This document shows, one piece after another, positions 1 through 64,000 of a stretch of 64,000 nucleotides of DNA. The notes beneath the pieces were generated by a model. That model searched no databases, was not told the DNA's origin, and saw only the letters and a program-made list of their open reading frames with translations. The DNA is taken from NCBI RefSeq assembly GCF_000730285.1, contig NZ_CP007174.1, forward strand, positions 2,418,001 to 2,482,000, in the 5' to 3' direction. This DNA is from Candidatus Nitrososphaera evergladensis SR1 (lineage in GTDB: Archaea; Thermoproteota; Nitrososphaeria; Nitrososphaerales; Nitrososphaeraceae). The position numbers were made by a program, and so were the translations under genes. The stretch's first letter is position 1, and every line of letters begins with the position of its first letter.

Positions 1-721
1 AGCCAATTTCCTCTACATGCTGAGAGGCGTCGAGCCGTCGGCTGAGGAGGCCAAGGTGATGGACATCTGCTTCATACTGCACGCCGAGCACAGCTTTAAC
101 GCATCCACTTTTGCGGCACGCGAGATATCGTCTACGAGGGCCAGCATGTACGCGGCAATAAGCGGCGCGGTGGGCGCGCTGTCCGGCGAACTGCACGGCG
201 GCGCAAACGTGCAGGTCATGAAGATGCTTTTAGAGATAGGCGACCCGGCAAACGTGGAAAAATGGGTTGCAAGCCGCCTGTCGTCGGGAGGCAGAATAAT
301 GGGCATGGGCCACGCAGTGTACCGCACCACGGATCCCCGCGCCGACATCCTCTCAAGGCTCTCAAAGGCGATTTCAAAGGAAAAGAACAACAAGTGGTTC
401 GAGATAACCGAGCGTGCCGAAAAGGCGACAAAGAAATGGATGCTTGAAAACAAAGGACAGGCAATCTATCCAAACGTGGACCTCTACAGCGCCTCAATAT
501 ACTACAGCATGGGAATCCCGATGGACCTCAACACACCGATATTTGCAATATCCAGGATATCAGGCTGGGCGTCGCACGTCATCGAGGAAAAGTTTGCAGA
601 GGCGGCACCCAAGCCGGCGCTCTACCGGCCAAAGGCAGTGTACATCGGCCGGTACTGCGGCCCTATGGGCTGCGAGTACGTCCCGCTTTCAGAGCGCAAA
701 CAACAGCAGCAGGTCGCCTAG
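1..721 (+). CDS. gltA: Citrate synthase, C-terminal part (cut by the left edge)
   Basis: Condenses acetyl-CoA and oxaloacetate to citrate in the cytoplasm. The reading frame is open from base 2, so the N-terminal portion lies outside the window; about 239 C-terminal residues are visible. Family motifs seen: HAEHSFNAST, ELHGGANV with a catalytic histidine, MGMGHAVYR with the second catalytic histidine, and NVDLYS with the catalytic aspartate. In thaumarchaea citrate synthase feeds 2-oxoglutarate and glutamate synthesis in an autotrophic metabolism (family knowledge, not shown here). Its TAG stop overlaps the stop of the convergent minus-strand gene in a CTAG at 718-721. Confidence 0.97.
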   Translation, partial: ANFLYMLRGVEPSAEEAKVMDICFILHAEHSFNASTFAAREISSTRASMYAAISGAVGALSGELHGGANVQVMKMLLEIGDPANVEKWVASRLSSGGRIMGMGHAVYRTTDPRADILSRLSKAISKEKNNKWFEITERAEKATKKWMLENKGQAIYPNVDLYSASIYYSMGIPMDLNTPIFAISRISGWASHVIEEKFAEAAPKPALYRPKAVYIGRYCGPMGCEYVPLSERKQQQQVA

Positions 722-1014
722 TTGCCGGCAACAGACCTTGCCTTCATCCACTCTCTTGCCCTGCGCTCTGCCATGTGCTTTTTCAGGATGATAAGCGCCA
801 TCTCGTAGAACGTGACGCCGTTTCTGCGCGACTGCATGTCTATCCATTTCAGGCCTTCTGCAAGCTCGGGATCTCCCTCGGCGCTGACTACGAGGTCGTC
901 AACAATCTTCATAAAGTTCTCGTCGTCGGCTTCGCTTGCAATCATGTCAGTAATGTCAGGTAGCCGGATAGCGTTTTGATGCCGCAGTTCAAGCAGTATT
1001 GACACACTGCACAT
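718..1014 (-). CDS. Small conserved hypothetical protein, mostly helical
   Basis: About 98 residues, predicted helical, rich in Met, Glu and Arg; no family recognised. The frame is open upstream to a TTG at 1053, and an internal ATG at 945 is also possible. I prefer the ATG at 1014 because an AT-rich stretch (GATTATTCG, about 1039-1046) lies near the position expected for a TATA box. The conserved-looking core is the last 70 residues, containing ENFMKIVDDLV and EMALIILKKHMAERRAREW. It is convergent with citrate synthase and overlaps it by 4 bases. Function unknown. Confidence 0.7.
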   Translation of the reverse strand: MCSVSILLELRHQNAIRLPDITDMIASEADDENFMKIVDDLVVSAEGDPELAEGLKWIDMQSRRNGVTFYEMALIILKKHMAERRAREWMKARSVAGN

Positions 1015-1116
1015 ATTATTTTGACACAAGCAGAAAAGCGAATAATCGAGCAAATGTTTGCAGAATACCGAAAATCATGCTCGATTTTGAAAATTTCGCA
1101 TTGCGCCTTCAAATAC

Positions 1117-1123
1117 TTAAATA
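1117..1123 (+). promoter_or_regulatory. Archaeal TATA box for the F420-type oxidoreductase transcript
   Basis: TTAAATA, about 27 bases before 1147. The predicted transcript start falls beside the first tiny leader ORF at 1143, which leaves a leader of about 50 bases before the main TTG start at 1198. Confidence 0.55.
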
Positions 1124-1142
1124 AGCCCCCGGTTTGATTTGT

Positions 1143-1201
1143 ATGTCAAATGGTTTCTGGGAATGAGGCGAGGGGCCCCGATGGAGGCTCTTGCTAATTG
1201 A
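1143..1201 (+). other. Two overlapping leader ORFs ending on the main gene's start codon
   Basis: ATG at 1143 encodes MSNGFWE and stops at 1166. ATG at 1163 overlaps that stop (ATGA) and encodes MRRGAPMEALAN, stopping at TGA 1199-1201. That stop overlaps the TTG start (1198-1200) of the oxidoreductase. A GGAGG at about 1183-1187 could serve as ribosome binding site for the main gene. The chain suggests translational coupling or a leader-peptide control, but chance cannot be excluded at this length. Confidence 0.35.
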
Positions 1202-2280
1202 GAATAAAGTTTGGTTTTACGCAGGGTCTCAACGTTGCAAGGCTTGGCCTTGACGAGACCCAGATCCTCACAGCAGCGCAGATGGCAGACAGGCTGGACT
1301 ATGACTCGGTGTGGGCGATGGACCACTCTAACGTGCCGCAGTGGAAGAACGCAGTGGTAAACGACGCCTGGCTCATGCTTGCAGCGATAGGCGCGGTGAC
1401 AAGAAACGTCGAGCTTGGGACGTGCGTCACCGACGCAATACGCAGGCACCCGTCCGCAATAGCGCTGTCGACGATTACGCTTGACAGGATAACAAACGGC
1501 AGGGGCGTGCTTGGCATCGGCGCCGGCGAGGCCCAGAACGTCGTCGACTTTGGAATCGAGTTTTCCAAGCCGGTCACGAAATTCAGGGAGCAGCTTGAAG
1601 TCATTGAAAAGCTCTTCGAGTCAGACCCGGACAACCGCGTCAACTACGAGGGCCAGTACTACAAGCTCGTAAACGCCTGCCTGCAGGCTGCAAGCGTCAG
1701 AAAGCCAAGGCCGCCCGTGTACATTGCCGCAGGCGCGCCAAAGACGCTTGAGCTGTGCGCCACGTACGGCGACGGATGGATCCCGATCGGCTACACGCCA
1801 GAATTGTTCAAGGCGCACGCCAGCATCATCAAGGATCACGCAAAGAGGCTCGGCCGCGACCTTTCAGGCTTCCAGTTTGCAAACGACGTCGACATTTACT
1901 TCTCCGAAGACGGCGAGGAGGCATGGAACAAGATGAAAAATGCAGTAAAGGTCAGCCTCTACAAGCCGGAGCTGCTAAAAGTGCACAACATCCCCCAGTC
2001 GTCCGAGTTTGACTTTCGCAAGTATTTCACAGAATACACGATGGACAAGCCGGAACTGATGGAGGCGATGAAAAAGGCAGCATTGCAGATCCCAGACAGC
2101 GTCGCCCGCACCGCCATAGGCGTCGGTTCACCCGATGACGTGATAGAGATGCTGGAGCGCTTTATCAAGGCAGGCACGAACCACTTTATCATCAGGTTCT
2201 GGGGAGACGGCTACTTTAAGAACATCGAGATGTTTGGCAAGAAGGTCATCCCCTACTTCCGCGACCAGGCACGCAAGTAG
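1198..2280 (+). CDS. LLM-class F420-dependent oxidoreductase (Mer-like)
   Basis: A 360-residue TIM-barrel flavin-dependent oxidoreductase of the bacterial-luciferase superfamily, close in pattern to coenzyme F420-dependent methylenetetrahydromethanopterin reductase. Visible features: N-terminal KFGFTQGLNVARL, the segment YDSVWAMDHSNVP, a central GRGVLGIGAGEAQN loop typical of F420/FMN phosphate binding, and PVYIAAGAPKTLELCATYGDGW. It is probably cytoplasmic and uses F420H2. The true substrate cannot be read from sequence, because many thaumarchaeal paralogues exist and are not necessarily C1 enzymes. The TTG start at 1198 directly follows an in-frame TAA, so it is the earliest possible start. 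The stop (TAG 2278-2280) abuts the stop of the convergent nuclease with no gap. Confidence 0.9.
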   Translation: MRIKFGFTQGLNVARLGLDETQILTAAQMADRLDYDSVWAMDHSNVPQWKNAVVNDAWLMLAAIGAVTRNVELGTCVTDAIRRHPSAIALSTITLDRITNGRGVLGIGAGEAQNVVDFGIEFSKPVTKFREQLEVIEKLFESDPDNRVNYEGQYYKLVNACLQAASVRKPRPPVYIAAGAPKTLELCATYGDGWIPIGYTPELFKAHASIIKDHAKRLGRDLSGFQFANDVDIYFSEDGEEAWNKMKNAVKVSLYKPELLKVHNIPQSSEFDFRKYFTEYTMDKPELMEAMKKAALQIPDSVARTAIGVGSPDDVIEMLERFIKAGTNHFIIRFWGDGYFKNIEMFGKKVIPYFRDQARK

Positions 2281-3318
2281 CTACGAAAAAGAGTCGAGCG
2301 ATACCGTCGCTCCTCTCTTGCTCTTCTTTTCATCATCATCGTTGTTTTCTACAGGTTCTGCGTCAAAGCCCATCTTTTTCAAAGACGTGGCAAACTCTTC
2401 TGCAAAGCCGTGAAAAGTATAGACCTTGTCAGGGGCGCACGCCTTGACGGCTTGTACAAGCTCCGAGTAGTCGCAGTGGTCGCTCATTGGAAACGCATAG
2501 TCAAGGCCCATCCTGTAGCGGTAGCCCGCGTCAAGGGCCCATCCGGAAAAGCCGACCGTGACTGCGCCGTACTTGCGCTTCATTTCCTGTACGAACGCGC
2601 TTCTCCCTGACATCAAAGGGGCAACCATTATCCACGGCTTGCTCTTTGAGAGGAGGCCGCGCTCTTCTGCCTCGGTGTGCGAGATCGCGTTTTTCAGGTC
2701 GACGCCAAGGTCCAGGTACACAGAGTTCATCTTGGCAACTGAATCATGGACGTACACTGGGTCCCAGTGGCCAAACAGCTTGGTCAGCAATTGCGCCTTG
2801 CCAAGTGCGTACCCCATCAGGATGACAGGTATCCCCATGTCATACATTTCAGATATGACCTTGTTGGTCCTGTGCGTGACTTCTTCGACTGCGGGAAACT
2901 TGTAGCCGGGCCGGCCAAAAGTGGACTCGATTATCAGCGTGCTTGCGTGAGGCATCTTCGCCGGCTTCATGAACGCCCGCTCGCGAATCGAAAGGTCGCC
3001 GGTGTAATAGACGTCCTTGTCGTTTATCAAAAGTCCGCGTGAGCCAAGTATGTGGCCCGTGTCGACAAGCGTAAAGCCGTCGTGTTCTTCTTCGCCTTCG
3101 ATGCTGTAGCCCCTTGCCCCTGCAAGAAGCGACGTTTCTTTTGAGACAATGAGGCGGGATTTGCTTTTCTTGCCCTTTCTGTGCATGTGGTCGATGTGGG
3201 CGTGGGAGACAAACGCATAGTCGCAGTCCGATGCGCGCGACGGGTCAAGCGCAATTGTGGTGCCATCCTTCTGGCGCACAGTTATTCCCGACTTGCCGTG
3301 AAATATCGAAGAAGGCAT
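2281..3318 (-). CDS. Metallo-beta-lactamase-fold nuclease of the beta-CASP type
   Basis: A 345-residue metal-dependent nuclease of the archaeal RNA-processing exonuclease group (CPSF/YSH1-like, short form). The zinc motif HAHIDH is at about residue 39, followed by other metal ligands in TGHILGSRG and YYTGDLS. Further on are IIESTFGRPG, MGYALGKAQ, the late histidine motif MSDHCDYSE and a terminal TFHGFAEEFA. The family acts on RNA 3' ends or, in bacterial relatives, beside DNA ligases; no ligase is next door here. The C-terminus has an acidic/basic tail (NNDDDEKKSKR). It is transcribed divergently from purN and convergently with the oxidoreductase. Confidence 0.85.
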   Translation of the reverse strand: MPSSIFHGKSGITVRQKDGTTIALDPSRASDCDYAFVSHAHIDHMHRKGKKSKSRLIVSKETSLLAGARGYSIEGEEEHDGFTLVDTGHILGSRGLLINDKDVYYTGDLSIRERAFMKPAKMPHASTLIIESTFGRPGYKFPAVEEVTHRTNKVISEMYDMGIPVILMGYALGKAQLLTKLFGHWDPVYVHDSVAKMNSVYLDLGVDLKNAISHTEAEERGLLSKSKPWIMVAPLMSGRSAFVQEMKRKYGAVTVGFSGWALDAGYRYRMGLDYAFPMSDHCDYSELVQAVKACAPDKVYTFHGFAEEFATSLKKMGFDAEPVENNDDDEKKSKRGATVSLDSFS

Positions 3319-3347
3319 CCCGAGCTGTCATGCCTAGATTGAATTGC

Positions 3348-3379
3348 TATTTTAACATTTATCTAGAGACGTTTAAGAA
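3348..3379. promoter_or_regulatory. Divergent promoter region between the beta-CASP nuclease and purN
   Basis: On the plus strand TTTAAGAA (3372-3379) sits about 28 bases before the TTG start of purN at 3404, consistent with a leaderless transcript. On the minus strand TTAAAATA (3348-3355) sits about 33 bases before the nuclease ATG at 3318. Confidence 0.6.
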
Positions 3380-3403
3380 TGGGCCGCGCCGACGCATATT
3401 TGC

Positions 3404-4024
3404 TTGACGACTAACCTCGGCATACTCATCTCCGGCAGGGGAAGCAATATGGACGCCATTCTGGCAGCGATAAAGGCGGGGAGGATACCAAGCGCCAGGC
3501 CGCGAATCGTAATTTCAAACAAGCCCGATGCAGCAGGGTTAAAGACTGCATCGGAAAAGTACGGCGTACCTACAAAGGTCATACCATCAGAAGGACTGAA
3601 GGGATGGGACTATGACAAAAAACTGGTCGCCGCCCTTGAGGAAGCGGGCGTCACGCCGGAGAACGGCCTTGTGTGCCTTGCAGGGTTTATGCGCATAATC
3701 AGCCCCGAGTTTGTCAGGCATTTCAAGATGCGGATACTGAACATCCACCCCGCGCTCCTGCCGTCTTTTCCCGGCCTGCACGCGCAGAGGCAGGCAGTAG
3801 ACTATGGAGTAAAAGTATCAGGGTGCACGGTGCATTTCGTGGACGAAGGCGTCGACTCGGGCCCTGTCATACTGCAGAGGACGGTGCCGGTGATGGAAGG
3901 CGACACCGAAGAGACGCTGAGCGCAAGGATACTGGAGCAGGAGCACCAGGCATACCAGGAGGCTGTCAGGCTGTTTGCAGAAGGGCGCCTGAAGGTGGAA
4001 GGCCGCAAGGTACGCGTGCTATGA
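3404..4024 (+). CDS. purN: Phosphoribosylglycinamide formyltransferase (GART)
   Basis: Transfers a formyl group from 10-formyl-tetrahydrofolate (or the archaeal equivalent) to GAR, step 3 of purine synthesis. 206 residues, the normal family length. Visible: N-terminal ILISGRGSNMDAIL (phosphoribosyl binding), catalytic Asn-His in ILNIHPALLPSFPG, and the catalytic Asp in HFVDEGVDSGPVI. The TTG start is chosen because the protein begins correctly there and a TATA box lies at the leaderless distance. The 3' end overlaps the convergent MFS gene by 6 bases. purB lies in the same window (13.7 kb) but is not linked. Confidence 0.97.
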   Translation: MTTNLGILISGRGSNMDAILAAIKAGRIPSARPRIVISNKPDAAGLKTASEKYGVPTKVIPSEGLKGWDYDKKLVAALEEAGVTPENGLVCLAGFMRIISPEFVRHFKMRILNIHPALLPSFPGLHAQRQAVDYGVKVSGCTVHFVDEGVDSGPVILQRTVPVMEGDTEETLSARILEQEHQAYQEAVRLFAEGRLKVEGRKVRVL

Positions 4025-5167
4025 GCTATTGTTGTTTTTCCTGATGGTTACCATTATTGCGCCTGCCAAGGCTGCACCTATCACCGAAAACGCAAGGTAA
4101 GGGCTTGCAGGACCAAACGCGTCTGACGACAGGCCGACCCCCACGGGCCCCACGGTCCACCCTGCGCCAAAGAGCGCCTCGTAGATTCCAAGCTTGGTCC
4201 CCATCTTTTCCACCGGCGCGTTCTTGGTCACGAAATTGAACGTGACAGGATAGAATATGCTGGTTGCGACGCCGGCAAGCACGAGCGCTATTGCAAACGA
4301 CCACACCGACGCAAAGGCAAACGAGATAGCCATGCTGGCGGCCATCACCGCAACGGCTGCGGCAAGCGCGGCCCTGCCCCTGCCTGCCATGAGCCGTACA
4401 AACGGCAGGGTCGCAAACCGGGCCATCCCAAACACGAAAAACAAGAGCTCGATATTCTGGTCGGTGATGGACGCGGCCTTCATGTACGCAGGGTATATCG
4501 CTATCAGGACGCCAAACGTGACGGCGTAATAGAGCACGACGGCGCTTACCGTAGGCATCGATGCCACTTCGTGCTTCAAGTCGCCAAGCCGGAGAAGCCT
4601 GTGCCTTTCGACCTGTACGGGCCGGCCGTGCCTAAGCAAGAAAAACGAGGGGACAAGCGCAAGCGATATCGCCAGCGCCGATAGCTCAAACAGGACGCGG
4701 TAATCGAAATGCTCCAGGACCACCTTTCCAATCAGAGGTCCGGTCATAAAGCCTCCCACCCATGCTGCCGTAAAGAGCGCTATCCACTTGACGCGCTTGT
4801 CGGAAGGCGCGGTAGTGGATATTATCGCCTCGGCCGACGGCCAGAAAAACGCGTGGGCAATCCCGGAGAGGCCCCGGAACGCAGTCGCGCCAGCCACAGA
4901 TGTGACCTCTGACAGCATGAATATCGCAAAGGCGTTTAGCGAAACGCCCAGAATGAGCAGGTATGCCTTGTTGGTCCTGTCAAGCAGCATCCCGCCAAAG
5001 AGCGGCACCACCATGTATGGCAAATAGTTGGCAAGGCCGATGACTCCCACCTCGGAAAAGTTGGCGCCAAGCTCCTCCTTGGCAAACACCGGCACTATCG
5101 GCGAGTGCATCCCGTACGCAATGCCCACGATTGCGGCGCAGGCTGCGACAAAGAGGATTGGCTTCAT
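4019..5167 (-). CDS. Major facilitator superfamily transporter
   Basis: About 382 residues with roughly 12 hydrophobic segments, an integral membrane carrier. The loop LDRTNKAYLL after helix 2 matches the MFS motif-A position, and GIYEALFGAGWTVGPVGVG resembles a C-terminal-half motif. Substrate unknown; drug, sugar or siderophore exporters look similar. The open frame extends to 5278, but the upstream 37 codons lie in the methyltransferase. The ATG at 5167 has GGTGAT at 5175-5180, seven bases upstream, and follows the methyltransferase stop by about 22 bases. The two genes therefore form an operon. Confidence 0.88.
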   Translation of the reverse strand: MKPILFVAACAAIVGIAYGMHSPIVPVFAKEELGANFSEVGVIGLANYLPYMVVPLFGGMLLDRTNKAYLLILGVSLNAFAIFMLSEVTSVAGATAFRGLSGIAHAFFWPSAEAIISTTAPSDKRVKWIALFTAAWVGGFMTGPLIGKVVLEHFDYRVLFELSALAISLALVPSFFLLRHGRPVQVERHRLLRLGDLKHEVASMPTVSAVVLYYAVTFGVLIAIYPAYMKAASITDQNIELLFFVFGMARFATLPFVRLMAGRGRAALAAAVAVMAASMAISFAFASVWSFAIALVLAGVATSIFYPVTFNFVTKNAPVEKMGTKLGIYEALFGAGWTVGPVGVGLSSDAFGPASPYLAFSVIGAALAGAIMVTIRKNNNSS

Positions 5168-5189
5168 TTGGGCGATCACCGCCGCGTTA

Positions 5190-5891
5190 TTATTTGTAGG
5201 CGGCCACCATGATGGCGCCGTCCAGCATTCCCTTGTCAAAAACCACCTTTGAAAATTTCTCGGCAAGCATCGCTTCAAGCTCTGAATTTTTTGGCCACCG
5301 CAGAAACGTGCCGTACAGCGTCGTAAATTTCAGCCCTGGCTTGCCGGCGGCCATGTACGCAAAAATCCCAAGGAAGTGCTTCAGGTAGGTGGCGACCATC
5401 CAGCGCTTGAATGCGCCGTCCGGCTTGCCAAGGTCGACGATTATGAGCCGGCCTCCCGGCACAAGGACGCGGTGCATCTCGGCTATTGCCTTTCTCAGGT
5501 CGATTGCGTCCCGGAGCGAATAGCCGCACAGGACCGCGTCAAAAGTGTCGTCCTGAAACGGCATGTGCTCAAATATGCCCGATGAAAGCGACGGCCTGTA
5601 CGCGCCTGCAAAAAACGTGCGCGTGTTTGCAAGCATCTCTGGCAGCGGGTCGTACATCACAATCCTTGCGTTTCCGCCTGCTTCTGCAAGAGCGACCCTT
5701 GACATGTTGCCAAAGCCCGAGCCGGCGTCAAGCACGAGGTTTTCTGGCATAACCCTCCCCTTTATCGCATGGTGGCGGTATTCCTCGTCCTTGCCAAGCG
5801 AAATCACGCGGTTGACCTTGTTGTACACCGGGACTATGGAGCGTAGCACTTCAATGACTTCAGGCCAGTACTGGCTCCCAAGCCCTGACAA
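5190..5891 (-). CDS. Class I SAM-dependent methyltransferase, UbiE/COQ5-like
   Basis: About 233 residues. SAM-binding motif I is LVLDAGSGFGNMSR, with the acidic motif IVMYDPLPEML and the UbiE-type motifs YNKVNRVISLG and GYSLRDAIDLRKA. The latter two are characteristic of quinone-ring C-methylation (demethylmenaquinone methyltransferase), so a role in respiratory quinone synthesis is reasonable but not certain. The frame is open far upstream over the helicase start. A TTG at 5891 gives the correct N-terminus, and AT-rich promoter sequence lies 25-34 bases upstream. It is the first gene of an operon with the MFS transporter. Confidence 0.82.
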   Translation of the reverse strand: MSGLGSQYWPEVIEVLRSIVPVYNKVNRVISLGKDEEYRHHAIKGRVMPENLVLDAGSGFGNMSRVALAEAGGNARIVMYDPLPEMLANTRTFFAGAYRPSLSSGIFEHMPFQDDTFDAVLCGYSLRDAIDLRKAIAEMHRVLVPGGRLIIVDLGKPDGAFKRWMVATYLKHFLGIFAYMAAGKPGLKFTTLYGTFLRWPKNSELEAMLAEKFSKVVFDKGMLDGAIMVAAYK

Positions 5892-5911
5892 ATTGCAGCA
5901 GAGATGCGGGA

Positions 5912-5928
5912 TGTTATTATTGTATATA
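5912..5928. promoter_or_regulatory. Shared AT-rich promoter of the divergent methyltransferase and helicase
   Basis: Contains TATATA (5923-5928) and ATTATT (5916-5921). Read on the minus strand it lies 25-34 bases before the methyltransferase TTG (5891). Read on the plus strand it places a transcript start near 5953, just before the helicase GTG at 5967. One AT-rich element seems to serve both directions. Confidence 0.45.
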
Positions 5929-5966
5929 GCGGAAGGCAATTTAGCCAGGAGCAACAAGACGCAGGC

Positions 5967-8549
5967 GTGGCAAACAACAGCAGCTATCGCTGCCCGAAAT
6001 GCAGCTCGCCCCATTCGGTGGGCGCAGACAGGATATTTGACGGGCGGCTGATGTTCCGGTGCGCAAGGTGCAAGATCTGCGCAATTGTACAGTCTTCCAC
6101 AAGCACCGACGAGTCGTACCTGGAGTTCCTTGACAAGTGCGAAGACGGCGGCGGAGCGGCCACGACCGACGACCTCCGGCTCTTGATGGAGCAAGAGAAG
6201 ATAATCAGGCCAAAGAAGGAGATAGACGCGTTTCTTGCAGGGCTGGAAGGCAAGGACCCGCTTTTAGAAGAGGTGCTGCGCTCTGACCGGGACTATGTAG
6301 TTGATTTCAGGTCACTTGAGGAGCCACCGCCGGAGTACGGGAATGACGTCAATAGTATGCCAGTCGACGAGGGCATTATCAGCGTCCTAAAGGCAAAGGG
6401 CATTGAAAAATTGTACAAATTCCAGGAGGAGGCCATAAAAAAGATCCTGCAGGGAAACGACGTCGTCATCACGGCGCCCACCGCCTCCGGCAAGACGGAG
6501 GCTTTTTGCATACCCATCCTGCAAAAGATAGCGGAGGAAGTCTCGCGCTTTGGGTCGCTCCGTGCTGGCGAGCGCGGAAAGATAATGGCGATTTTCGTGT
6601 ACCCGACAAAGGCCCTTGGCCGCGACCAGATGCCCAAGATAACCGAGCTTGCCGAGCCACTTGGCGTGCGCGCGGCTGTCCTTGACGGCGACACACCAGA
6701 CACAGAGCGCGCAAGGGTCCTTGAATCTCCGCCTGACATCATCGTCACCAACTTTGACGTCATACACTACCACATGATGCACAGGACGAAATTCTCAAGA
6801 GCGTTAAGGACGGCCAAGTTCCTTGTAGTTGACGAGGCGCACGTCTACACCGGCGTCTTTGGGGCAAACGTGCACCACATCATCGCAAGGCTAGAGCGGC
6901 TTGCTAGCAGCAAGATGCAGATAGCCGCCGCGTCTGCAACGCTTCCAAACGCGGCTGACTTTTGCAAGGCGCTCTTTGGCAGGGAGATGCAGGCAATCAA
7001 GGGAAGGGGAAGGCGGGGCAGGGTCAACCTTGCAATAATATTTCCGTCCCTGCGGTCGCACCGCTCCCTTGCACTTGACATTTTAAAGGAAGCAGCAGCA
7101 AAGGGCAAACACAGGACAATTGCGTTTTCAAACTCACACCTTGGCTCCGAACTGCTGGCGTTTTACGCGGCAAGGCAGGGCGTGTCGATAAGGGTGCACA
7201 GGGCCGGCCTGACTGCGTCTGCAAGGGCAGGCGTGGAGGAGATGTTCAAGTCCGGCAAGCTGTCCGCGATATCTGCCACCCCTACTCTGGAACTTGGGAT
7301 TGACATTGGCGACGTCGACGCCATCGTCTCAAACATCGTCCCCGTCAACCGCCTCGTGCAGAGGATAGGAAGGGCCGCGCGTAGGGGCCAGGAGGGGTAC
7401 GCGTTTTTGGCGCTTGGAAACGACCCCATAAGCCAGTACTACAAGTCGCACCCCGACGATTACCTGTCCGACCAGGAATTTGCTTACACCGACCCGGAAA
7501 ACCCGTTTGTAAAAGAGTTTCAAATATTGGCTATGGCGTGCGACAGGCCCGTATCGATGGCCGAGTCAAAAGGCGCGTGGGACACCGTGCAAAAGCTCGT
7601 CTCAAGGGGGCTTTTGAGCCTCGAAAAAGAGCGCTTTGTGCCCGATTTCAAAAAGGCGATGGCAGTTTTAAACAGCTACAGCATACGCGGGATTGGAAGC
7701 AGGGTCGACATCAAGCTTGCAGGCAAAATAATCGGCGACAGGTCGCTACCGCAGGCACTTGAAGAGCTGCACCAGGACGCCATCTACTTTCTTGCAGGCA
7801 GGCGCTACCGCGTCAAAGCTTTGCACTTTGAGCGCGACAGGCAGCCGTACGCGGAACTAGAAGCAATACCGTACGACTATCCGTACTACACCAAGGCGCT
7901 CACCGACGAGTGGCCGTCGATACTTGAAGTGCACGAGCGAAAGAAGGTGTTTGGAATCGAAGTCGCATACTGCTCTTTGAAGATACAAAAGAGAGTGCTT
8001 GGCTACGCCAACGTCGAGATAGGCCAGGAAGCGGCACAGGGCAAGACAAAGGTGATGTTTGACCAGCCGCTCGAATACGAATTTTTTACTAAAGGGTTTG
8101 TGTTCCGCGCGCCAAGGCCGGAAGAGACGATGTCAAAGGCGGATGACGAAGAGTACGTGGAAATGAGCGCGTTCCACGCGTCAGAGCACGTCATAATAGA
8201 GGGGAGCGCCATGATAACGGGGGGCGCGTCGCAGGACCTTGGCGGCATCTCGCTTGGGTCGTCAGGCCTCATATTCGTGTACGACGGAAGCATTGGCGGA
8301 AACGGCGCAAGCAAGGTGCTGTATGACCGGCTGGACAAGGCGCTTGGCAGGGCGCTCCGCATACTGTCAGAATGCCCATGCACGAGCGAGAGCGGCTGTC
8401 CCAGGTGCACCTACTCGTACAGGTGCGGCAACAACAACGAATACCTGCACAAGGCGGCCGCCATCGAGGTCATGAACCGCGCGGTGGAAGGCGAGGCAAC
8501 CAAAATAGGGGATGACGAGGAAATACAGGGCGACCGTGCCCTGGTTTAG
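5967..8549 (+). CDS. DEAD/DEAH helicase of the MrfA/YprA type with C-terminal DUF1998 zinc domain
   Basis: About 860 residues. The order is: an N-terminal zinc ribbon (CPKC and CARCKIC), helicase domain 1 with Walker A APTASGKTEA and Walker B VVDEAHVYTG, motif III SATLP, helicase domain 2 with RIGRAARRGQEG (motif VI), then a C-terminal DUF1998-type cysteine cluster (CPCTSESGCPRC, SYRCGN). Relatives such as Bacillus MrfA are 3'-5' DNA helicases in repair. An upstream ATG at 5904 is in frame. I prefer the GTG at 5967 because the promoter (5923-5928) would place transcription start after 5904. Transcribed divergently from the UbiE-like gene. Confidence 0.9.
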   Translation: MANNSSYRCPKCSSPHSVGADRIFDGRLMFRCARCKICAIVQSSTSTDESYLEFLDKCEDGGGAATTDDLRLLMEQEKIIRPKKEIDAFLAGLEGKDPLLEEVLRSDRDYVVDFRSLEEPPPEYGNDVNSMPVDEGIISVLKAKGIEKLYKFQEEAIKKILQGNDVVITAPTASGKTEAFCIPILQKIAEEVSRFGSLRAGERGKIMAIFVYPTKALGRDQMPKITELAEPLGVRAAVLDGDTPDTERARVLESPPDIIVTNFDVIHYHMMHRTKFSRALRTAKFLVVDEAHVYTGVFGANVHHIIARLERLASSKMQIAAASATLPNAADFCKALFGREMQAIKGRGRRGRVNLAIIFPSLRSHRSLALDILKEAAAKGKHRTIAFSNSHLGSELLAFYAARQGVSIRVHRAGLTASARAGVEEMFKSGKLSAISATPTLELGIDIGDVDAIVSNIVPVNRLVQRIGRAARRGQEGYAFLALGNDPISQYYKSHPDDYLSDQEFAYTDPENPFVKEFQILAMACDRPVSMAESKGAWDTVQKLVSRGLLSLEKERFVPDFKKAMAVLNSYSIRGIGSRVDIKLAGKIIGDRSLPQALEELHQDAIYFLAGRRYRVKALHFERDRQPYAELEAIPYDYPYYTKALTDEWPSILEVHERKKVFGIEVAYCSLKIQKRVLGYANVEIGQEAAQGKTKVMFDQPLEYEFFTKGFVFRAPRPEETMSKADDEEYVEMSAFHASEHVIIEGSAMITGGASQDLGGISLGSSGLIFVYDGSIGGNGASKVLYDRLDKALGRALRILSECPCTSESGCPRCTYSYRCGNNNEYLHKAAAIEVMNRAVEGEATKIGDDEEIQGDRALV

Positions 8550-8556
8550 GTAAACG

Positions 8557-8564
8557 TTTAAGAA
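8557..8564 (+). promoter_or_regulatory. TATA box of the topoisomerase IB gene
   Basis: TTTAAGAA, about 35 bases before the ATG at 8596, giving a very short leader without an obvious ribosome binding site. Confidence 0.55.
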
Positions 8565-8595
8565 TAGATAAGCGCGCTTCTTCAATAAATTACAC

Positions 8596-10284
8596 ATGGA
8601 AGAGGTCGCTGCAGCAGCACCACAGCCGCAGGTGCGCATAAGGTGGAGTTCGCTTGTCCACAGGGGCGTCGCCTTTCCTCCCGAGCACCAGCCAAGGGGC
8701 ATAACCATTTCCATAATGGGAGAAAAGATCGCGCTCAACACGGACCAAGAGGAGCTTGTGTACGCGTGGGCGAAAAAGAAGGACACGCACTACGTGCAGG
8801 ACCCCGTGTTCCAGTCCAACTTTTTGCTTGACCTAAAGCCGATGCTCCCTGAAAAGTTCAGGAAGATGGACCTGAAAATTTCCGACTTTGATTTCTCGCA
8901 GGCATACAGGCTTGCCGACGAGGAAAAGGCGATAAAAGAGCGCGAAAAAGAGCGCATAAAGAACCTGCCAAGGGAGGAAAAGAAAAAGATGGCAGAAGCA
9001 AAGAAAGCCGAGCGGGAGCGCCTAAAGGCGCTGTACGGCAAGGCAATAGTCGACGGCCAGGAGGTAGACATTGCCAACTGGCTTGTCGAGCCGCCGGGCC
9101 TGTTCATGGGCAGGGGCCAGCACCCGCTCCGTGGCCGGTGGAAGCCCCGCGTCAGGCCGCAGGATGTCACGCTGAACCTTGGCGAGGACGCGCCGGTGCC
9201 AGAAGGCGAGTGGAAGGAAATCGTCCACGACCACACGTCTACGTGGCTTGCGACCTGGATGGAAAACCTCACTGAAAAGCGCAAATACGTATGGCTCCAT
9301 GATTCTTCGGAACTGCGGCAGGGAAACGACAAGGCCAAGTACGACAAGGCGCTAAAGCTGGCGCAGCAGCTTGGCAAGGTCGAAAAGGAGATAATGCGCA
9401 AGATGAAGGGCTCAAACGACAGGGCCGCCACAGCCGCGTATCTCATCTTCAAGCTTGCCATGAGGGTCGGAGACGAAAAGGACCCCGACGAGGCCGACAC
9501 GGTGGGCGCAAGCACGCTCCGGGTCGAGCACATAAAGTTCCCGCAGGCAAACGGCAAGCAGTACATCGAGTTCAACTTCCTCGGCAAGGACAGCGTGCCG
9601 TGGCAAAAGACGCTTGAGGTCAACTCTGACGACACGAGGGCGCTCTACGACAACCTGCGCAGCTTCATGAAGGACAAGAAACCTGACCAGCAGATATTTG
9701 ACGACATCAACTCTCGCAAGGTAAACGCGTTCTTCCAGACCGTGATGCCGGGCCTGACGGCCAAGGTGTTCAGGACGTGCATCGCAACAAAGGTGGTGCA
9801 GCAGGCGCTTGTCAACCCGCCTATCAAGGTGGACAGGAACTCGCAAGAGTCAGACAAGGTGTACGTAGCAAAGTCCGCAAACCTTAAAGCGGCAATAGAG
9901 TGCAACCACAAAAAGGGAGTCGACCCAAAGAACCCGGCGGCAAAAAAAGCCGCAGAAAAGTTTGAAGAATCCATTGCAAAGAGGAAGGAGGCGATAGCCG
10001 AGCTTGAAAAGCAGGTGACGGCAGCAAACTGGAAGACAGAGATCCAGGAAAAGCGCCTGAAGGAGCGGCTTGCCAAGTTGAAAATGCAATTGAAGCTTCA
10101 GCAGGAGACCCGCGACTATAACCTTGGAACTTCTTTGCGCAACTACATCGACCCCCGCGTCATGAGGGCGTGGCTCAACTATGTCGAGCTTGACTGGACC
10201 AAGGTGTACACGGCGACCTTGCAGCGCAAGTTCAAGTGGGTAGAAGGATACAAGGAAAAGAATTACGCCAGATTCTATCCCTGA
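8596..10284 (+). CDS. DNA topoisomerase IB, eukaryote-like
   Basis: A 562-residue type IB topoisomerase that relaxes supercoils through a 3'-phosphotyrosyl intermediate. It matches eukaryotic Top1 in its core and catalytic domains: RGQHPLRGRWKPR in the N-terminal core, KLAMRVGDEK with the first catalytic Arg, NFLGKDS with the catalytic Lys, AKVFRT with the second Arg, and AAIECNHKK with the catalytic His. A charged coiled-coil linker (about residues 440-505) follows, then SLRNYIDPRV with the nucleophile Tyr near residue 517. The long N-terminal eukaryotic tail is absent. Topo IB of this type is a known hallmark of Thaumarchaeota. Confidence 0.97.
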   Translation: MEEVAAAAPQPQVRIRWSSLVHRGVAFPPEHQPRGITISIMGEKIALNTDQEELVYAWAKKKDTHYVQDPVFQSNFLLDLKPMLPEKFRKMDLKISDFDFSQAYRLADEEKAIKEREKERIKNLPREEKKKMAEAKKAERERLKALYGKAIVDGQEVDIANWLVEPPGLFMGRGQHPLRGRWKPRVRPQDVTLNLGEDAPVPEGEWKEIVHDHTSTWLATWMENLTEKRKYVWLHDSSELRQGNDKAKYDKALKLAQQLGKVEKEIMRKMKGSNDRAATAAYLIFKLAMRVGDEKDPDEADTVGASTLRVEHIKFPQANGKQYIEFNFLGKDSVPWQKTLEVNSDDTRALYDNLRSFMKDKKPDQQIFDDINSRKVNAFFQTVMPGLTAKVFRTCIATKVVQQALVNPPIKVDRNSQESDKVYVAKSANLKAAIECNHKKGVDPKNPAAKKAAEKFEESIAKRKEAIAELEKQVTAANWKTEIQEKRLKERLAKLKMQLKLQQETRDYNLGTSLRNYIDPRVMRAWLNYVELDWTKVYTATLQRKFKWVEGYKEKNYARFYP

Positions 10285-10344
10285 GTGGTGGTCAGAAGAC
10301 TTATATCATTACTTCATGCTTTTTAAAGCCGGACAATTGTTATA

Positions 10345-11925
10345 ATGAGAGATTCTTGTCCTTGGAGACCACCTATAGGATTTTCCATTCCAAGGATATT
10401 CGCGATCATGACGATCGCGGCCATCCTTGCTAGCGCAAGCACGGGCGGAGGAGGAGTAGCCAGTGCGCAAGTGCCGCCATCTTCATCATCACCATCGCCA
10501 GCTTATACCCACGACTCGATATTCATGGCGCTTTTTGCAAACGGCGACGCGCTGGTAGAGTACGACATACAGATAGCAAACGCTAATGCCACCACCACCA
10601 ATCCTCCCGGCAAGATAAAAATCAAGCTTTTTGGCACCAACATAAACGAGCTCATCGTCACCGACCTTGATGACAGGATCCTACCGACCAAGATGCTGAC
10701 GTCCGGCGAGGTAGAAATAACGCCGGGGAACGCTACGGGAGCTAGGATAAGCTATCTTACACCTGACTTGGTCAACAAGGTAGGGAGGACATGGACGTTT
10801 ACCCTTCAAGCTCCAATAGAGGTGGCAGTAAAGATGCCCGCAGACAGCGTCCCCATCGACTATGGCGGCAACGTGCCGACGCTCAGCCCCATCGGGAGCC
10901 AGACCCTGCTTACATTCAAGGCAGGAACCATCCACTTCAGCTACCTCGTTGGCACGCTTGGAACGGAGGATCAGGCAGACATCACGATCAAGTTTGCCGA
11001 TGCGGCCATCAAACAGGCAAAGGCAAGCTACCAGGGCATAATGCTTCCAGAGGAAGAAACGCTCCTCGCCAACGCGGTGGCGGCAAAGAACGCCGGCAAG
11101 TTTGGAGACGCCATCAAGCTGGCAACGCAGGCAAGTGATCAGGTCCAGCGAGTGATACCCGATTATACGGCGGCGCAATCAGAGATTTCGCGCGCCGGCG
11201 CGCAGATATCGCAGGCATCAAGCCAGGGCCGCGATACTTCCCGTGCGACAGCGCTCCTTGACCAGGCCAACTCGGAGTTCTCGCAGGGCAAGTATTCGGA
11301 GGCAATTTCTACAGCCACCCAGGCTGTCGCGGCATTAAACGGCGGATCGCCGCAGCAGTTTTCGACAACGCTGCTCATGATAATAGCAGGGGTGGTAGTT
11401 GCCGGGGGCGGCGCGGGCGCGTACCTGTTCTTCTTCCGAAAAAGGATGCGCAAGCCGGCGCCAGCCTCCTCTACAACGACAATGTTTCAAGATCCAGATC
11501 CCAACGGCTCTGGCGCGCAGTCCGCGCTGGAGCCGCAGCAGCAAGAAGAAGAGGGGGAGGAGGGAAGAGAAGAGCCGGAAGAAACCGATGCTATTTCAAC
11601 GCAGGCAAACGCGCCCCCGTTCGAGTCTGCAAGGGCACTTGCAGGCATACCCGAGTCGCAGACAGACACCGGCCTGCTTGCAAGAATAGTCTCAAAGATA
11701 ATCGAAGAAAAGCCTCACCTGAGGCCCGAAGACCGCGACGTGCTTGGGTTCCTTGCTGAAAAGGAAGGCGCGGCATTTGAGAGCGAAGTGCGCACAAGGT
11801 TCAGCCTGCCCAAGACGACCGTCTGGAGGCTGGTAAAGCGGCTAGAACGCGAGGAGCTTGTCGAGATAAGAAAGGCAGGCGGCCAGAACCTCATAAAGCT
11901 CAGGTTTGAGGGAAGGCAGGCATAG
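10345..11925 (+). CDS. Secreted/membrane-anchored protein with cytoplasmic winged-helix domain
   Basis: 526 residues with an unusual one-protein signalling layout. A signal sequence ends near VASAQ (residue 42). About 300 external residues follow: a beta-rich part with N-x-T sequons, then two A/Q/S-rich helical repeats of TPR-like pattern (NAGKFGDAIKLATQAS and SQGKYSEAISTATQAV). A single membrane span (TTLLMIIAGVVVAGGGAGAY) comes next, followed by an acidic Glu/Gln-rich linker and a C-terminal winged helix (about 455-520, LPKTTVWRLVKRLEREELV). The arrangement matches archaeal COG2512-type membrane regulators, so an external signal is presumably passed to a DNA-binding domain. TTATATC at 10301-10307 is a plausible TATA box. 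Ligand and targets unknown. Confidence 0.82.
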   Translation: MRDSCPWRPPIGFSIPRIFAIMTIAAILASASTGGGGVASAQVPPSSSSPSPAYTHDSIFMALFANGDALVEYDIQIANANATTTNPPGKIKIKLFGTNINELIVTDLDDRILPTKMLTSGEVEITPGNATGARISYLTPDLVNKVGRTWTFTLQAPIEVAVKMPADSVPIDYGGNVPTLSPIGSQTLLTFKAGTIHFSYLVGTLGTEDQADITIKFADAAIKQAKASYQGIMLPEEETLLANAVAAKNAGKFGDAIKLATQASDQVQRVIPDYTAAQSEISRAGAQISQASSQGRDTSRATALLDQANSEFSQGKYSEAISTATQAVAALNGGSPQQFSTTLLMIIAGVVVAGGGAGAYLFFFRKRMRKPAPASSTTTMFQDPDPNGSGAQSALEPQQQEEEGEEGREEPEETDAISTQANAPPFESARALAGIPESQTDTGLLARIVSKIIEEKPHLRPEDRDVLGFLAEKEGAAFESEVRTRFSLPKTTVWRLVKRLEREELVEIRKAGGQNLIKLRFEGRQA

Positions 11926-11987
11926 TAATGGTGCGTATAGATATATACATCATTATCGCGCGTTTTTCAAAAAATTTCCACGCCACG

Positions 11988-11996
11988 CTTAAATAA
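11988..11996 (+). promoter_or_regulatory. TATA box of the CBS/zinc-finger gene
   Basis: CTTAAATAA, centred about 25 bases before the ATG at 12017, the spacing of a leaderless archaeal transcript. Confidence 0.6.
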
Positions 11997-12016
11997 AACA
12001 GGGCAGACAACTACCT

Positions 12017-12640
12017 ATGAGTTCAGGCCCCGACATCACGTCGCTTCTTTCCCTGCCCATAGAGAATTTCATCAACATGAACGTCGTCATAATGGAAGGC
12101 GACAGGTACGTGGACCAGGCCCTTGAAAAGATGAAGGAAAGGGGAGTGCGAAGCGTCCTCGTTTCCCACCAGGGCGAGGTCGTCGGCATCGTCAGCAAGA
12201 CAGACATTCTGTTCAAGGTCATGTCGCAGGGCAGAAACCCCGGCAAGGTAAAACTGCGAGAGATAATGACAAGCCCGGTGCTTGCAGTGGGCCCGCACAG
12301 CACGGTGCAAGAGACGCTTGCCATGATGGACAAGCACGTCGTCCGGCAGTTGATAGTCACGGCACAGTCGGCGGTGCTTGGCATGGTATACCGCGACGAC
12401 ATTTTTGAGCGCATACACCTGTCTACAATGTCAACCGCTGATGCGGCATTGAAGGGGACGCCGGTGTGCATCATAAACCCAAAGGCCATTGCGTACATCA
12501 AGGACCTGAGCGCCGCGGCAGTCGTGTGCCCGTACTGCGAATTGCCTTTTGACTCTAAAGACGCGCTGTCAAAGCACATCGACAGGCTGCATACTGGCTC
12601 TGGAGTGCTTGAAGGCGACGTCCGCAGAACGTTTGAATAG
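12017..12640 (+). CDS. CBS-domain pair fused to a C2H2 zinc finger
   Basis: 207 residues. Two CBS modules (about residues 15-75 and 80-140) contain SVLVSHQGEVVGIVSKTDIL and REIMTSPVLAVGP. Such pairs usually bind adenine nucleotides or SAM and sense energy state. The C-terminus carries a classical C2H2 finger (CPYCELPF ... LSKHIDRLH, about 171-192). The combination suggests a ligand-responsive nucleic-acid or protein-binding regulator; this is inference. A TATA box lies 25 bases upstream, so the start is well supported. The tRNA-Met gene follows 60 bases downstream on the same strand. Confidence 0.88.
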   Translation: MSSGPDITSLLSLPIENFINMNVVIMEGDRYVDQALEKMKERGVRSVLVSHQGEVVGIVSKTDILFKVMSQGRNPGKVKLREIMTSPVLAVGPHSTVQETLAMMDKHVVRQLIVTAQSAVLGMVYRDDIFERIHLSTMSTADAALKGTPVCIINPKAIAYIKDLSAAAVVCPYCELPFDSKDALSKHIDRLHTGSGVLEGDVRRTFE

Positions 12641-12699
12641 TTAATATAAGCAGGGCGAAAAACCCAGAACCGCAGTACGCTTTTGTGCTGAGCGCGCGT

Positions 12700-12774
12700 G
12701 CCGGGGTAGCTCAGCTTGGTTAGAGCGTACGACTCATAATCGTAAGGTCGCGGGCTCAAATCCCGCCTCCGGCA
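12700..12774 (+). tRNA. tRNA-Met (anticodon CAT), elongator type
   Basis: A 75-base cloverleaf. The acceptor stem GCCGGGG pairs with CTCCGGC, the D stem is GCTC/GAGC, the anticodon stem TACGA/TCGTA holds loop CTCATAA, and the T stem is GCGGG/CCCGC. The anticodon stem lacks the GGG/CCC pairs of initiators, so elongator Met is preferred; an Ile-CAT (modified) tRNA is the less likely alternative. CCA is not encoded. No intron. TTAATATAAG at 12641-12650 may be its TATA box. Confidence 0.93.
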
Positions 12775-12856
12775 CTACTACCTATATTCTTTAAAAAGGA
12801 CATTGTTACTGATGAGTCATAACATATTATTTTTAGACCAGAGATATCGACAATCA

Positions 12857-12864
12857 TTTAAGAA
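12857..12864 (+). promoter_or_regulatory. TATA box defining the start of the 12884 gene
   Basis: TTTAAGAA centred about 24 bases before ATG 12884. It lies inside the longer open frame that begins at 12803, so it argues that the upstream ATG is not used. Confidence 0.6.
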
Positions 12865-12883
12865 CGATCAAAGATACTTACCC

Positions 12884-13381
12884 ATGGAAGGCACGAAAAA
12901 AAGGATTACCGTTCTTTTATCGTCGACCATTCTTGCAGCAGGACTTGTTGTTGTTGTTGCAATAGGCTCGGGATTCTCTGGCGCACTAGCTACTACTATG
13001 ACAGCAACTCCCTCGGCTCCACCGGTAAACTTGAAGACCGATAACGAATCGGTAGACATCACTGTAGACTGGTCCCCACAAGAAATACAGCAGGGAAGTG
13101 CTACCGAATTTAGCATCAACTTTCAGGATCCTTCTTCAGGCGCGTCATTAGAGCATGTTAATTATAACCTCGAAGTAAAGGACGCGGACGGCAATACGGT
13201 TGAATCGCTAACGGATCTTCATTCACACACAGGAAAAGACACCCAAACGGTAACGTTTGACAATTCAGGCGATTTTCAGCTCGCGATAACAGTGATCGGA
13301 ACCGGGTTGACCATGCCGTTTGACACGAGCAAAAGCGGCACTGCAGAGACACCCATAACAGTAGCAGCAGGCACATCTTAA
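12884..13381 (+). CDS. Secreted or membrane-anchored beta-sandwich protein
   Basis: 165 residues. A basic start (EGTKKR) is followed by a hydrophobic signal or anchor segment (ITVLLSSTILAAGLVVVVAI) and then a mature part of about 120 residues with alternating beta strands, for example SVDITVDWSPQEI and TQTVTFDNSGDFQLAIT. This resembles an Ig-like/PEGA-type fold. No catalytic motif was seen. The start is set by the TATA box at 12857-12864 rather than by the longer frame. Function unknown; an envelope protein is likely. Confidence 0.75.
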   Translation: MEGTKKRITVLLSSTILAAGLVVVVAIGSGFSGALATTMTATPSAPPVNLKTDNESVDITVDWSPQEIQQGSATEFSINFQDPSSGASLEHVNYNLEVKDADGNTVESLTDLHSHTGKDTQTVTFDNSGDFQLAITVIGTGLTMPFDTSKSGTAETPITVAAGTS

Positions 13382-13553
13382 TTTTTTGTTGTTCCCGCCT
13401 ACTGCATGTATCTATATCTGGCCACTACTGACTAGGCGGCATCAATAGTTCTAACGAGATACACGGAGATGCGATAAAGAGAAAAGAATCGCATTTGTCT
13501 TTGCGAGGTCTCACAGGCTAAGTAATTCTGCTTCCGGCACTTTTTTGCAAGGA

Positions 13554-13560
13554 TTATATA
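13554..13560 (+). promoter_or_regulatory. TATA box of tRNA-Phe
   Basis: TTATATA, 30 bases before the mature 5' end at 13587. Confidence 0.6.
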
Positions 13561-13586
13561 CGGTGCATAAAAAGTAGTCAGCCAGT

Positions 13587-13660
13587 GCCGTCGTAGCTCA
13601 GCCTGGGAGAGCACTCCGCTGAAGACGGAGCCGTCGTGAGCTCAAATCTCACCGACGGCA
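13587..13660 (+). tRNA. tRNA-Phe (anticodon GAA)
   Basis: A 74-base cloverleaf. Acceptor GCCGTCG pairs with CGACGGC, D stem GCTC/GAGC, anticodon stem CTCCG/CGGAG with loop CTGAAGA, T stem GTGAG/CTCAC. No intron and no encoded CCA. It ends 5 bases before the stop of the convergent purB gene. Confidence 0.95.
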
Positions 13661-13665
13661 CTCTT

Positions 13666-15027
13666 TTACTCATTCTTCTTGGTAATGTCCTTGACGAGCC
13701 TGGCAACATTATCCACGATCTTGCCCGATGCTGCAAGGTGGTTCTCTGCCTGAAATATTGCAGCTATTTCTTTTCTTGAAAGGTGCTTGCCGATGCTCTC
13801 GTCTTTTGACACTGCGTCAAGGAACTGCTCGCCCGACTCTATTGCCGCAAAGGCCACGCGCTGGATGTCCCGGTACGCATCAAAGCGCGCAACGCCCTTT
13901 TTCACGAGCGCTTCAAGGACAAACTCGGCGTAGATCTGCCCTTTTGTCATGTCAAGGTTTGCGACCACGCGCTCCTTGTTCACCTTTAGTTCTGCCACCA
14001 CCTTGGCCGTCGCGTTCAGCATCTCGTCAAGCAGGATGGCGGCCATCGGGAGCGTGAAGCGCTCGTTTGCCGAGTTGGACAGGTCGCGCTCGTGCCAGAG
14101 CGGTATGTTGTCCATCGACACAGAGACAAGCGACTTTAGCATCCTTGCAAGGGAAGATACGCGCTCGCTCTTTATCGGGTTGCGCTTGACGGGAACTGCG
14201 CTGGAGCCCATCTGGCCCTTTTTGAAAGGCTCGGCAACCTCGGCAATTTCTGTGCGCTGCAGGTTGCGTATCTCTATTGCCATCTTGTCAAGCGTCGACC
14301 CAATGAGGGCCATCAGAAACTGCATCTCCGAATAGCGCTCCCTTGGGATCACCTGCGTCGCGGCGTCTACCGGCCAGAGGCCAAGGTCGCCTGCAACCAG
14401 CCTCTCCACTTCAAGGGCCCGGTCTCCCATCAGCGACCCGGTGCCAACGACGCCGCGGGTCTTGCAGAGGAGAAAGCGCTTTTTGCCCTCCTCGATGCGC
14501 TCTATGTGGCGCGCCATCTCTGACGCCCACACTGCAAATTTCAGCCCAAACGAGATGATGCTTGCGTGCTGGCCGTGCGTGCGCCCCACTGCCGGCACGT
14601 CGCGGAACTCGACTGCCCTGTCTGCAAGCGACTGAGCAAGTTTTGCCACCTTGCCCTCGATGATTGAAAACGCATCGCGCATCTGCATGCACGTTGACGT
14701 GTCAACGACATCGTTGCTGGTAAGCCCATAGTGCACCCACGGCCTGGCGCTTGCCGGAACCTGTTCGCTTATCGCTTCCACCATGGCCGCAGTGTCGTGC
14801 TCGCTTTTTGCCTCCAGTTCTGCAACGCGCTCAAGCGTGATTTTGCCGGATTTTGCGGCCCTGCCAATCTCTTTTGCCGCATCTTCGGGCACCATCTTTA
14901 TCCTGGCCTGAACCTGGGCGACTGCAGCTTCAAAGTCCAGCTGGTACTGGAGGCGCTGCTCGTCGCTGAAAATTGCACGCATCTCCTTGCTACCGTAGCG
15001 TCCCGAGTCTATGGGCAGTATTGGCAC
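13666..15027 (-). CDS. purB: Adenylosuccinate lyase
   Basis: Catalyses two fumarate-releasing steps, SAICAR to AICAR and adenylosuccinate to AMP. About 453 residues. Visible: YGLTSNDVVDT near the start of the catalytic region, GRTHGQHA with the catalytic His, and the superfamily signature GSSAVPVKRNP, where the usual MPHKRNP has Val-Pro-Val (an unusual His replacement worth noting). The frame is open to 15111. I chose the GTG at 15027 because the protein then begins VPILPIDSGRYGS, the normal archaeal PurB N-terminus. Divergent from the 15120 gene and convergent with tRNA-Phe. Confidence 0.95.
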   Translation of the reverse strand: MPILPIDSGRYGSKEMRAIFSDEQRLQYQLDFEAAVAQVQARIKMVPEDAAKEIGRAAKSGKITLERVAELEAKSEHDTAAMVEAISEQVPASARPWVHYGLTSNDVVDTSTCMQMRDAFSIIEGKVAKLAQSLADRAVEFRDVPAVGRTHGQHASIISFGLKFAVWASEMARHIERIEEGKKRFLLCKTRGVVGTGSLMGDRALEVERLVAGDLGLWPVDAATQVIPRERYSEMQFLMALIGSTLDKMAIEIRNLQRTEIAEVAEPFKKGQMGSSAVPVKRNPIKSERVSSLARMLKSLVSVSMDNIPLWHERDLSNSANERFTLPMAAILLDEMLNATAKVVAELKVNKERVVANLDMTKGQIYAEFVLEALVKKGVARFDAYRDIQRVAFAAIESGEQFLDAVSKDESIGKHLSRKEIAAIFQAENHLAASGKIVDNVARLVKDITKKNE

Positions 15028-15119
15028 AAAAGAGGGGCATGCGGCGCTGAAAATAAATCTTGCACCGGGGCTTGAGGCGTGACTACAAGTCATTAATACT
15101 TGCCAGCGCATACGAAAGG

Positions 15120-15431
15120 ATGGGTGGAAAAATGCCAGTAGTAATGATCATGACGTGGGAAGGGGTAAAGAAGGAAGATTACGAGGCCCTCAGAAAAACA
15201 GTCAACTGGGAAGGAAACGTCCCGCAGGGAGCCATGTTTCACGTCTCTGCTTTTGACGGCAAGGGCATCAGGGTCACGGACGTGTGGGAAAACGAGCAGG
15301 ACTTTAAGAAATTCGTAGACAGCAGGCTGATGCCAGAGGCAAAAAAGATGGGCCTAAAGAGCGAACCCAAGGTCGAGATCCTACCAGTACACGCGGTGTT
15401 TGCACCAGCGTACAAGCGTGCAGCAACATAG
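15120..15431 (+). CDS. Small conserved protein, probably a dimeric alpha-beta barrel
   Basis: 103 residues. The pattern of strands (PVVMIMTWEG, GAMFHVSAFDGKGIRVTDVW) and helices (QDFKKFVDSRLMPEAKKMG) resembles stress-responsive/antibiotic monooxygenase-like ferredoxin folds. No cofactor motif can be read. TTAATAC (15093-15099) lies about 24 bases before ATG 15120. The ATG at 15132, preceded by GGTGG, is an alternative. Function unknown. Confidence 0.7.
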   Translation: MGGKMPVVMIMTWEGVKKEDYEALRKTVNWEGNVPQGAMFHVSAFDGKGIRVTDVWENEQDFKKFVDSRLMPEAKKMGLKSEPKVEILPVHAVFAPAYKRAAT

Positions 15432-15437
15432 AAGCGC

Positions 15438-15446
15438 TTATAATAA
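15438..15446 (+). promoter_or_regulatory. TATA box of rtcB
   Basis: TTATAATAA centred 29 bases before the TTG start at 15471, consistent with a leaderless transcript. Confidence 0.6.
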
Positions 15447-15470
15447 CTCCGGCAGCAATTTTGTAGCAGA

Positions 15471-16943
15471 TTGCCAGAAATTGCTACAAGGACTGGCCTC
15501 AAGGTCAGAAAGGTCAGCGAAAAGGAATTCCGCATTGACCCGGATTCCGGACGCGGCATGAAGGTGCCGGTCAGCATTTACGCTAACGATTCGCTCATTG
15601 CCAAGATGGTGACCGACAGGACCATCGACCAGGCGGCAAACGTCGCCACCCTGCCAGGCGTAAGAAAGCACGTCGTTGTGTTGCCGGACGGCCACGAAGG
15701 CTATGGCTTTCCGGTGGGAGGCGTGGCCGCAACCGACGTCGAAGATGGCGTTATCAGCCCCGGAGGCGTGGGCTATGACATCAACTGCGGCGTGAGGCTC
15801 TTGCGCACAAGCCTCACGGAAAACGACGTGAGGCCGCGCCTGAAGGACCTCGTAAACGACCTGTTCAAGTCCATTCCTTCCGGCGTTGGAAGCGAAGGCG
15901 CCGTGAGGCTGACAAAGTCAGAACTGGACGAGCTCCTAGTTGAAGGGGTCGGCTGGGCGGTGAGGCACGGCTATGGCACAAGCCACGACGCCGAAGTGTG
16001 CGAGGAATCCGGCACGATGAAGGGCGCCGACCCCGGAAGCGTGTCTGACACTGCAAGAAAGAGGGGCGCGCCACAGCTTGGCTCGCTTGGCTCTGGCAAC
16101 CATTTCCTGGAACTGCAAAAGGTTGACAGGATCTTTGACGAGCGCGCCGCAAAGGCGATGGGCATCGAAAAGCAAGGGCAGCTGACGGTGCTGGTGCACT
16201 GCGGCTCCCGGGGCTTTGGCCACCAGATCTGCACCGACTATTTGCGCGTGTCCGAGTCTGCGCTGCGCAAGTACAACATCTCGCTTCCAGACAGGGAGCT
16301 TGCGTGCGTGCCAAACAACTCCAAAGAGGGCGAAAGTTATAGAAAGGCAATGTTCTCTGCCCTCAACTTTGCATGGGCCAACCGCCAGATGATAACCCAC
16401 TGGACCAGAAAGACGTTTGAGAGATTTTTCGGCATGTCAGAGGACGGATTAAAGATGGACCTTGTGTACGACGTGTCTCACAACATCGCAAAAGTAGAGC
16501 GCCACAGGATTGACGGCGAGGGTACCCGCGAGGTAGTCGTGCACCGCAAGGGCGCAACGAGGGCGTTTCCGTCTGGCATGGAGCAGGTTCCGGATAAGTA
16601 CCGCGCGCTTGGGCAGCCGGTGATAATACCGGGCTCGATGGGGACTGCCAGCTGGATACTGCTTGGAGGCAAGAACTCGCTTGACCTCAGCTTTGGCTCG
16701 ACTGCGCACGGCGCAGGCAGGACCATGTCAAGGTCTGCCGCAAAGCGCAGCTACACGCCAGAAGGCGTCCGGGGTAACCTGGAGTCAAAGGGCATCTACC
16801 TCAAGGCGCTTACAAAGGACGGCATGGTGGAGGAGACGCCAGAGGCGTACAAGGACGTCGACGCAGTTGCAGACGTGTCAGACGCCCTTGGCATCGCGAC
16901 AAAGGTAGTAAGGCTTGTGCCCATCGGGGTGATAAAGGGTTGA
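15471..16943 (+). CDS. rtcB: RNA-splicing ligase RtcB
   Basis: 490 residues, full length. Joins 2',3'-cyclic phosphate and 5'-OH RNA ends with GTP and Mn, chiefly tRNA exons after archaeal splicing-endonuclease cleavage. Motifs: VVLPDGHEGYGFPVGG, GGVGYDINCGVRLL (metal-binding Cys), GSGNHFLE, HCGSRGFGHQ (metal His), VSHNIAKVE, and the guanylylation-region STAHGAGRTMSRS. Starts with TTG. Its TGA stop overlaps the TTG start of the next gene (TTGA, 16940-16943), so at least two small genes follow in one operon. Confidence 0.97.
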   Translation: MPEIATRTGLKVRKVSEKEFRIDPDSGRGMKVPVSIYANDSLIAKMVTDRTIDQAANVATLPGVRKHVVVLPDGHEGYGFPVGGVAATDVEDGVISPGGVGYDINCGVRLLRTSLTENDVRPRLKDLVNDLFKSIPSGVGSEGAVRLTKSELDELLVEGVGWAVRHGYGTSHDAEVCEESGTMKGADPGSVSDTARKRGAPQLGSLGSGNHFLELQKVDRIFDERAAKAMGIEKQGQLTVLVHCGSRGFGHQICTDYLRVSESALRKYNISLPDRELACVPNNSKEGESYRKAMFSALNFAWANRQMITHWTRKTFERFFGMSEDGLKMDLVYDVSHNIAKVERHRIDGEGTREVVVHRKGATRAFPSGMEQVPDKYRALGQPVIIPGSMGTASWILLGGKNSLDLSFGSTAHGAGRTMSRSAAKRSYTPEGVRGNLESKGIYLKALTKDGMVEETPEAYKDVDAVADVSDALGIATKVVRLVPIGVIKG

Positions 16944-17350
16944 GCGGCAGCGGCGACAACGACCCGGACATCGAAATCATAAAGGCGCGCAAGATGAAGG
17001 AGATGCGCGAAAAGGCCGCGGCCTTTGAAAAGGCAAAGAACGCGCCAATAGCAGAAGAAAAAAAGAAAATGAAGACGCCAAGGGAAATAGTATTTTCATA
17101 TCTTTATGACAGGGGTGACGAAGTGCTAAATGCCGCCTATGCGCAGTTCCCGGCGCAGACAGAAGCCATCGTGGTAAAAATATCAGAGCTGATACTTGCC
17201 GGAGAGCTCCAATCCCGGATTTCCGGAGGAGAACTGCTGTCGTTGTTCAGGTCGGTCGGCCTGCGAGTCAGAATTGACACTTCAATAAAAGTGGAAAAGG
17301 ACGGCAAATTGATATCGTTTTCAGACAGGCTGAAGCAGGATAATGAGTGA
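16940..17350 (+). CDS. Small basic protein, possibly PDCD5-related DNA-binding
   Basis: 136 residues. The N-terminus (DPDIEIIKARKMKEMREKA) is a charged helix similar to that of archaeal/eukaryotic PDCD5 DNA-binding proteins. The remainder (IVFSYLYDRGDEVLNAA, ISGGELLSLFRSVGLRVRI) is a compact alpha/beta domain that I match only loosely to PDCD5. Starts with TTG overlapping the rtcB stop and ends overlapping the next gene by 8 bases, so expression is coupled to rtcB. Confidence 0.75.
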   Translation: MSGSGDNDPDIEIIKARKMKEMREKAAAFEKAKNAPIAEEKKKMKTPREIVFSYLYDRGDEVLNAAYAQFPAQTEAIVVKISELILAGELQSRISGGELLSLFRSVGLRVRIDTSIKVEKDGKLISFSDRLKQDNE

Positions 17351-17693
17351 TAATAATAATCCCCTTGGCACGTTCATCCTTGATTTTCAGACCACCACGT
17401 TTGAGCCTGACGCCAAGATAGCAAACGACGTGCTTTCTGGACTGCAGGCGCGCTGCGAGCTGGAAAACCAGTACGCGATAGACCCGCCGATGGAGCGCGC
17501 CGGCTGGTCGTTTGCCAAGGTTTTCATGTCCGGGCAGTTTGTCGAAAAAATCCGCGACAGGCACGGCTACGAGATTGAAAGGTCAAAGGGAAGAAAGTTT
17601 GACGACCGGTTCGTCGCGTGGCTCGCAAGCGAGTTGAAAAAACGTGGCTGCGGGGCGAACATAAAACTCGCCCCTGAAATGAAAGGGCTCTAG
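17343..17693 (+). CDS. Conserved hypothetical protein in the rtcB operon
   Basis: 116 residues, no family recognised. Contains [20 protein letters not shown] and a C-terminal alternating segment [21 protein letters not shown]. Overlaps the upstream gene by 8 bases (third gene of the rtcB operon) and ends in a CTAG shared with the convergent uS11 gene. Its position suggests a role with RNA ligation or DNA binding, but this is guilt by association only. Confidence 0.75.
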
Positions 17694-18097
17694 ACCCTTC
17701 TGCCCCTTCTTCCACCGGGCTTTCTCGTCGTGTCGTGCGGGATTGGAGTCACGTCGTCAATCCTGCCGATGCGAAATCCAGCCCTTGCAAGGGCCCTGAT
17801 TGCTGCCTGTGCGCCCGGGCCGGGTATCCTTGGGCCGACGCCGCCAACCGCCCTTACGCGGATGTGCAGCGCGTTGATGCCCTTGCCCTTTGCAACTTCT
17901 GCAGCTGCGACTGCTGACTTCATGGCTGCGTACGGCGACGACTCGTACCTGTCGGCGGTAACGTGGCGTCCGCCAGAGCTGAATGAAATGGTTTCACTGC
18001 CGCTCAGGTCGGTGATATGCACAAGAGTGTTATTGTAACTGCTAAAGATGTGGGCTACTCCCCACCTTGTCTGCGTAACTTCGTCTTGCTCAGACAT
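17690..18097 (-). CDS. rps11: 30S ribosomal protein uS11
   Basis: 135 residues, normal archaeal length, on the platform of the small subunit. Motifs: [21 protein letters not shown], a central [31 protein letters not shown] and the Arg-rich end [20 protein letters not shown] (about 18116-18124, minus strand) may be the TATA box. No other ribosomal protein gene is adjacent. The stop lies in the CTAG shared with the upstream plus-strand gene. Confidence 0.98.
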
Positions 18098-18154
18098 ACT
18101 GGTAGATAGTTTCGTCTTTTTAGAGGGTTAAAAATGTTGTCAGCGTCGTCCCTT

Positions 18155-18901
18155 CTACAGCCGGCCCACTTTCAGATAGATGGGCCAGACCACCTTCCTC
18201 TTGGCGTGCTCCTTTCCCCATGCCGCTTCTAGTTCAGGATATATCATTTCCAGGGGGTCTGACTTGTTTTCCTCGATGTATTTTTGCGTGCCTGACCAGC
18301 TATACAGGTAGCCTATCAGGTTATGTATGTCCCATTCAAGCTCTATTTGGAAATTCGGTGCCTTTATCTGTGGGAACGGAAAGGGTATGTCTTTGTACCT
18401 GTTTTCCACGTACCGGACCTCTGCCGGCCAGTACCGGCCTAGTACGTCCCTGTAGAATGTCTGCGTTATCCTGTCCACCTCAGGGCTGACAGAGTGCAGC
18501 CCGTACGCCCACGCGGCGATTACTGTGCCCTTTTTTGCGACCCGCCTGACCTCCCGGTAAAAGTCGTCAAAGCGGAACCAGTGGAGCGCGACTGCGACCG
18601 TAATCAGGTCAACGCTTGCATCCGCAAGGTCTGGCTTTTCAGCAGGAAACACTGCAAAGCGGACGTTTGGGCCTGCCCGCGCGTTTTCAATCTGTTTCTT
18701 GCTTGCGTCGCTTGCAACCACGCTATCAAAGTATCCTGCAAGGAATGCGGCAGCCTGCCCATTGCCTGTCGCGCAGTCCCACGCCAGCTCCCTGTGCTCT
18801 ACAAGCCCTGCAAGGAATTCAAAGAGAGCCTTTGGATACGTGGGCCTTGATGCGGCATACTCTTTGGACTGCCTGGAGAACAGATCCTTAAAATCGACCA
18901 A
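18155..18901 (-). CDS. Class I SAM-dependent methyltransferase
   Basis: 248 residues. The fold starts with FSRQSKEYAASRPTYP. Motif I is degenerate but recognisable (LAWDCATGNGQAA), followed by VVASDASKKQIENA, an acidic motif near FAVFPAEKPDLADASVDL, and VALHWFRFDDFYREV, typical of the small-molecule methyltransferase group with trans-aconitate-like relatives. Substrate unknown. Start is TTG (18901). TTAATTAG near 18932-18939 is a plausible TATA box, though slightly far. Confidence 0.85.
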   Translation of the reverse strand: MVDFKDLFSRQSKEYAASRPTYPKALFEFLAGLVEHRELAWDCATGNGQAAAFLAGYFDSVVASDASKKQIENARAGPNVRFAVFPAEKPDLADASVDLITVAVALHWFRFDDFYREVRRVAKKGTVIAAWAYGLHSVSPEVDRITQTFYRDVLGRYWPAEVRYVENRYKDIPFPFPQIKAPNFQIELEWDIHNLIGYLYSWSGTQKYIEENKSDPLEMIYPELEAAWGKEHAKRKVVWPIYLKVGRL

Positions 18902-18937
18902 AGATAGTGCGCGTATACATTTGGCAGGACCGGCTAA

Positions 18938-19771
18938 TTAACCGGTCGCCGCAGGCTTTTTGCCGAGCTTGGCCTTGTCAAAGATAAAGAACCTGTTGTA
19001 CCACCACAGCCCTGCCGCCATGGCAAGGTAGGCAATGACATAGAACGCGTTTATCATGAACAGGTCGCCGTCAAAGTTCTGCACCTGCGCAATTCCAAGC
19101 AGGGTGTCGGCCACTCCAAGGGCCATCCACCCGATAAAGATCCACGGGATCGAAGTAAGGTATCCCTTGCCCGAATTGAGGACGATGAGTATCGCTGGCA
19201 TGAAAAGCGCGGTGTCAAGGAGCGGGTAGGCTATGCTTATGGCGATGGCAAGCTCGGCTCCTTCGCCCTGCAACTCTGACACGCCGGCAAGCTCTGTTAT
19301 GCATAGCCCCACGAATACCGACATGCCTGCTATCACTGCCGCCACTTTGTATTTTCCAACGCCCCGGCCGTAGAACCGGGCCATGCTAAAGAGGTGGAAC
19401 CCTATTGGGCCGTAGGCTGACAGCCACAGCGCGTCGGCGATGGACGGAAACGGCCTTTCTATCTGCAGGACAAGTTCGTAGTATCCCCACGTAGATTCTG
19501 CCGCGACCCACAGCACAAGCCCTGCGGCAAGCGCGAGGTACGCCCTGCCAAAAATCCCGGTAACGTTCTGCCTTGCCACTACGATTATAGAAATTACTGC
19601 CGCGGCTCCTACCGTCAGTATCCTTGAAAGGTCGCTTGTGACAACTATGGCATCTGACTGCGACGTGGCAAGGACTATTATGTTGATGGCTATAATCGCG
19701 CCAACCAGCGCAACCACTAGGTTCTTGCGGCCGCGCTTGATTTCCGTTATCTCTTTTCTTATCTCTTCCAA
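18938..19771 (-). CDS. Multi-spanning membrane protein, unknown function
   Basis: 277 residues with a basic amphipathic N-terminus (EEIRKEITEIKRGRK) and about eight hydrophobic segments. The pattern resembles archaeal membrane sensor-like proteins, but no motif was recognised. It starts with TTG directly after the TAG of the upstream 115-aa gene, with GGAGGAGG just before, so the two are translationally coupled. Confidence 0.78.
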   Translation of the reverse strand: MEEIRKEITEIKRGRKNLVVALVGAIIAINIIVLATSQSDAIVVTSDLSRILTVGAAAVISIIVVARQNVTGIFGRAYLALAAGLVLWVAAESTWGYYELVLQIERPFPSIADALWLSAYGPIGFHLFSMARFYGRGVGKYKVAAVIAGMSVFVGLCITELAGVSELQGEGAELAIAISIAYPLLDTALFMPAILIVLNSGKGYLTSIPWIFIGWMALGVADTLLGIAQVQNFDGDLFMINAFYVIAYLAMAAGLWWYNRFFIFDKAKLGKKPAATG

Positions 19772-20119
19772 CTAATTCATTCCTCCTCCCTCTTTTCCTT
19801 CCGCTGCCGCAGCCACTCCCCCTCCTTCTGCGCCGAGCCACCTGCTTATCTTGTCAAAGCTCTTCTTTGACTTTTCGAGGTCCTTTGCGCCATGGTTCTT
19901 TTCCAGGTCCGCCCAGGTCATGTCCAGTATCATGTCGGCGTGAGGCCCCACTATTTCCCGCAGGTTTGAATAGAGCGAGTCGATGTCAACCGTCCGCGGG
20001 TTAGAGAACACGCCCCGGCCGTCCATGTGCCACATTATCGTCTGGTATATTGAGGAGCCAAGGGACATGAGCTCCTTGTCAAAGGCGCGCCTCAGTATGA
20101 CGCTGCGGTCATTCTCCAT
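19772..20119 (-). CDS. Small conserved protein coupled to a membrane protein
   Basis: 115 residues. Helical N-terminal part (VILRRAFDKELMSLGSSIYQ), a middle with ADMILDMTWADLEKNHG, and a low-complexity Gly/Ala/Glu tail. No membrane segment. The last codons encode a GGAGGAGG string that doubles as ribosome binding site for the next gene. Unknown; possibly a soluble partner of the membrane protein. Confidence 0.72.
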   Translation of the reverse strand: MENDRSVILRRAFDKELMSLGSSIYQTIMWHMDGRGVFSNPRTVDIDSLYSNLREIVGPHADMILDMTWADLEKNHGAKDLEKSKKSFDKISRWLGAEGGGVAAAAEGKEGGGMN

Positions 20120-20213
20120 CGAAGAATGCAGACCTGCTCCTCACCATCCAGCTTTTTTGGACCTTGGCATCTACACGCTTCACACCTAACAGTGATATAG
20201 AAACTTGTACAAG

Positions 20214-20220
20214 TATATAT
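20214..20220 (+). promoter_or_regulatory. TATA box upstream of the histidine kinase
   Basis: TATATAT predicts a transcript start near 20243. This is inside the longest open frame (from TTG 20164), so the kinase probably starts later. Confidence 0.45.
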
Positions 20221-20373
20221 CGTTATTTTGCCAAGATTGAGAGATATCCCATAGACAGGGCTGTACGAGCCCTACAGTCGGGAACACAGGATACACGTTG
20301 CCAAAGTTGCTGCCAAGGGCCAATAACAACAACCTTCTTTAGGTGCTCCTGGTGTCTGATATGTCATCAGGCT

Positions 20374-21510
20374 TTGCAGAGGAGAACAAGCGATTTTGCA
20401 GAGAACGTCCCGCTCTTGATCTGCTTTATTGGCCCCGATGGCAGGATAACAGACGCAAACAGCTATTTCGTGCAGGCGACGGGGTTTTCCAAGGATGAGC
20501 TGACGGGGATGCAGGTCTTTGACATTGTCACTCAAAGGGCCGGGACGATAAAAGAGACAATCGCCACCATTATCAGCAGCAGGCAGGCAAGCGTCAAGGA
20601 AATAGACGTTTTGGTAAGGAGAAAAGACGGCACCGAGTTTCCCGGGATACTTGCGGCATCAGCGTTGCCACAGCAGGATAACAGTAGCAGCGAGAGCAAG
20701 GTCATCGGCGTGGCTGTGACGGAAAGCTCCCAGCTTGCTCGTGCAAAGGAAGAGGCAGAAGCTGCAAACAAAGAGCTCAGGAGAAAAGAGAGCCTCAAAG
20801 ACGAGTTCATAGCAATTGCATCGCACGAGTTGCGCACACCCATCCAGCCGATCCTGGGGCTTGCGCTCCTTGCAAAAAAAGGTCAGATAAGTCAGGAAGA
20901 GGCGTGGGATTCGGTCTTGAAGGAGGCGCGCAGGCTGACGCAGCTTGCAAACGACATACTGGACGTCAGCAGGATAGAAAACGGCACCCTGAGGTACAAC
21001 TTTGCAAGGGCCAACGTCTCTGAGATAATCGAGTATGTTGTAAACGCGCTAAGGACAAGCGAGCTTGGCAAAGACATCGACTTTTCCATAGTCATGGACG
21101 AGAGTGCACGCGCGGCCTACTGCGACCTTGACAGGCAGCGCATTACCCAGGTGCTCATGAACGTTATCGGCAACGCTGCCAAATTTACGATAAAAGGCAG
21201 GGTCAACATCGAGGCCAGAGCCGACGTGAAAAATTCCCGGTACGACATCATGGTGAGCGACACAGGAGGCGGCATACCAGAAGCCGTGCTGCCGCACATG
21301 TTCAAGAAATTCATCACAAAGAGCGTCGGCGAGGGGGAAAAACATGGAAGCGGCCTAGGCCTGTTCATAAGCAGGGCGATAATAGCTGCCCACAACGGCG
21401 CAATATACCTCTACAACAACGACGAAAATGGAGCGACGTTTGTCATCAGGTTGCCGTTTGAGCAGCCCGCCGCGCGGCGGGCTTTATCTTCTCCTCCTCC
21501 CGGCGGCTAG
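20374..21510 (+). CDS. Soluble PAS-domain sensor histidine kinase
   Basis: About 378 residues from TTG 20374. A PAS domain (FIGPDGRITDANSYF ... GFSKDELTGMQVFDI) is followed by a short coiled coil, the dimerisation domain with phospho-His (ASHELRTPIQPI), and an HATPase_c domain with N box NVIGNAAKFT, G1 DTGGGIPE and G2 GSGLGLFISRAI. No membrane segment, so it senses an internal signal. The frame is open to TTG 20164; that extension holds a Cys cluster (CQSCC, CSWCLIC) but lies over the promoter. The tail is low-complexity. It is convergent, by 4 bases, with a response regulator that is its likely partner. Confidence 0.88.
   Translation: MQRRTSDFAENVPLLICFIGPDGRITDANSYFVQATGFSKDELTGMQVFDIVTQRAGTIKETIATIISSRQASVKEIDVLVRRKDGTEFPGILAASALPQQDNSSSESKVIGVAVTESSQLARAKEEAEAANKELRRKESLKDEFIAIASHELRTPIQPILGLALLAKKGQISQEEAWDSVLKEARRLTQLANDILDVSRIENGTLRYNFARANVSEIIEYVVNALRTSELGKDIDFSIVMDESARAAYCDLDRQRITQVLMNVIGNAAKFTIKGRVNIEARADVKNSRYDIMVSDTGGGIPEAVLPHMFKKFITKSVGEGEKHGSGLGLFISRAIIAAHNGAIYLYNNDENGATFVIRLPFEQPAARRALSSPPPGG
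21465..21482. repeat. Perfect 18-base GC palindrome at the end of the kinase gene
   Basis: GCCCGCCGCGCGGCGGGC, followed by TTTATCTT. It lies inside the last codons of the kinase and can fold as a 7-bp stem with a GCGC loop. It could be a transcription stop or a protein site for the convergent pair. Confidence 0.5.
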
Positions 21511-22019
21511 CCGGCAATCCCGCGGCCTTTCTGGATAGCCCTCAGCCCTTCGTACAGGCCAAGCAGCTGGTCGTGGGTGGCGTTCATTTTGCGAAGCTCC
21601 CCGACGTTGACGTTTAGCTGCTCAAGGCCCTTCCAGATGCTGGTATCTTCAACAAGCGATACAAGATCGTCTATCTCAAACGGCTTTTGCATCATTTCCA
21701 CGACCCTGCTAAGCGTCTTTACCGAATCTTGCAGGGTTTCAAGGACATAAGCAGACACAAAGATTATCCTCTGCTTTGGTACCAGCGCCAGTATCTCGCG
21801 GGCAACTTCCATCCCGTCCTTCTTTGGCATCCTATAGTCCAAAAGGACCACGTCAAAAGGAGCGGCATTATGGCCGCTGGTTTGCTCTAGATGACGGCTG
21901 TACTCCTCAAGGCACTCTACTCCATTATGGGTGACTATTACCTCGTGGCCTCGCTCTTCAAAAGAGATCTTGTAAACCTTCGCAATATTGGGCTCATCTT
22001 CGGCTACGAGGATTTTCAA
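21507..22019 (-). CDS. Response regulator, receiver domain with C-terminal helical extension
   Basis: 170 residues. Receiver domain: acidic pair in VAEDEPN, phospho-acceptor Asp61 in VVLLDYRMPKKDG, a Ser in IIFVSAYV and Lys in MMQKPFEI. No DNA-binding domain. The last 45 residues form a helical tail (LNVNVGELRKMNATHDQLL). Single-domain regulators of this kind act by protein contact. TTAATTAA (22041-22048) is about 26 bases before the ATG. The stop overlaps that of the kinase in a CTAG, which suggests the two form one signalling pair. Confidence 0.93.
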   Translation of the reverse strand: MKILVAEDEPNIAKVYKISFEERGHEVIVTHNGVECLEEYSRHLEQTSGHNAAPFDVVLLDYRMPKKDGMEVAREILALVPKQRIIFVSAYVLETLQDSVKTLSRVVEMMQKPFEIDDLVSLVEDTSIWKGLEQLNVNVGELRKMNATHDQLLGLYEGLRAIQKGRGIAG

Positions 22020-22351
22020 TATTATTTCTCTAATATATGCAGTTAATTAAGGTATAGCAATAATAGTAATTGCTCACTAATTTTGGCAATTTTATTCCGC
22101 TAGCTATTCAAAGAAAGCTCAATTACGGCTGCCCATTTAAGGCTAATTCTTGTTTTAAATATTCTTTTTATATTAAAAACTCATGCTACTATATTCTTTA
22201 TTAGATCTAGTAAATATCCTCTATAAAAAGGCAAAAGTTTAGATAGCTAACGACAAATGTCACTATTTCTAATCCACTTTCACATACTTTTCTCAAAAAA
22301 TATCAATCGAAGCTTTTATTTTTATCAATTTCCATTAAAGGGGATATAGTA
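22020..22351. other. AT-rich intergenic region
   Basis: 332 bases without a convincing ORF. It holds the response-regulator promoter at its left end and TTTTATC (about 22318-22325) plus GGGGAT before the ATG at 22352. It is much AT-richer than its flanks and marks the start of a patch of atypical composition. Confidence 0.6.
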
Positions 22352-23392
22352 ATGCAGAAGGGAGTCGGTGAAGAGAGGCAACAGGGATTGAGCAGTAAAA
22401 AGCCCAGCCTAAAGCATTTGTCCCGAAAACAGAAAGTTGCAGATTCGGCACCTTCTGGGAAAAACTATCTTGATTTTTCACAAATCTCTGCCTTGGATAT
22501 CAAGGCAAAGAAGCTATGCACATTACAAGGCAAGGATTTCATTGAAGGTCTTGATGAACTTTCAAGGTTTCTAGCTGCCGTAGACCCGGCTCAATCCGCA
22601 TTATTTCAGGCCATTGATCAGAAAGGCCAAGATTTTGCTACATATTTCTTTGCGGCATATTCAGATACAAGAAATGTAAGAGTCTCTTTGAGAATCTATA
22701 ATACAATAAAATCGCTCGTCCGTTACATCGTACTAATGGACAGGTACTACGAGATTGGAAACAGAAAATACAAACGAATGGCCGATGAATTGCTCAGATC
22801 AGTCAAAGCAGACAGTGAAGGTTATCTAAAATACGCCATACATTTTTCATTCGCGCAGTGCTGGCCTTTTTGGGATTCTGAAAAGATGATGAAAGAAAGG
22901 ATGCTAAATGGCTTTAATTTTTCATATAAAGAGATTCGCTATCATAATATGTTTAAATCATCAGATGCTCCTACGATCTACGGCCGAGTTCTTGATAGCG
23001 AGCTTAAAAATTACAATCCTAATGTTTCGCTAGTACTACATTACAACCAGGCATTACAGGACATCCAAGACGATCTTGATGACCTAGAAGAAGACCTCTA
23101 CGACAAGTTGCCCAATATCTTCATACTTGGAACAGTTGAATCAATCCCATTCTCGACCCTCGCCGCAAACCCGGATTCGATAAGAGAGGCAGTAGTGAAG
23201 AGCAAGAGCCTTGACAAGATCCTTGAACTTGCAAGAGAGTATGAGAGTTCGGTAGAAGGCATTTTACTTCCATCCCAATACAATTTCCTGAAGGACCTAG
23301 CTCACGGCTATGCGAAAAAGTTGTACGAGTCAATTCGCGTCTGCAAGGAAAAATATGGGATGCTCCAAGTTGCTGATACGACAGTACATTAG
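22352..23392 (+). CDS. Unrecognised all-helical protein with an Asp-rich motif
   Basis: 346 residues, no family recognised. A basic Ser/Lys-rich N-terminus (about 35 residues) is followed by a long helical body. A striking acidic helix, LQDIQDDLDDLEEDLYDK (about residue 230), follows NVSLVLHYNQA. Asp-rich helices like this occur at the metal site of isoprenoid synthases and squalene-synthase-like enzymes. However, a convincing first DDxxD motif is missing, so that is only a structural suggestion. Codon use is AT-rich compared with neighbours, suggesting transfer. It overlaps the next gene by 38 bases. Confidence 0.75.
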   Translation: MQKGVGEERQQGLSSKKPSLKHLSRKQKVADSAPSGKNYLDFSQISALDIKAKKLCTLQGKDFIEGLDELSRFLAAVDPAQSALFQAIDQKGQDFATYFFAAYSDTRNVRVSLRIYNTIKSLVRYIVLMDRYYEIGNRKYKRMADELLRSVKADSEGYLKYAIHFSFAQCWPFWDSEKMMKERMLNGFNFSYKEIRYHNMFKSSDAPTIYGRVLDSELKNYNPNVSLVLHYNQALQDIQDDLDDLEEDLYDKLPNIFILGTVESIPFSTLAANPDSIREAVVKSKSLDKILELAREYESSVEGILLPSQYNFLKDLAHGYAKKLYESIRVCKEKYGMLQVADTTVH

Positions 23393-23879
23393 CTACCTGG
23401 CAGACAATGCCAGAAAATACAGGACATTCAACAAGCAGCTTGTTGTAGGCGAGCTGGCAGGCATTGCCGCAGGCCTTTTGGTGGCAGAGCTGGCAATAGC
23501 CATAGCGCTTGACGAGGCCGGCGTTTCAATAGCGTCGTCCGCCGCCGACTATCTCGCCGCGCTGGCAGGTTTTTTGGCCATATTCTATTTTGACAGCCGC
23601 AAGGAGTTTATGCAGTTTGGCAGGGGCAAGAGGGTGCAAAAGGTTTGCGTCATGGCCCTCCGGCTGTGGCCTTCAGTCGCTGCGGCAGACATTGTCTTTA
23701 TCTTTGTAAGGCCCTACGTCCAGTACCTGCTCCTTGGCGCAAACATCGAGGCAGGCGTAACATCCGTCATCGCGCATTTCGTCGCTTTTGCCGCATTCAA
23801 CCTGACTGCGATATTTTCAAGGAGCATTATGGACTTTTGGCAGTCGACAAAGAAGCAACGACAGCAGCAACCTAGTTAG
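23355..23879 (+). CDS. Membrane protein with about four spans, coupled to the 22352 gene
   Basis: 174 residues. After YLADNARKYRTFNKQLVVGE come hydrophobic segments (LAGIAAGLLVAELAIAIALD, YLAALAGFLAIFYFD, a third around VAAADIVFIFV and a fourth near VIAHFVAFAAFNLTAIF). The C-terminus is basic and Gln-rich. The ATG at 23355 lies inside the preceding gene, so the pair is translationally linked. GC-richer than its partner, so only the first gene looks foreign. Its TAG stop abuts the stop of the convergent zinc-finger gene without a gap. Confidence 0.72.
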   Translation: MGCSKLLIRQYISYLADNARKYRTFNKQLVVGELAGIAAGLLVAELAIAIALDEAGVSIASSAADYLAALAGFLAIFYFDSRKEFMQFGRGKRVQKVCVMALRLWPSVAAADIVFIFVRPYVQYLLLGANIEAGVTSVIAHFVAFAAFNLTAIFSRSIMDFWQSTKKQRQQQPS

Positions 23880-24026
23880 CTAGCTAAAGTATTTCTCCAC
23901 CAGCTTTTGCATCTTGTCCCTGTTCATCTGCTCGCCTTTTATGACCTCAGGATGCTTTTCGTGGAGGTGCCTTAATGCAAATCTCACCTCGTCGCCGCAG
24001 AGCTTGCATTTTGCCTTGCCAAACAC
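23880..24026 (-). CDS. 48-residue C2H2 zinc-finger protein
   Basis: Short ORF starting with GTG. The sequence contains KCKLCGDEV with Cys7 and Cys10, then RHLHEKHPE with His20, His22 and His25, a C2H2-like finger, then a basic helix QMNRDKMQKLVEKYF. A TTTTTATC element on the minus strand (about 24048-24055) lies at leaderless distance. Such one-finger peptides are common in thaumarchaea and may bind DNA, RNA or protein. Confidence 0.7.
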   Translation of the reverse strand: MFGKAKCKLCGDEVRFALRHLHEKHPEVIKGEQMNRDKMQKLVEKYFS

Positions 24027-24062
24027 TGCTAATGTTGACTATGTGATAGATAAAAAAGCTAG

Positions 24063-25016
24063 CTAGCTGAAATGGAGGTAGCCCCGGTTTTCAAGTGGCC
24101 GCTCCCCGGCAGTGACCTTGCCCGTGCCCTTTATCACGCAACCGATGACGTGCAGGTCGCAGCCTGCCTTTTTTGCAGCCGCCTTTGCCCGTGGCAGGAG
24201 GGACTTGGGCATCGTAGCGACTATCTCGTACTCTTCGCCTCCATGGAACACCAGCTCGTGCGCGTCAAGGTTGTTTGCGCCTGCAAATTCCTGTACGCCA
24301 TCAGCCCTTGCCGCATCATAGTCGACTTTTATGTCGACTCCGCTCTGGATTGCGATTTCATAGAGAGAAGCTGCAAGGCCGTCGCTTGAGTCAATCGATG
24401 ACGAGAAATACCGCGCAAGCGCGGTTCCAAACGCCTGCCTCGGCTTTGGCTCAAGTGCCGAGTCGACCGCCGCCGCCCTAAAGGCGCCCTGCGCCCTTGC
24501 TCCCCTTAGCAAAACAGCAAGCCCGGACGCAGGGTAGCCGAACTTGCCAGAAGCGACAACGGCATCGCCGGGTTTTGCGCCGCTCCTCTTTGGCATTTTG
24601 TCGTTGACTGTCATCGTCATCATGCCTATCATGCTGCAGTCAATGACAAGGTCTCTTGCGGCATTCGTGTCGCCTCCCACTATTTTCACGCCAAACTCCC
24701 TGGATGCGATCTGGAATCCCCTTGCCAGCTCCTCGACGTAGGTTCTGGTAATCCCTGCAGGAAGGCCAAGAGAAATCATTGCCGCCACCGGCCTTGCACC
24801 CTTGGCCGCAAGGTCGCTTGCGCACGATACTATGCTCTTTCTTGCCACCTGCCACGGCCTCATCTGCGGCGGCACGTCGGTGCTTGCAACAAGCATGTCG
24901 GCCTTGAAAACGAGGTTCCTGCTGCCGTCTATGGCCGCCACATCGTCAAGGTCGGCTATGCCTAGCGCCTGCGAGAATATGCTGATTATTTCCTTCTCAT
25001 CTAGCTGCTTGGTCAT
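24063..25016 (-). CDS. thiL: Thiamine-monophosphate kinase
   Basis: 317 residues of the PurM/ThiL ATP-binding superfamily. ThiL phosphorylates thiamine monophosphate to the diphosphate cofactor. Motifs: DDVAAIDGSRNLVFKADML near the N-terminus, DLAAKGARPVAAMISLGLP, VGGDTNAARDLVIDCSMIG, SIDSSDGLAASLYEIA and HGGEEYEIVATMP. Related enzymes (PurM, HypE, SelD) are less likely given SSDGLA and the length. It overlaps the upstream phosphohexomutase gene by 20 bases, so the two form an operon. Confidence 0.92.
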   Translation of the reverse strand: MTKQLDEKEIISIFSQALGIADLDDVAAIDGSRNLVFKADMLVASTDVPPQMRPWQVARKSIVSCASDLAAKGARPVAAMISLGLPAGITRTYVEELARGFQIASREFGVKIVGGDTNAARDLVIDCSMIGMMTMTVNDKMPKRSGAKPGDAVVASGKFGYPASGLAVLLRGARAQGAFRAAAVDSALEPKPRQAFGTALARYFSSSIDSSDGLAASLYEIAIQSGVDIKVDYDAARADGVQEFAGANNLDAHELVFHGGEEYEIVATMPKSLLPRAKAAAKKAGCDLHVIGCVIKGTGKVTAGERPLENRGYLHFS

Positions 25017-26319
25017 GATAGATGCGCTGGACCTTTTCGCTCATCTTTTTGTACAGAGCCTGTGCCTTTTGGGCACGCGACTCGACAGACACCCGGATTG
25101 CGTGCTCGGTGTTTGACGAGCGCACCAGCACCCACGAGTCCTCGTCGATTATCCCCTTGACGCCGTCGCCGGTTATCAGCTGCGAACACTCTGCCTTTAG
25201 CGCATCGGGCAATTTCTCAATGACCCTTGCGTGAAGCGACGAATCAGCCGCTATCTTGGACCGCACCTGCACAAACTGCGACGCAAAAGACAGGCAGTCG
25301 TCCATAGCTTTTCTGTCAAGCGTGGCTATGGTTGCAGCAGCCAAAAGCCCGTCGCGGCACATGTTGAACTTGGGCATGATAAAGCCGGCGCTGCTCCCTT
25401 CTCCCCCGGCCTCGGCACCAGTTTCAAGCATCTTGTTCACCACGTTTGCCTCGCCCACCTTGGAATGCTCGACAGTCCCACCGCGCTCTCTGACGTACTT
25501 GGCGACGGCGACGCTCGTGTCGATGCTTGTCACGAATTTTTTTGCGCCCAGCTCTGCCGCGCGGGCAACGCACAGTAGAAGGGTTGCGTCAGGGTTGAGT
25601 TTTTCGCCCTTTTCGTTTACGACCACGAGCCTGTCGCCGTCAAGGTCAAGCGCAAAGCCGAGTGCCAGCTTGTTTGCAGTCACGAGCGCCCGCAGGTCGG
25701 CAAGATCGTCTGCAGTCGGGTCGGGACCCCGCGATGAAACGCCGGGGATGCTGTTTATGCTCTGGAACTTTATGCCAAGTCTTTTGAACAGTTTTTCAGA
25801 GTAGCCGCATGACGCCCCGCCGCCGGCGTCGATTCCAACAGCAACCTGCGCGCCGGTAGTGCCGGCATCATCAACGAGCGCGGCAACGTCGTCGACATAG
25901 CTTGCAGTTGCAGGGTACTCTCTGCCCGTGTTTTGGCTCACAGAGGGATTTGAAGCAAGCATCATTTGTTCCAGCTCTTTTTCAAACAGCCCGCGGCCTT
26001 CGATGATGAATTTCAGACCGTTCCATTCAAGCGGGTTGTGCGACGCCGTGATGATTATTCCGGCGCCGTATTTTCGGGCCTCCCGAAATGCAGCAGGCGT
26101 GGACGCAACTCCCAGGTTATACACGTCTATGCCGGCAGCCATCAGGCTTGCCGAGACTACTTGTGAAAGGATTGGGCCGGAGGGTCGGGTGTCCCTTGCC
26201 ACTATGCATTTTCTTGATTTTACGAGGCTGGCAAAGCGCCCCGCAAACAGGGCGGCTTGCTGCAGCGTCAGGTCGTCACTACCATAGATTCCCCTTGCCC
26301 CGGAGATCGATACCTTCAA
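24997..26319 (-). CDS. Phosphoglucosamine/phosphomannomutase family enzyme
   Basis: 440 residues of the alpha-D-phosphohexomutase family, converting 6-phospho to 1-phospho sugars for glycan and nucleotide-sugar synthesis. Motifs: SISGARGIYG at the N-terminus, phosphoserine loop IIITASHNPLEWNG, metal loop ALDLDGDRL, sugar-binding GEGSSAGFI, and phosphate-binding VRSSNTEHAIRV. Exact specificity (GlcN, Man or Glc) cannot be decided. The frame is open to 26610. TTG 26319 gives the proper N-terminus and has CTTAAATATC 28 bases upstream. First gene of the operon with thiL. Confidence 0.92.
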   Translation of the reverse strand: MKVSISGARGIYGSDDLTLQQAALFAGRFASLVKSRKCIVARDTRPSGPILSQVVSASLMAAGIDVYNLGVASTPAAFREARKYGAGIIITASHNPLEWNGLKFIIEGRGLFEKELEQMMLASNPSVSQNTGREYPATASYVDDVAALVDDAGTTGAQVAVGIDAGGGASCGYSEKLFKRLGIKFQSINSIPGVSSRGPDPTADDLADLRALVTANKLALGFALDLDGDRLVVVNEKGEKLNPDATLLLCVARAAELGAKKFVTSIDTSVAVAKYVRERGGTVEHSKVGEANVVNKMLETGAEAGGEGSSAGFIMPKFNMCRDGLLAAATIATLDRKAMDDCLSFASQFVQVRSKIAADSSLHARVIEKLPDALKAECSQLITGDGVKGIIDEDSWVLVRSSNTEHAIRVSVESRAQKAQALYKKMSEKVQRIYHDQAAR

Positions 26320-26434
26320 TGCAACACAGGGATTCGCTCGCAGATATTTAAGCTGGCGCCAAGGATTAGGATGGCGAGCGCACATCTTGCTGCGAACGGG
26401 CGACACCAGCGAACTTGGCCGCTTCATTGTTTGG

Positions 26435-26443
26435 TATATAAAT
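26435..26443 (+). promoter_or_regulatory. TATA box of the PII gene
   Basis: TATATAAAT. The predicted transcript starts near 26466, leaving about 26 bases of leader before ATG 26492. Confidence 0.55.
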
Positions 26444-26491
26444 TGAAATTCTTTCTGAAGCCTTATCTGATCAAAGCCATCGGATTCTTCC

Positions 26492-26857
26492 ATGAAAGAA
26501 CTGGATATCATCATACCCCATGAGCAACTGAACGAAGTGAACAGCGTCCTGCACAAGCACAAAGTCGGAGGCATGTATTTTACCCAGATTACAGGGCGAG
26601 GCCGCGCCAAGAGAGAGGAAGTAGAGGTTCTGGTGGGGCCTGATCAATACAAGACGGGAAAGAGATATGTCCCAGAATTTGGCGGCAGGACGATGATTAC
26701 GATAGTGGTGCCGGATCAGATGGAAAAACCAATCGTTGACGATATTATCTCCAAGATTAGTACTGGAGAGGCAAGCGATGGCAAGATTTTTGTAAAAAGC
26801 ATCACGGAGGCCTATGATATAGGAACAAAGACAGCAGGAGAAAAAGCAGCTCTCTAG
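26492..26857 (+). CDS. PII-family nitrogen signal protein with atypical T-loop
   Basis: 121 residues. PII proteins sense ATP/ADP and 2-oxoglutarate and control ammonium transport and assimilation. Recognisable: the start MKELDIIIPHEQLNEV, ITGRGRAKREEV leading into the T-loop, ITIVVPDQMEKPIVDDI, and the B-loop-like TGEASDGKIFV. The T-loop is about 8 residues longer than in GlnB/GlnK, lacks GHTE and the modified Tyr51 context, and carries GPDQYKTGKRYVPEFGG. No ammonium transporter lies beside it. Partner and modification are therefore uncertain. Confidence 0.93.
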   Translation: MKELDIIIPHEQLNEVNSVLHKHKVGGMYFTQITGRGRAKREEVEVLVGPDQYKTGKRYVPEFGGRTMITIVVPDQMEKPIVDDIISKISTGEASDGKIFVKSITEAYDIGTKTAGEKAAL

Positions 26858-27148
26858 GTACGACAAGTTCTCTGCGATATTTGAAGCGAGAACATTTTGC
26901 TATTGAATAGTTTCGATTTTGCCGATGTCGACTAATATTATTATTTATTTATCATCATTCACCACCACCGTCTCTAGGCAAAACGCCACAAGAGTTGGTC
27001 AAGAGTTGAAAAATAACAGCGTGTGTACGCACAAAAACAAGAGATACTTGCGTATGTACGACCACGTTAAATTTTTCCCCGTTACAGGCACACACCAGGT
27101 GCAGGAGGAATGATTATAATAGCGATGCCAGAGTCAATGAGAACGAGC

Positions 27149-27222
27149 GCCCTAGTAGCTCAGCCTGGCAGAGCGAGGGTTTCGTAAACCCTAGGTCGTG
27201 GGTCCGAATCCCACCTAGGGCT
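27149..27222 (+). tRNA. tRNA-Thr (anticodon CGT)
   Basis: A 74-base cloverleaf. Acceptor GCCCTAG pairs with CTAGGGC, D stem GCTC/GAGC, anticodon stem AGGGT/ACCCT with loop TTCGTAA, T stem GTGGG/CCCAC. No intron and no encoded CCA. ATTATAATA at about 27112-27120 is its likely TATA box. Confidence 0.95.
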
Positions 27223-27273
27223 TTGCTTCTTGTCTCGCCTCATAGTAAGGGTTATATCCAGAAATCGGCTGCG

Positions 27274-28911
27274 CTACTCACTCGGTGTTGACGTTCCACC
27301 CTGCTTTGGGCTGGCAGCCGCCACAATGTCATCAACATGCAGTATCATGCATGCTGCTTCAGTAGCGGCATTGATGACCTGTTCCTTCACCTTCAACGGT
27401 TCATAGATTCCTTTTGCCGCCATGTCTGCGACCTTTCCATTGATGACGTCTATTCCAAACCTCGGCTTTGCCGAACTCGCCTTTGCCCTGAGCTGGACTT
27501 GCGTATCCAGAGGGTCCATTCCAGCATTCTCTGCCAGGACCATAGCGACCCTTTCGACGCTGTCTGCAAATTTCTCGGCTGCCAGCTGCGGCCTGCCCGA
27601 AAGCGAACCAGACCACTCTCTAAGTCTTTGTGACACAACCCCTTCAGGCGCACCAGCTCCAACCAGAACATAGGGATACTCCAGGACGTCCTTTACCACC
27701 ATTATTGCATCGTGTACCGACCTTTCAGCTTCGTCTATCACCCTTTGCGATCCTCCTCTTACCAGGATTGAGACAGCCTTGGGATTCTTGCAACCTTCGA
27801 TGAAAACCCATTTGTCAGATTCTATCTTTCGCTCTTGTACCAGTTGTGCATGGCCCAGATCATCTGCGGCAAGGTCCTCGACGTTTGCCAGCACTTTCCC
27901 TCCTGTCGATTTTGCCAGATTGTTCATGTCGCTTTCTTTTGCCCTCCTGACTGCAAGTATCCCTGCTTTGGCCAAATAGTGCTGCGCCATGTCATCTATC
28001 CCCTTCTGGCATACCACGACATTTGCTCCTGCAGAAGAAATCTTGTCTACCATAGATTTCAGCACGCTGTTTTCTTCGTCGAGAAACTTTTGCATCTGCT
28101 CGGGTGATTCGATGCTTATTTTTGCATCAAATTCGGTCTTTTCTATCTCCAGAGGACAATTGAGCAGGGCTATGCGAGCATTTTCTATTCTCTTTGGCAT
28201 TTCGCCGTGAACCACCTCTTTGTCCAGAATAATGCCTTTGACGAGTTTCGTGTCCCTTATTGAGCCTCCAGCCTTTTTCTCCACCTTGATACTGTCGATG
28301 TCAACCTTCAAATGATTATCACCACTGCTGCCATGGTTCCCGGCCTTTTCTGCCACAGCCAATACCGCATCTACCACCAACCTTGAAAGGTGCCCTTCAT
28401 CGAACGAGACCAGCTTTGAAGCCATTGCAGTCTGGGCAATTTTGACCAGAGAATCCTTGTCTTCGATATTGACCTTGTCGGCCACCTCTCTAAGAATTGC
28501 GACTGCCCTTTCTGCAGCCCTGTCATAGCCTTCGATTATTACGGTTGGATGCACATCTTTAGCTATTAGCTCTTCTGCATTTTCTAGCAGCGCCCCCGCA
28601 AGAACCACTGTCGAGGTTGTTCCATCTCCGACCTCGCTATCAGTCGCCTTGCTGATCTCCACCATCATCTTTGCCGCCGGATGTTGAATGTCTATTTCCT
28701 TCAAAATAGTCGCACCGTCATTTGTTATCGTGACGTCGCCAAGCGTATCGACAAGCATCTTGTCCATGCCACGCGGGCCCAGGCTTGTGCGCACAATTTC
28801 AGCTATTGTCTTGGCTGCGGTGATGTTGTTTCGCTGTGCCTGATAACCCCTAGTTTCACTCGTTCCTTCCTTCAAAAGGACAACAGGTATCGTATTCTCC
28901 TGCACTGACAT
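27274..28911 (-). CDS. Thermosome subunit (group II chaperonin)
   Basis: 545 residues, full length; folds proteins in a double-ring ATP-driven chamber. Motifs: [49 protein letters not shown], and the apical-domain [20 protein letters not shown]. The C-terminal tail ([13 protein letters not shown]) lacks the GGM repeats of many archaeal subunits. CTATTATAC (28933-28941, minus strand) lies at leaderless spacing from ATG 28911. Confidence 0.98.
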
Positions 28912-29010
28912 AGTTTATTTCACCTATGTTAGTATAATAGAATATTACATAGCCAATGATTTACGGCTTTTGGTATTTGTGTGTGGCAGCCTGTAATAAT
29001 TATGAACATG

Positions 29011-29019
29011 ATTTAATAT
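29011..29019 (+). promoter_or_regulatory. TATA box of the 29042 small gene
   Basis: ATTTAATAT, centred 27 bases before ATG 29042, supporting leaderless transcription of this small ORF. Confidence 0.5.
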
Positions 29020-29041
29020 TTGATACTCGTATATTGTAATA

Positions 29042-29209
29042 ATGGAAGACGAGGTCTTCAAGTCAAGGGCAATTGAGAATGCGATAGGCATACTGCGGGA
29101 GAACAAAAAGAAACAGAATTCCAAAGAACTGGACTTTGTCATTGACATTCTGCGAGAAAGAAAACGGCAAGCAAAGTTAGAAAAAGAAGAAAAAATCGGC
29201 ATGGCATGA
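29042..29209 (+). CDS. 55-residue charged coiled-coil protein
   Basis: Strongly charged helical peptide: SRAIENAIGILRENKKKQ is followed by a similar second helix, LDFVIDILRERKRQAKLEKE. The two halves look like an internal duplication (ILRENKKK and ILRERKRQ). A well placed TATA box at 29011-29019 supports expression. No family recognised. First of four consecutive small plus-strand genes. Confidence 0.6.
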   Translation: MEDEVFKSRAIENAIGILRENKKKQNSKELDFVIDILRERKRQAKLEKEEKIGMA

Positions 29210-29332
29210 TATATGATACAAAGGAAGCCGCCAAGTATGAAACTTGGCTACGTCAATATAGGCTTCTGCCTGCTTGCGCCACGCCGTTCGCTAATCTTAT
29301 CTTCTAGTTTGACGTATAGATAGACACACAAA

Positions 29333-29467
29333 ATGAACAATTCCTCATGGGTACGCAAGTATGATTACCTCTGTGAAGAATGCGGAATGGCTTTTGCGTC
29401 CTTTCAAGAGTATCTTGAACATCACAAGCTTCACCATCCTAAGTCGATAGGCACGGCAATAACATGA
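29333..29467 (+). CDS. 44-residue C2H2 zinc-finger protein
   Basis: Single finger: YLCEECGMAFASFQEYLEHH with Cys14, Cys17, His30 and His34/35. The stop TGA overlaps the ATG of the next ORF (ATGA, 29464-29467), so the two are probably translated together. Confidence 0.65.
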   Translation: MNNSSWVRKYDYLCEECGMAFASFQEYLEHHKLHHPKSIGTAIT

Positions 29468-29583
29468 AAGAGACGATGATAGGCTATACTGCTGCTGGAA
29501 ACAAATTTCCGGTAGCTGCGTCTGACTGTCAATATTTTTTTGTTGATGCCACAGAAATAAGAAAATACTACATCCTTGCCTGA
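29464..29583 (+). CDS. 39-residue small ORF coupled to the zinc-finger peptide
   Basis: Begins MKETMIGYTAAGNKF and ends RKYYILA, with an aromatic patch QYFFVD. It is supported only by the ATGA overlap with the upstream zinc-finger ORF and by the intact frame. No homology recognised. Confidence 0.4.
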   Translation: MKETMIGYTAAGNKFPVAASDCQYFFVDATEIRKYYILA

Positions 29584-29628
29584 TGTTACCCTTATCCTTA
29601 ATAATTCAGATGACGTATAGTACTACCC

Positions 29629-30183
29629 TTGCCAACAGCATTTGATGATGATGGACTCGGCCTAATCTTGAAGGGTTACGATTTGGCCCCAAATGCTGCC
29701 CTAGAAACAATGATTGCGATCTATACGCTTGACGTAGCGCAAACGATTCTTGATGAGCACCCCGAAATTGTAGACAAATGGCTTGAAAAAATACACAATG
29801 AGCACCTGGAAAGAATAAGATCTTGCGAATTTGAGCAAGACCCAGTCGCTTGCTTTAATGTTTCGTCATACGATGAATTTGAAAGGCATTTCCAGAGCTG
29901 GCAAGACGGCGGGATGATAGCAATACACCTGCCAAAAAATAGGACGGTCTACCTGAGCAAGAAACCATTGTTTTCTGTCCAGGTAGCTGAAAAGCCGTCA
30001 ATTGAGCGCCACGTGTGTGAAAAATGTCTGGCAGTCTTTGGAAGCATTGATGAACTTGAAAAGCACTATGAAAAAGAGCACGATGCCGCCACTCCATCCC
30101 CGACTGAAAGAGGCAAGGTATACACAATCAAAACCGAATCGGATGTCGATGAATACTATTCTCAGAACCCCATATGGTGGTAA
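29629..30183 (+). CDS. Protein with C-terminal C2H2 finger and unknown N-terminal domain
   Basis: 184 residues from TTG 29629. The N-terminal 115 residues are helical with an acidic surface (VDKWLEKIHNEHLERIRS, SYDEFERHFQSW) and a short strand pair (MIAIHLPKNRTVYLSKK). A classical finger follows: Cys130 and Cys133 (CEKC), AVFGSIDELEKH, His146 and His151. The tail is acidic and aromatic (EYYSQNPIWW). It could be a DNA- or RNA-binding regulator; no family name recognised. Confidence 0.8.
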   Translation: MPTAFDDDGLGLILKGYDLAPNAALETMIAIYTLDVAQTILDEHPEIVDKWLEKIHNEHLERIRSCEFEQDPVACFNVSSYDEFERHFQSWQDGGMIAIHLPKNRTVYLSKKPLFSVQVAEKPSIERHVCEKCLAVFGSIDELEKHYEKEHDAATPSPTERGKVYTIKTESDVDEYYSQNPIWW

Positions 30184-30668
30184 AAAAGGGAGAGTTTTCT
30201 GAGATACATCGCGTGTATGTGCACATATACATATTTGCCACAGCTTCACATAATTAGTAGTAGTAGCGGCTATCAAGGTCCGTTTCGACTAGAAGAGGCC
30301 AGAATGAAACAGCTTCTAGCCTTTTTGTACATATCCTACGAATTTTCAGGATCTAATTATAGAACCCGGTTAGACCCCTGAAATACCTGTAGAGGTTATC
30401 ATCCAAGACCGCTTGGAATAACAGCAATCATACCATTTTGGATATTTTATATCATCGGGGCATCGTCATGGTCATTTTGCAGGCACTGGGTCTTGTGGCC
30501 GCGTACGCTGTAAAGACACAGTCAAGATTGGTCCAAAGAAAACGAAAATACGCACATACATATATGTAAAAAATCGAGAAAGGCGCCGTACGCATATACG
30601 ATTTCATGCTTGCATCAGGAGGGCTTTAATTATCGGACCTGGCAAAACTAGAAAGTGCATGGCGCGCA
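30184..30668. other. 485-base region without a convincing gene
   Basis: Contains an alternating purine-pyrimidine tract around 30211-30234 (CGCGTGTATGTGCACATA core), a short inverted repeat CTAGAAG/CTTCTAG (30289-30295 and 30313-30319), a second CATATACG-type tract near 30555-30600, and a weak 33-codon ORF at 30468-30569. Nothing is strong enough to call as a gene. Confidence 0.5.
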
Positions 30669-30812
30669 ATGACATCTGCTAACGCGACAGACGATGACAA
30701 AGAGATAAGCAAGCTCATATCCTTTGGAGTGGACGCGGAATTTGCCAAGACCCTTCCCCGGGCTGCCCGGCGCCAGATATTAAAAGGCATCTTGGGCCTT
30801 CAGGGACCATAA
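30669..30812 (+). CDS. 47-residue small protein with SFGVD motif
   Basis: Begins MTSANATDDDKEISKL and contains ISFGVDAEFAKTLPRAARRQ. The motif SFGVDxxFxKxL recurs in the 46-residue ORF at 31275-31415 on the other strand, which argues that both are real. Ends 12 bases before the convergent PRC-like gene. Function unknown. Confidence 0.5.
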   Translation: MTSANATDDDKEISKLISFGVDAEFAKTLPRAARRQILKGILGLQGP

Positions 30813-30824
30813 AAGAAACAGGTC

Positions 30825-31154
30825 CTAGGCTTCTGTCACGCGCACGCGCGTTTCGATATCCGCAGGCAGGCCAGCTACTCTGTAGCGTGCATATTCTTCA
30901 TAGGTAGGAGGATTTTGGCGCTTGAATTCTATCTTTTGGCCTTCAGAGACATTAAAGTACAGGATATGCCCGTCGTATCTTTCTGCCAAGTATTTTGGAA
31001 TATAGAATTTGTCCTGGTCTACACGCCCTTTTTGGGTTACAATATAATGTCTTCCTATTTCCTGGACTTCGCCAAGGTCCACATCTTTGGTTACGCCTCG
31101 GGCTTCCTTGCCCTTCAGCTCGTTCCAGTCGACAAAATTGGTTATGTCCGTCAT
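30825..31154 (-). CDS. Small protein resembling a PRC-barrel
   Basis: 109 residues. WNELKGKEARGVTKDVDLGEV then EIGRHYIVTQKG and DKFYIPKYLAERYDGHILYF have the strand/turn pattern of PRC-barrel proteins (RimM-like, RNA or protein adaptors). The rest is charged (KIEFKRQNPPTYEEYARYR). The match is by pattern only. Confidence 0.75.
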   Translation of the reverse strand: MTDITNFVDWNELKGKEARGVTKDVDLGEVQEIGRHYIVTQKGRVDQDKFYIPKYLAERYDGHILYFNVSEGQKIEFKRQNPPTYEEYARYRVAGLPADIETRVRVTEA

Positions 31155-31274
31155 GAATTCACTCCGTCTTTATCATATTAATGAGGTACGCTGAAAGCAA
31201 GAAAAAGCAGAGAAAACATCCACAGAATTGCAGGCAAAGAAGGGTGTCCTGCTTGAAAAAAATACGCGACTGGT

Positions 31275-31415
31275 TCAGGGGCGATGATTCTTCATGACCT
31301 CTGCCAGCTTGTCTACAAAAGCCGCAAGCTCGTCATCTGTAAAGTTGAGCTTTTTGATAAAAGCGGTGTCCACTCCAAAGGATCCAAGGCGTTCATAAAG
31401 CGTCTCGCGCGTCAA
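31275..31415 (-). CDS. 46-residue small protein with SFGVD motif
   Basis: From TTG 31415: MTRETLYERLGSFGVDTAFI continues with KKLNFTDDELAAFVDKLAEV. It shares GSFGVDxxFxKxL with the 30669 peptide and has a helical second half. An in-frame stop lies shortly upstream, so the ORF cannot be much longer. Confidence 0.5.
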   Translation of the reverse strand: MTRETLYERLGSFGVDTAFIKKLNFTDDELAAFVDKLAEVMKNHRP

Positions 31416-31566
31416 ATCTTCTTTTGCACCAAGATTTTGTCATCATCATGATACGGCTCATGTGTCAAGGCTAAAGGTTGCATACCCTGCATCATTTTAT
31501 GACTTGTCGAGCTTTTGTCAAGAGGCATCCTTCATTTCCCAGAGCTAGCCTCTATAGAATCGTCAT

Positions 31567-31953
31567 ATGACGATGTATGGTAGCTATGCTTACATGCTAG
31601 TCCCATGCCATCATGACCAGATGGTGCTCGGGGTTATCATAGATTCTGAAAAAATGGCCGACGCAATTTTAGTTAAATTACAGACGATTTTTGGCGCCCG
31701 TGTATTTGATACGCTGGCTGCAACGATAGTGGAGGATCACCTAGGTGGCGAAATGGACATGCGCACGGCAATGATACAAAGACCAGACCTTTTTGAAAGC
31801 GCGTTCATTGAAATACTGGGCGGAATTGGAGAGAAGATTTTGGCAAAGGCGTGCTACGAAGTACAGACACAATTTCATGTTGATGAAAAAGTAGCAACAG
31901 TAGCAGCAGTAACATTGCCACCCATCCAAAAGCGCGAGACTTTGCAGGGCTGA
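31567..31953 (+). CDS. Helical-domain protein, related to the 33615 gene
   Basis: 128 residues. The C-terminal half SAFIEILGGIGEKILAKACY aligns by eye with the protein encoded at 33615-33857 (MAIRDVLGDYGTDIIMKNLI), so both carry the same domain. The pattern resembles the thaumarchaeal NitrOD5-type output domain found in signalling proteins, a tentative identification. The first 25 residues are hydrophobic/aromatic. Stand-alone output domains may act as adaptors. Confidence 0.72.
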   Translation: MTMYGSYAYMLVPCHHDQMVLGVIIDSEKMADAILVKLQTIFGARVFDTLAATIVEDHLGGEMDMRTAMIQRPDLFESAFIEILGGIGEKILAKACYEVQTQFHVDEKVATVAAVTLPPIQKRETLQG

Positions 31954-32333
31954 CGGCAGCCGTACAGCAAATCTAGAGCATAGTAGAACCCGGGCGCAGA
32001 AACCAGCTTTTCTAATCCTTATGTCACTATCACATAATGATTTACAACGTCATCATCACAAAAAATGATTTTTATCGCTTTTTATAATTTGTAAAATCAC
32101 AAATCGGTTAAAACATGATTATTATTGTTGTTTCTTTGCAGAGCAGGCCGCTCCTCCTTGAACCCAAGTCCAGAGGCCATTTCACCGGAAGCGCTACCGG
32201 CTACTTTTTTGCGACCTGCCCCTGGCATTATTGACGCATTTCGCGCTTATATTCTCAACAACAGGGGGATGCGGATTGTGCCTTTTTTGCGTACGGGGGC
32301 AACCTCTTCCGCAGACAGGCATCGTCTCTGCCG
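31954..32333. other. 380-base region without a gene
   Basis: AT-rich in the centre (32040-32110) with several T-runs that could end the 31567 transcript. No conserved ORF, tRNA or strong inverted repeat seen. The marC gene ends at its right side. Confidence 0.5.
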
Positions 32334-32948
32334 TCATAATCCAAAGAGCGCCTTGGCGCCTTCTACGACGTACTGTATGGCTATGGCCGCGACGAACACC
32401 GCGAAAACCCGCGTGACTATCAAAGAGCCGCGCCTGCCCAGGATCCTGTATATCCTGTCAGAGTACCGCAGGGTCGCGTAGGTCGCGGCTATTGCAAAAA
32501 CGATTGAAAGCACGGTTGCCACCAGGCCGGTTGTTTCAAGCGAGATTATGACGGCAGTTATGGCGCCGGGCCCGGCAAGCAGAGGAAATGCAAGCGGCAC
32601 CACTCCAGTGTCTCCTGTCGTGTCCGAGCCGATGAACCTCCACCCTCCAGTCAAAAGCTCTATTGCCAGGATGAACAGGAGGACTCCGCCGGCGACCATA
32701 AAGCTTGAGATCGAGATCCCAAATATGCCAAAGATCTGTGTGCCAGCAAGCGCAAAAACAAAGAGCAGGCCTGCTGCCGTGATTACGACGGTCTTGGAAA
32801 CCTCGGCCCTTCCGGCCTTCTCCATTTGCCGGGTCAGCGACATAAAGATGGGCACGATCCCAATCGGGTCAATCACTACAAGCAGCGTAATAGTGGACCG
32901 GACAAGATCCTGGAGAAAATGCTCGGGCGAATAAAGAAATTCCACCAT
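32334..32948 (-). CDS. MarC family (UPF0056) integral membrane protein
   Basis: About 204 residues with six hydrophobic spans. Diagnostic segments: LLVVIDPIGIVPIFMSLTRQ, GISISSFMVAGGVLLFILAI, and PLAFPLLAGPGAITAVIISL. MarC proteins are widespread and of unknown transport function; the old multiple-antibiotic-resistance link is not supported. The longer frame (from 32984) is less likely because the family starts near VEFLYSPEHFLQD. Confidence 0.92.
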   Translation of the reverse strand: MVEFLYSPEHFLQDLVRSTITLLVVIDPIGIVPIFMSLTRQMEKAGRAEVSKTVVITAAGLLFVFALAGTQIFGIFGISISSFMVAGGVLLFILAIELLTGGWRFIGSDTTGDTGVVPLAFPLLAGPGAITAVIISLETTGLVATVLSIVFAIAATYATLRYSDRIYRILGRRGSLIVTRVFAVFVAAIAIQYVVEGAKALFGL

Positions 32949-33069
32949 TTGATAAAAGCAGCAGAGGATCATTCGCTGTCGCACGATATATTACATATGC
33001 CCTCGCTCTCTGCCTTTCCGGCAGCAGTTGTACATACGCGCGCCAAAAGCCTGCAGTGCAGTAAAATAA

Positions 33070-33324
33070 TCAGCGCCGCTTCTGTCTTGCCTTTCCTTTT
33101 CCGGATATTTTCAGGTAGCCTCGGCTGCCATCCTTTTCGTATTCGATGCTGACAGATTCCGCCTTGACTATCGATAGGGGCGCAACTTTATTCCTGCCAG
33201 TGACATACCCGATAAAGAATGCCGCAGCGGTGGGATAGCCGCCGTTGTAAACCTTGTCAAAGACATTGGCTTCGTGGAACAGCTTGACATCTTTTCTGGA
33301 AAGTGGGATGCGCTTCACAGCCAT
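33070..33324 (-). CDS. Small conserved protein, basic C-terminus
   Basis: 84 residues. KRIPLSRKDVKLFHEANVFD then YPTAAAFFIGYVTGRNKV and a basic tail KGKARQKRR. Unknown. TTTAAA (33353-33358) lies about 31 bases upstream, matching a start at ATG 33324 rather than the longer frame to 33573. Confidence 0.65.
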   Translation of the reverse strand: MAVKRIPLSRKDVKLFHEANVFDKVYNGGYPTAAAFFIGYVTGRNKVAPLSIVKAESVSIEYEKDGSRGYLKISGKGKARQKRR

Positions 33325-33352
33325 AGCAATTTGCCATATCGCAATACTGACC

Positions 33353-33358
33353 TTTAAA
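33353..33358 (-). promoter_or_regulatory. TATA-like element of the 33324 gene
   Basis: TTTAAA at the expected distance from the ATG at 33324. It decides the start within a frame that is open to 33573. Confidence 0.45.
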
Positions 33359-33392
33359 CACCACGCACGCGAGTGCATAATAATATTAAAAT

Positions 33393-33447
33393 CGTGGCTC
33401 TGCCGGGAGTACCATGGATCTCTGGAAATGGGTCCGGCAGAGCCACG
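33393..33447. repeat. Perfect 14-bp inverted repeat (hairpin) in intergenic DNA
   Basis: Left arm CGTGGCTCTGCCGG (33393-33406) and right arm CCGGCAGAGCCACG (33434-33447) are exact complements around a 27-base loop. The loop can extend the stem further with ACCAT and ATGGGT. It is GC-rich in an AT-rich surrounding and not followed by a T-run on either strand. It could be a structured RNA, a protein-binding site or the remnant of a small mobile element. Confidence 0.85.
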
Positions 33448-33614
33448 CAGGTATATGTATATACTACTGCTGTCGACTCGGCAAGTTTTACGGCCAAGCT
33501 CCAGCCTAAAACCAGTCGGTTTACAATGCAAGCAAATGCAATAGTGTAGGCAGTAGCAGCCGTGTGATGGCAAGCGACACTACGACGCACAAGAAAAAAA
33601 GAATATGCGCCAGC

Positions 33615-33857
33615 CTAGGTGTTATCTACTTCGTGTATCAGGTTTTTCATTATGATGTCGGTGCCATAGTCACCAAGAACATCGCGGATTGCCATGCTGA
33701 CCCTGGATACAGGGTACTTGGTGTCGCTTGAAAACCTGAATCCACTACGCTCAAGGTAGCGAAAAATGACCTGCATCACTTCATCGCCCAGCACATCACG
33801 CGAGCGCGAAAGCCCGGCCCGCAGTGACGATCCCCCAATTAACTCGTCCTGTTCCAT
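33615..33857 (-). CDS. Small helical-domain protein, paralogue of 31567
   Basis: About 80 residues from ATG 33857 (frame open to TTG 33887). LGDEVMQVIFRYLERSGFRF then YPVSRVSMAIRDVLGDYGTD and IIMKNLIHEV. The second half aligns with the 31567 protein and shares its Leu-Gly-x-x-Gly and Lys-x-x-x-x-Glu-Val positions. Tentatively a NitrOD5-like domain. Confidence 0.68.
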   Translation of the reverse strand: MEQDELIGGSSLRAGLSRSRDVLGDEVMQVIFRYLERSGFRFSSDTKYPVSRVSMAIRDVLGDYGTDIIMKNLIHEVDNT

Positions 33858-33887
33858 CAAATATGACAGTGTTGATCCATCACGCAA

Positions 33888-34242
33888 TTATTTTACTGAG
33901 TCGCCCAATACACAAAGAGATGTTGGGAGATTATACCTAATTGCGCGGGAGGTTTAGCAAAATGTCCCAGAGGCATCCTTCAGAGGCATATTGCGCGCGT
34001 TCCAAATGACGCGCAAACGGAAAAATGGAGAAGCAAAGCGATAATGATGATGATGAATAACACACGCAAAGGTGGGGGCGCAGGCGAGGGAACTTGGGAG
34101 AAATCCACCTGAATTAACCTGCAGCCCCCTGCTTGATTCAATATTACAATTTACTCTTATTGATAATAACATTATACCTAAATTGTGCGTGCTAAATGAT
34201 GTTTTGCGACACGACAATGCACAGTTTAACTGCGAAGGACCG
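33888..34242. other. 355-base region without a gene
   Basis: Contains an AT-rich nested inverted repeat: ACAATTTA (34146-34153) with TAAATTGT (34179-34186), enclosing TTATTGATAATAA (34158-34170). A GGGAGGT followed by ATG at 33962 opens only a 15-codon frame. No supported gene. Confidence 0.5.
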
Positions 34243-34482
34243 TCATCGCAGATCTTTTAGCGACACGTACTTGAGGCCGTAGATCAGGACGGCGGCGCCG
34301 GCGGCTGTGAGTATCCAGCCATAGATGAAGAACGGAAACGGCGCAGAGGCGCACAACGCGGCATTGCCGTGATTGTTTGCGATACAACTTTCGTACGCGC
34401 TCTGGTCAAAAAGCGACTTTAGTATCAGGACTTTGGAAACAACCACCAGAATTATCCCAACAATTATCATTATCTTGTGCAA
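34243..34482 (-). CDS. Small membrane protein with two spans
   Basis: 79 residues. Spans IMIIVGIILVVVSKVLIL and PFFIYGWILTAAGAAVLIYG flank an external loop with two cysteines (ESCIANNHGNAALCAS), which may form a disulphide. Start TTG 34482 or ATG 34470. Function unknown. Confidence 0.7.
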   Translation of the reverse strand: MHKIMIIVGIILVVVSKVLILKSLFDQSAYESCIANNHGNAALCASAPFPFFIYGWILTAAGAAVLIYGLKYVSLKDLR

Positions 34483-34564
34483 TATGCTACTCTAGCCGAT
34501 CTCGAAAAATACAGAGAGCTTTGTTAATGCTTTGGTTTTAAAAAAGTTGGAGGAAGGAGACGCC

Positions 34565-35545
34565 CTATCTGCGCTCCTTTGCAACGGTGCCGTATATCGG
34601 ATCGGTGCCGAAGTGGCTGTCTACCTTGTCAGGACCTATAGTCAGTGCGATTACCGAGTCGTCCATTATCTTGATGGACACCGGGACATCCTGTACGGGA
34701 CCATTCTTCATGGTAACCGTGGCCGTGCCTTCGATGGTGTAGGTGTTGTTTTCAAAGGTAAACTTGGTTGCTTTCAGGTCTGTCACGTTGTGCTGGTGCA
34801 TGGCGCTTCCGTTAAGCTGGACCATGTCGAACTTGGCTATGAAATAGAGGTTCGGGATTGCCATGCCGCCTCCGGTTGGCGCTGTTACGTTTCCTGGTGC
34901 TGTAACATTCCCTGGAGCTGTCAAGTTTCCGCCTGGAGCTGGAGGCGCTGGAGGAGTTGCTTGGTCTAGATTTCCTTCAAAAGCTGTCGGGGTCGTGTTT
35001 CCGCCGGTCTGATTTCCGCCAGTCATGTTACCTCCCGGTGCTGTCAAGTTTCCGCCTGGAGCTGTAACATTTCCGCCTGGAGCTGTAACATTTCCGCCTG
35101 GAGCTGTTACGTTACCTCCCGGTGCTGTCACGTTTCCGCCTGGAACTGCTGGGCCGGTTGCGTTTATCCTCAGCATCCATATTCCAGCCTGTATCCACGT
35201 GGGTTGGCCGTTTTCAACCTGTATACTTGCAATCCTGCCGGTGAGTCTTTCGCCTTGTTTTGGTATGGTGCCCGTCTGATTTCCGGCAGCAGAGCCTATC
35301 TGATTTCCAGCGGCTGTCTGGTTGCCTGTCGTTGCGTTCGGTGGTTGTGTTGTTATCATCGTCTGGTTTCCGGTCGTCAAGCCGGTCTGGTTTCCACCAG
35401 CAGCAGAGCCTGTCTGGTTGCCTGAAGTCTGGTTTCCAAGGGGATTCTGTGCATAGCTTTTAGTCGCCGCAAAAGAAGCGACTACGAGCGCTGAGACAAG
35501 CACTGCAGCTACCGCTGCAGAAATTACCTGGGCATGTCTGTTCAT
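34565..35545 (-). CDS. Secreted sequon-rich protein with GNVTAPG repeats
   Basis: About 326 residues from ATG 35545. A signal sequence (VISAAVAAVLVSALVVASFA) ends near SYAQ. Next comes a GNQTG-rich segment (about 40-95), a small beta domain (LTGRIASIQVENGQPTWIQA), and a run of GGNVTAP heptads and relatives. A C-terminal beta-rich domain follows (NLYFIAKFDMVQLNG, NNTYTIEGTATVTMK, VPVSIKIMDDSVIALTIGP). About 20 N-x-S/T sequons occur, mostly in the repeats, so the linkers are probably heavily N-glycosylated. Likely a cell-surface protein next to the S-layer; function unknown. Confidence 0.82.
   Translation of the reverse strand: MNRHAQVISAAVAAVLVSALVVASFAATKSYAQNPLGNQTSGNQTGSAAGGNQTGLTTGNQTMITTQPPNATTGNQTAAGNQIGSAAGNQTGTIPKQGERLTGRIASIQVENGQPTWIQAGIWMLRINATGPAVPGGNVTAPGGNVTAPGGNVTAPGGNVTAPGGNLTAPGGNMTGGNQTGGNTTPTAFEGNLDQATPPAPPAPGGNLTAPGNVTAPGNVTAPTGGGMAIPNLYFIAKFDMVQLNGSAMHQHNVTDLKATKFTFENNTYTIEGTATVTMKNGPVQDVPVSIKIMDDSVIALTIGPDKVDSHFGTDPIYGTVAKERR
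35031..35135 (-). repeat. In-frame 21-bp tandem repeats encoding GGNVTAP heptads
   Basis: Five consecutive 21-base units starting at 35031, 35052, 35073, 35094 and 35115; a sixth degenerate one follows at 35136. Units 35052 and 35073 are identical, the others differ by a few bases. Three shorter GNVTAPx units recur at about 34885-34945. The array lies inside the secreted protein gene and changes in whole-codon steps. Confidence 0.9.
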
Positions 35546-35633
35546 CGGGAAGTACACGCAGTTATGATATTTACGCAAAATGGAATGAAGCTCCTCGAAT
35601 CTTATCTACCATAACTTGTTCTCTTTTCTCTGT

Positions 35634-35918
35634 ATGCCTGACAAAGAGGTCGGCGAGAGTCAGGACGCATACCAGAAGAACATGAAGGTAGTAGCGGTAT
35701 GTATACTGGTGATGGGAGTTTCCATAGCCATCGTCGTAGTGATGTACCTTGCGTTTGGGCACATTGGATCAACCTTTTCGACGGGAGTGATGAGCAATCA
35801 GCAGGACAAGCTTAGAATGCAGTACGACCTTCCGCCTTGCAAGCCCGTTCCAAAGAGTCTGGCAGAAGTCCCGCCATCGCTTCGCAACGAGACAGGTCTG
35901 TGTGGTTCCACCCCCTGA
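35634..35918 (+). CDS. Single-span membrane protein with short external tail
   Basis: 94 residues from ATG 35634. A charged N-terminus (PDKEVGESQDAYQKNMK) is followed by one span (VVAVCILVMGVSIAIVVVMY) and about 45 outer residues with two Cys (PPCKPVP and LCGSTP) and one N-x-T sequon. Divergent from the sequon-rich protein. Unknown function. Confidence 0.68.
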   Translation: MPDKEVGESQDAYQKNMKVVAVCILVMGVSIAIVVVMYLAFGHIGSTFSTGVMSNQQDKLRMQYDLPPCKPVPKSLAEVPPSLRNETGLCGSTP

Positions 35919-35966
35919 CCGCTGCAAGATAGTTCAATATAGGGCGACGTACGCAAGCATGTTGTC

Positions 35967-36185
35967 GTGACTGTCAAGGAAAACCTAAAGCTTCTGGCTT
36001 TTATGGTAGGTGCCGCGCTGTTTTTTGCAGTCACCCTGCTTGGTTCGTTCTTTGGCGTTATTGTCTTTATCAACAGCGCCGGCCTGCCCAGCGATCAGGC
36101 GCTCAGCTTTTTCATGGTGGGGCTGGTTCCGCCCTCGGTGGCGACGTTTGTGTTGTTCACCAAGGGACTTGGCAGGTTCATGTAA
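35967..36185 (+). CDS. Small two-span membrane protein
   Basis: 72 residues from GTG 35967. Spans LLAFMVGAALFFAVTLLGSF and LSFFMVGLVPPSVATFVLF, ending in a basic TKGLGRFM. Function unknown. Small membrane proteins cluster here (34243-36185). Confidence 0.65.
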   Translation: MTVKENLKLLAFMVGAALFFAVTLLGSFFGVIVFINSAGLPSDQALSFFMVGLVPPSVATFVLFTKGLGRFM

Positions 36186-36235
36186 AGACAGAGATAGAAA
36201 GGCTGTAAAGCAACCCTTTCCAACTAAACAGAGCG

Positions 36236-36490
36236 ATGTCGTCGCAAAATAACAATAACAACTACATTGCAGAGCTTGTAGACAGCCTCCATGGCCTGAT
36301 AGAGTCTAGGCAGGCGCCGGCAGACGTGGCAATAGCAGGGCTGATATCGACTGCGGGTGAGATTGCCCTTGGCATGGCAGTGGCGCGCCCCGAACACAAG
36401 GAGGCGTACCTCAAGGCGTTCAACAGCGCAGTCGAGCAGGTGAGGAGACAGCTTCGCAAAGAGCTAAAGTCAAGGGGATTATTGTCTTAG
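36236..36490 (+). CDS. Small helical protein, unknown
   Basis: 84 residues. Asn-rich start (SSQNNNNNYIAELVDSLHGL), then LISTAGEIALGMAVARPEHK and a basic helix VEQVRRQLRKELKSRG. Convergent with the HEAT-like gene. Confidence 0.68.
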   Translation: MSSQNNNNNYIAELVDSLHGLIESRQAPADVAIAGLISTAGEIALGMAVARPEHKEAYLKAFNSAVEQVRRQLRKELKSRGLLS

Positions 36491-36509
36491 CAGCTTTGTA
36501 AACAAAAAA

Positions 36510-36917
36510 TCAAGGCGGAAGATCTGCAAGCTTGCCGCTGCTGCCCTTGGATTTTCCAGCAGCCGTTGAAGCACTAGCAGTATCTTTCTCTTTTTCTTTT
36601 TCTTTCTTCGTATCAGCCTTGGATTTCTCAGTTGCGCTACCACTGCTACCAGTACTGATGTCGCTGCCTTTCCCTTTTTCAGCCGTTTGGCTGCTGCTAC
36701 TGCTGTTCTTTTCCCGAACTGACCTTATCGCCTCTTCGCATGTGGACCTTATGTCATCGTAGGCCGTCACTGTAAGCACCTCTTCAAGCAACGGAAGCGC
36801 CTCTTCGCCTCGGGCTGATAGGTTCTTTATTGCGGTCTTTTTCTCCACGGGGTCGCGAGCCCATTTCGCAGTTTCCTTTAGCTCCCACAGACTCTCTGAC
36901 AATTGTTGTTGAGCCAT
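36510..36917 (-). CDS. Short HEAT-like protein with Lys/Ser/Glu low-complexity tail
   Basis: 135 residues. The first 70 form helical pairs (LWELKETAKWARDPVEKK, ALPLLEEVLTVTAYDDIRST) in the pattern of a HEAT-type repeat. The rest is low-complexity (SSSSSQTAEKGKG and TKKEKEKEKDT). CTATATAGG at 36933-36941 may be its TATA box. Possibly an adaptor protein. Confidence 0.72.
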   Translation of the reverse strand: MAQQQLSESLWELKETAKWARDPVEKKTAIKNLSARGEEALPLLEEVLTVTAYDDIRSTCEEAIRSVREKNSSSSSQTAEKGKGSDISTGSSGSATEKSKADTKKEKEKEKDTASASTAAGKSKGSSGKLADLPP

Positions 36918-37015
36918 ATTATTATCGCAATCCTATATAGTGCAAAACTTGTATTTACGCAACGCTGCTTGCCGGGCAAGCAAAGATTATAGCCACACGC
37001 CCTTACCCCACCGCT

Positions 37016-38329
37016 GTGCAGGAGTACGTCGCCCTTGGCGTGTTTGCGGTGGTATACGTCCTCATAATCGGCCGGCGCAGGTTTGGGGTGCCGATATGGG
37101 CCGCGATGCTCATCGGCGCGGCGCTGATGGTCGGCCTGCAGGTGACAGGGATTTCTGACGCGTTCAGGGCGGTAAACCTGGAAGTCATTGCTTTCCTCTT
37201 TGGCATGTTCAGCATAGTCTCGGCGCTGGAAAGGGCAGGCGTGCTTAGGATGATAGCAGTCAGGATGCTTGCGCGTGCAAAGACGCCGTCGCAACTCCTG
37301 ATGATTTTTGTGGTGGGAATGGGAGTGCTTGCGGCATTTTTGGTAAACGACACGATTGCGCTCCTTGGGATACCGCTTGCCGTCCACGTGGCAAGGCACG
37401 CCAAGATCAAGCCCACCATACTCCTCTTGACGCTTGCATTCGGGATAACGGTTGGGAGCGTCATGACCCCGATAGGCAACCCCCAGAACCTGCTGATAGC
37501 CATTGATAGCGGCATGCAGTTTCCGTTCGTCACGTTCCTGCTCTACCTGAGCGTGCCTACAGTGGCAAACCTGTTTGTCACGTACCTGATACTAAAGGCA
37601 TATTTCAGAAAAGAGCTTCCAAAGATGCTGGAGCACGCGCCGGCGGCGGAGGAGGAAGCAGAGATTGTAAAAGAAGAGGAGGGTGACGGCGCCATCCACT
37701 ATAACCCCCGGCAGGCAAGGCTTGCCATTTACGTAACGGTTGCAACGCTTGCAGGGTTTGTCATATCCGAGTTCCTGCACGTGCTCAAGGTGGCAGACTT
37801 TGGGCTGAGCGTGGTGGCGATGCTTGGCGCGGCTGCGCTGTACGCGCTTTCAAGCGAGCGCACGCAGATCCTGAGAAAGGTGGACTATTCTGTGCTCGTG
37901 TTCTTTGCGGCAATGTTTGTAGTCACGTCGGCAATGTGGCAGTCAGGCGCAATATCGATAATCACGGGATGGCTCCCGGATCCAAGCCCGGCCGACAAGG
38001 CGCAGAGCCTTGGCGTGATAACGGCGGCAAGCCTTTCGCTGAGCCAGGTGCTCAGCAACGTCCCCTTTGTGGCGCTGTACGACTTTGTCATGACTGAAAA
38101 CGGGTTTGGAGGCGAGCACGTGGCGCAGTGGCTGATGCTAGCCGCGGCGAGCACAATAGCCGGCAACCTTACGATACTTGGCGCGGCGAGCAACGTCATT
38201 GTCATTGAAGCGGCAGAGTCAAGGGGCGTTCGCGCGTTTTCCTTTTTCGAGTTTGCCAAGATCGGAAGCGTGATAACCGCGGCAAACATTGCGATATACT
38301 ATGCATTCATTGTGCTGATAGTGCGCTAG
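37016..38329 (+). CDS. Ion transporter of the ArsB/NhaD/SLC13 type
   Basis: 437 residues, about 11-12 spans. Two inverted halves each carry a helical-hairpin motif: VNDTIALLGIPLAVHVARH and TPIGNPQNLLIAI in the first, LSNVPFVALYDFVMT and TILGAASNVIVIEAA in the second. These match the ion-transporter superfamily (arsenite, Na+/H+ antiport, or dicarboxylate/sulfate). The substrate cannot be assigned from sequence. A GTG start at 37016 is preceded by TTATAG about 26 bases upstream. The stop lies in a CTAG shared with the convergent dehydrogenase. Confidence 0.9.
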   Translation: MQEYVALGVFAVVYVLIIGRRRFGVPIWAAMLIGAALMVGLQVTGISDAFRAVNLEVIAFLFGMFSIVSALERAGVLRMIAVRMLARAKTPSQLLMIFVVGMGVLAAFLVNDTIALLGIPLAVHVARHAKIKPTILLLTLAFGITVGSVMTPIGNPQNLLIAIDSGMQFPFVTFLLYLSVPTVANLFVTYLILKAYFRKELPKMLEHAPAAEEEAEIVKEEEGDGAIHYNPRQARLAIYVTVATLAGFVISEFLHVLKVADFGLSVVAMLGAAALYALSSERTQILRKVDYSVLVFFAAMFVVTSAMWQSGAISIITGWLPDPSPADKAQSLGVITAASLSLSQVLSNVPFVALYDFVMTENGFGGEHVAQWLMLAAASTIAGNLTILGAASNVIVIEAAESRGVRAFSFFEFAKIGSVITAANIAIYYAFIVLIVR

Positions 38330-39381
38330 GGCACGAGGACCGCCCGTGCCTCTACCTCCGAGTGTTTCAGCCTCGCAAGCACGTCGTTTGCCTCGGCAAG
38401 CTTGTGCGTCTCTATCACGACTTCAAGCGACCCGCCGGCGGCAAGTGCCACAAGGTCTGCCATGTCCTGCCGCGAGCCTATCACGGTCCCGCGAATGGTC
38501 TTTTCTTCAAACGCGGAAAAGTGCGGTATCTCGCCTACGACTCCGACCACTACAAGCCCGCCCTTTTTGACCGACTTTATCGCCGCGTCTATGGCCTTCT
38601 CTGACGGGGCAAACACGATTGCGCTGTCCAATAATCCTTCTTCCTTTTTCAGGTTCTTGAGGAACTGGTCGGTAGAATCTTGGTACGCAACCGTGCTGTC
38701 TGCGCCCAGCTTCTTGGCAAGGTCAAGGTGCTTTTTTGCACGGGATATGCCGACCACCCTTGCGCCTTCCATCTTGGCCATCTGTATGGCAAGGTGCCCG
38801 ACTCCCCCGATCCCGAAAATGCCTACAGACCTGCCTCTTGCCGGCTCGCTTGCCTTGACTGCCTTGTACGCGGTTATGCCGGGGCAGAACAGCGGGGCCG
38901 CGTGCGCAGAGTCTATGCTGTCAGGTATCGCAGTGACAAACTCTTCGTCCGCAACGATGTACTCCGCGTACCCGCCCTGCACGCTTTCGCCCGTTATCTC
39001 TGCGTCGTCGCACAGGTGCTCCTTGCCTGAATTACAATAGCCGCATTTGAGGCACGAGCTAAACAACGGCTGGATGCCGACCCTGTCACCTTCTTTGACC
39101 TTCCTTGCGCCATCGGCTTTTTTCACGACGCCTACCACCTCATGCCCGGGAACAACTGGCAGGACCGACGGCGATCCTTCGTCCTTCCAGTCGCCCTCTA
39201 TCATGTGCAGGTTTGACCGGCAGACGCCGCACGTCTCTATCTCCAGGAGCACTTCGCCTCTCTTTTTCGGCTTTGGAACCGGTATCGACTTTAGCTTCAA
39301 TGGTTTTGTCTCGATTGGCGCGCACCTGTCAAGCACCATCGCCTTCATCGTCATCGTGCCTTCTTCTGCCATGCCGCTCAC
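38326..39381 (-). CDS. Zinc-dependent alcohol dehydrogenase (MDR family)
   Basis: 351 residues. Catalytic zinc Cys in CGVCRSNLHMIEGDW and His-Glu in PVVPGHEVVG. Structural zinc cluster CLKCGYCNSGKEHLC. Rossmann motif GIFGIGGVGHLAIQMAK. Similar to archaeal and bacterial NAD(P)-dependent alcohol dehydrogenases; substrate unknown. GTG start at 39381 comes one base after the Nudix stop, with AGGGAGAA before it, so the two are co-transcribed. Confidence 0.94.
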   Translation of the reverse strand: MSGMAEEGTMTMKAMVLDRCAPIETKPLKLKSIPVPKPKKRGEVLLEIETCGVCRSNLHMIEGDWKDEGSPSVLPVVPGHEVVGVVKKADGARKVKEGDRVGIQPLFSSCLKCGYCNSGKEHLCDDAEITGESVQGGYAEYIVADEEFVTAIPDSIDSAHAAPLFCPGITAYKAVKASEPARGRSVGIFGIGGVGHLAIQMAKMEGARVVGISRAKKHLDLAKKLGADSTVAYQDSTDQFLKNLKKEEGLLDSAIVFAPSEKAIDAAIKSVKKGGLVVVGVVGEIPHFSAFEEKTIRGTVIGSRQDMADLVALAAGGSLEVVIETHKLAEANDVLARLKHSEVEARAVLVP

Positions 39382-39382
39382 A

Positions 39383-39982
39383 CTATTCTCCCTTGCCGTT
39401 TATCTTTTTTATTCCACCGCCGTCGCTGCTGCAGCACAGCAGGTACGCAATCAGCGTGCCGGCGTTTTCCACCTTGCGCTTGCGTATCATGTCCCGGAGG
39501 CTTGCAATCTTCACTATTTCCACGTCAATGTCCTCGGTGCTGTCGTGGTCGGTCTTGCCACCTGCAAGGCCAGCCGCAAAAAAGACGTGCACCACCTGCC
39601 GCGACTTGCTGACTGACGGGTGGTAGTCGTAGACGTGCTCTACTCTTTTTGCACTGTATCCCGTCTCCTCGCGCAGCTCCCTTTTTGCAGTCGCAAGGGG
39701 GCTTTCGCCCTTTTCCACGTGGCCGGCCGGAAACTCTAGCAGCACCTTGCCAAGAGGGTAGCGGTACTGCTTTATCATGACAAGAGTCTTTTTGTCAAGG
39801 AACGGGACGACTATCACGACATCTGACGAGCGATAGTGCGTATAAGACAGGGTCCTGCCCTTTGGCGTCTGCACGGTGTCCTGAAAGAGCTCCATGTAGA
39901 CGGTCTTGCCGTTCCTTGCCTCAAACACCTTTTTCCGGCCAAGGCGCTTCCAGCCCTTCTTCTCCTCTTCTTTCTTTTCCAA
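39383..39982 (-). CDS. Nudix hydrolase, ADP-ribose pyrophosphatase-like
   Basis: 199 residues. The Nudix box is visible as GHVEKGESPLATAKRELREE followed by TGY. The N-terminal half (GKTVYMELFQDTV, VVIVVPFLDKKTLVMIKQY) has the pattern of the ADP-ribose pyrophosphatase group. Starts with TTG 39982 inside a Lys/Glu-rich segment. First gene of a two-gene operon with the alcohol dehydrogenase. Confidence 0.93.
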   Translation of the reverse strand: MEKKEEEKKGWKRLGRKKVFEARNGKTVYMELFQDTVQTPKGRTLSYTHYRSSDVVIVVPFLDKKTLVMIKQYRYPLGKVLLEFPAGHVEKGESPLATAKRELREETGYSAKRVEHVYDYHPSVSKSRQVVHVFFAAGLAGGKTDHDSTEDIDVEIVKIASLRDMIRKRKVENAGTLIAYLLCCSSDGGGIKKINGKGE

Positions 39983-40107
39983 ATACGCGCTTCCTCTATA
40001 GCTGGCATGGGGCTGAATTATAATATAATATGATAGGTGTTCTACTCCCAGAACGGCCTGCTTTTGTGGTGCTCCTTAAATTCCGCCTCTGACAACTAAT
40101 TCTATAT

Positions 40108-40971
40108 ATGGAAGGCGGCGATAGCGACGAGATTGAGCGCAAGCTGCAGGGGAGGACCCTGCAGGTGTACCTGTACCTTTTGAAAAAGGGCGAGCCGGGA
40201 GGGATAAGGGAGATCCAGCGCGACCTGGGCCTCTCAAGCCCAAGCGTGGCCGACTACCAGGTGGAAAAGCTGGTGGGCATGGGCCTTGCCGCAAAGGACG
40301 GCTACGGCAGAGTGCATGTCACCCGCAAGGTGAAGGTCAGGGCGCTTGAATCGTACGTGAACTTTGGGAGGTTTTCAGTCCCAAGGCTTGCGTTCTATGC
40401 TTCCGTGTTTTCAGCAGTCGCCGTCCTGTACGTGATGTTCAATTTGTCGTCGTGGAGCGTATACGGCGTAGCCGTGCCGCTTGCGGCAGCTGGCGTGCTG
40501 TGGCTTGAGGCGTGGAGGATGTGGAGGTTCAGCCTGCTTGAAAGGGCAGACAGGGCAGAAAGCAGAAGAATAAAGAATGCAAAGGGTGTGCTCCCGCTGA
40601 TTGTCCCCGGCATGGTTGCGCTTGCAGTATTTGCAACAGGCGGCGCGTTTTTGTTCCAGTACGTGCAAGAGCTGCCTTCGGTGCAGGTTGTTCAAAACTA
40701 TATCACCCCCGATGCAGGCGCAGCCCAGCAGCAGGCGACGACGATAGAAGAGTCGATCACATTATCAAAAGAAAAGGTTGCCGCAGCCGGCCAGAGCGCG
40801 TTTGCGGCATCCAGTCTTGCCCCTTCCATACTGCCACTTGCTGGAGCCACGGTCATCGGCTTTCTTGGTTACCTGCTTGTAAAGTACCGCTGCGAAGGCC
40901 GTGTTCGGATGCCAGAACAGGTGCTGCATGACGCGTCCGGAACGCAGGATTATCCAGAGCGCTTCCGATAA
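40108..40971 (+). CDS. Membrane-bound winged-helix regulator (HTH at the N-terminus)
   Basis: 287 residues. An N-terminal winged helix (about 10-75: LQVYLYLLKKGEPGGIREIQ then LGLSSPSVADYQVEKLVGMG) is followed by two membrane spans (about 93-135), a charged inner loop, a third span near LPLIVPGMVALAVFATGGAF, a Gln/Ala-rich external segment, and a fourth span near SILPLAGATVIGFLGYLLV. DNA binding and membrane sensing are combined in one protein, with domain order reversed relative to the 10345 gene. TTAAAT (40076-40081) lies at leaderless distance. Confidence 0.82.
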   Translation: MEGGDSDEIERKLQGRTLQVYLYLLKKGEPGGIREIQRDLGLSSPSVADYQVEKLVGMGLAAKDGYGRVHVTRKVKVRALESYVNFGRFSVPRLAFYASVFSAVAVLYVMFNLSSWSVYGVAVPLAAAGVLWLEAWRMWRFSLLERADRAESRRIKNAKGVLPLIVPGMVALAVFATGGAFLFQYVQELPSVQVVQNYITPDAGAAQQQATTIEESITLSKEKVAAAGQSAFAASSLAPSILPLAGATVIGFLGYLLVKYRCEGRVRMPEQVLHDASGTQDYPERFR

Positions 40972-40978
40972 CTATTGC

Positions 40979-41356
40979 ATGGACACAACCGCAACAAATT
41001 ACTACACGGCCCTGCTGGCCGCAGCAGGGGTAGCCTTGGCGCTGGCGGCAGGAACGGTGCAGCAGTCGCACGCACAGTACGGCGTCAGTGGCAACCCTAC
41101 TGCAGGTGCAACGCCGGACCAGCTTGCAGAATGCGAAAAATACAACATTGACAGAATAGAGTGCAACGAGCAGACAATACTTGCGGCAAGAAAGTGGGCA
41201 ATAACCCATGAAAATCCAAACGGCTCTGGCACCCCCATGCTGTCAATAGGAGGCAACGAGACGCTGCTGTACGTCGGCGCGCTGGGCGCGATCTTTGGCG
41301 GAGTCGCAGCGGCCTTTTTCGTAAAAGGCAAAAAGACAACATCAGCAACATCCTGA
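40979..41356 (+). CDS. Small secreted protein with C-terminal membrane span
   Basis: 125 residues from ATG 40979. Signal sequence ALLAAAGVALALAAGTVQQS ends near SHAQ. The mature part holds two Cys (LAECEKYNIDRIECNEQ) that may bond, one N-x-T site, and a C-terminal span (LLYVGALGAIFGGVAAAFFV) with basic end. It follows the membrane regulator by 7 bases and is probably co-transcribed. An accessory or sensed surface protein is conceivable. Confidence 0.72.
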   Translation: MDTTATNYYTALLAAAGVALALAAGTVQQSHAQYGVSGNPTAGATPDQLAECEKYNIDRIECNEQTILAARKWAITHENPNGSGTPMLSIGGNETLLYVGALGAIFGGVAAAFFVKGKKTTSATS

Positions 41357-41495
41357 CTCCTCCCTTTCTTTTTTCTCTCAAGAGCGACAGGCACCACGAT
41401 TATTTCTTGAAGGAAGAAAAAACAGGCAAGAACTGTCCTCTCACACCATGATTAATTAAAATACCATTTTTGTCAATAAGACAGGAAAGAAAGAG

Positions 41496-41939
41496 ATGGT
41501 TTTTGAAGGAATACCAGCTGGCTACGAGGTGCGTTTTCTGGTTGGAATCGGGATTTCCCTTGCAGCCGGCTTTGCCATTGGCGCAGAGAGGGAGTCAAGG
41601 AACAAGGCCGCGGGGATAAGCACGCACTGCCTTGTTATCGGCGGGTCGATGATTTTCACCCTTCTTTCGTCGCTTGTGGACCCCAACTCATCGTCAAGGA
41701 TTGCGGCGCAGATAATCTCAGGCATAGGTTTTCTCGGGGCAGGGCTCATCCTAAAGAGCGAGCTTGATGGCAAGATAACAAACCTGACGACTGCAGCGGC
41801 GGTGTGGTTTGCGGCCTCGATAGGAATGGCCATCGGCTACGAATACTACTTTCTTGCAATAGTGGCAACTGCCTTTGCAGTCGGCGTGCCGCGAATACCG
41901 CACATTTCAAGGATGATAAAGAAAGGAGAAGAGACATAG
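41496..41939 (+). CDS. MgtC/SapB family membrane protein
   Basis: 147 residues, four to five spans. Diagnostic segments: FLVGIGISLAAGFAIGAERE, SRIAAQIISGIGFLGAGLIL, TNLTTAAAVWFAASIGMAIG. It matches the N-terminal membrane domain only, without the ACT-like tail of MgtC. Family members modulate ATP synthase or magnesium homeostasis in bacteria; role here unknown. Confidence 0.92.
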   Translation: MVFEGIPAGYEVRFLVGIGISLAAGFAIGAERESRNKAAGISTHCLVIGGSMIFTLLSSLVDPNSSSRIAAQIISGIGFLGAGLILKSELDGKITNLTTAAAVWFAASIGMAIGYEYYFLAIVATAFAVGVPRIPHISRMIKKGEET

Positions 41940-42090
41940 GCCCCCTCTTCTTCTTGCTCCCGCCGCGTGTACGCGCGTATGTGTATGTATTGTTTTCCTG
42001 GCAACAACGACAACAATGCGGATTGACTTTCCTGCTGTGGCAGCGGCGGCCGCCAGGACGGCCCACAACCGTTAGTCAAACATGTCCTTG

Positions 42091-42990
42091 CTAAAAGAAG
42101 CTTGCAGACGTGTCCAGCTTCTTCTTGCCTTGACGGGTACACTTTAGCTCCAATTCCTTTCCTAGCTTGAAGTTGGCGACTATAAGCTCCTTGTTAAGCC
42201 GCTCGCCACCCTTGGAAATCATTCCTGCCGCAAAATTGATCTCCATTATATGGAAGTCGGAGTACAGAGCCCTGATCTCGGGTTTATTATAACATGTCAG
42301 TATGAGCTTGGACTTGGCCGTTCGCATCCAGTCTGCCAATTCTTTATGTTCCTCGATTCTGCGCATATTGTGCTGATAGTTGCAATTGTTATCCGGGTAA
42401 GGAGGGTCCAGGTACATGACAGTCCGGGAATCATCATACCTGTCCACCAGCTGCCTCCAGTCAAGGTTCTCGATAAGCACGGTCTTTAATCTGTCATGGA
42501 TAGGCTCGATTCTGGAACGTAGCGTCTTTAGCGCGCCTACCAACCGGTTCCCGCCACCTCCGTCTGATATGCTGGTTTGGAACCGCGGATAGTCAAGTTC
42601 CCCTCCCCATCCGGCCATTATCAAATAATAGAACCTGTGCGCTCGCGCTACGGGATCAAGAGTTTCCGGGGCGATGTTCTTGAGGCGGTCAAATTCGGCC
42701 CTGCTGACAAGTTCGAGGTCAAAACTTTTTACAAACTCCTCAGGTTGCTCTTTCACAATCCTGAAAAAGTTGACCACGTCTTGATCAATGTCGTTGTACA
42801 CTTCCACGCGGCTTGGCGGTTTTCTGAAAAGGACCCAGGCCGCTCCCGCAAAGACTTCCACATAGCAGTGATGCGGAGGAATAACGTTAACGATCAGGTC
42901 ACGCGCCTTGTACTTGCCACCAACCCACTTTATCGGACTGTTAACAGGCTTCCAGGGCTTGGTGGCGGCAGAATCCATTATGTCGTCCAT
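42091..42990 (-). CDS. D12-class DNA adenine N6-methyltransferase (Dam-like), orphan
   Basis: 299 residues. SAM-binding N-terminus SPIKWVGGKYKARD and EVFAGAAWVLFRKP, catalytic motif MYLDPPYPDNNCNYQ, and a typical D12 target region between. No restriction enzyme is adjacent, so it may be an orphan methylase or an acquired solitary gene. GGTTAAAGCC (43013-43022, minus strand) lies at leaderless distance from ATG 42990. Confidence 0.93.
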   Translation of the reverse strand: MDDIMDSAATKPWKPVNSPIKWVGGKYKARDLIVNVIPPHHCYVEVFAGAAWVLFRKPPSRVEVYNDIDQDVVNFFRIVKEQPEEFVKSFDLELVSRAEFDRLKNIAPETLDPVARAHRFYYLIMAGWGGELDYPRFQTSISDGGGGNRLVGALKTLRSRIEPIHDRLKTVLIENLDWRQLVDRYDDSRTVMYLDPPYPDNNCNYQHNMRRIEEHKELADWMRTAKSKLILTCYNKPEIRALYSDFHIMEINFAAGMISKGGERLNKELIVANFKLGKELELKCTRQGKKKLDTSASFF

Positions 42991-43101
42991 ACATCATCAC
43001 CACCATCTATGTAAGGCTTTAACCGTGTTATTTCTCAACGTTATCTCAAAAGGGTATTTCTTCAGGGATTTTACATAGTTTGTCGGGCGTCCAGCAAAAA
43101 T

Positions 43102-43109
43102 CATAATAA
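43102..43109 (+). promoter_or_regulatory. TATA box of the TetR gene
   Basis: CATAATAA, centred 27 bases before GTG 43133. This spacing identifies the GTG as the start of a leaderless mRNA. Confidence 0.6.
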
Positions 43110-43132
43110 CCGACACGTGTGGTGCATAAACT

Positions 43133-43726
43133 GTGCCAAAGGGCAAGGAGGAAAAGGCCGAGCGGATAATGGAGGCGGCGCTGGCAGTGCTCTCAAAAAA
43201 CGGCTACGAAAACACTACCATCAACGAAGTTGCAGATGCCGCCAAGGTCAGCAGGGGCCTCCTGCATTACTACTTCAAGGACAAGGAGGACATGGTTTCA
43301 AAGTCTCTTGCGTTTGGCTTTGGGCCGATGTGGGACTCGTCTGTAGGCAGCCTGTCAGGTGCCAAGTCGCCGGAGGAGCTGGTCGACGGCATGATAGAGA
43401 TCCTGAAAAGAAACGTGCAGGAAAATTCCGACTTTACCGCCCTGCTCTTTGAGATGTGGGTCAGCAGCAGAAGGAGCGCCAAGATAGACAAGGTCTTTAA
43501 AGACGGCCTTGATGAGGCGATAAACAGGCTAAAGGCCCTTTTGGAATTTGCGTCTTCGGTGGGCGTCATAAAGGTAGACGCATCAGAGGCAGAGGGAATT
43601 GTGAGGATGCTCTTTGCCATCTACCAGGGCATGGCCATGCAGCTCATCCTCAACCCGGAAAAGGTAAAAGACAAACGGATGTGGACGCCCATAAGAAGGG
43701 TGCTGCTTGCCGCGTTCAAGGGCTAA
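43133..43726 (+). CDS. TetR/AcrR family transcriptional regulator
   Basis: 197 residues. The N-terminal TetR helix-turn-helix is ILEAALAVLSKNGYE-like (observed IMEAALAVLSKNGYENTTIN) followed by VSRGLLHYYFKDKEDM. The C-terminal ligand domain is helical and hydrophobic. TetR proteins are repressors released by small ligands; the ligand here is unknown. Upstream of asnS but separated by about 47 bases, with its own and a second promoter-like element between. Confidence 0.93.
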   Translation: MPKGKEEKAERIMEAALAVLSKNGYENTTINEVADAAKVSRGLLHYYFKDKEDMVSKSLAFGFGPMWDSSVGSLSGAKSPEELVDGMIEILKRNVQENSDFTALLFEMWVSSRRSAKIDKVFKDGLDEAINRLKALLEFASSVGVIKVDASEAEGIVRMLFAIYQGMAMQLILNPEKVKDKRMWTPIRRVLLAAFKG

Positions 43727-43773
43727 AAACATTTTATAATAATCAAGGCTGCGTGACAACAGACATCAAACAT

Positions 43774-45072
43774 ATGCGCGCCAGCGAGGTCAAGAACGCC
43801 GGTTTTGTGGGCAAGGAAGTAACGATAAGGGGCTGGGTCCACCGCCTGCGCAAGCAAAAGGAAAACTCGTTCATACTTCTCAGGGACGACAGGGGCGCAG
43901 TGATACAGTGCGTCCTGCCGACTGACAAGGTTGCAAACCTCACGATAGAGTCGTCCGTACAAATCACTGGCACTGTGAGCCAGGACCCCCGGGCGCCGGA
44001 GGGCGGCTTTGAGATAAAGGGAAAAGAACTGAAAATATTCAACATCGCAGAGGAGTACCCCATAGGCGAGTACCAGAGCGACGAGCTGCTGCTTGACAAA
44101 CGCCACCTCGCGCTCCGGACGCGGAAGATGATAGCAATAGCCAAGGTGCGCGCATCTGTTCTCCATTACGGCCGGCGGTGGTTCGTGGAAAACGGCTGGA
44201 TGGAGGTGACGGCGCCGACCATTGTAAAGGGAGCGGTGGAAGGAGGCTCGACGCTTTTCAAGTTGCGATACTTTGACCAGGACGCGTACCTCTCGCAGAG
44301 CGCGCAGCTGTACCTGGAGGCGATGATATTTTCCCTTGGCCCGGTGTGGAGCCTGACGCCGTCGTTCCGGGCTGAAAAGTCAAGGACGGTCAGGCACCTG
44401 GCAGAGTTTTCGCACCTGGAGGCAGAGGCTCCGTGGGTCACGCTTGAGGACATCCTGAAGGTGGAGGAGCAGCTCGTCTCGTACGTGATACAGAACACCC
44501 TCAAAGAGCGTGCGGAAGAGCTGGAATTTCTAAAGCGCGATGTTTCCGGCCTCAAAAAAGTCGAGCCTCCGTTTGAGCGCCTGCCATACGGCCGAGCAAT
44601 AGAGATTTTGCGCTCAAAAGGATTTGAAGTCACGGAGGATGACGGGACAAGGCGCGGCATCCAGTTTGGCGACGACCTGTCGATAGATTCAGAGCGCGAG
44701 CTGACCAAGGACGCTGACAAGCCGGTGTTTGTGGTCGGCTACCCCATTTCCGTCAAGCCGTTTTATGTCAAGGAAGACCCGGAGCACCCGGGCGTCGGGC
44801 TGACTGCAGACATGCTTGCGCCAAGTGGCTTTGGCGAGATAACAAGTGGCGGCCAGAGGGAAGACAGCATCGACTCTATCACAAGCAGGATGCTAAAAGA
44901 GGGGTTAAAGCCGGAGGCGTACGAGTGGTATCTCGACCTGCGCAGGTACGGGTCGGTGCCGCACGGCGGCTTTGGACTTGGCATCGAGCGCCTCGTGCGT
45001 TGGATAACAAACGCGGAGGACATCAAGGACACGGTGCTTTTCCCAAGGACGATGTCGCGAGTAGAGCCGTGA
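43774..45072 (+). CDS. asnS: Asparaginyl-tRNA synthetase
   Basis: 432 residues. Class IIb synthetase: N-terminal OB anticodon-binding domain (GKEVTIRGWVHRLRKQKENS, FILLRDDRGAVIQCV), motif 2 SFRAEKSRTVRHLAEFSHLE, flipping loop, and motif 3 GGFGLGIERLVRW. Asn rather than Asp specificity is favoured by MLAPSGFGEITSGGQRE. Start ATG 43774 fits a TATA box TTTATAAT (43732-43739). A GTG at 43753 is an alternative if the upstream CTAAAAAC is the real box. Confidence 0.95.
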   Translation: MRASEVKNAGFVGKEVTIRGWVHRLRKQKENSFILLRDDRGAVIQCVLPTDKVANLTIESSVQITGTVSQDPRAPEGGFEIKGKELKIFNIAEEYPIGEYQSDELLLDKRHLALRTRKMIAIAKVRASVLHYGRRWFVENGWMEVTAPTIVKGAVEGGSTLFKLRYFDQDAYLSQSAQLYLEAMIFSLGPVWSLTPSFRAEKSRTVRHLAEFSHLEAEAPWVTLEDILKVEEQLVSYVIQNTLKERAEELEFLKRDVSGLKKVEPPFERLPYGRAIEILRSKGFEVTEDDGTRRGIQFGDDLSIDSERELTKDADKPVFVVGYPISVKPFYVKEDPEHPGVGLTADMLAPSGFGEITSGGQREDSIDSITSRMLKEGLKPEAYEWYLDLRRYGSVPHGGFGLGIERLVRWITNAEDIKDTVLFPRTMSRVEP

Positions 45073-45078
45073 CCAAGG

Positions 45079-45087
45079 CTTAAGTAT
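45079..45087 (+). promoter_or_regulatory. TATA box of the 45114 membrane-protein gene
   Basis: CTTAAGTAT centred 31 bases before TTG 45114. Confidence 0.5.
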
Positions 45088-45113
45088 CCGGCAGCGCACA
45101 CACAAGCTCAAGG

Positions 45114-45671
45114 TTGAAAGCGCAGCCGCTTGAACGCCAGCACAAGGCCCTGCTCATCATAGCAAGCGTCATAGTCAAGACGTTTCTTATGGTGCTAGTG
45201 GCCACGCAGGTAATGTGCGGGAGCACGGACCCAAGGGCGCTATTTTCTTGCGGTACAAATGCGGCCTATGTCGGCACAAGCGCAGCGGCCGTTGCGATAA
45301 TGGGCTTTGTCTTTGGCCACTACATTGTGAGGCTAAAGTCGTTTAACAAGATATTTGCCAACATGATGGGCGCCGACTTTATCGTGACTGCAATGTACTT
45401 TGGAGTGGCGTTTACTGCGCCAAACGTGGTAGCGACAAAGACGATGATCTGGCTCTTTGGAACGTGGATACTTGGAATGCTCCTTGCGCCCTTTAACAGC
45501 GAAAAGACGTTTCTGAAAAAAGTGGCGCAGTACGGAGGCATCGTCGCGCTTGGCGCCTTGTTTTCGCTAGAACTTATCCCGGGCTTTGCAGAGCTTGGGC
45601 AGTCCTACACGGCAGGGATGATGGTGTCAAGCATCCTGTCGGTGTTTGGCGGCGGAAGGCAGAAAGCCTAG
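45114..45671 (+). CDS. Five-span membrane protein, unknown
   Basis: 185 residues. Spans include ALLIIASVIVKTFLMVLVAT, AAAVAIMGFVFGHYIV, GADFIVTAMYFGVAFTA, MIWLFGTWILGMLLAPF and YGGIVALGALFSLELI. A two-Cys outer loop (MCGSTDPRALFSCG) could be disulphide bonded. TTG start; no family recognised. It ends in a CTAG shared with the convergent Alba gene. Confidence 0.75.
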   Translation: MKAQPLERQHKALLIIASVIVKTFLMVLVATQVMCGSTDPRALFSCGTNAAYVGTSAAAVAIMGFVFGHYIVRLKSFNKIFANMMGADFIVTAMYFGVAFTAPNVVATKTMIWLFGTWILGMLLAPFNSEKTFLKKVAQYGGIVALGALFSLELIPGFAELGQSYTAGMMVSSILSVFGGGRQKA

Positions 45672-46180
45672 GCGTCCGCCTTTTTCTTGCGGACGGTTGC
45701 TGTCGCCCTCTTTTTAGTGGTCGTCGACTTTTTCGCCTTTGCCCTTATCTTCTTTGCCGTTGATGCAGTCTCGGCAAGCTTGTCCTGTGGCAGCGGCGCT
45801 TCTACTACCACTGCCTTGGGTAACGGCTTGGCCAGATGAATTTCAATGTACGAGACGCGCTTTGGCATTCCTTCTATGACTATCTCCTCTGTGCCTATCG
45901 AGACAGAACGAGTCTCAAGTTCTGCAACGTCTTTTTTGACCATCTCGGCCACGTTTACCGCCGTCACAATGCTCATGCTGCCCTTTGCCCTCACGACCAG
46001 CTCGCCAAACGTGCCGATCCTGAAAAGCGCGGGCGCGATGTAGTCAAGCGCGTTCTTTTTGCCTACGATGAGAACGTGTGGAGGTATCGTGTTGTCGGCA
46101 GATCTTGTCTGTGTGGTGATGGTCGCTGTTGTTGGTAATGATGTTGTTGTTGTTGACTCTTGGACTACAGAGGTCATCAT
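45668..46180 (-). CDS. Alba-family chromatin protein with Lys-rich tail
   Basis: 170 residues, about 80 longer than classical Alba. An N-terminal Thr/Ser-rich arm (about 30 residues) precedes the Alba fold: PPHVLIVGKKNALDYIAPAL, GELVVRAKGSMSIVTAVNVA, and a conserved-like VSIGTEEIVIEG and VSYIEIHLAKPLP. The C-terminal tail (about residue 135 on) is Ala/Lys/Thr rich and resembles a histone-H1 tail. Alba binds DNA and RNA. TATATAAT (46184-46191, minus strand) is too close to the ATG to drive it, so the promoter may lie further upstream in the divergent region. Confidence 0.9.
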   Translation of the reverse strand: MMTSVVQESTTTTSLPTTATITTQTRSADNTIPPHVLIVGKKNALDYIAPALFRIGTFGELVVRAKGSMSIVTAVNVAEMVKKDVAELETRSVSIGTEEIVIEGMPKRVSYIEIHLAKPLPKAVVVEAPLPQDKLAETASTAKKIRAKAKKSTTTKKRATATVRKKKADA

Positions 46181-46314
46181 ATTATATATGCACCCTCGGG
46201 GTCTCCTCGTATGGTTTAGAGCCCCAGTGTCAAGAGATGTTGCCCCTTTTGTCTACTTTTGGGCCCGGCGAAGCATTATTAAATTGAATCTGCGAAAATC
46301 AGGACTGTTCATCG

Positions 46315-47277
46315 TTGTCTCCCTCGCAAGCAAGAGAGCCGTTCCTAGAAGCCGCTAAAAAGAGGAGGCTGCTGTTTGACGGCGCCATGGGCACAGAGAT
46401 ACAAAAGCTCAGCCCAAGGCCAGAGGACTTTCCGAACGGCAAGGACGGCTTTAACGACGGCCTCGTACTCACAAGGCCAGAGTGGATAAAAAATATCCAC
46501 CGCAGCTACCTAAAAGCAGGCGCCGACTGCATCGAGACAAACACGTTTGGCTCCAACAAGTTCAAGCTCGAAGAGTACGGCTATGGGGACCAGACGGTCA
46601 AGTTCAACAAAAAGGCGGCGCAGCTGGCCAGAGAAGTGGCAGACGAGTTTGAGGGTCGCTATGTCATCGGCTCGATGGGGCCTACGGGGTTTCTCCCAAG
46701 TTCCAACGATCCCGATCTTGGGCAAAAGCCCCTTGACGAAATACGCGAGGCGTTTGCGCTTCAGGCCGAAGGCCTCATACTGGGAGGCGTAGACGCACTG
46801 CTGATAGAGACGAGCCAGGACATACTTGAGGTAAAGCTTGCAATCGAGGCGTCCCACCAGGCCATGGAAAAGGTCGGCAAAAAGGTCCCGATAATTGCCA
46901 ACGTGACGCTTGACCAGTACGGCAAGATGCTCCTTGGGACAAGCGTGCAGGCCGCATACACGACTGTGAGCGACATGGGAATCGACTTTTTTGGCCTCAA
47001 CTGCTCAACCGGGCCGGCAGAGATGGAGCCAAGCGTCAAGTGGCTGGCAGAGCAGGACCTGCCGATACTGGTCATGCCAAACGCAGGTATGCCTCACAAC
47101 GAGGGCGGAAAGGCGGTCTACAAGATGAAGCCCAAAGACGTTGCGCACAAGATGGAAGACTTTGTCAAAAGTTACGAAAACGTGCGCCTTATAGGAGGCT
47201 GCTGTGGCACGAACCCAAAACACATCGCAGAGCTCAGGCGCGTTCTTGAGATGACGCCGCCATCGTCATCGAAATAG
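46315..47277 (+). CDS. metH: Homocysteine S-methyltransferase module of split methionine synthase
   Basis: 320 residues, the N-terminal catalytic module of cobalamin-dependent MetH as a separate gene. Zinc ligands: Cys in GIDFFGLNCSTGPAEM and the pair in RLIGGCCGTNPKHI. Other signature parts: LLFDGAMGTEIQKL and ETNTFGSNKFKLEEYG. It methylates homocysteine to methionine using methyl-cobalamin bound to its partner, encoded at 50842-53376 about 3.6 kb away. TTG start; AT-rich ATTATTAAATTG about 30-40 bases upstream. Confidence 0.93.
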   Translation: MSPSQAREPFLEAAKKRRLLFDGAMGTEIQKLSPRPEDFPNGKDGFNDGLVLTRPEWIKNIHRSYLKAGADCIETNTFGSNKFKLEEYGYGDQTVKFNKKAAQLAREVADEFEGRYVIGSMGPTGFLPSSNDPDLGQKPLDEIREAFALQAEGLILGGVDALLIETSQDILEVKLAIEASHQAMEKVGKKVPIIANVTLDQYGKMLLGTSVQAAYTTVSDMGIDFFGLNCSTGPAEMEPSVKWLAEQDLPILVMPNAGMPHNEGGKAVYKMKPKDVAHKMEDFVKSYENVRLIGGCCGTNPKHIAELRRVLEMTPPSSSK

Positions 47278-47292
47278 CGGTGTATATCTTTA

Positions 47293-47844
47293 TTATTTTA
47301 TCAGGTCAAATTCGATGTAAAGGGTATTCTCTGTGGCCTGTAAATTCGGCGCCTTGGCCGCAAACTTGGACGTGGCCTGCCCAAGAGTTCTGGCCATGAG
47401 ACAAGACCAGTTCTTGCCCATGTTATGCTGAATCACATAGACAGAGCGAAAATGATTGTGATTATTGTTGTTGTTCTTGCCCTCTTCATGCTGGTATTCA
47501 AAACCCGAGGCCCTCACCCACCTGTCTACAAGTTCCAAAATAGATTCTGCAGAGAGCTTTTTGCCGGTTATCATCAGAGTCGGCCCCGAAAGAGTTTGCG
47601 CATACCTATCTCCAATTTCTTCGATTTGTTCTCCGGTCAGAGAATCTACCAGCGCCCTGATTAGCGGCTTGCCCACGGGGATGTATCCAGCCTGGGGAGC
47701 ATATGTGTGCCATTCTATATGAGACTTGACGATCTGGTTTACCAGCGTATTGAGATGGACTTGTTTGTGCTCAGCCTCACGCCTAAGTTGCTCAAGTACC
47801 ACTTTATCAAAGCGGAATGTGGCAGATTCTGTGATTGGCGTCAT
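47293..47844 (-). CDS. Ribbon-helix-helix-like protein with Asn/His linker
   Basis: 183 residues. The N-terminus SATFRFDKVVLEQLRREAEH then LNTLVNQIVKSHIEW fits a ribbon-helix-helix DNA-binding fold. The central part (GEQIEEIGDRYAQTLSG, LELVDRWVRASGFEY) is helical. An Asn/His run (EEGKNNNNNHNHF) precedes a C-terminal alpha/beta segment (VYVIQHNMGKNWSCLMARTL). Possibly a transcriptional regulator with a metal- or ligand-binding end domain; unproven. Confidence 0.78.
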   Translation of the reverse strand: MTPITESATFRFDKVVLEQLRREAEHKQVHLNTLVNQIVKSHIEWHTYAPQAGYIPVGKPLIRALVDSLTGEQIEEIGDRYAQTLSGPTLMITGKKLSAESILELVDRWVRASGFEYQHEEGKNNNNNHNHFRSVYVIQHNMGKNWSCLMARTLGQATSKFAAKAPNLQATENTLYIEFDLIK

Positions 47845-48109
47845 GGCACCAAGTCATGTACCATCTCAATTGCATCTGATGTCTATTAACAATTGTGACC
47901 AGCAGGCGCCCAAATTGCACCCATTCTAGCACAAAACAAATCGGATTTTGAGTAAAAACGGTCTTTCCTTCTACCGATTTTCTCATAAAATTAAAGAAAT
48001 GTCTGTGCGCGCGTGTATATCGTGCATATATGCATCACGCCACGTACACAACTATACACTACACACGCTTACGCAGACATTGTTCAGTTGTTGTATTGTT
48101 CTTCTTCCT

Positions 48110-48334
48110 TTATAGTTCCATCTCGTCTATCTGAACGCGGACCCGAAAGAGTTTGTCCTTGTTCTTGAAGGTGTAGATTGACTGGTTGTTTGCCGAGCTG
48201 TCGCCGCGGCCTACGACCTTTTCGGCCAGCCGTGCCCGCAGCTTGTCAACCTGGTACTCTGCGATCAAAAGATTGCCAACTATATTTTCCAGTTCTATAT
48301 CTCGCTCCTTGGGCTCCTGCCCCTTGATCTGCAA
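48110..48334 (-). CDS. Small charged protein, unknown
   Basis: 74 residues. A helical acidic/basic start (PKERDIELENIVGNLLIAEY) then LRARLAEKVVGRGDSS and a beta end (IYTFKNKDKLFRVRVQIDEM). Lies 18 bases after the 48353 gene on the same strand, probably one transcript. Confidence 0.62.
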   Translation of the reverse strand: MQIKGQEPKERDIELENIVGNLLIAEYQVDKLRARLAEKVVGRGDSSANNQSIYTFKNKDKLFRVRVQIDEMEL

Positions 48335-48352
48335 AAAATATTCCCCTCCAGC

Positions 48353-48523
48353 CTAGAAGTGTGGGGCGTTTTCTATGTATTTTTTGCCGCCGATGCTGTA
48401 GTGGATCTCTTCAATGAAGCTTGCCTGATCGACTACTGGGCTGGAGTAGTTGGCGCTGCAGACTGGGACACCTTCGGATGCGTCCTCTTCTTCCTGTTTG
48501 AGGATTGTCTGGCTTGATACCAT
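48353..48523 (-). CDS. 56-residue small protein
   Basis: From ATG 48523: SSQTILKQEEEDASEGVPVC then ANYSSPVVDQASFIEEIHYS and GGKKYIENAPHF. TATAGTTG (about 48550-48557, minus strand) lies at leaderless spacing, which decides this start over the longer frame to 48643. No family recognised. Confidence 0.55.
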   Translation of the reverse strand: MVSSQTILKQEEEDASEGVPVCSANYSSPVVDQASFIEEIHYSIGGKKYIENAPHF

Positions 48524-48696
48524 GGTTGTATAATTCGACAAACAACTATACAAGGTTATCTCCCATCGGAATGCAGAATCTGGCTCTGGAACAAACTTGG
48601 AGTAGCAAATATGCCCACAGAGACTTTTTGAGTCTCTGTACATAACGCAGATGTATAGATTTTACAAAATCCACACTTGCAAATTTTTCAACCAAG

Positions 48697-48704
48697 TTTT
48701 ATAG
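48697..48704 (+). promoter_or_regulatory. TATA box of the pterin-dehydratase-like gene
   Basis: TTTTATAG, centred about 28 bases before ATG 48729 (or TTG 48726). Confidence 0.55.
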
Positions 48705-48728
48705 GTGATTATTCTATGAGGCTTCTTG

Positions 48729-49898
48729 ATGACCCGCAACATATTTCCAAGAAAGCGCAATGATGATAATCACGACGACAAAGGCATGAACACGCCAGCA
48801 GCAAAAAGGCAAGGGACACTGCGCCTCGTACTGGCAATAGCCGCCGCGTCGATGCTGGCAATGTTTGCATACACGGGCGCTACTCTGTCACAGGCGCAGC
48901 CGCAGCAGCAGACTGCCGAGGCAAGAACCCTTCTGAGCAAAGTCTTGCTGACAAAGACTATGGCGTCAAGCCAAGACCCCGCTCCGGGCCATGAGACCCA
49001 CCAGTCTGCAGTGTTTTTGCCTCCACTTGGAGAAGACGTGATCTACAGTGGGACGCTCACGTGGGCAGCAAGCGACCTCGTAGAGCTGTTCACGTACCAT
49101 CACTACGACGGGCCGGTGGATGGCAACTTGCCTCCCCTGTACACGGAGCAGTCCAACAACAAGACCTACGCCTCTCCACTGTTCTTTACTCCGCCGGATT
49201 CTGCCGCAGACCACGGCTCGATGAACGTGGCGGCAAACGCGATAGGGTTCCACAGCCTGAAAGGAACGGCGTTTACGGTGACTGCCACCTTTGACGGCTG
49301 GACGAAAAAGGTCGCGCTAGAGAAATTCAGTCCCGGCAACGCCACGGGCTATTTGGCGACAGCATCAAACGACAAAACCAAATCTTCAGCGTCGTTGATA
49401 CCAGAGACGGCGGTCAACCCCAAAGACATGAACTACACTATCCTGTCAGAAAGCCAGATCAAAGAGGAGCTGACAAACAATACTGAATTGGACGGCTGGC
49501 GGCAAGTCGCAGACAATGGGAGCGGCAAGCTCCACAAGACTTTTCAGTTCAAGAACTTTGTGCAGGCTTTTCAGTTCATGTACCGCGTGGGGCTAGAGGC
49601 TGAAAAGATGAACCACCACCCTGACTGGACCAACAACTACAACACAGTGTCCGCCTACCTGTATACGTGGAGCGCTGGAAACAAGATAACAGATTACGAC
49701 ATCAAGCTGGCAGGCATCATGAAGAGAAGCCGCCGCCCTTGGGGCGACCAGCATGACTGCTGCAGAAACTGGCAACGCTACTACTACTGTAACAGCAGCA
49801 AAGGAGGTCATGATGTTTGGCTCTCCCCACGTCAGGGTGGACTACCTTTTCTCCACGGAACGGAGCGACGGCACGACCATCGGGCAGGAGCTGCTTGA
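48729..49898 (+). CDS. Secreted protein with pterin carbinolamine dehydratase-like domain, probable 3' frameshift
   Basis: About 389 residues as read. A positively charged start and hydrophobic segment (LVLAIAAASMLAMFAYTG) suggest secretion or anchoring. The middle (about 60-240) is beta-rich with TFDGWTKKVALEKFS. The C-terminal domain (about 255-335) matches pterin-4a-carbinolamine dehydratase: LDGWRQVADNGSGK, FQAFQF-like region, MNHHPDWTNNYNTV with the His-His-Pro motif, and ITDYDIKLAGIMK. After IMK the frame turns to Arg/Cys-rich sequence (RSRRPWGDQHDCC) that looks out of frame. Reading one base shifted gives EAAALGATSMTAAETGN, running into the 49813 gene. A single extra base near 49724-49727 would explain this. 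Confidence 0.7.
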   Translation: MTRNIFPRKRNDDNHDDKGMNTPAAKRQGTLRLVLAIAAASMLAMFAYTGATLSQAQPQQQTAEARTLLSKVLLTKTMASSQDPAPGHETHQSAVFLPPLGEDVIYSGTLTWAASDLVELFTYHHYDGPVDGNLPPLYTEQSNNKTYASPLFFTPPDSAADHGSMNVAANAIGFHSLKGTAFTVTATFDGWTKKVALEKFSPGNATGYLATASNDKTKSSASLIPETAVNPKDMNYTILSESQIKEELTNNTELDGWRQVADNGSGKLHKTFQFKNFVQAFQFMYRVGLEAEKMNHHPDWTNNYNTVSAYLYTWSAGNKITDYDIKLAGIMKRSRRPWGDQHDCCRNWQRYYYCNSSKGGHDVWLSPRQGGLPFLHGTERRHDHRAGAA

Positions 49899-50136
49899 AA
49901 AGACCCGGACGGAACTGGCCGAGCGCTTTGGCGGAGTCACGGTGCTCCCGCCTTTTAGTGGGACGACTATCCAGAACGGCACAAGGCACGACGGCGCAAG
50001 CAACGCAGGGTTTTTCGTAGTCGCCCCAAACACGCCTGAAAACATCAAGTGGTTCCTCGACTACAGAGAAACCATGAAGGAAAGGTTTGGAATTGACGGC
50101 ATCTTTACCACGATATCGCCAAGCGTGATAGCATAG
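49813..50136 (+). CDS. Small conserved-looking domain protein, possibly the end of the upstream gene
   Basis: 107 residues. GSPHVRVDYLFSTERSDGTT then ELLEKTRTELAERFGGVTVL and FFVVAPNTPENIKWFLDYRE. It has an independent ribosome binding site: AGGAGGT (49802-49808) just before ATG 49810/49813. The same frame is open upstream to 49753 and beyond, continuous with a shifted reading of the pterin-dehydratase-like gene. Either a separate gene with 86 bases of overlap, or the C-terminal domain of a frameshifted fusion. Confidence 0.7.
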   Translation: MFGSPHVRVDYLFSTERSDGTTIGQELLEKTRTELAERFGGVTVLPPFSGTTIQNGTRHDGASNAGFFVVAPNTPENIKWFLDYRETMKERFGIDGIFTTISPSVIA

Positions 50137-50247
50137 CGTACAGTATATGCCGCCGCAGGCAAGAGTGTAGAGAGAGTATATGCGCCCACTCTCTGTGGGA
50201 TCCAAAACACATTTCAGGATTGAGGAGGAGAGAATAGCTTACAGGCA

Positions 50248-50760
50248 ATGGCCAACATGCTGGACGATCCGTTTGCAGCGATTGCCGAAGACGTAGACAT
50301 TCAAAAGTTCATAAAAATAACAAAGAAAAAAGAATCAAAGGTGCGTACAAAGCTAAGGCGCAGCCTCTTTGAGCAAAAGGGGATAAAGGCTCGCAAGTAT
50401 ACCCTGAATTCAGACTCTGCATGGAAGCGGTTTTCAGACTCGTGCTTTGCTCCCCGCAGGACGGACCACAACAGGGGCAGGACGTACACGCTCAACGAAT
50501 GGATCGAAAAGCAAGGGTGGATAGTGGAAAACGAGAAAGGAAAGCACTTTACCAGCCTCAAGGACAAAGAAATCCTGTTCATCACCGCGTGGGACATCGA
50601 GAAAGACGTACGGATCATAATCGACGGGTTCCACAGGGCCTGCGCGATAAAGTACCTGAACCACTCCCCGGAAACCCTAGAGGAGCCGTTTGAAGTGCTT
50701 GAATGCTACGGCAACAACATGGAAGAGGTTTCACGCGAGCACAGGCTGTTTGACCGGTGA
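50248..50760 (+). CDS. Protein with possible ParB/Srx-like segment
   Basis: 170 residues. The central region ILFITAWDIEKDVRIIIDGF then HRACAIKYL resembles the ParB/sulfiredoxin nuclease-like motif (I-D-G-x-H-R). The N-terminus is basic (KFIKITKKKESKVRTKLRRS) and the C-terminus ends near EEVSREHRLFDR. Similarity is limited to this motif; assignment is tentative. Precedes metH by about 80 bases. Confidence 0.72.
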   Translation: MANMLDDPFAAIAEDVDIQKFIKITKKKESKVRTKLRRSLFEQKGIKARKYTLNSDSAWKRFSDSCFAPRRTDHNRGRTYTLNEWIEKQGWIVENEKGKHFTSLKDKEILFITAWDIEKDVRIIIDGFHRACAIKYLNHSPETLEEPFEVLECYGNNMEEVSREHRLFDR

Positions 50761-50841
50761 CGGCAACAACAACAACAGCGGCGAAAGGCCATAGCAGAAA
50801 GAGAAGAAAAACAGAACCGCAAATATAGGCGTGAAAATAAC

Positions 50842-53376
50842 TTGGGTGCGCTATTGAACAAGGTTCCACGGGTCAGCTCGGCTCTCAAGGCAGTCGATTT
50901 AAAGCAAGAGCCTGCGCCGCTCATCATAGGCGAGCGCCTCAACACGCTGGGCTCAAAAAAGGCCAAGGCGATGGTGCTAAAGGACGACTTTGACGGCCTC
51001 GCAAACCTTGCAAGGGAGCAGGTAGAAGACGGGGCGCACTGCCTTGACGTCTGCGTCGCAACGACAGAGCGGTCTGACGAGCTGGAATTCATGAAAAAGC
51101 TGGTCAAGCGCCTGAGCCTGGAGGTCGAGGCGCCGCTTGTGATAGACTCGACCGACCCAAAGGTCGTCGAAGCGGCAGTGGAGCAGATACCGGGCAGGCC
51201 GATAATAAACTCGATAAACCTTGAAGGCGACGGGTCGCGCTTTCACGCGCTTGCGCCCATCATGGCAAAGTACGGCCTGCCGGCCATAGCGATGTGCATC
51301 GGGCCAAATGGGATGGCCAAGACCGCCGACGAAAAAGTCGAGACTGCGCAATTGCTGTACGACACTGGCAAGAAATACGGGCTTGAACCCTGGCAGTTCA
51401 TCTTTGACGTGCTCACGTTTACGATTGGAACAGGCGAGGCAGAATACGCGGATTCTGCAAAAAACACGCTTGAAGGGATAAGGCTTGTCAAGCAGAGGTT
51501 CCCAGCTGCGTTTACCACGCTTGGCCTCAGCAACGTCAGCTTTGGGCTGCCGGCAGGCTCCCGCAAGGTTGTAAACTCGGTGTTTTTGTACCACGCCCTA
51601 AAGGCGGGGCTTGACACCGTCATCATCAATGCCCGCGACATAATACCGTACCCTGAAATCGACGCCGAGCAGAGGAAACTTGCAGAGGATCTCATTTTCA
51701 ACAAGCACCAGAACGCGCTTGCAGACCTCATCGCGTACTTTGAGGGCGAGAAGGCAAAGGTGGCGTCAGGTACAGCCAGCAAGCGTGTCGAAGTTGACCC
51801 GTCGTGGGACGCAGACAGGAAATGCCATTTCCGCATAGTAAACCGGCTGAAGGACGGAATCGAGGCGGACGTCGTGCAGGCAATAGCCGGCCGCGTACCG
51901 GGCGCCAGGGTTGCAGACGGCAAGATAACAGAGGCAGAGAAGGAGGCTGCGCACGAAGCGGCGGTGCAGACGCTAAACGACGTGTTGCTGCCGGCCATGA
52001 AGGAGGTGGGCGACAAGTTTGGCGCAGGCGAACTCATCCTGCCATTTGTGCTGAAATCGGCAGAGTGCATGAAGGCCGCTGTTGCCGAGCTTGAAAAATA
52101 CCTGATAAAGCAGGAAGGCGTGAGCAAGGGCAAGCTGGTGCTGTGCACGGTGTACGGCGACGTGCACGACATTGGCAAGAACCTGGTCAAGACCATCTTC
52201 GCAAACAACGGCTACACGGTCTACGACCTTGGCAAGCAGGTCCCAATGCAAAAGATACTGGAAAAGATTGAAGAGGTCAAGCCAGACGCGGTCGGGCTTT
52301 CTGCGCTGCTAGTGTCGACTTCAAAGCAGATGCAGTATTTCGTGGAGCACGCCCGGCAGAACGGCATGGCCGTCCCGGTGCTTTGCGGAGGAGCCGCTAT
52401 AAACAGCAACTACATCAACAGGATTGCCAAGGACGGAGGCATCTACGGCCCCGGCGTCTTTTACTGCAAGACCGCGTTTGACGGGCTGCGGGCTATGAAC
52501 GCGCTCGTGTCAAAGGAGCAAAGGGCGCAGTTTGTAGGTGACTGGCGGCAAAAGCTAGAGAAATGGACGGAAAGAGAAGCCACTGCGGCTGAAACTGCCA
52601 CCGAGCTGCCGCACAGCGGAATAAAGCCGGTAGAGCCTCCCGTTGCGCCGCACCTCAACAGGCAGGTGAGGCTTGGGCCGGCCGACCTTGATCTAAAAGA
52701 GATCTGGAAGCACATCAGCAAAAAGTCCCTCTTTGTTTTGCAGTGGGGCATGAGGGGCAAGGGTGCAAGCGAAGGCGGCGACCCAGAAAAATTGTTTGCA
52801 GAGTGGACAGGACGCGTCATTGACGAGTGCCTGTTTGAGCCAAGGGCAGTCTACGGGTATTTCCGCTGCCACAACCTGACTCTGGGCAAAAACGGCGCAG
52901 CAGGCAGGCTTGCAGTAGACTTTTCTGACAACAGGCAGGCTGTCTTTGAGTTCCCAAGGTCTTCCAAGGAAAAGCACCTGTGCCTTGCAGACTATTTCGG
53001 ACAGGACGATGTCGCAGCGTTTCAGGCAGTCACCGTCGGCACAAAGGTCACGGAGGTCATCGACAGGTGGAACAAGCAGGACAGCTACGCAGACGCCTAC
53101 TACCTGCACGGCCTTGCGGTAGAGACGGCAGAGGCCATGGCCGAGTGGGTCAACGCCCGCATACGAAAAGAGCTTGGCATCGGCGACAAGCGGGGCTTGC
53201 GCTACAGCTGGGGTTATCCAAGCTGCCCCGACGTGATGCAGCACCACCTCGTTTGGCAGATACTGGAGCCGGAAAAGTCAGGCATGACCCTGACGGAGTC
53301 AGGCCAGATTGTGCCGGACCAGTCCACAGCCGCAATCGTGGTCCACCACCCGCAGGCAGAGTATTTCATCCTGTAA
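50842..53376 (+). CDS. metH: Methionine synthase: pterin, cobalamin and activation domains (MetH without Hcy module)
   Basis: 844 residues. The pterin-binding TIM barrel (about 20-300) contains LIIGERLNTLGSKKAK, VIDSTDPKVVEAAVEQIPG and INSINLEGDGSRF. The cap and Rossmann cobalamin domain (about 370-560) has GDVHDIGKN with His442 as the lower cobalt ligand. The reactivation domain (about 640-844) has RYSWGYPSCPD and GMTLTESGQIVPDQSTA. The homocysteine module is missing here and is encoded at 46315-47277. TTG start with AAATATAGG about 25 bases upstream. It needs a reductase partner and SAM for repair of cob(II)alamin. Confidence 0.96.
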   Translation: MGALLNKVPRVSSALKAVDLKQEPAPLIIGERLNTLGSKKAKAMVLKDDFDGLANLAREQVEDGAHCLDVCVATTERSDELEFMKKLVKRLSLEVEAPLVIDSTDPKVVEAAVEQIPGRPIINSINLEGDGSRFHALAPIMAKYGLPAIAMCIGPNGMAKTADEKVETAQLLYDTGKKYGLEPWQFIFDVLTFTIGTGEAEYADSAKNTLEGIRLVKQRFPAAFTTLGLSNVSFGLPAGSRKVVNSVFLYHALKAGLDTVIINARDIIPYPEIDAEQRKLAEDLIFNKHQNALADLIAYFEGEKAKVASGTASKRVEVDPSWDADRKCHFRIVNRLKDGIEADVVQAIAGRVPGARVADGKITEAEKEAAHEAAVQTLNDVLLPAMKEVGDKFGAGELILPFVLKSAECMKAAVAELEKYLIKQEGVSKGKLVLCTVYGDVHDIGKNLVKTIFANNGYTVYDLGKQVPMQKILEKIEEVKPDAVGLSALLVSTSKQMQYFVEHARQNGMAVPVLCGGAAINSNYINRIAKDGGIYGPGVFYCKTAFDGLRAMNALVSKEQRAQFVGDWRQKLEKWTEREATAAETATELPHSGIKPVEPPVAPHLNRQVRLGPADLDLKEIWKHISKKSLFVLQWGMRGKGASEGGDPEKLFAEWTGRVIDECLFEPRAVYGYFRCHNLTLGKNGAAGRLAVDFSDNRQAVFEFPRSSKEKHLCLADYFGQDDVAAFQAVTVGTKVTEVIDRWNKQDSYADAYYLHGLAVETAEAMAEWVNARIRKELGIGDKRGLRYSWGYPSCPDVMQHHLVWQILEPEKSGMTLTESGQIVPDQSTAAIVVHHPQAEYFIL

Positions 53377-53540
53377 AGAAAGAGCAAGCCGGAAAAATCT
53401 TCTCAATCCATATCTTGATAAGATTAAGAGTATTGAGGTTTATTCCCTAGAAAAGACGCATATCTGGATATATAATTGTCAGCTAATTAGTCTATAAAGA
53501 ACGATAGGCCGGCATTATTTAATGTGTCCCATCAAACTAA

Positions 53541-54797
53541 TTATGTTTGCGAATTGCTTGCGGACATTTTCTTACCACTAAAAAACATCATTGTTAAAGA
53601 CTTGGACAGTTGGTCGATTTTTTGATATTCATCAATTTGCTTCCTTTGGATAGAAGTCACTTTGGTCGCCAGAGCTGCAAATTCTTCTTGTAGTTTAAGT
53701 GGAGGCAGCATTATTTCCAAGCTCTTGATCTCTTTGATGCCTAAGTCGGGAACACCTATTCCTCTAGTTTTCCTGTCTGCTTGAAGCTTTACGAATTGAG
53801 TGTTCAAAATATTCTTCAAAAATATTGGATGAATCAACTGTCGATCTGGCTTGAGTAGTGCTAAACTATAAGATATGCTGAATTCAGTATTGGTCTCGAC
53901 TAGCCGTGCTATTCCATAATTGACTCCAATTCTTGTATAGAGAACATCACCTTGCTGAGGTCTACATCGCTGAATCAACCTCACGTGGTCATCTTTAGAA
54001 ATGAACTTGACATCTGAAAAATCAATATAATCACCTTTTGTTAGGTTCATAACGGAAATGAACGGAATACCCTCATCTACTGCCTTCGGCATTTTATGAA
54101 TGATATCTGTGATTTGTATGCATACATCCTGTATTAGGACTCTCTTCCACCCCAATGAATTGCTGAATAGATCACCGAACATTTTGAAGAAAATTGAGTC
54201 TACTAAATGAGAACATCTTGTATTTATCAGACGGCGTTTTGCTTGTAATCTGCATGCTTTCTCCAAAACAGAAGCAATCACTATTTGTTCAGGCAAAGGT
54301 GGAAGAGGAATCAATAATTTACGCAACGAAGTTCTTGAGACTTCCTTGAACGTAGTGCCATTCGCTAATTGTTCTATTTGTGGTTTAAGAGATCTTAACA
54401 AATGTAGTGCATAAAGGTTATCAATTGTATCTCTACAGATAAGCGTAGCAAATCCCTGATTTGTGACAACAGGAACCTCATTTATCGCACAGAAACCAAT
54501 GGTTGCTCTGCTGGTCATCAGAACAGAACCGGAAGGTATTAGCTTTGCAGAAATCGCTTTGAGTCCTTTCTTGGTGATTCGTTTAGCAGTATTCCGAATA
54601 GTGCTATGCCCATCCAGTTTTGTGATGTCAGTGGGTGTTACAAAAGGGATATCACCGTTCCAGTATTCGGTCACGCTAGTTAAGGGGGTCGCACCACCGA
54701 CGATTTCTGCAACTTCTTCCAGCCGGACCACTTTCCAATGTTCCGGCAAATCGCCAATCTCTGTAGGTTTACTATTCGGACCGTTCATCGTGTGCAT
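53541..54797 (-). CDS. hsdS: Type I restriction-modification specificity subunit
   Basis: 418 residues. Two target-recognition halves, each starting or ending in conserved HsdS segments: DLPEHWKVVRLEEVAEIVGG at the N-terminus, IPLPPLPEQIVIASVLEKAC in the middle, and MLPPLKLQEEFAALATKVTS near the end. The two-half structure determines a bipartite DNA target that cannot be read from sequence. Overlaps hsdM by 26 bases and shares the operon promoter. Strongly AT-rich codons. Confidence 0.96.
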   Translation of the reverse strand: MHTMNGPNSKPTEIGDLPEHWKVVRLEEVAEIVGGATPLTSVTEYWNGDIPFVTPTDITKLDGHSTIRNTAKRITKKGLKAISAKLIPSGSVLMTSRATIGFCAINEVPVVTNQGFATLICRDTIDNLYALHLLRSLKPQIEQLANGTTFKEVSRTSLRKLLIPLPPLPEQIVIASVLEKACRLQAKRRLINTRCSHLVDSIFFKMFGDLFSNSLGWKRVLIQDVCIQITDIIHKMPKAVDEGIPFISVMNLTKGDYIDFSDVKFISKDDHVRLIQRCRPQQGDVLYTRIGVNYGIARLVETNTEFSISYSLALLKPDRQLIHPIFLKNILNTQFVKLQADRKTRGIGVPDLGIKEIKSLEIMLPPLKLQEEFAALATKVTSIQRKQIDEYQKIDQLSKSLTMMFFSGKKMSASNSQT

Positions 54798-56310
54798 TCC
54801 ATGACCTTATTTGATGCTGTTCAATTACGTCATTTAATGCTCTGAGTTCACTTTGTATCTCATTCTCTAAATTTAGAATTTGATTGAGCAATACGGAGGG
54901 GTCTTCATATTTTGTTTCTAATCTGACTGAAGGCTTGTATCGATTCGCAGATAATGAATAATCATTATCAACTATCTGCTGATATGAAGCTACCCAGGTT
55001 CTCTCATTATCTACTTGCTTCTTCGACCATTTCTTGATTATATCAGGTATGTCGTTTCTGTAAGGAGTTGGCACTCTCTTATCATCTAGTGAGTAACCGT
55101 CGGCAGTAGTCCCATAGAACCACACCTGCTCAGTCCTTCCACCCTTAGTGAACAGCACTATTGATGTGGCGACGCCTGCATATGGCTTAAAGACGCCTGC
55201 AGGCAGCGATATGATTCCTTCAACCTGGCAATTCTCTACCAGAATTTTTCTAATATTCTTGTGGGCATTACTATTTGCAAATAAAGCTCCTTCTGGAACT
55301 ATGACTGCACATCTTCCACCCCTATGTAGAATATTATGCATTAGCTCAAGAAAGAGTAATTCAGTCTTTGCGGTTCTTATTTGAAAATTATCATTTATTG
55401 TAGACTCATCAACGAAGCCAGTAAAAGGAGGATTTGCCAAAACCACATCATAAAGCTCCTTCTGATCAAAACTCTTTGAAATAGAATCCGCATATCGGAT
55501 GTTAGGATGCTCTACCCCGTGCAAGATCATATTCATTAACGCAATTCTTATCATAGTAGTGTCCACCTCAAAACCGTAGAATGTTTCGTTTCGAAGCAGT
55601 TTCCAGTGAGCTTTGTTTACAATCTTATCTCCTACAAGATTATGTGGAACTCCATTTGCATCTCGTTCAATTATATCATGACTGGTATTTGCAGCTAGAA
55701 TGTGTTCATAAGCACCTATAAGAAATCCAGCTGTACCACAGGCAGGGTCACAAATTTTTTCTCCTATCTTTGGATCAATTAGTGTAACCATCAATCTAAT
55801 GATGTGTCGCGGTGTCCTAAATTGCCCATTCTTTCCGGAAGTCTGTAATTGGCTGAGCAAATGCTCATATATGTCACCCTGAACATCTTGATTCTGTGCA
55901 GTAATGTTGATCTTATCAATAATTGCAACTGCCTCTTGCAGCAGCTGAGGCTTTGGAATAACGAAAACAGCGTCTTTCATATATTGAGCAAAGAGAGCGT
56001 CATCCCCGTTATGAATGGTCTTGATAAATTCGAAGACCTTATCTCTAACATGCTTTAGCATAGAATCAGCATTATAATGCTTCCAGTGTGACCATTTGCA
56101 ATCTTCATGGCCTTTGAATACCGATACATAGGACATATCTTTTCGCTGGGAAGCCCTTTTTGCATGTAGATTATCTAGATCTTCTAGCCTCTTCATGAAA
56201 ATCAAGTATGACATTTGTTCTATGGCTGTTAACGGATTCGTTATGCCTCCAGCCCAAAACTTGTTCCAGAGTGAGTCAATATGTTGTTTTAGCTCTGCAG
56301 ATAAAGCCAT
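54772..56310 (-). CDS. hsdM: Type I restriction-modification methyltransferase subunit
   Basis: 512 residues. N-terminal HsdM helical domain (LWNKFWAGGITNPLTAIEQM), SAM site KICDPACGTAGFLIGAYEHI, catalytic NPPF in VLANPPFTGFVDE, and KTELLFLELMHNILHRGGRC. N6-adenine methylation that protects host DNA. Lies 15 bases after hsdR and overlaps hsdS. Confidence 0.97.
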   Translation of the reverse strand: MALSAELKQHIDSLWNKFWAGGITNPLTAIEQMSYLIFMKRLEDLDNLHAKRASQRKDMSYVSVFKGHEDCKWSHWKHYNADSMLKHVRDKVFEFIKTIHNGDDALFAQYMKDAVFVIPKPQLLQEAVAIIDKINITAQNQDVQGDIYEHLLSQLQTSGKNGQFRTPRHIIRLMVTLIDPKIGEKICDPACGTAGFLIGAYEHILAANTSHDIIERDANGVPHNLVGDKIVNKAHWKLLRNETFYGFEVDTTMIRIALMNMILHGVEHPNIRYADSISKSFDQKELYDVVLANPPFTGFVDESTINDNFQIRTAKTELLFLELMHNILHRGGRCAVIVPEGALFANSNAHKNIRKILVENCQVEGIISLPAGVFKPYAGVATSIVLFTKGGRTEQVWFYGTTADGYSLDDKRVPTPYRNDIPDIIKKWSKKQVDNERTWVASYQQIVDNDYSLSANRYKPSVRLETKYEDPSVLLNQILNLENEIQSELRALNDVIEQHQIRSWNAHDERSE

Positions 56311-56325
56311 CTATTCCTTGAACGC

Positions 56326-59124
56326 CTAATTTTCAAGCTTGTTGCAGAGTTGTACTAACTCATGAAGCTCTTCTTGACTGAATAACGGAATAGGTGCATC
56401 AGCACCAAAGTTCGTAAAAGGCGATTCAAAAAGATCGTCTAGTTCTATGTGCTTCTTTTTGGTAAAAACCGTCTGCAAAGTTCGAAGAAAGTTCACTTGG
56501 TTGGCATTTAAATAATTTCGCTCAATCATATAGGTCTTGAAGGCTTCAGATATCTTATCCTGAGGAGATGCAAATCGGTAAAGTCCCAGGATATGCTTTA
56601 CAAAATCGACTATCGTCGCTCTTTTCTGCGAATAGACCTTTCTTAACAGTTCTTCAGTAATGAATAGGTCGGGGCTGTTCAGCTTGTCTTCTAAATCATG
56701 CAAGTCCTCTTCTGTTAGTTGCTGGTTTGTTTGCAACTTCTTGACGACCTCATTGTCGAATGCAAGTCGCTTGATGTGCGCCTCAACTTTCTCCTTGTAG
56801 ACATCAATGTATTCTTCCTTTGCGGGAAAACCGTAGAGTATCTTCTTCCTTTCTTGGATAAGGTCATCTATGTCTAAAACTATCTTTGGGACAGGTTCTG
56901 GACGAACATTATCCATAATTTCTACTAACTGTTCTTGCATAGCCATAGCGTCCTTGTATTCGATAAACTTCCAGTAGTTCTTACTTAGTATCTGGTCTAT
57001 GATGATTTCCTTTCTTTCAACTTCCTTTATTGTCCGGGGAAGACGCATTAGGTAGTCGCCTATCGTTTCCTTGGCCCTTTCAAATTCCTCATTATTTTTT
57101 GTCAGAATCGCCAGTCCTAGCTGTTCTGTCTTTAACCTGAAAGTTTCTCTATTAATGTTAATATCGCTAGCATATCGCATCAGTGGTGCAATCTTTTCCT
57201 TTAGAAAAACAACCTCATCCTCTATCGCAATATTGTCAAAGAGTTTGCCTTGAGTAACGATTTCAACATCCCGTAGTCTTTCTCTAATATTTGCTGAATC
57301 TTTGGGTAGCTCATCTACACTCTTGATAAGCTTTGCCAGAACTGCTTCGGCATTTTGTAGGTCGCCATTGCGTTTGAAGTATTGGTATTGCTGCAGCCTC
57401 ACAAGGAATATCTTTGTAGGTAATGCTTCAGATGATGTGGAGATTTTTCCTTCAGGGTGCATGTCAAAAAATTCAAAATTCTTCCAAAAATCAAATATTA
57501 GAAATTCGGTTTTTTTACCATCCGGTAACCAGTCATGGTTCTTGCAAGCCTCATTGCTGCGTGTGCCCCTTCCAATCATCTGCCAAAACTTGATGTTAGA
57601 GAACACAGGCTTGGCAAATACAAGATTGCAAACTTCAGGAATATCAACTCCCGTATCTAGCATGTCTACCGAAATTGCAATCCGTGGATAGTTTTCCCTC
57701 TTGAACTGCCGCAGGGTTTCCTGAGCTCTAGAATCTTCAGAGACAATAACATTAGCAAGTCGTCCTCTATGCTCAGGATAAAGCCTCTCTATAGACTCCC
57801 AGAGCCTTTTTGCATGTTTTTTGGATATTGCAAAAATGATAGTCTTAGCAGGCAGAGTTCCAGACTTGTCCTTCAAGCTATACTCATAGTATTCGCAAAT
57901 TATTGCCTCGTTTGTTCCTGTAACGATAACACGCTTTTCTATTTCAGTTCCTTCAAAATCAAGATCTTCTTCATCCTTGCCCTCTGCAAGTAGTTTCTTC
58001 TTTACTTCTTCAGGAATGTCTTTGCTCTTAATTCCTTCAATCTGAAAGTGTGTTTGTGCCTCATGAACTTTAAAGTCAACAAGATAGCCGTCATGTACGG
58101 CTTGTTCATAAGTGTAGAGTGCAGTAGGTTTGCCATCGAGGCAGTCAAAAAATCTGAATGTATCCCGATCGATCAATTGTGCAGGGGTAGCAGTAAGTCC
58201 AATTTGGATGCAGTCAAAGTATGTGAACACATCCTTCCATTTGTTGTAAATTGATCTATGAGCCTCGTCAGAGATAATGACATCAAAGTCCCCTATTGAA
58301 AAATCACGATAGCATTCCATGAAGGTTTGGATTGTTGATGCATACAGTCGATGGTTTTTCAGGTCTACATCTCCGGAGAATACCTTAGTCTTGGATTCAC
58401 TTGGGAAGAATATTTTGAATCCTTCCTCGTATGCCTGGTCCCTTAGCGCCTTTCTGTCTGCAAGGAACAATATTTTCTGAGCCCTGTTTGAGCGTAACAA
58501 GATGTCAATTAGTGACATAGCAACCCTGGTTTTTCCGGTCCCCGTTGCCTGCACGATTAGGAACTTTCGTCTACCCCTCCCAATGCCCTCAAGAACGCGT
58601 TTTATGGACTCAATTTGATATGGCCTGTCAGTAATCTCCCTATTGATGGGAATCTCTTCAAAGTCCTTTTTTGAGATATTTTGAAAGCGTAGTCGTTCAA
58701 GTGCATCTCGGCCATGAAAACCCTTGACCATTCGGGGGTTGTCGTGGGGCTTATTCCAGAACCAAATCTCATAACCGTTCGTAAAATAAATGAAAATATC
58801 TTTGCCTGTCTGGTTCTTTATATCTTGAGCATACAGCTCGGCTTGTTTCTCGCCAAGTATTGGGTCTTTGGATGTCTTTTTGGCCTCTATTACTGCCAGA
58901 GGGTCACCGCTGCCGTCCAATAATAGATAATCGGCATACTTGCTATCTTTCTCATTTTTCAGAGTATCTGAAACAGTCCTATACAACTGCGATTTAAAGT
59001 CTGATTGTAGGGTATCTACTTCCAAGATTGCCTGAGAGACATTCTTGACATCCCATCCCGCCTCCTTTAACAGAACATCGATCTTTTCTCTTCTCGTGAG
59101 AAACTCAGAGTCGGTCGTCACCAA
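56326..59124 (-). CDS. hsdR: Type I restriction enzyme motor/nuclease subunit
   Basis: 932 residues. N-terminal PD-(D/E)XK nuclease (Asp65, Glu80-x-Lys82 in VIEAKKTSKDP), followed by an SF2 translocase with Walker A LIVQATGTGKTRVAMS, Walker B SDEAHRSIYNKW, GLTATPAQL and MLDTGVDIPEVCNL, and a C-terminal helical domain. The operon reads R-M-S. TAATTTACA (about 59145-59153, minus strand) is a plausible TATA box. Confidence 0.97.
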   Translation of the reverse strand: MVTTDSEFLTRREKIDVLLKEAGWDVKNVSQAILEVDTLQSDFKSQLYRTVSDTLKNEKDSKYADYLLLDGSGDPLAVIEAKKTSKDPILGEKQAELYAQDIKNQTGKDIFIYFTNGYEIWFWNKPHDNPRMVKGFHGRDALERLRFQNISKKDFEEIPINREITDRPYQIESIKRVLEGIGRGRRKFLIVQATGTGKTRVAMSLIDILLRSNRAQKILFLADRKALRDQAYEEGFKIFFPSESKTKVFSGDVDLKNHRLYASTIQTFMECYRDFSIGDFDVIISDEAHRSIYNKWKDVFTYFDCIQIGLTATPAQLIDRDTFRFFDCLDGKPTALYTYEQAVHDGYLVDFKVHEAQTHFQIEGIKSKDIPEEVKKKLLAEGKDEEDLDFEGTEIEKRVIVTGTNEAIICEYYEYSLKDKSGTLPAKTIIFAISKKHAKRLWESIERLYPEHRGRLANVIVSEDSRAQETLRQFKRENYPRIAISVDMLDTGVDIPEVCNLVFAKPVFSNIKFWQMIGRGTRSNEACKNHDWLPDGKKTEFLIFDFWKNFEFFDMHPEGKISTSSEALPTKIFLVRLQQYQYFKRNGDLQNAEAVLAKLIKSVDELPKDSANIRERLRDVEIVTQGKLFDNIAIEDEVVFLKEKIAPLMRYASDININRETFRLKTEQLGLAILTKNNEEFERAKETIGDYLMRLPRTIKEVERKEIIIDQILSKNYWKFIEYKDAMAMQEQLVEIMDNVRPEPVPKIVLDIDDLIQERKKILYGFPAKEEYIDVYKEKVEAHIKRLAFDNEVVKKLQTNQQLTEEDLHDLEDKLNSPDLFITEELLRKVYSQKRATIVDFVKHILGLYRFASPQDKISEAFKTYMIERNYLNANQVNFLRTLQTVFTKKKHIELDDLFESPFTNFGADAPIPLFSQEELHELVQLCNKLEN

Positions 59125-59408
59125 AACTAGGTCCCAGTACGGGACAATGTAAATTAGCCGATAGAAAAAGATTACCTATATTTACCCAGTAAGATGCTCT
59201 ATATGAAGCCTTCTTACCTGCAACTGTCGTACTCTCATTGTTCTCCGATTCGGCATCTATCCTAGAGATTAATAGCTTGCAAAGATTGGATTATCATCAT
59301 TATTGCACAGTCCTGTCACTTCAGTCTGTTCGTAAAGCTAAGCGACTTCATCTATTGGATGGTTTCTAAATAAAGGGGTTTGCATAGTCAGCCCAAGACA
59401 GTTTGAAT

Positions 59409-60080
59409 TTATTCTCCGGCTTTCTGAACTTCATATGCAACTTCAAAATGACCATCGCAATTAATCATCGAGTCAGGATAGTCATTAGGATGGTAGCCTA
59501 AACCGTAATTTTTTTCCCTAATAAGCGATGCATAGTACACTCCTATTGCAAGGTTTTTCTGCTTTGCGAAATAGTCTATTGTTGCTTCAACTGCTTGGGT
59601 TGTAGCCTCTCTTGCCAATGGCACTGTAACTGGACCCGTTGGACCTGAAAATATCTGTATTAGCGAACCGGCTATTGTTCCAATTCCTTTAGCGACAAAG
59701 TTTTCCTTGAGCAGTTGAGCAAACTGGCGGGTCTCCTCGGTGTCGCGGACTGCAACCAGATACAAGTTTAGGAAACCTTGTGGCCGGCCACGGAATAGCA
59801 ATACTCCAAGGTCTGGGTCTATTGACAGTGTAGCACCTTTCTTGACTTGTGGAAATTTGTCCTGTCTGCTCCAAAAGGGAGTACCAGATTTCATGTCTGG
59901 AAGACCGTTTACTACAATGGAATAAAGGATGACGTCGGTTGCGCCAAAAAGTTTCCTTGTTTCAAGAATTCGAACTTTGAGCAGCGATAAAGCACAGCTG
60001 CCATTGTAGTATTCAGGCTCCACAAGGTGTTCAACTCCGCCAGAAAAAGCTTGCTCGTCAACTCGAAGCCAGCCTGTCAC
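59409..60080 (-). CDS. Unrecognised protein in the defence island
   Basis: 223 residues from GTG 60080. Segments: LSLLKVRILETRKLFGATDV then ILYSIVVNGLPDMKSGTPFW, VLLFRGRPQGFLNLYLVAVR, an Ala/Ile-rich hydrophobic stretch GTIAGSLIQIFSGPTGPVTV and TQAVEATIDYFAKQKNLAIG, and a polar C-terminus rich in aromatic residues. The hydrophobic central region could be membrane-active, as in some toxins, but there is no proof. Preceded by the TPR protein gene on the same strand. Confidence 0.72.
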   Translation of the reverse strand: MTGWLRVDEQAFSGGVEHLVEPEYYNGSCALSLLKVRILETRKLFGATDVILYSIVVNGLPDMKSGTPFWSRQDKFPQVKKGATLSIDPDLGVLLFRGRPQGFLNLYLVAVRDTEETRQFAQLLKENFVAKGIGTIAGSLIQIFSGPTGPVTVPLAREATTQAVEATIDYFAKQKNLAIGVYYASLIREKNYGLGYHPNDYPDSMINCDGHFEVAYEVQKAGE

Positions 60081-60188
60081 GACTTGTCAAGTAACAAATC
60101 CAATGTCTTAAATTTTTCTTGCAATTAATCTCATTCGCCCTGAAGTCCTAAGTTTCTCTTTGTTAAATTAAGCACCAGGAAAAGCATG

Positions 60189-61217
60189 TTAAAGAAAAAG
60201 AGGACCCTCTCTTACGACTTTTTGGAAATTATGGTCACCCCATGCAGGCCGGAATCGCTCATCATGTGCCGCCATTTTGCCAAAATCAGAATTATATCTC
60301 ATGGCCTGATTAAGCCGATAGTAAGCCTCGGGAATTCTGCGATCATCACAGGAAATTCTTGCTTTCTGATATTCTGTGTGTCCTTTTAGAATATGTATCA
60401 AAACGGCAGATGGATTATTGGGAACAGAGTTTGAGTATAATTGTGCAATAGCATCATGGCAACCAAGGGCTTCCTTGTATCGGCCAAGTTTGACTAGTGC
60501 CTGCATCTTATAATCAATAAAATACGGGTCGTTCGGTTGCATAACTAGAGCTTTTTCGAAGCAATCCAAGGCTCTTTTGTAGATCCTCTCATCTTCGCCA
60601 AGATTGTGTAAAGACAAAAATCCTATCCCACTAATTGCAAGAATATTATCGGGCTCATATTCTACTATTTTTTCATAACATCGTAATGCCTTGTCATATT
60701 TTTGGAGTCGCTCATATGCGCGGGCTTCTTCGACCAGCGCAAAAGTGTTGCGTGGATCTAGCTTGAGTAGGGTCTCAAAACATTCTATTGCGTTATCAAA
60801 TCTTCCATCATAATTGCCGGTAACATTCTTTCGATTTAATGCATATCCCTTGCCATAAAGGGCTTCAACATCGTTTGGGTCATGCTTTAACAGAATAGCA
60901 TCAAAATAGCCTATGGCTTCAACATACCGTTCCAATCCATTCAGTGTCTTTCCAAGGTACAATAGAGTAAGTACATTTTCTTCTCTGTCAAGTGCCTTCT
61001 TAAGAAGTTTATACGCTAGCTCGTATTTCTTGTACAGATATAAGATTATACCCTTTTGCTGATTTGCTACTACATTTTCGGGATCAGACGCTAGGATTTC
61101 ATCATAACGTTTTTTTGCATCGAGGAGCATTCCTGCTTTAGAAAATTTTTCTGCCTCATCCAGTAATTTCTGAACACTCTCAACTTTTAAATCAGAGTTG
61201 CTGCCGGATTGTCCCAA
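60189..61217 (-). CDS. TPR-repeat protein
   Basis: 342 residues. About seven tetratricopeptide-like repeats from residue 18 on, such as AGMLLDAKKRYDEILASDPE, YDGRFDNAIECFETLLKLDP and KYDKALRCYEKIVEYEPDN. The Cys/aromatic C-terminus is irregular (FRPAWGDHNFQKVVREGPLF). TPR solenoids assemble complexes; beside a nuclease they may act as scaffold or sensor. AT-rich codons. Confidence 0.85.
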   Translation of the reverse strand: MGQSGSNSDLKVESVQKLLDEAEKFSKAGMLLDAKKRYDEILASDPENVVANQQKGIILYLYKKYELAYKLLKKALDREENVLTLLYLGKTLNGLERYVEAIGYFDAILLKHDPNDVEALYGKGYALNRKNVTGNYDGRFDNAIECFETLLKLDPRNTFALVEEARAYERLQKYDKALRCYEKIVEYEPDNILAISGIGFLSLHNLGEDERIYKRALDCFEKALVMQPNDPYFIDYKMQALVKLGRYKEALGCHDAIAQLYSNSVPNNPSAVLIHILKGHTEYQKARISCDDRRIPEAYYRLNQAMRYNSDFGKMAAHDERFRPAWGDHNFQKVVREGPLFL

Positions 61218-61335
61218 TTAGATAATAATTAATTGCAAGGTTATAGTTAAGAATTCTCAACCGCGATAGCATAAATACAAGAAAACGTAAGGACCAAGAA
61301 AGGCTTATTGTTCACATGGCGGTTCTTTTGAACGA

Positions 61336-62727
61336 TTGCTATTAGCAGATATTCTAAAATTAAAGGCAGAATTGGAGAAGAAATCAGAGGATCAACTTAA
61401 GGAACTTGACCTTACCAATTACGAATTGGATTTCGTATTGCCTTACATGCTAATTGATCACATACCGAAGAACCTAGACCTTGTAATGGATATCGTGGAA
61501 AGAAAACTAAAAGTCAGATGGGCTCTTCACGACTCATGGGCATACCTAGTCAATAAAGTCGGAGCGGCCCGATTTGAAGAAGCCATGGAAGTGGTGGATA
61601 AATGGTTTAATGAACCAAATCTCAAGACAAAGATTTCCAATATCATTCCAGAACTTTGCAGAAATATCGATAAGATACGACTCCTACCATTCTTAGAGAA
61701 TTGGGCCAAACAGGATGAAGTACGTCTTGATACTGCCATGGATTCACTAAGTATGGTTATGTTTAAAGTAATATTGGATATTGGGAGAAAGATTCCTGCT
61801 AGTGATATCCTCAAGCAAGCGGAATCCAAAGAAAGCGAATTTCTTCGTAGGTCTTTGCATTTATTAGAAGGAATAGCAAAGCACAAGGATCTTGATGTTT
61901 CCTTTTTCATAGGTGGAGAAGAAAATAAGATATTTCAGTGCGCCTCAGTGATAGAGGCAATAAAATACTACAGAGACTCTTTAGATTACGATCAAATCCG
62001 CCAAGCAGCATCGATCTACCACAACATAGAATCTTTTATGGGAAAGTCTTGGTTCATGAAAATGAAAGACGAACGGAACAAGACAAACGTGGTTCTGCGA
62101 CTAATGTCTTTCAATGATAAGAATTTTCTTTCAAATTTCAATATAACCCTTGGAAATATTCTTAGCGAGAAACTACCAGGAACAAAACAGCTTAGAATGA
62201 ACTTGCAATCTAAAGCGTTAAGGCAAGACTATGCCACCTTAAGTGAAATTGGATTTCTTTCGCATTTTCTCCGAAAATCGAAAATCGAACTCTATCCTTC
62301 GGTTGGCGTGAAAAAGCTAGACTTCAAAATTTGGATATCGGAAAGCCCTATTCTTTTCGAAGTAAAAAATCTGGCTATGTATCGGTACCTAAAGGCCTTA
62401 GAGGGGACTTTCATAACATTACCTGACACCGTCAAACGGAAAATTTGCACAGAATATGACGAACAGCTAATGAGCTTGGACATAGATTTGCCGCTATTGA
62501 TGGCAATCGATCTGAGAGATTCCGAGGCAGGAATCGATGAGGTAGGTGCTTCAACCAGATATTTTGAAGGAAAAATGAAAAATCTCACAGGAGTAGTCCT
62601 GTTTAGGAATCCCCTATATCATTCATCGAAATCAAAAACCGAAGGCATGATTATCACTAATGACTTTGCTATCAACCCACTGTCACCTTCAACATTGGAG
62701 AAATTGAAGCAGGTGTTATTTGCCTAA
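61336..62727 (+). CDS. Alpha-helical repeat protein with C-terminal PD-(D/E)XK-like nuclease site
   Basis: 463 residues from TTG 61336. The first 290 are helical, HEAT-solenoid-like (MDIVERKLKVRWALHDSW, KISNIIPELCRNIDKIRLLP). The C-terminal 160 include Glu304 in ATLSEIGFLSHFLRKS, Asp329 in GVKKLDFKIW and Glu342-Val-Lys344 in ILFEVKNLAM. This spacing fits the PD-(D/E)XK nuclease core. Solenoid plus nuclease is a design used in several anti-phage systems; this family is not one I recognise. Convergent with, and overlapping by 12 bases, the second nuclease gene. Confidence 0.8.
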   Translation: MLLADILKLKAELEKKSEDQLKELDLTNYELDFVLPYMLIDHIPKNLDLVMDIVERKLKVRWALHDSWAYLVNKVGAARFEEAMEVVDKWFNEPNLKTKISNIIPELCRNIDKIRLLPFLENWAKQDEVRLDTAMDSLSMVMFKVILDIGRKIPASDILKQAESKESEFLRRSLHLLEGIAKHKDLDVSFFIGGEENKIFQCASVIEAIKYYRDSLDYDQIRQAASIYHNIESFMGKSWFMKMKDERNKTNVVLRLMSFNDKNFLSNFNITLGNILSEKLPGTKQLRMNLQSKALRQDYATLSEIGFLSHFLRKSKIELYPSVGVKKLDFKIWISESPILFEVKNLAMYRYLKALEGTFITLPDTVKRKICTEYDEQLMSLDIDLPLLMAIDLRDSEAGIDEVGASTRYFEGKMKNLTGVVLFRNPLYHSSKSKTEGMIITNDFAINPLSPSTLEKLKQVLFA

Positions 62728-63309
62728 TTGCATAATTCTGTTAGAACTGTGGAGATGTCGCTGTCTATTCAATGCTACAATTTGCTTTAACTGAGTTCGG
62801 AGTTTTTCGGTGTATTTCAATCTCAAAAGATCTAGTGCGATATACTGTTTCGATTGATGTGGTGGAATTCCATACCCTCTTGCAAGCTCTTCCAGGCAGC
62901 ATCTTCTAAGATAACAGATTTGTTTAATAGACGGTTTTGTCGTCATTGCTCTTGGCTTCTTCTTCACAATTGTTTCATCATAGACAAGATCAAGGTAGAG
63001 TATGCCAAACTCCTCAGCGGAATTCCGGTACTTATTTGCCTTCACCTCGTCGTCCGTAGCGATGAACGTTCTGTCCACAAATGGTGCAATATCTTTTAGT
63101 TGAGTGAATGCCTTTTCAAATACATCCTTTTTCGATTTCACTTCAATTGCGATGACTTGATCCTCTTTTATTGCCAGAACGTCAACATCGGATACAATGT
63201 TTGACCATGCAATGTTCAAGGTCGCGTGCGGATACGTTGTGAAGCCCTGAATTCTGAAATAGTCTTCTACTACAGAAATTAGAGGTACTTCATGAATTCC
63301 TCTAATCAT
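62716..63309 (-). CDS. PD-(D/E)XK nuclease-like protein
   Basis: 197 residues. Nuclease core: Asp43 in SDVDVLAIKED and Glu56-Val-Lys58 in VIAIEVKSKKDVF, with a preceding Glu15. The C-terminal 60 residues form a helical basic region (CYLRRCCLEELARGYGIPPH, LLRLKYTEKLRTQLKQIVAL). It overlaps the protease gene upstream by 8 bases, so the two are co-expressed. Confidence 0.85.
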   Translation of the reverse strand: MIRGIHEVPLISVVEDYFRIQGFTTYPHATLNIAWSNIVSDVDVLAIKEDQVIAIEVKSKKDVFEKAFTQLKDIAPFVDRTFIATDDEVKANKYRNSAEEFGILYLDLVYDETIVKKKPRAMTTKPSIKQICYLRRCCLEELARGYGIPPHQSKQYIALDLLRLKYTEKLRTQLKQIVALNRQRHLHSSNRIMQLGK

Positions 63310-64000
63310 ATCTATCCCAGTATGATGATTCCATTGACTCAGTTGCCGTGTGTGATCGTTCGCGTTCTCTTTCCATCGCTTCCTTTAGTGTTAGAAATCC
63401 TTTAGGAGGACGCTGAGCTTCAATTACGAGAACTCCGCCATATCTTAGAGATAGCCTTGACAACTCTTGAATGGGAATATTGTCTAGCTTCGGCCTCAAT
63501 CTAAATCTCCACCAACCAATCGAGTTTTTCTTATATGCATACACTGCTTTTTTGACATGCGTCCACTTTCCGACATTCACTCCTTTCTCACGAACTAATT
63601 GTAATTTTTGCTGCCCCTTTGTGCCATCTACCATAATAGCAGTATAATTATCGAGAGTAGTCGGCAAAGAATAGTTATCTGAATGAACCAGGAATAGAGT
63701 TACTTTTACGGGCTGCACCATAATGGGTATTCGAATCTCATGAATCGGTATCCTATGTTCATTCATATTTGCAAACACTCCCTCAAAAATCACTCGAACC
63801 TTCCTATCACTTGTTGTCGACAATTCATCTGTATCCAAACAGCCGAATCCGCCAAACTCGTCATATGCGGCTGTCGGTTTACATGCACTGTATGCCAGAG
63901 CTTTCAATGTTTCGCAATTCTTCACTCTATCTCTCAATGAGAAATCCAACAAGGCAAGATGTCTAGCAAATAGAGGAGCAGCCATGCTTGTCCCATAGTG
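63302..64000 (-). CDS. Subtilisin-like (S8) serine protease, C-terminal part (cut by the right edge)
   Basis: The visible 232 residues begin HYGTSMAAPLFARH, the S8 peptidase motif around the catalytic Ser (codon 63986-63988); the Asp and His lie beyond the window. The rest (VRVIFEGVFANMNEHRIPIH, MVQPVKVTLFLVHSDNY, YGGVLVIEAQRPP) forms a beta-rich C-terminal domain, and the tail is Ser/Glu-rich. It overlaps the PD-(D/E)XK gene by 8 bases (operon). S8 proteases in defence islands usually work with an ATPase or nuclease. The full gene and its upstream partners are not in view. Confidence 0.9.
   Translation of the reverse strand, partial: HYGTSMAAPLFARHLALLDFSLRDRVKNCETLKALAYSACKPTAAYDEFGGFGCLDTDELSTTSDRKVRVIFEGVFANMNEHRIPIHEIRIPIMVQPVKVTLFLVHSDNYSLPTTLDNYTAIMVDGTKGQQKLQLVREKGVNVGKWTHVKKAVYAYKKNSIGWWRFRLRPKLDNIPIQELSRLSLRYGGVLVIEAQRPPKGFLTLKEAMERERERSHTATESMESSYWDRYD

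Follow-up and report, generated by a model that had tools for sequence, protein, structure and literature searches.

The window (the whole 64,000-nucleotide stretch of DNA that was analysed) belongs to a genome of 2,954,373 bases in one contig (G000) and contains a perfect inverted repeat in a 290-bp spacer (33325-33614) between gene II and gene I, two co-directional orphan genes on the minus strand, with a MarC-family gene next after gene I. Five surrounding ORFs (those for a 337-aa and a 79-aa protein, gene II, gene I and marC) are also present in a sister species (G015), all of them on the minus strand. Gene I was matched in two of 70 genomes of the family (E 0.001) and gene II in six of the 70, closely in the two with gene I and weakly in the other four. 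Neither gene was matched in Pfam (E 0.1), NCBIfam or PADLOC (E 1), and no relatives of gene I were found by protein scans of genome_contigs and viral_contigs, which may omit records near the host genome. The positions of the features are given in Table 1.

Table 1. Features at the locus, with window positions unless another sequence is named, and their comparison with the sister species (G015)
Feature	Position	Strand	Comparison
Gene I, 84-aa orphan protein	33070..33324	-	98.8% identical in G015
TTTAAA, candidate TATA box, 28 bp ahead of the gene I start codon (ATG)	33353..33358	-	conserved in G015
GCATAATAATATTAA, perhaps a decayed remnant of a mini-element	33377..33391		matches the inner right end of the G015 mini-element (117 bp) at 13/15 positions
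Hairpin, left arm CGTGGCTCTGCCGG	33393..33406	+	
Conserved core, inner 10 bp plus loop	33397..33443		38/47 identical in G015, one compensatory change (T-A to C-G)
Hairpin, loop of 27 nt with CCATGGATCTCTGG	33407..33433	+	CCATGGATCTCTGG identical in G015
Hairpin, right arm CCGGCAGAGCCACG	33434..33447	+	
Best-conserved block between hairpin and gene II	33495..33546		43/49 aligned positions identical, 3 gaps
T7 run, predicted U-tract terminator, 14 nt past the gene II stop	33600-33594	-	T5 in G015
Gene II, 80-aa orphan protein	33615..33857	-	96% identical in G015
117-bp mini-element, between gene I and hairpin	G015:C1:2203458-2203574 (L043:659-775)		

The marC gene of the sister species (G015:C1:2203965-2204575) is read in two overlapping frames with an apparent frameshift, and it shares 95% of its fourfold sites with the window (75/79), far above its neighbours. 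On the other side of the locus, in 33858-34242 beyond gene II, no gene was identified and mechanical ORFs are present.

The spacer carries predicted signals on both sides of the repeat. According to PMC8716108, archaeal termination relies on U-tracts, and the T run predicted as a terminator behind gene II fits termination of this kind. The stretch holding the candidate TATA box before gene I is identical with the sister species at 46/52 positions, and this TTTAAA was placed outside the top 1% by a home-made promoter matrix, which was built from 262 upstream regions, was weak and gave different motifs with different seeds. Judged by these two predicted signals, the U-tract behind gene II and the gene I promoter, the hairpin probably belongs to neither of the neighbouring mRNAs. 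The search for a conserved promoter from which an RNA could include the complete hairpin found none, and an RNA from the best TATA-like site on the plus strand of G000 (33382-33395) would start inside the hairpin. The best-conserved block of Table 1, which is more conserved than pooled fourfold sites (p 7e-5), could be a regulator site. Two AATGCAA-type repeats 10 bp apart, conserved with one change in the sister species, are located within it.

An earlier note on this DNA had described a perfect hairpin with 14-bp arms and a 27-nt loop able to pair further, in an AT-rich spacer and with no T-run. The arms were confirmed at their positions as 100% complementary, with 27 nt in between, and a T-run is indeed lacking from both immediate flanks. 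The description of the spacer as AT-rich was partly right, since the spacer minus the hairpin has 44% GC versus 51% in the window, and the 50 bp flanking the hairpin have 34% on the left and 44% on the right, respectively. Further pairing in the loop is weak, the plus strand giving only CCAT/ATGG with 4 bp. The folding z of the hairpin was -4.7 and -5.8 for RNA of the plus strand and the minus strand, respectively, and -6.5 for DNA. On the plus strand, the hairpin is part of the minimum-energy RNA fold in both species; on the minus strand of G015, it is absent from the 81-nt minimum-energy fold and present in the 119-nt one. The RNA folding z in G015 was only -0.5 to -1.0 in context, and that of DNA for the 55 nt alone was -2.5.

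Chance expectation and conservation

No perfect repeat with arms of at least 14 bp and a spacing of 3-100 occurred in 40 Markov simulations of the 64-kb window, and the mean for arms of at least 13 bp in the same simulations was 0.05. By six simulations of 400 kb, a mean of 0.17 perfect repeats of at least 14 bp with a spacing of 3-60 was obtained, corresponding to about 0.03 per 64 kb. A sample of 400 kb from the host genome contained no perfect repeat of at least 14 bp, one of at least 13 bp and five of at least 12 bp, and the hairpin is the sole perfect repeat with arms of at least 14 bp (spacing 3-60 nt) in the 464 kb examined, namely this sample plus the window. The stem exceeds chance expectation for a 64-kb window. 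Since the simulated rate amounts to about one such repeat per 2.95 Mb, the hairpin is notable in the window and not impossible genome-wide.

The search of the genome for other copies of the arms, proposed by the earlier note, established the hairpin as single-copy: 10 matches of the arm pattern were obtained in the host genome (two by the hairpin itself and eight with one mismatch, against six for the reversed control), none of them a second exact arm, and no other copy of the hairpin was found in G000 or G015.

Outside the window, the hairpin was found in a single further genome, that of the sister species, at the corresponding position. A covariance model of the two sequences was matched in two of 300 genomes of the order, G000 and G015 alone, in a search with stricter filters on genomes drawn from a larger group. 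When 481 kb were searched with the model, the best match beyond the locus itself had an E-value of 0.26 and was taken as chance. The loop pattern was matched at four bacterial loci in genome_contigs, also taken as chance (about 2 expected by our own estimate), and was without a match in the viral contigs. Repeats were scanned at 19 loci, which were the locus in G000 and G015, eight loci carrying weak relatives of gene II, and 9 of 11 other marC loci (L080 and L083 being outside the scan); a perfect repeat of at least 10 bp was present in five of the 17 other loci, and none was like this hairpin by eye.

Comparison of the 14-pair stem between G000 and G015, two sequences only, gave nine unchanged pairs, one compensated pair (T-A to C-G) and four broken outer pairs. 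In this one relative, in which the fold was compared as the earlier note had proposed, pairing is kept over the inner 10 bp and lost over the outer four. The 4-bp CCAT/ATGG upper stem has two of its four pairs broken in the ungapped alignment and three kept in the consensus fold. A shuffle control (one compensatory pair in 247/500, cells paired in 57/500) was uninformative because there were only two sequences. In a drift simulation, which begins with this perfect stem and not with an ancestor, the share of runs in which at least 10 contiguous Watson-Crick pairs survived ranged from 0.1% to 4.4% for divergences of 38% to 19%, and 10 pairs were retained in 1.5% to 13% of runs with G-U counted.

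Fourfold sites were pooled from four neighbouring genes, with marC excluded as an outlier, and 122/196 were identical between the two species. The core of the hairpin exceeded this rate (p 0.005), and the p-value for the whole 55 bp (40/55 identical) was 0.07. In the spacer beyond gene II, 280/360 aligned positions were identical, with 25 gaps, and the core compared with it gave a Fisher p of 0.71; because that spacer is about equally conserved, the hairpin is not alone in this excess of conservation. The comparison suggests selection on the fold, as the core is more conserved than the pooled fourfold sites, but not more than the neighbouring spacer, because of which selection is not proven.

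Known RNA classes and a neighbouring mini-element

With Rfam, no family was obtained for the hairpin at the gathering score. The best match was below the threshold (E 0.052, 23.1 bits versus a gathering score of 90), and the three weak matches, with E-values from 0.05 to 0.42, were taken as chance, so a known RNA was rejected. The three tRNAs of the window are located elsewhere, none at the hairpin. A tiny coding ORF with its ATG at 33414 was also rejected: it has 31 codons here versus 14 in G015, and among 13 codons compared, seven were the same, none changed synonymously and six changed nonsynonymously.

The hairpin resembles bacterial intrinsic terminators in having a GC-rich stem in a spacer, and differs from them in its 27-nt loop and in the lack of a T-run at either arm; the minus strand continues with ATTTTAATATT and the plus strand with CAGGTATATG, and an intrinsic terminator was rejected. 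The sequences beyond the stem in G015 are GGTTTCG and GCCATATT. Like archaeal H/ACA and C/D guide RNAs, the element is small and contains a hairpin; unlike them, it shows no ACA box directly 3' of the stem when the two strands are inspected by eye, and it has no Rfam match at the gathering score. It resembles the intergenic small non-coding RNAs of archaea as a single spacer stem-loop outside the predicted mRNAs and restricted to a lineage, but unlike them it belongs to no Rfam family at that score and is known from DNA, in two copies. A U-tract, as in archaeal termination according to PMC8716108, stands elsewhere in this spacer.

In the sister species, a mini-element of the kind of the MITEs and TnpB-type elements of Nitrososphaera adjoins the hairpin. 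Its ends, GGTTATGTCAAGTC... and the complement of ...GACTTGACAGAACC, are an inverted repeat, and it is bracketed by an 8-bp target duplication, CGTACGAA, which does not bracket the hairpin. The end sequence is shared by further sites in G015, two of which are 1.3-kb elements encoding a TnpB-type protein with a TNB domain (PF07282). These TnpB-type elements (L065:246-1581 and L066:228-1551) have perfect terminal inverted repeats of 44 bp and 22 bp; inverted ends are unusual for tnpB elements of the IS605 type. In G000, seven one-mismatch matches to the end pattern and no exact one were obtained, against one for the control. The match of GCATAATAATATTAA to the element was equalled by 2 of 2000 shuffles.

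A possible structured RNA and its alternatives

The hairpin may represent the folded centre of a small structured RNA specific to this lineage, which would be made as a short independent transcript or within a longer one from the spacer; we favour this tentatively, as a good possibility that falls short of a probable one. The element, in the gene II-gene I spacer of a Nitrososphaera species, would form a GC-rich stem of 10-14 bp presenting CCATGGATCTCTGG in an exposed loop, and this loop could contact a protein or another RNA. Transcription of the hairpin, the strand used and the function of the loop as the active part are inferred. A structured RNA is favoured because such a stem is not expected by chance in the window, because the inner 10 pairs in G015 include one compensatory change and no broken pair while 10 Watson-Crick pairs are rarely retained in the drift simulation, because the core is more alike than fourfold sites, because the position is probably outside both mRNAs and because the plus-strand hairpin belongs to the minimum-energy fold of both species. 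It is weakened by the number of sequences, only two, by the broken outer four pairs and two of four upper-stem pairs, by the weak folding z in G015, by the lack of a conserved promoter and of an Rfam family, and by the p-value for the 55 bp and the equal conservation of the spacer beyond gene II.

A cis-acting DNA site is rather unlikely. A protein, perhaps as a dimer on the inverted arms, would control gene I by binding upstream of its promoter, and the symmetric change in both arms preserves the dyad required. The hairpin lies on the upstream side of the candidate TTTAAA, from which it is separated by 34 bp here and, after subtraction of the 117-bp insertion with one copy of the target, by 15 bp in the sister species, but the insertion as it stands puts the hairpin 140 bp from TTTAAA. 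The host genome is also without a second exact arm, and arms 27 bp apart are unusual for dimer sites, which counts against this explanation.

The stem-loop could also be carried by a minus-strand RNA that reads through or forms a leader, for example as a 5' leader or as a stabilising or processing hairpin between genes II and I, which is likewise rather unlikely. It is consistent with the common minus-strand orientation of the five shared ORFs, with the strong minus-strand folding in the window and with a TATA-like string just ahead of the hairpin on that strand in both genomes. However, that string would initiate an RNA inside the hairpin, the T run behind gene II and the conserved TTTAAA directly before gene I count against this explanation, and the hairpin is missing from the shorter of the two minus-strand folds in G015.

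A neutral origin, by accident or as a relic without function, is improbable; the inverted repeat would then be older than the species split and now decaying. The broken outer four pairs, conservation not above that of the spacer beyond gene II, occurrence in only two of 300 genomes and a simulated rate of about one such repeat in a genome of this size are all in agreement with it, but the inner 10 pairs, one of them compensated, have persisted at a divergence at which the simulations seldom retain them as Watson-Crick pairs, and the loop core CCATGGATCTCTGG is identical in G015.

The last option, raised by the earlier note, that the hairpin is itself the remnant of a mobile mini-element (a MITE or an insertion-sequence end), is very improbable and was rejected, since, although an element with inverted ends like those of the local TnpB elements and with a target duplication adjoins it in G015, that element is a neighbour which stops before the hairpin starts, the hairpin is unlike its ends and has no further copy in either species, and the spacer has no phage or plasmid match at E 0.01, just as the loop pattern has none in the viral contigs.

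For the structured RNA, a larger form was also considered, namely a new small RNA family of a Nitrososphaera sub-lineage made of the plus-strand hairpin plus about 33472-33546, for which the chance is slight. In the two-species consensus of the plus strand, a further helix, GTCGACT/AGTCGGT, is formed, which has a compensatory change of its own and includes wobble pairs that the minus strand could not make. Over the larger region, two compensated pairs are present in the consensus fold of each strand, and the helix is taken as a lead only, because it is absent from the minimum-energy fold of G000 and because the minus-strand consensus is compensated too.

By term searches and titles, no paper on small RNAs of Nitrososphaera soil ammonia oxidisers was found in an open-access library, and a term search of the main text of PMC7785015, on the transcriptome of N. 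viennensis under copper limitation, gave nothing on intergenic or non-coding RNA. As found, the hairpin is a well-defined single-copy element, which is unexplained and contradicts nothing known; if transcribed, it would be a concrete small-RNA candidate in soil ammonia-oxidising archaea.
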